A stretch of 6,770 nucleotides of DNA. Origin: Clostridiales bacterium. Its GTDB lineage: Bacteria; Bacillota; Clostridia; Christensenellales; Aristaeellaceae. The stretch is from positions 1 through 6,770 of the forward strand of contig JAAZEI010000168.1 of assembly GCA_012512355.1 (NCBI GenBank). Direction: 5' to 3'. Below the pieces are notes generated by a model. The model saw only the letters and a program-made list of their open reading frames with translations, was not told the origin of the DNA and made no database searches. The translations under genes and the position numbers were made by a program. Of the stretch, positions 1 through 6,770 are shown piece after piece. Every line of letters starts with the position of its first letter. The stretch's first letter is position 1.

Positions 1-77
1 CATATTGTCATGTTCATCAAAACAAATTCTGTGTCCTATTGTTTATTGATAAGGAAAAAGTAATAAACTAGAGTTTT

Positions 78-99
78 CAGGCTGCGTCTGTCTTTTTTT
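78..99 (+). terminator. Probable intrinsic terminator of an upstream gene
   Basis: Arms CAGGC (78-82) and GTCTG (86-90) can pair over five positions, one of them a G-U wobble, around a three-base loop. TC and seven consecutive T residues follow (91-99). This is the arrangement of a rho-independent terminator, although the stem is short. It would end a transcript entering from the left edge. Two forward frames run from the edge to stops at 61-63 and 69-71, and either could be the tail of that gene, but neither is recognisable. Confidence 0.4.
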
Positions 100-101
100 G
101 C

Positions 102-122
102 TTCTTTAAACTATCTAAAGAA
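102..122. repeat. Perfect 7-bp inverted repeat in the operon leader
   Basis: The arms TTCTTTA (102-108) and TAAAGAA (116-122) are exact reverse complements separated by seven bases. The repeat lies just after the probable terminator and about 40 bases upstream of the candidate promoter of the DegV operon. The size and symmetry would suit a dimeric regulator's operator, or a weak AU-rich hairpin. Such AT-rich repeats also arise by chance, so no function is assigned. Confidence 0.35.
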
Positions 123-162
123 TATTTTACTCAAAACTTCCTGCTAACTTGAGATAAAAGAG

Positions 163-191
163 TAGACAAATCACTACATTTGCATTAAGAT
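163..191 (+). promoter_or_regulatory. Candidate sigma-A promoter of the four-gene operon
   Basis: TAGACA (163-168, five of six matches to TTGACA) and TAAGAT (186-191, four of six matches to TATAAT) are separated by exactly 17 bases. Transcription would begin near 198, giving a leader of about 40 bases before the chosen start codon at 240. It is the best-spaced pair found in the 1-239 gap. The region is AT-rich, so chance matches are possible. Confidence 0.4.
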
Positions 192-230
192 TGAAACAGT
201 GTTGATTAAATATACATAAGCATGATCAAT

Positions 231-237
231 GAGGTGA
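231..237 (+). promoter_or_regulatory. Ribosome binding site deciding the DegV start
   Basis: GAGGTGA matches the anti-Shine-Dalgarno complement over seven bases and places its GAGG core five bases before ATG 240. The earlier in-frame ATG at 222 has no purine-rich site upstream, and the binding site would lie inside its own coding sequence. The start at 240 is therefore preferred. Confidence 0.75.
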
Positions 238-239
238 CA

Positions 240-1085
240 ATGAGCAGTTGTAAAATCTTTACAAACTCAATTTCAGATATGCCAGTCTGGCTTACACAAA
301 AATACAATATTGGTATCATCCCCGATATTGTCATTTCTCAGGGCAAAGAGTATTTTTGCGGTATTGACCTTCAGCCGCTTCAATTATATGATATGATGCG
401 TAGCTCTGAGATGCTGCCCAGTACTTCCCACCCCAATGAGTATATCTATGCCTCCTATTTTAGAGAAGCAGAGGTATATGATGAAATCCTCTGTATTACC
501 GTTACAAGTTTGATGAGCGGTTCTTATCAAACCTCCAGCCAAACAGCCCGGTCAATGGAAGTGGAAGGCTTTAAAACTCCGATTTACATCTATGACTCTC
601 AGCAAGTCTCCTATGGGCTGTCTCTGATGGTGTTGGAGGCTGCAAAAATGGCTGAAAAAGGGATGACAGCAACTCAGATCATAACTCATCTGGACAGTAT
701 CAGAAGTAAAATTGGGGTATATTTCTGCTTACAAACTCTTGAAAACGCGAAAAAAGGCGGTCGTGTCGGGGAGATTAAAAGCTTGGCGGCTGGACTTCTT
801 AAAATCTTGCCAATTTTGACATTTAAGAATGGTACCGTCAAAGAACTCCGTTTGGTTCGCAATTTCCAAAAAGCTATCCTTGGCTTTGCTGATTATTATA
901 AACAGCTGGCAAAAAAAGACAGTATGGTTTTTATATTCCACGCAAATAATGAAAAAGATGCGCTGCGCGTTAAACAATCCATTCTCCAGGAAGAGCCTGA
1001 TGCCGATGTATATACCGAGTGGATTGGCCCGGCGATTGGGATATACGCAGGCGAAGGTGCGGTAGGCATCGCATTTATTGAATGA
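240..1085 (+). CDS. DegV family protein (FakB-like fatty-acid-binding protein)
   Basis: The 281-residue product is a full-length DegV protein, the family that includes FakB. FakB proteins are cytosolic carriers that hold a fatty acid while the kinase FakA phosphorylates its carboxylate. Visible family motifs, numbered from ATG 240, are TNSISDMP (8-15), the PSTSHPN loop (60-66), LMSGSYQTS with the presumed lipid-carboxylate serine S93 (91-99), DSQQVSYGL (119-127), TLENAKKGGRVG (166-177) and IGPAIGIYAGEGAVG (262-276). The last motif normally contains HTG, but here the histidine is replaced by Tyr269. An in-frame ATG at 222 would add six residues but lacks a ribosome site. No FakA-type kinase is in the window. 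The gene leads an overlapping operon, and its TGA shares four bases (ATGA) with the next start. Family assignment is firm; the natural ligand is unknown. Confidence 0.93.
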   Translation: MSSCKIFTNSISDMPVWLTQKYNIGIIPDIVISQGKEYFCGIDLQPLQLYDMMRSSEMLPSTSHPNEYIYASYFREAEVYDEILCITVTSLMSGSYQTSSQTARSMEVEGFKTPIYIYDSQQVSYGLSLMVLEAAKMAEKGMTATQIITHLDSIRSKIGVYFCLQTLENAKKGGRVGEIKSLAAGLLKILPILTFKNGTVKELRLVRNFQKAILGFADYYKQLAKKDSMVFIFHANNEKDALRVKQSILQEEPDADVYTEWIGPAIGIYAGEGAVGIAFIE

Positions 1086-1672
1086 TTTCTGTATTTTTGA
1101 CCTTTTGTTCTTTTGGGATGATGTTTTTATCGGATACGTTCAAACTGCACAAACGCAGGAAAGCAGGCAATCTCTTTTTTTTTGGCGGGGTACTAACGCT
1201 TATTGCAGCGGGTGTATTCGCATCCCTGAGCTCAAAGCGATTTGACCTTGCGCCAGCGTTCAAGACGCTATCCCTCTTTATTGCTGCGACAGGAGGCTGT
1301 GGACTGTTGTTTTCTCTTTTCTTATCACTGCCCGCTGTGCATACTTACTTTGGCAAGGAAGAACCCGGATTTCTGGTAGACAGTGGAATGTATGCCCTGT
1401 GCAGGCATCCGGGTGCATTGTGGTTTCCTATCTTTTCGTGTTTTTTAGCACTTGGGCTGGCCAACCCAGAACTGCTGTTGGCTGCCGTACTTGCTTCTTT
1501 GCTCAATGTCCTTTATGTTTGGTTTCAGGATAAGAAAATTTTTCCGCATACAATCATGGGTTACGAGCGATATCAAAAAACAACTCCTTTTTTGCTGCCC
1601 AATGCCCATAGCTTTTCGCGCGCTATCGGAAAAAAAGTTAAGAAACAGGTAGAAAAGCAGGTGGACAAATGA
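1082..1672 (+). CDS. Small membrane protein, ICMT/PEMT-like methyltransferase family
   Basis: The 196-residue product is mostly hydrophobic, with about five likely membrane segments (roughly residues 2-17, 30-49, 63-83, 111-128 and 129-148). Its C-terminal half carries the pattern of isoprenylcysteine carboxyl methyltransferases and related phospholipid methyltransferases: GMYALCRHPG (102-111), then after two helices GYERYQKTTPFLLP (160-173). Family members use S-adenosylmethionine to methylate carboxyl groups or lipid head groups at the membrane. The acidic pair usually seen before the last motif appears only as QD (149-150), so activity cannot be assumed. The tail is strongly basic and internally repetitive (KQVEKQVDK, 188-196). 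There is no clear Shine-Dalgarno site: the nearest GGTAGG (1061-1066) is 15 bases away. Translation probably depends on coupling through the ATGA overlap with degV. The start of the next gene is coupled the same way. Substrate unknown. Confidence 0.7.
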   Translation: MISVFLTFCSFGMMFLSDTFKLHKRRKAGNLFFFGGVLTLIAAGVFASLSSKRFDLAPAFKTLSLFIAATGGCGLLFSLFLSLPAVHTYFGKEEPGFLVDSGMYALCRHPGALWFPIFSCFLALGLANPELLLAAVLASLLNVLYVWFQDKKIFPHTIMGYERYQKTTPFLLPNAHSFSRAIGKKVKKQVEKQVDK

Positions 1673-3297
1673 AATTTAAAGAAAAGCTGCTGAAAGAATC
1701 CCCAGAAACAATATGGCAGGAACACTGTGGTTTTCTTGACCTTAGCATGAAAGAATACATCAATATTCAAAAAAGTCTGTTGATGGAGCAGATAGACCTC
1801 CTCTCTTCCAGCAATCTTGGCAAGAGGCTGATGAAAGATCAGGTGCCTAAAACGATCGAGGAGTTTCGAAAAACCGTACCGCTGACCAGTTTTGAGGATT
1901 ATGCTGATACACTGCTGATGCGCCGCGAGGAAGAGCTTCCCACAAAGCCTCAAATATGGTTGGAAACCACCTGGGAAGGGGGAGAATACCCCAGGAAAAC
2001 TGCACCTTACTCAAAAGCGATGCTGGATACATATACCAACAATCTGTTTTCGGTGATGATTTTGGCAGCATCTTCGTGCAGAGGACAATTTCGTGTCCGT
2101 TCGCGAAGCAAAGTACTTTACACACTGGCTCCATTGCCTTTTGCTTCGGGGCTTTTCCCGGAGCTGATGAAAAATGAAGTTGATTTCCATTTTATGCCGC
2201 CCGTGAAGGATGCCCTGGAGATGTCCTTCAGCCAGCAAATGTCCCGTGGATTTGAATTGGCTGTAAAGCATGGCTTGAACCAGTTTTTTGGCATGAGCAG
2301 CATTCTTTACTATATCAGCCAAAACCTCTTATCCGGTACAAGGTCAGGCCTGAGCCTCAAAAAGCTCTCCGGCATGTCTCCTGTCATGTTATATAGACTA
2401 ATCAAAGCACGTTACCGCAGCCGCAGGGACAATGTACCTATCCTCCCCAAAGATATATTCAAGCTGGATGCTTTTGTCTGCGTGGGTAACGATTCTACGT
2501 TGTACAAGCCTGAACTCGAAAAATATTGGGGAAGAAAGCCCATGGAAATTGCCGGCGGCACGGAACCCACCCTCATCGGGACCGAAACCTGGAGCCGGGA
2601 CGGTTTGGTCTTTTTTCCGGACGCTTGCTTCTATGAGTTTATTCCTGAGAAGGAAATGCGGCGCAGCCTTGAAGAGCCGGATTATTCACCTCGTACTTAT
2701 CTGATGGATGAGCTCAACGCGAACCAATTATATGAGTTGGTGATTACTGTACTTAAAGGCGGAGCATTTGTCCGCTATCGTGTAGGTGATGTGTATCGCT
2801 GCCTTCGCCTGTCAAATCCAAGTGATAATCTATCCATCCCCCAATTTGAGTTTGTTGACCGTACACCCAATATCATTGATATTGGCGCATTCACACGCAT
2901 CACAGCACGAGAGATTGACAAGGTTATTCGTCTGTCAGGTTTGCCCATTCGGCACTGGACTGCTTTGAAAGAGTATGACAGCGACAAGAAATCCTTCCTT
3001 CAGATGTTTCTGGAAGTTGAGGATGACAGTCTTGAAAACCAAAGTGCCGCAGCGGATATTCTCAAAGAGCATTTAAGCCTCTATTTCCGTTACTATGACA
3101 ACGATTATGTGAGTCTGAAAAAGCTTCTTCAGATAGATCCCCTTCGTGTCACGGTGGTCAAAGGCGGATCTTTTGAGGCATTTGAAAAGCTGAGGGGGCA
3201 TCCCCTGGGCAGAATCAATCCGCCTGCTGCTGATGTCATCGACTTTAGAGCGCTTTGCGGATACGCAGGGACGGGAGGAAGCAGCGCGTGGCAGTAA
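1669..3297 (+). CDS. GH3-like acyl-adenylating enzyme (ANL superfamily)
   Basis: The 542-residue product resembles the bacterial branch of the GH3 family. GH3 enzymes activate a carboxylic acid with ATP as an acyl-adenylate, and the plant members then transfer it to an amino acid. Recognisable elements are a GGTEP motif (296-300) matching the ANL Y-G-x-T-E motif, with Glu299; RYRVGD (369-374) with the expected ribose-binding aspartate; the following FEFVDRTPNIIDIG (393-406) with a conserved arginine; and a C-terminal domain containing KGGSFEAF (498-505) and GRINPP (514-519), as in the GH3 C-terminus. The region where the ATP P-loop should lie reads TTWEGGEYPRKTAPYS (100-115). It keeps the K-x-x-P end but lacks the usual Thr/Ser/Gly-rich stretch. 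No signal peptide or membrane segment is seen, so it is probably cytosolic. ATG 1669 overlaps the previous stop by four bases and is preceded by AGGTGG (1659-1664). Acyl and acceptor substrates cannot be read from sequence. A LuxE/acyl-protein-synthetase-like role is an alternative. Confidence 0.8.
   Translation: MKFKEKLLKESPETIWQEHCGFLDLSMKEYINIQKSLLMEQIDLLSSSNLGKRLMKDQVPKTIEEFRKTVPLTSFEDYADTLLMRREEELPTKPQIWLETTWEGGEYPRKTAPYSKAMLDTYTNNLFSVMILAASSCRGQFRVRSRSKVLYTLAPLPFASGLFPELMKNEVDFHFMPPVKDALEMSFSQQMSRGFELAVKHGLNQFFGMSSILYYISQNLLSGTRSGLSLKKLSGMSPVMLYRLIKARYRSRRDNVPILPKDIFKLDAFVCVGNDSTLYKPELEKYWGRKPMEIAGGTEPTLIGTETWSRDGLVFFPDACFYEFIPEKEMRRSLEEPDYSPRTYLMDELNANQLYELVITVLKGGAFVRYRVGDVYRCLRLSNPSDNLSIPQFEFVDRTPNIIDIGAFTRITAREIDKVIRLSGLPIRHWTALKEYDSDKKSFLQMFLEVEDDSLENQSAAADILKEHLSLYFRYYDNDYVSLKKLLQIDPLRVTVVKGGSFEAFEKLRGHPLGRINPPAADVIDFRALCGYAGTGGSSAWQ
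3273..3279 (+). promoter_or_regulatory. Ribosome binding site deciding the sensor gene start
   Basis: GGGAGGA lies inside the end of the GH3 gene, eight bases before GTG 3288. An upstream in-frame TTG at 3255 has no comparable site and would add an implausible arginine- and lysine-rich stretch of 11 residues, so GTG 3288 is chosen. Confidence 0.7.
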
Positions 3298-5795
3298 ATA
3301 GTACCCTCTTTGTCGCTATCCCAGCAGCGGCACTGCTTCTCAATCTGTTTCTCCTGCTGGTATGCATCAGCGCTAAAAAAAGCAAGCTTGTCATTGCTTT
3401 CATGCTGCTGGTAGCCTCTTATTCGATCTGGAGCGGCGGGTCTTTGGGGATGCGTGCCATGATATATCCGGGAGCCATCTTCTGGTTCAAGGTATCTTTT
3501 ACAGGTATTCTCCTTGTTCCCTTTATGATTTATAATTTTGTATACGAATATACCGAGCAAAAGGGTACTTTTACTCGCAGTTTAATGGCCGTCAGCTGGT
3601 TTATTATCATTGTTCTGGCCAACCTGGACTTATTTATCAAATCACCTGCGATTGCTTCGGAAAATGCGACGCGAAGTTTCGAATACACACTGACAAATTG
3701 GACTATTCTGCCAATTTTGTATGGGGTTTTCACACTTGGGCTCACCTTCCATATGATTTTTAAAAGCATCGCATATAAAGGCCAGTCTCTTAATGCTTTT
3801 ACACCTTTTTTCCTGGGCACTGGCGTATTGTTTGTTGGTTTGCTCTTAACGGTCATCCCAGGCTTCGGCTCTTTTCCAATTGACCCTTTGGCCTGCGGCA
3901 TTAATGCTCTCTTTCTATTTTACGCACTCTATAAGAAGCGTTTGATTACTTTTAAGATGGTTGCTTCGCGAGGGCCCTTGTACTTGTCAGCGATCATCAT
4001 GATGACCGCGCTGATGACGGTATTGTATTCCTCATTTGAAGAGATGTATGACCGGCGATTTCCGCAATATATAGCATATAAACCTATTGTGTTCTCGGTC
4101 ATACTGTCAATTCTCACTGTTTTGGTTTATAACTTGATTAGAAAAGCTCTCTTCCTTTTGTTTAACAAAACCCATGCAACAAGGGAGGAAGAGCTTCGCC
4201 GCTTCAGCCGGGAAATCAATGAATCGCTGGATGACAAACAAATATTAAAGACTTTTTGCGACCTGATCGAGCGGAACATGGATTGTGACATGGCCTATGT
4301 GCTGGTGAGTGATGACAGCGGCAATTATGTAACAGAGGCCGCAACTCTCCCGGTCTTGTCCGGAGGTATTGCCATTCGCAGTGAAAGCCCTGTGATAGAA
4401 TGGCTCAAGGAGCACAATCTTTCCATTACCTACAAAGATTTTACGCGCACCAAAAACTTCCATGCGATGTGGGAAAGTGAAAAAAGCACCTTCGTGGACA
4501 ATAACATCAAGCTGTTACTGCCCATTGCGGAGGGCAAGAGATTGCTCGCTCTTGCTCTGTTTGCAGATCGCGGGAACCATAAGAATTATTCTCCCGGTGA
4601 GATTACCTTCCTGGAGTCAGCCGGAGCGGTGATGTCCATCGCGACAAAAAATGCTTTGCTTTATGCTGCTATGCAAAAGGAAGCTTATACAGATACCTTG
4701 ACGGGCTTATATAATCGGCGCTATTTCAACAGCATTGCAAAAAAACAATTTGAGCAGGCAAAAATGCATACCTTGTCTGTCGTTCTAATTAGTTTTGATG
4801 ACTTTACCCTTTACAGAGAACTTTATGGGTCACTTCGGATTGAAACCGTGCTCAAGGACATGGCAAAGATCCTTTTGTCTGCCATCGGTAGCCAGGGCTG
4901 TGTGGCCAGATACAGCGAAAGAGAGTTTATCATTTCTATACCGTTTATCGATACTGAAGCGACGGGCAGAATCATTGAAGTGATACGAAATCTGTTCAAA
5001 AATCATGTGGATAATAAACGCGAACATGGGTACCGGCACCTCACCTTTTCTGCCGGCATATGCACCTACCCGGTATCATCTTCCAACCTTGAAGAGACCA
5101 TTAACTACGCCGGGGTTGCCCTATACACTGCCAAAAAGAATGGGAAAAACAGAACGCAGGTCTATAGCACAGAAACTTCGGGCAAGGCGCTGACGCCTGA
5201 GGCCATGCGGTTTGGCGAGCAGTGTGAGCGAACCATCTACGCCTTGACCGCCGCGATTGACGCCAAAGATCATTATACCTTTCAGCACTCTCAAAACGTG
5301 TCCCTATATGGCGCGAAACTGGCAGAGTATATTGGCCTGGACCCCGAGCATGTTGAGATTATCAGGCAGGCAGGCTTACTGCACGATGTGGGAAAAATTG
5401 GCATCCCGGAAAGTATTTTGAGTAAAGAGGGAAAATTAACGGATGAGGAACTCGCCATTATGCGCGAGCACCCTGAGGCATCGGTGGCGATGATAAAATA
5501 TCTACCAAGCCTTGATTATGTTGTCCCGGCGGCGTTTAGTCATCATGAACGCTGGGATGGCAAGGGTTATCCTCGAGGCATTGCCGGTGAGGATATTCCT
5601 ATTGCTGCACGCTGCTTGTGCATTGTCGATGCTTTTGATGCCATGACCACCCAGCGCAGTTACAAGGCAGCGATGAGTGTCGAAGATGCTCTGGACGAAA
5701 TCCGTCGGAATTTGGGTACTCAATTCGATGCTAAAATTGGATTGGCTTTCATCAAACTGGCAGAGAGCGGCGACCTTGCGATTCATAAAGTATGA
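3288..5795 (+). CDS. Membrane sensor: 9 TM, GAF, degenerate GGDEF, HD-GYP (c-di-GMP phosphodiesterase)
   Basis: Numbering is from GTG 3288 (835 residues). Nine hydrophobic segments lie at about 6-29, 34-55, 61-86, 97-117, 136-160, 173-194, 198-216, 230-250 and 264-292. The first seven resemble the 7TM N-terminal region of histidine kinases (His_kinase_N). A GAF domain follows (about 305-460), then a GGDEF domain (about 467-628) that keeps DTLTGLYNRR (469-478). Its signature site, however, reads SEREF (543-547), the first metal aspartate is Ser502, the substrate asparagine is Arg510, and no RxxD inhibitory site is visible. Cyclase activity is therefore very unlikely. The C-terminal HD-GYP domain (about 648-823) looks complete: His667, HDVGKIGIP (699-707), His728, HHERWDGKGYP (752-762) and DAFDAMTTQRSYK (781-793). 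Its predicted role is membrane-signal-controlled hydrolysis of cyclic di-GMP. The gene overlaps the GH3 gene by ten bases, which ties this sensor to the three upstream acyl-related genes. The domain call is firm; the input signal is unknown. Confidence 0.93.
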   Translation: MAVNSTLFVAIPAAALLLNLFLLLVCISAKKSKLVIAFMLLVASYSIWSGGSLGMRAMIYPGAIFWFKVSFTGILLVPFMIYNFVYEYTEQKGTFTRSLMAVSWFIIIVLANLDLFIKSPAIASENATRSFEYTLTNWTILPILYGVFTLGLTFHMIFKSIAYKGQSLNAFTPFFLGTGVLFVGLLLTVIPGFGSFPIDPLACGINALFLFYALYKKRLITFKMVASRGPLYLSAIIMMTALMTVLYSSFEEMYDRRFPQYIAYKPIVFSVILSILTVLVYNLIRKALFLLFNKTHATREEELRRFSREINESLDDKQILKTFCDLIERNMDCDMAYVLVSDDSGNYVTEAATLPVLSGGIAIRSESPVIEWLKEHNLSITYKDFTRTKNFHAMWESEKSTFVDNNIKLLLPIAEGKRLLALALFADRGNHKNYSPGEITFLESAGAVMSIATKNALLYAAMQKEAYTDTLTGLYNRRYFNSIAKKQFEQAKMHTLSVVLISFDDFTLYRELYGSLRIETVLKDMAKILLSAIGSQGCVARYSEREFIISIPFIDTEATGRIIEVIRNLFKNHVDNKREHGYRHLTFSAGICTYPVSSSNLEETINYAGVALYTAKKNGKNRTQVYSTETSGKALTPEAMRFGEQCERTIYALTAAIDAKDHYTFQHSQNVSLYGAKLAEYIGLDPEHVEIIRQAGLLHDVGKIGIPESILSKEGKLTDEELAIMREHPEASVAMIKYLPSLDYVVPAAFSHHERWDGKGYPRGIAGEDIPIAARCLCIVDAFDAMTTQRSYKAAMSVEDALDEIRRNLGTQFDAKIGLAFIKLAESGDLAIHKV

Positions 5796-5804
5796 TGAGT
5801 ATTT

Positions 5805-5825
5805 TACATAACAATGTATCTTTTT
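5805..5825 (+). terminator. Weak candidate terminator at the end of the operon
   Basis: TACAT (5805-5809) and ATGTA (5814-5818) pair perfectly around a four-base loop and are followed by TC and five T residues ending at 5825. The position, ten bases after the sensor stop codon, is right for an intrinsic terminator. The stem is only five pairs with a single G-C pair, so it may be inefficient or fortuitous. Confidence 0.3.
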
Positions 5826-5881
5826 GTGGGTCGTTTGATGATTTACGAATAGTATGAGATTTAAAGTTATTCATTATTGCA

Positions 5882-5916
5882 AATACATAGGAAATATTTG
5901 AAAAATATGATATGCT
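5882..5916 (+). promoter_or_regulatory. Candidate promoter of the LCP gene
   Basis: TATGAT (5906-5911) is one mismatch from the sigma-A -10 consensus. Overlapping it, TATGCT (5911-5916) is preceded by TGA, making an extended -10 element. The best -35 match is poor (AATACA, 5882-5887, 18-base spacing), which is tolerable if the extended -10 form is used. Transcription would start near 5920, about 40 bases before the LCP start. This gap of 163 bases contains no other gene that I can support. Confidence 0.35.
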
Positions 5917-5958
5917 GTCTTAGTCTACAAATAGTTCGATGTTTAAAGAGGTAATGAA

Positions 5959-6770
5959 ATGAAAAAACTTATTCTAATCCTATTGATTGCTTCGATCATG
6001 ATGAGCACTGTTGTTTTGCCTGTATGGGCCGAAATGGAAAGCCTTAAACAGCAAGAGGTTGATGAATTGGAAACGGCCATCATTGATGAATCCAAGGAGC
6101 TCATCATTCAAGATCAATTTCGTATAAATATCACTGAAAAAGATCTCTCAGTTAGAGAAGGCCTTGATAAAGAATGGAAAAATATTCTCCTCCTGGGAAC
6201 GGATACAGGAAGTGCTTCGCTCAACCATGGACGCACAGATACCATGATCATCTTGTCTGTTAATATTAAAACAGGCCAGATGCGTCTGTCATCTTTGGTC
6301 AGAGATATGCAGGTGAATATCCCTTATCGGGATAATCTTTACAAGATAAATGTAGCAAATGCTTTTGGTGGACCTTTGCTAGCTATTAAGGCTGTCAATG
6401 AAACATTCGGTTTGAACATTACAGACTATTGCTCAGTAAACTTCAGTGGGTTTGTAAAGATTATTGATTCTTTAGGCGGGGTGGAATTGAGTTTAGACAT
6501 TGCGGAAGCATTTATAGCAGGCGCAGCTCTCACAACAGAGCCACAGGTGTTAAACGGAACACAGGCGCTTGAGTATGTGCGTATAAGAAAGCTGGATAAT
6601 AACTTTGGACGAAACAATCGCCAGCGTATATTGCTTTCGTCCATTTTCGAGAAAATTGTGAGCGACTCAAATATGCAGCAAATTACGACGGCTTTGTCTG
6701 AAGTGCTGAAATATATGTCTACAAATTTAACATTAAACGAAGTTTTGCAATTAACTCTCCCGGTTCTGGG
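5959..6770 (+). CDS. LytR-CpsA-Psr (LCP) family protein, 3' end beyond the window
   Basis: The first 270 codons are present and no stop is reached before the window ends. LCP enzymes act outside the membrane and transfer undecaprenyl-linked glycopolymers such as teichoic acids or capsule to peptidoglycan. Family motifs in order are ILLLGTDTG (76-84), HGRTDTMIILSVN (90-102), RLSSLVRDMQV (109-119), YKINVANAFGGP (128-139), NFSGFVKIIDSLGGVEL (161-177), LNGTQALEYVRIRKLD (198-213) and NNFGRNNRQR (214-223). The expected arginines (92, 115, 218, 221) and aspartates (82, 94) are in place. The usual D-F-G-R aspartate is Asn215. The N-terminus is MKK plus a hydrophobic stretch ending VWA before Glu25, which reads as a cleavable signal peptide rather than the usual permanent membrane anchor. 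A charged linker (25-72) precedes the domain. GAGG (5948-5951) lies seven bases before the ATG. An intergenic gap and its own candidate promoter suggest separate transcription from the upstream operon. Confidence 0.93.
   Translation, partial: MKKLILILLIASIMMSTVVLPVWAEMESLKQQEVDELETAIIDESKELIIQDQFRINITEKDLSVREGLDKEWKNILLLGTDTGSASLNHGRTDTMIILSVNIKTGQMRLSSLVRDMQVNIPYRDNLYKINVANAFGGPLLAIKAVNETFGLNITDYCSVNFSGFVKIIDSLGGVELSLDIAEAFIAGAALTTEPQVLNGTQALEYVRIRKLDNNFGRNNRQRILLSSIFEKIVSDSNMQQITTALSEVLKYMSTNLTLNEVLQLTLPVL

Follow-up and report, generated by a model that had tools for sequence, protein, structure and literature searches.

The window, the whole stretch of DNA that was analysed, is an entire contig of 6770 bp, so DNA lying further upstream could not be read. 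It carries four consecutive open reading frames on the + strand, encoding a DegV/FakB-like protein (positions 240..1085; PF02645, E = 1.9e-62), an ICMT-like integral membrane methyltransferase (1082..1672; assigned by comparing an orthologue profile with PDB entry 4a2n), a GH3-like protein with an altered nucleotide motif I (1669..3297; PF23571 and PF03321) and a membrane receptor with a 7TM-GAF-GGDEF-HD-GYP architecture and a GTG start (3288..5795; PF16927, PF13185, PF00990 and PF13487). The ORF coordinates give overlaps of 4, 4 and 10 bases, the same figures on which the preliminary description had based a four-gene operon. An additional in-frame ATG is present at position 222, upstream of the DegV start at 240. 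Promoter and terminator scans yielded counts of 17 and 5, respectively (the means for shuffled sequences are 13.4 and 6.7); since these counts are near the shuffled values, no such signal is claimed. Riboswitch control of the operon was rejected, as no Rfam family reached the gathering score in the window or in eight relatives.

Comparison of related loci revealed that the conserved unit is a trio, composed in this order of the ICMT-like gene, the GH3-like gene and the gene for the 7TM-GAF-GGDEF-HD-GYP receptor. The preliminary description had called for such a neighborhood survey and had named rarity of the HD-GYP gene beside its partners as the outcome that would speak against it. Instead, the receptor gene directly follows the GH3 gene in 27/27 readable non-window loci, and the ICMT-like gene directly precedes the GH3 gene in 26/26. 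The recurrence of the GH3-receptor order places it beyond chance and, together with the matching overlaps, confirms the observation as a whole. Because of the two adjacencies, the conclusion that the enzyme set and its own c-di-GMP receptor form one unit is well supported. The DegV gene, which had been counted as a full member, is accessory to the trio: it adjoins the trio in 6 of the 24 readable non-window loci and is absent beside the remaining 18. Among 150 genomes of the family, the GH3 clade and the sensor domain occur in the identical 8 genomes, and among 391 genomes of the class in the identical 7 (the window's own genome is included in both sets). Within the ICMT-like family, the branch that belongs to the cassette is distinct and was found in the same 8 genomes (E <= 8.8e-30; the next best genome scored 6.9e-13). 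Evolutionary distances across 22 loci are also correlated, with coefficients of 0.97 for GH3-receptor, 0.92 for ICMT-receptor and 0.90 for ICMT-GH3. Culturable carriers of the cassette are found in Hungatella. A frameshift interrupts the receptor gene in one complete genome (G239, locus L043), where the enzyme genes are open.

Several loci limit these counts. L011 and six weak matches of the family survey (L019-L024, E 5.0e-9 to 7.5e-5) were excluded as ordinary distant GH3 proteins. The neighboring position was unreadable for the receptor at L008, for the ICMT-like gene at L009 and L010, and for DegV at L006, L009, L010 and L041; contig ends truncate the ICMT-like gene in L041 and the DegV gene in L036. 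The L042 trio, for which the ORF caller picked other frames, was recovered by tblastn, and 1.0 kb of upstream DNA is present at this locus. After removal of short sequences, the alignments retained 25/25 ICMT-like, 25/28 GH3-like and 24/28 receptor rows.

The receptor begins with a HisKA_7TM region (PF16927, E = 5.4e-10) that is followed by two more helices. This was in line with the AlphaFold2 model of the sensor domain (3288..4142, + strand; pLDDT 83.6), in which nine long helices are present and a beta-hairpin separates helix 4 from helix 5, so the nine-helix receptor proposed earlier is upheld. Two charged residues are invariant in 24/24 receptors: Arg56 (3453..3455, +), predicted to lie at the outer end of helix 2, and Asp199 (3882..3884, +), predicted at the outer end of helix 7. 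The sensor is followed by a GAF domain (4230..4643, +; PF13185, E = 2.5e-6, at 28.2 bits slightly under the 28.6 cut-off) and a GGDEF domain (4683..5153, +; PF00990, E = 3.1e-30), both overlooked by the preliminary description, which had correctly recognized a receptor with an HD-GYP output. The GGDEF signature of the window protein is degenerate (RYSEREF, 4908-4928, +), with SEREF in place of the GG(D/E)EF of diguanylate cyclases; it is degenerate in 20/24 receptors, and GGEEF occurs in 4/24 relatives. The C-terminal HD-GYP domain (5253..5738, +; HD_5, PF13487, E = 2.9e-40) has its HD (5382-5387) and GYP (5565-5573) signatures intact, as do all 24 aligned receptors, and matches the phosphodiesterases V-cGAP3 (5z7c, E = 4.5e-36) and 4mcw (4.1e-35). 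It differs from these in being joined to a nine-helix sensor, a GAF domain and a degenerate GGDEF domain. Judged from its sequence, the putative substrate of the domain is c-di-GMP or 3'3'-cGAMP, and it likely destroys c-di-GMP. Both GGDEF and HD domains are present in 38 of 41 proteins that match the sensor profile (the other three are short, 516-537 aa); cassette proteins served to build this profile, which would overlook distant sensors.

The GH3-like protein matches the Pfam models GH3_M (PF23571, E = 2.5e-13) and GH3 (PF03321, E = 2.6e-5), and its predicted fold resembles that of plant JAR1, with both GH3 domains present in the model. Nucleotide motif I is altered. The segment TTWEGGEYPRK (residues 100-110; 1966..1998, +) aligns with TSSGTSGGVPK of GH3.15, and T100, W102, G105 and K110 are invariant in 57 rows. 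TTWE.G replaces the SGT-type motif in 120/120 nearest homologues, and the pattern T[TA]W[EK].G is found in 25/25 GH3-like proteins of the loci, so the clade lacks the SSGTSxGxxK-type motif I of GH3 amido synthetases. As a control, the canonical motif I loop could be read in 4/7 ordinary GH3 loci, and the other three gave no pattern match. At motif II a GTE remnant (residues 297-299; 2557..2565, +), including Glu299, is invariant in the 57 rows, and the remainder differs from the YGSSE type. Motif III, RYRVGD (residues 369-374; 2773..2790, +), conforms to the YRxGD of GH3 amido synthetases, with R369, Y370, R371, G373 and D374 invariant in the same rows. With motif I replaced by TTWE.G, the chemistry named earlier for GH3 enzymes, adenylation and amidation of carboxylic acids, cannot simply be transferred to the window protein.

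The window ICMT-like protein alone has no Pfam or NCBIfam match at E <= 0.01, and it scores 16.5 bits against the PEMT model, for which the cut-off is 25 bits. A profile of 22 orthologues matches a single PDB chain, that of ICMT 4a2n (E = 7.6e-6); the PEMT Pfam model touches 15/22 and the ICMT Pfam model 4/22 of these members at E <= 0.1. An RHPG motif (1403..1414, +; R108, H109, P110 and G111) is invariant in the 22 sequences, as is a C-terminal Y..Y....P motif, and both RHP and Y..Y....P align with 4a2n. We take these to be motifs of the ICMT/phospholipid methyltransferase superfamily, and the ICMT-like identity assigned earlier is borne out.

The window DegV protein matches the DegV structure 3fys (E = 9e-29) and FakB1 (9.1e-28), and with FakB1 structures matched at ~1e-27 it belongs to the same family as FakB. 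Its score against the NCBIfam FakB1 model is 131.5 bits, under the cut-off of 350 bits. The conserved C-terminal His of DegV/FakB proteins presumably has a role in phosphate transfer, although such a role was not found in the passages searched of PMC11617999 and PMC9136124. In the window this site is occupied by Tyr269 (codon 1044..1046, +). The subfamily to which the window protein belongs has Tyr in 5/5 of its operon DegVs (those of the window, L002, L036, L037 and L038) and thus lacks the His of FakB. The His is kept in both Hungatella operon DegVs (L003 and L005) and in 28/29 sampled DegV paralogue loci. The DegV/FakB family assignment made earlier holds.

In DSF signalling of Xanthomonas (RpfF, RpfB, RpfC and RpfG), signal-making genes are paired with a sensing system whose last component is an HD-GYP phosphodiesterase. 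By analogy, the trio may likewise combine candidate signal-making genes with an HD-GYP output. However, its enzymes are GH3-like and ICMT-like rather than RpfF, its sensor and HD-GYP domain are fused in one protein instead of forming a two-component pair, and no RpfF-type crotonase was found among the window's proteins with Pfam and NCBIfam. Plant GH3 amido synthetases (JAR1, GH3.12 and GH3.15) differ from the window clade in motif I. A bacterial precedent is OlsH of planctomycetes, a GH3-like protein which, according to PMC12493201, links ornithine with fatty acids and is encoded in one operon with the ornithine-lipid N-methyltransferase OlsG. The trio resembles it in encoding a bacterial GH3-like protein together with a methyltransferase. 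In contrast, OlsH keeps the SGT motif I, in which Ser115 is essential (PMC12493201), and in the trio motif I reads TTWE.G, the partner is ICMT-like and a receptor gene is present. In the literature covered, which lay mostly outside subscription titles and did not include bioRxiv preprints, no description of the trio combination was found, and no paper joined GH3 with HD-GYP and DegV, GH3 with c-di-GMP, or ICMT with HD-GYP; for GH3 with Clostridium, a single paper on a coral genome came up and was set aside.

We tentatively propose, at somewhat short of an even chance, that the trio is a cassette that both makes and senses a compound. A lipophilic carboxyl compound would be produced or completed by the two candidate enzymes, with the GH3-like protein activating a carboxylate despite its altered motif I and the ICMT-like protein methylating a carboxyl group. 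The product would be the ligand of the co-encoded receptor, binding on its outer side near Arg56 and Asp199, and binding would alter the phosphodiesterase activity of the HD-GYP domain and so set the rate of c-di-GMP breakdown. The degenerate GGDEF domain may hold GTP as an additional input. DegV, perhaps an acyl carrier no longer serving a fatty-acid kinase, might hand over the acyl substrate in the lineage of the window. Gene order, overlaps, co-occurrence of enzymes and sensor, correlated divergence and the HD-GYP and GGDEF signatures were read directly; the GH3 fold is a model. The fixed trio, the shared genome sets, the distance correlations and the pairing of GGDEF with HD in 38/41 sensor proteins speak for this proposal, as do the distinct ICMT-like branch, the two invariant residues, outward in the predicted topology, and the OlsH operon (PMC12493201). 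Against it, motif I, with a Ser that is essential in OlsH, is replaced in 120/120 homologues and 25/25 locus proteins, so that adenylation is no more than a candidate activity; 18/24 readable trios have no adjoining DegV gene, although DegV is the only clear acyl-binding protein; neither an exporter nor a transcription factor belongs to the conserved unit across readable loci; and the receptor gene is frameshifted in G239, where the enzyme genes are open.

The same neighborhood and co-occurrence facts would be expected if the receptor sensed an outside carboxylate (fatty, aromatic or other), which the enzyme pair would conjugate or methylate for clearance or storage, with c-di-GMP reporting its presence. 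In plants, enzymes of the GH3 family form conjugates of hormones and inactivate them, and the invariant Arg56, outward in the predicted topology, could hold a carboxylate; the conserved unit, however, contains no transporter or degradation gene across readable loci, and we consider such a role unlikely, if credible. The altered yet invariant motif I, together with the tight coupling of the GH3 gene to the receptor gene (distance correlation 0.97), would also suit a non-synthetic GH3-fold protein that binds a ligand or nucleotide as part of a receptor complex with the ICMT-like protein. Motif III and the motif II Glu are nevertheless invariant, the ICMT-like protein retains RHPG and the C-terminal Y..Y motif, and the full two-domain GH3 fold that is predicted would be needless for a mere binding subunit, which makes this arrangement rather improbable.

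It is still less probable that the enzymes produce a lipid of the membrane or a compound of the cell surface, and that the receptor tunes c-di-GMP either to the state of the membrane or to some unrelated cue controlling that same change at the surface. The families of all three core proteins place them in or close to the membrane or give them carboxyl compounds as substrates, and OlsH makes ornithine lipids (PMC12493201), but a housekeeping lipid pathway is not expected in only 8/150 family genomes, and the sensor's invariant charged residues face outward in the predicted topology. Gene overlaps are generally frequent in compact bacterial genomes, so the genes could be co-transcribed neighbors without a joint function; the adjacencies in 27/27 and 26/26 loci and the identical genome sets of the GH3 clade and sensor in two surveys make this very improbable.

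To our knowledge, few chemical signals that feed c-di-GMP are known in Clostridia. In the window's assembly, a recovered genome that is 79% complete, no EAL proteins were found and the receptor is the single HD_5 match, and thus the only HD-GYP protein found. The GH3-like clade is defined by its invariant motif I, which would point either to nucleotide chemistry that is new for such a well-studied fold or to the use of a GH3 fold as part of a sensor. With candidates for a synthase, a modifying enzyme and a receptor in one cassette, the signalling question becomes testable at a single locus. It is possible, though doubtful, that the trio represents a new bacterial signalling class, in which a GH3-fold enzyme whose nucleotide loop has been redesigned and a membrane carboxyl methyltransferase would produce a signal for a dedicated nine-helix receptor that binds it on the outer face and degrades c-di-GMP. 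If so, Clostridia would run a DSF-like circuit that is built from wholly unrelated parts.

The window is a complete contig of 6770 bases from an assembly of 2.0 Mb (367 contigs, 79% complete). It carries four genes in the same direction, all on the + strand: a DegV-like gene (240–1085), an ICMT-like gene (1082–1672), a GH3-like gene (1669–3297) and a receptor gene (3288–5795) with a GTG start codon. Analysis of open reading frames confirmed the coordinates in the preliminary description and the overlaps of 4, 4 and 10 bases between these genes. The receptor had been described as having an HD-GYP output, which is indeed present, but two of its domains had been overlooked, and the domain order is 7TM (PF16927), GAF, GGDEF and HD-GYP. 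A LytR-CpsA-Psr (LCP) glycopolymer transferase gene (PF03816, 2.7e-33; 5959–6770, cut by the contig end) begins 163 bases after the receptor gene.

The ICMT-like, GH3-like and receptor genes stay together in relatives. We compared 28 loci outside the window (9 on contigs of named genomes, 18 from further genomes and one from a viral collection), leaving out L011, an ordinary GH3 locus. Wherever the contig extends far enough (27/27 loci), the next gene after GH3 on the same strand is the receptor gene; the ICMT-like gene comes before GH3 in 26/26 readable loci, and DegV lies directly upstream of the trio in 6 of 24. Some of these loci come from close relatives and are therefore not independent events: L003 and L005 belong to two Hungatella species, L008 and L010 to one assembly, and L043, L044 and L049–L053 to one genus. 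Among the named carriers are Hungatella hathewayi, H. effluvii and two Anaerotignum assemblies. On inspection by eye, the genes outside the trio vary between the main groups, some being common to near relatives. Pairwise distances across 22 loci are correlated between GH3 and receptor (0.97), ICMT and receptor (0.92), and ICMT and GH3 (0.90). In G239, a complete genome in a single contig, the receptor gene is broken across two frames (L043:7678-10214) with the ICMT-like and GH3-like genes open; the other loci of the genus are intact. The viral-collection contig (L103:239-9214) has the whole trio with phage-like genes upstream, and this trio is perhaps host DNA adjoining a prophage.

The GH3-like protein and the sensor also coincide across genomes. 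Among 150 genomes of the family, the GH3-like protein matched 14 (E <= 0.001), of which 8, including the window's own, were strong (E <= 1.7e-151) and 6 were weak matches to ordinary GH3; the sensor profile (E <= 1e-5) found precisely the 8 strong genomes. In 391 genomes of the class, both searches returned the identical 7. The chance of drawing identical sets is 1.9e-13 for the 150 genomes and 3.8e-15 for the 391, figures that ignore relatedness and adjacency. In the two surveys the GH3-like clade and the sensor always appeared together; the profile, derived from sensors of the trio, would overlook more distant sensors. Two further surveys, with only the GH3-like protein as query, gave matches in 7/67 and 2/22 genomes, and its distribution is therefore patchy. 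The ICMT profile matched 48 of the 150 family genomes, with a clean gap: the 8 trio genomes lie at E <= 8.8e-30 and no other match is better than 6.9e-13, so this broad family has one branch that belongs to the trio. A search of 5.8 billion proteins with the sensor region, restricted to relatives of similar length with short words in common, matched 41 proteins, 38 of them with both GGDEF and HD and the other three short (516–537 aa, one labelled partial).

Motif I, the nucleotide loop of GH3 enzymes, reads SSGTSxGxxK in plants. By contrast, TTWEGGxxPxK, with small variations, occupies this position in the clade of the trio, which also sets it apart from the bacterial enzyme OlsH, whose motif is TSGTTQGATK with an essential Ser115 (PMC12493201). 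T100, T101, W102, E103 and G105 do not vary among the 120 nearest homologues listed, whereas residue 104 is either Gly (100 of these) or Ser (20). The 25 locus proteins follow the pattern T[TA]W[EK].G, and it is the four most distant that have Lys; seven control loci with ordinary GH3 have a normal SGT-type loop (4/7) or no pattern match (the other 3). An ungapped profile alignment pairs Trp102 with the essential OlsH Ser, and a two-residue insertion would set Thr101 there instead, so on sequence the pairing of the two loops is ambiguous; the GH3-like model is weak here (mean pLDDT 68, residues 101–110). In the most distant loci (L045–L048) the protein has TTWKGG and may differ in motif I chemistry. 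All 57 rows of the alignment keep motif III (RYRxGD) and Glu299 of motif II. The invariant replacement in motif I appears to resemble a changed active site, not decay.

Receptor residues 1–310 are modelled (mean pLDDT 83.6) as nine long helices, the fourth and fifth separated by a beta-hairpin. Mean K+R counts over 24 proteins are 2.88, 1.17, 2.92, 4.33 and 5.29 in the predicted inward loops and 0.04, 1.38, 1.29, 0.46 and 0.67 in the outward ones, clearly higher in four of the five inner stretches, the exception being the loop joining helices 3 and 4. This distribution fits an N-terminus outside and a C-terminus inside. In such a topology Arg56 of helix 2 and Asp199 of helix 7, invariant in 24/24 sensors, would each lie at the outer end of its helix, and Arg56 facing outward would suit a carboxylate ligand. 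The matches to eukaryotic 7TM receptors were too weak to indicate kinship.

Since a dedicated enzyme pair is fixed to a dedicated receptor, the simplest account is that the ICMT-like and GH3-like enzymes would act on the receptor's ligand. Among the readings we choose, tentatively, the one in which the pair would make a carboxyl compound that the receptor would sense. That the pair would convert a sensed outside carboxylate is less likely. Somewhat more doubtful is a GH3 fold that performs no chemistry and serves as a sensor subunit. Less probable still is that the enzymes form the output side. In DSF signalling of Xanthomonas, synthesis genes accompany a system ending in the HD-GYP protein RpfG, and the trio would likewise couple putative synthesis genes to an HD-GYP output; family searches found no RpfF-type enzyme among the window's proteins, so the trio is not a member of the DSF family. 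The parts of the trio come from known families. The combination was not found in the published literature within the search's reach, which many journals lie outside; as far as these searches show, the fixed trio, its sensor branch and the altered GH3 loop are undescribed.

The usual C-terminal His of DegV proteins probably matters for phosphate transfer by FakB. In the window's subfamily Tyr takes its place (5/5), but 28 of 29 DegV paralogue loci, drawn from ten genomes, keep the His, as do both Hungatella operon DegVs. If this role holds, the window's DegV may bind fatty acids without handing them to FakA.

HD and GYP signatures are kept in 24/24 receptors, 20 of which have a degenerate GGDEF signature (SEREF in the window's). 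This suggests that most are likely phosphodiesterases with a non-catalytic GGDEF domain that perhaps binds GTP. GGEEF is kept in the four receptors of L045–L048, a distant branch that may thus perform both c-di-GMP reactions. The substrate may be c-di-GMP or 3'3'-cGAMP, the best PDB match of the HD-GYP domain being 5z7c, a 3'3'-cGAMP phosphodiesterase. Two carriers from one genus (G239 and G333) have 60 GGDEF matches each (E <= 1e-10), far more than genomes of the window's family. EAL proteins occur in 6 of the 8 carrier genomes of that family. The window's assembly (79% complete) has no EAL match, five GGDEF matches (E <= 1e-10), one of them in the receptor, and a single HD_5 match, the receptor itself. 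The c-di-GMP network in this recovered part is very small and, subject to the missing fifth of the genome, the receptor may be the main c-di-GMP phosphodiesterase of the organism.
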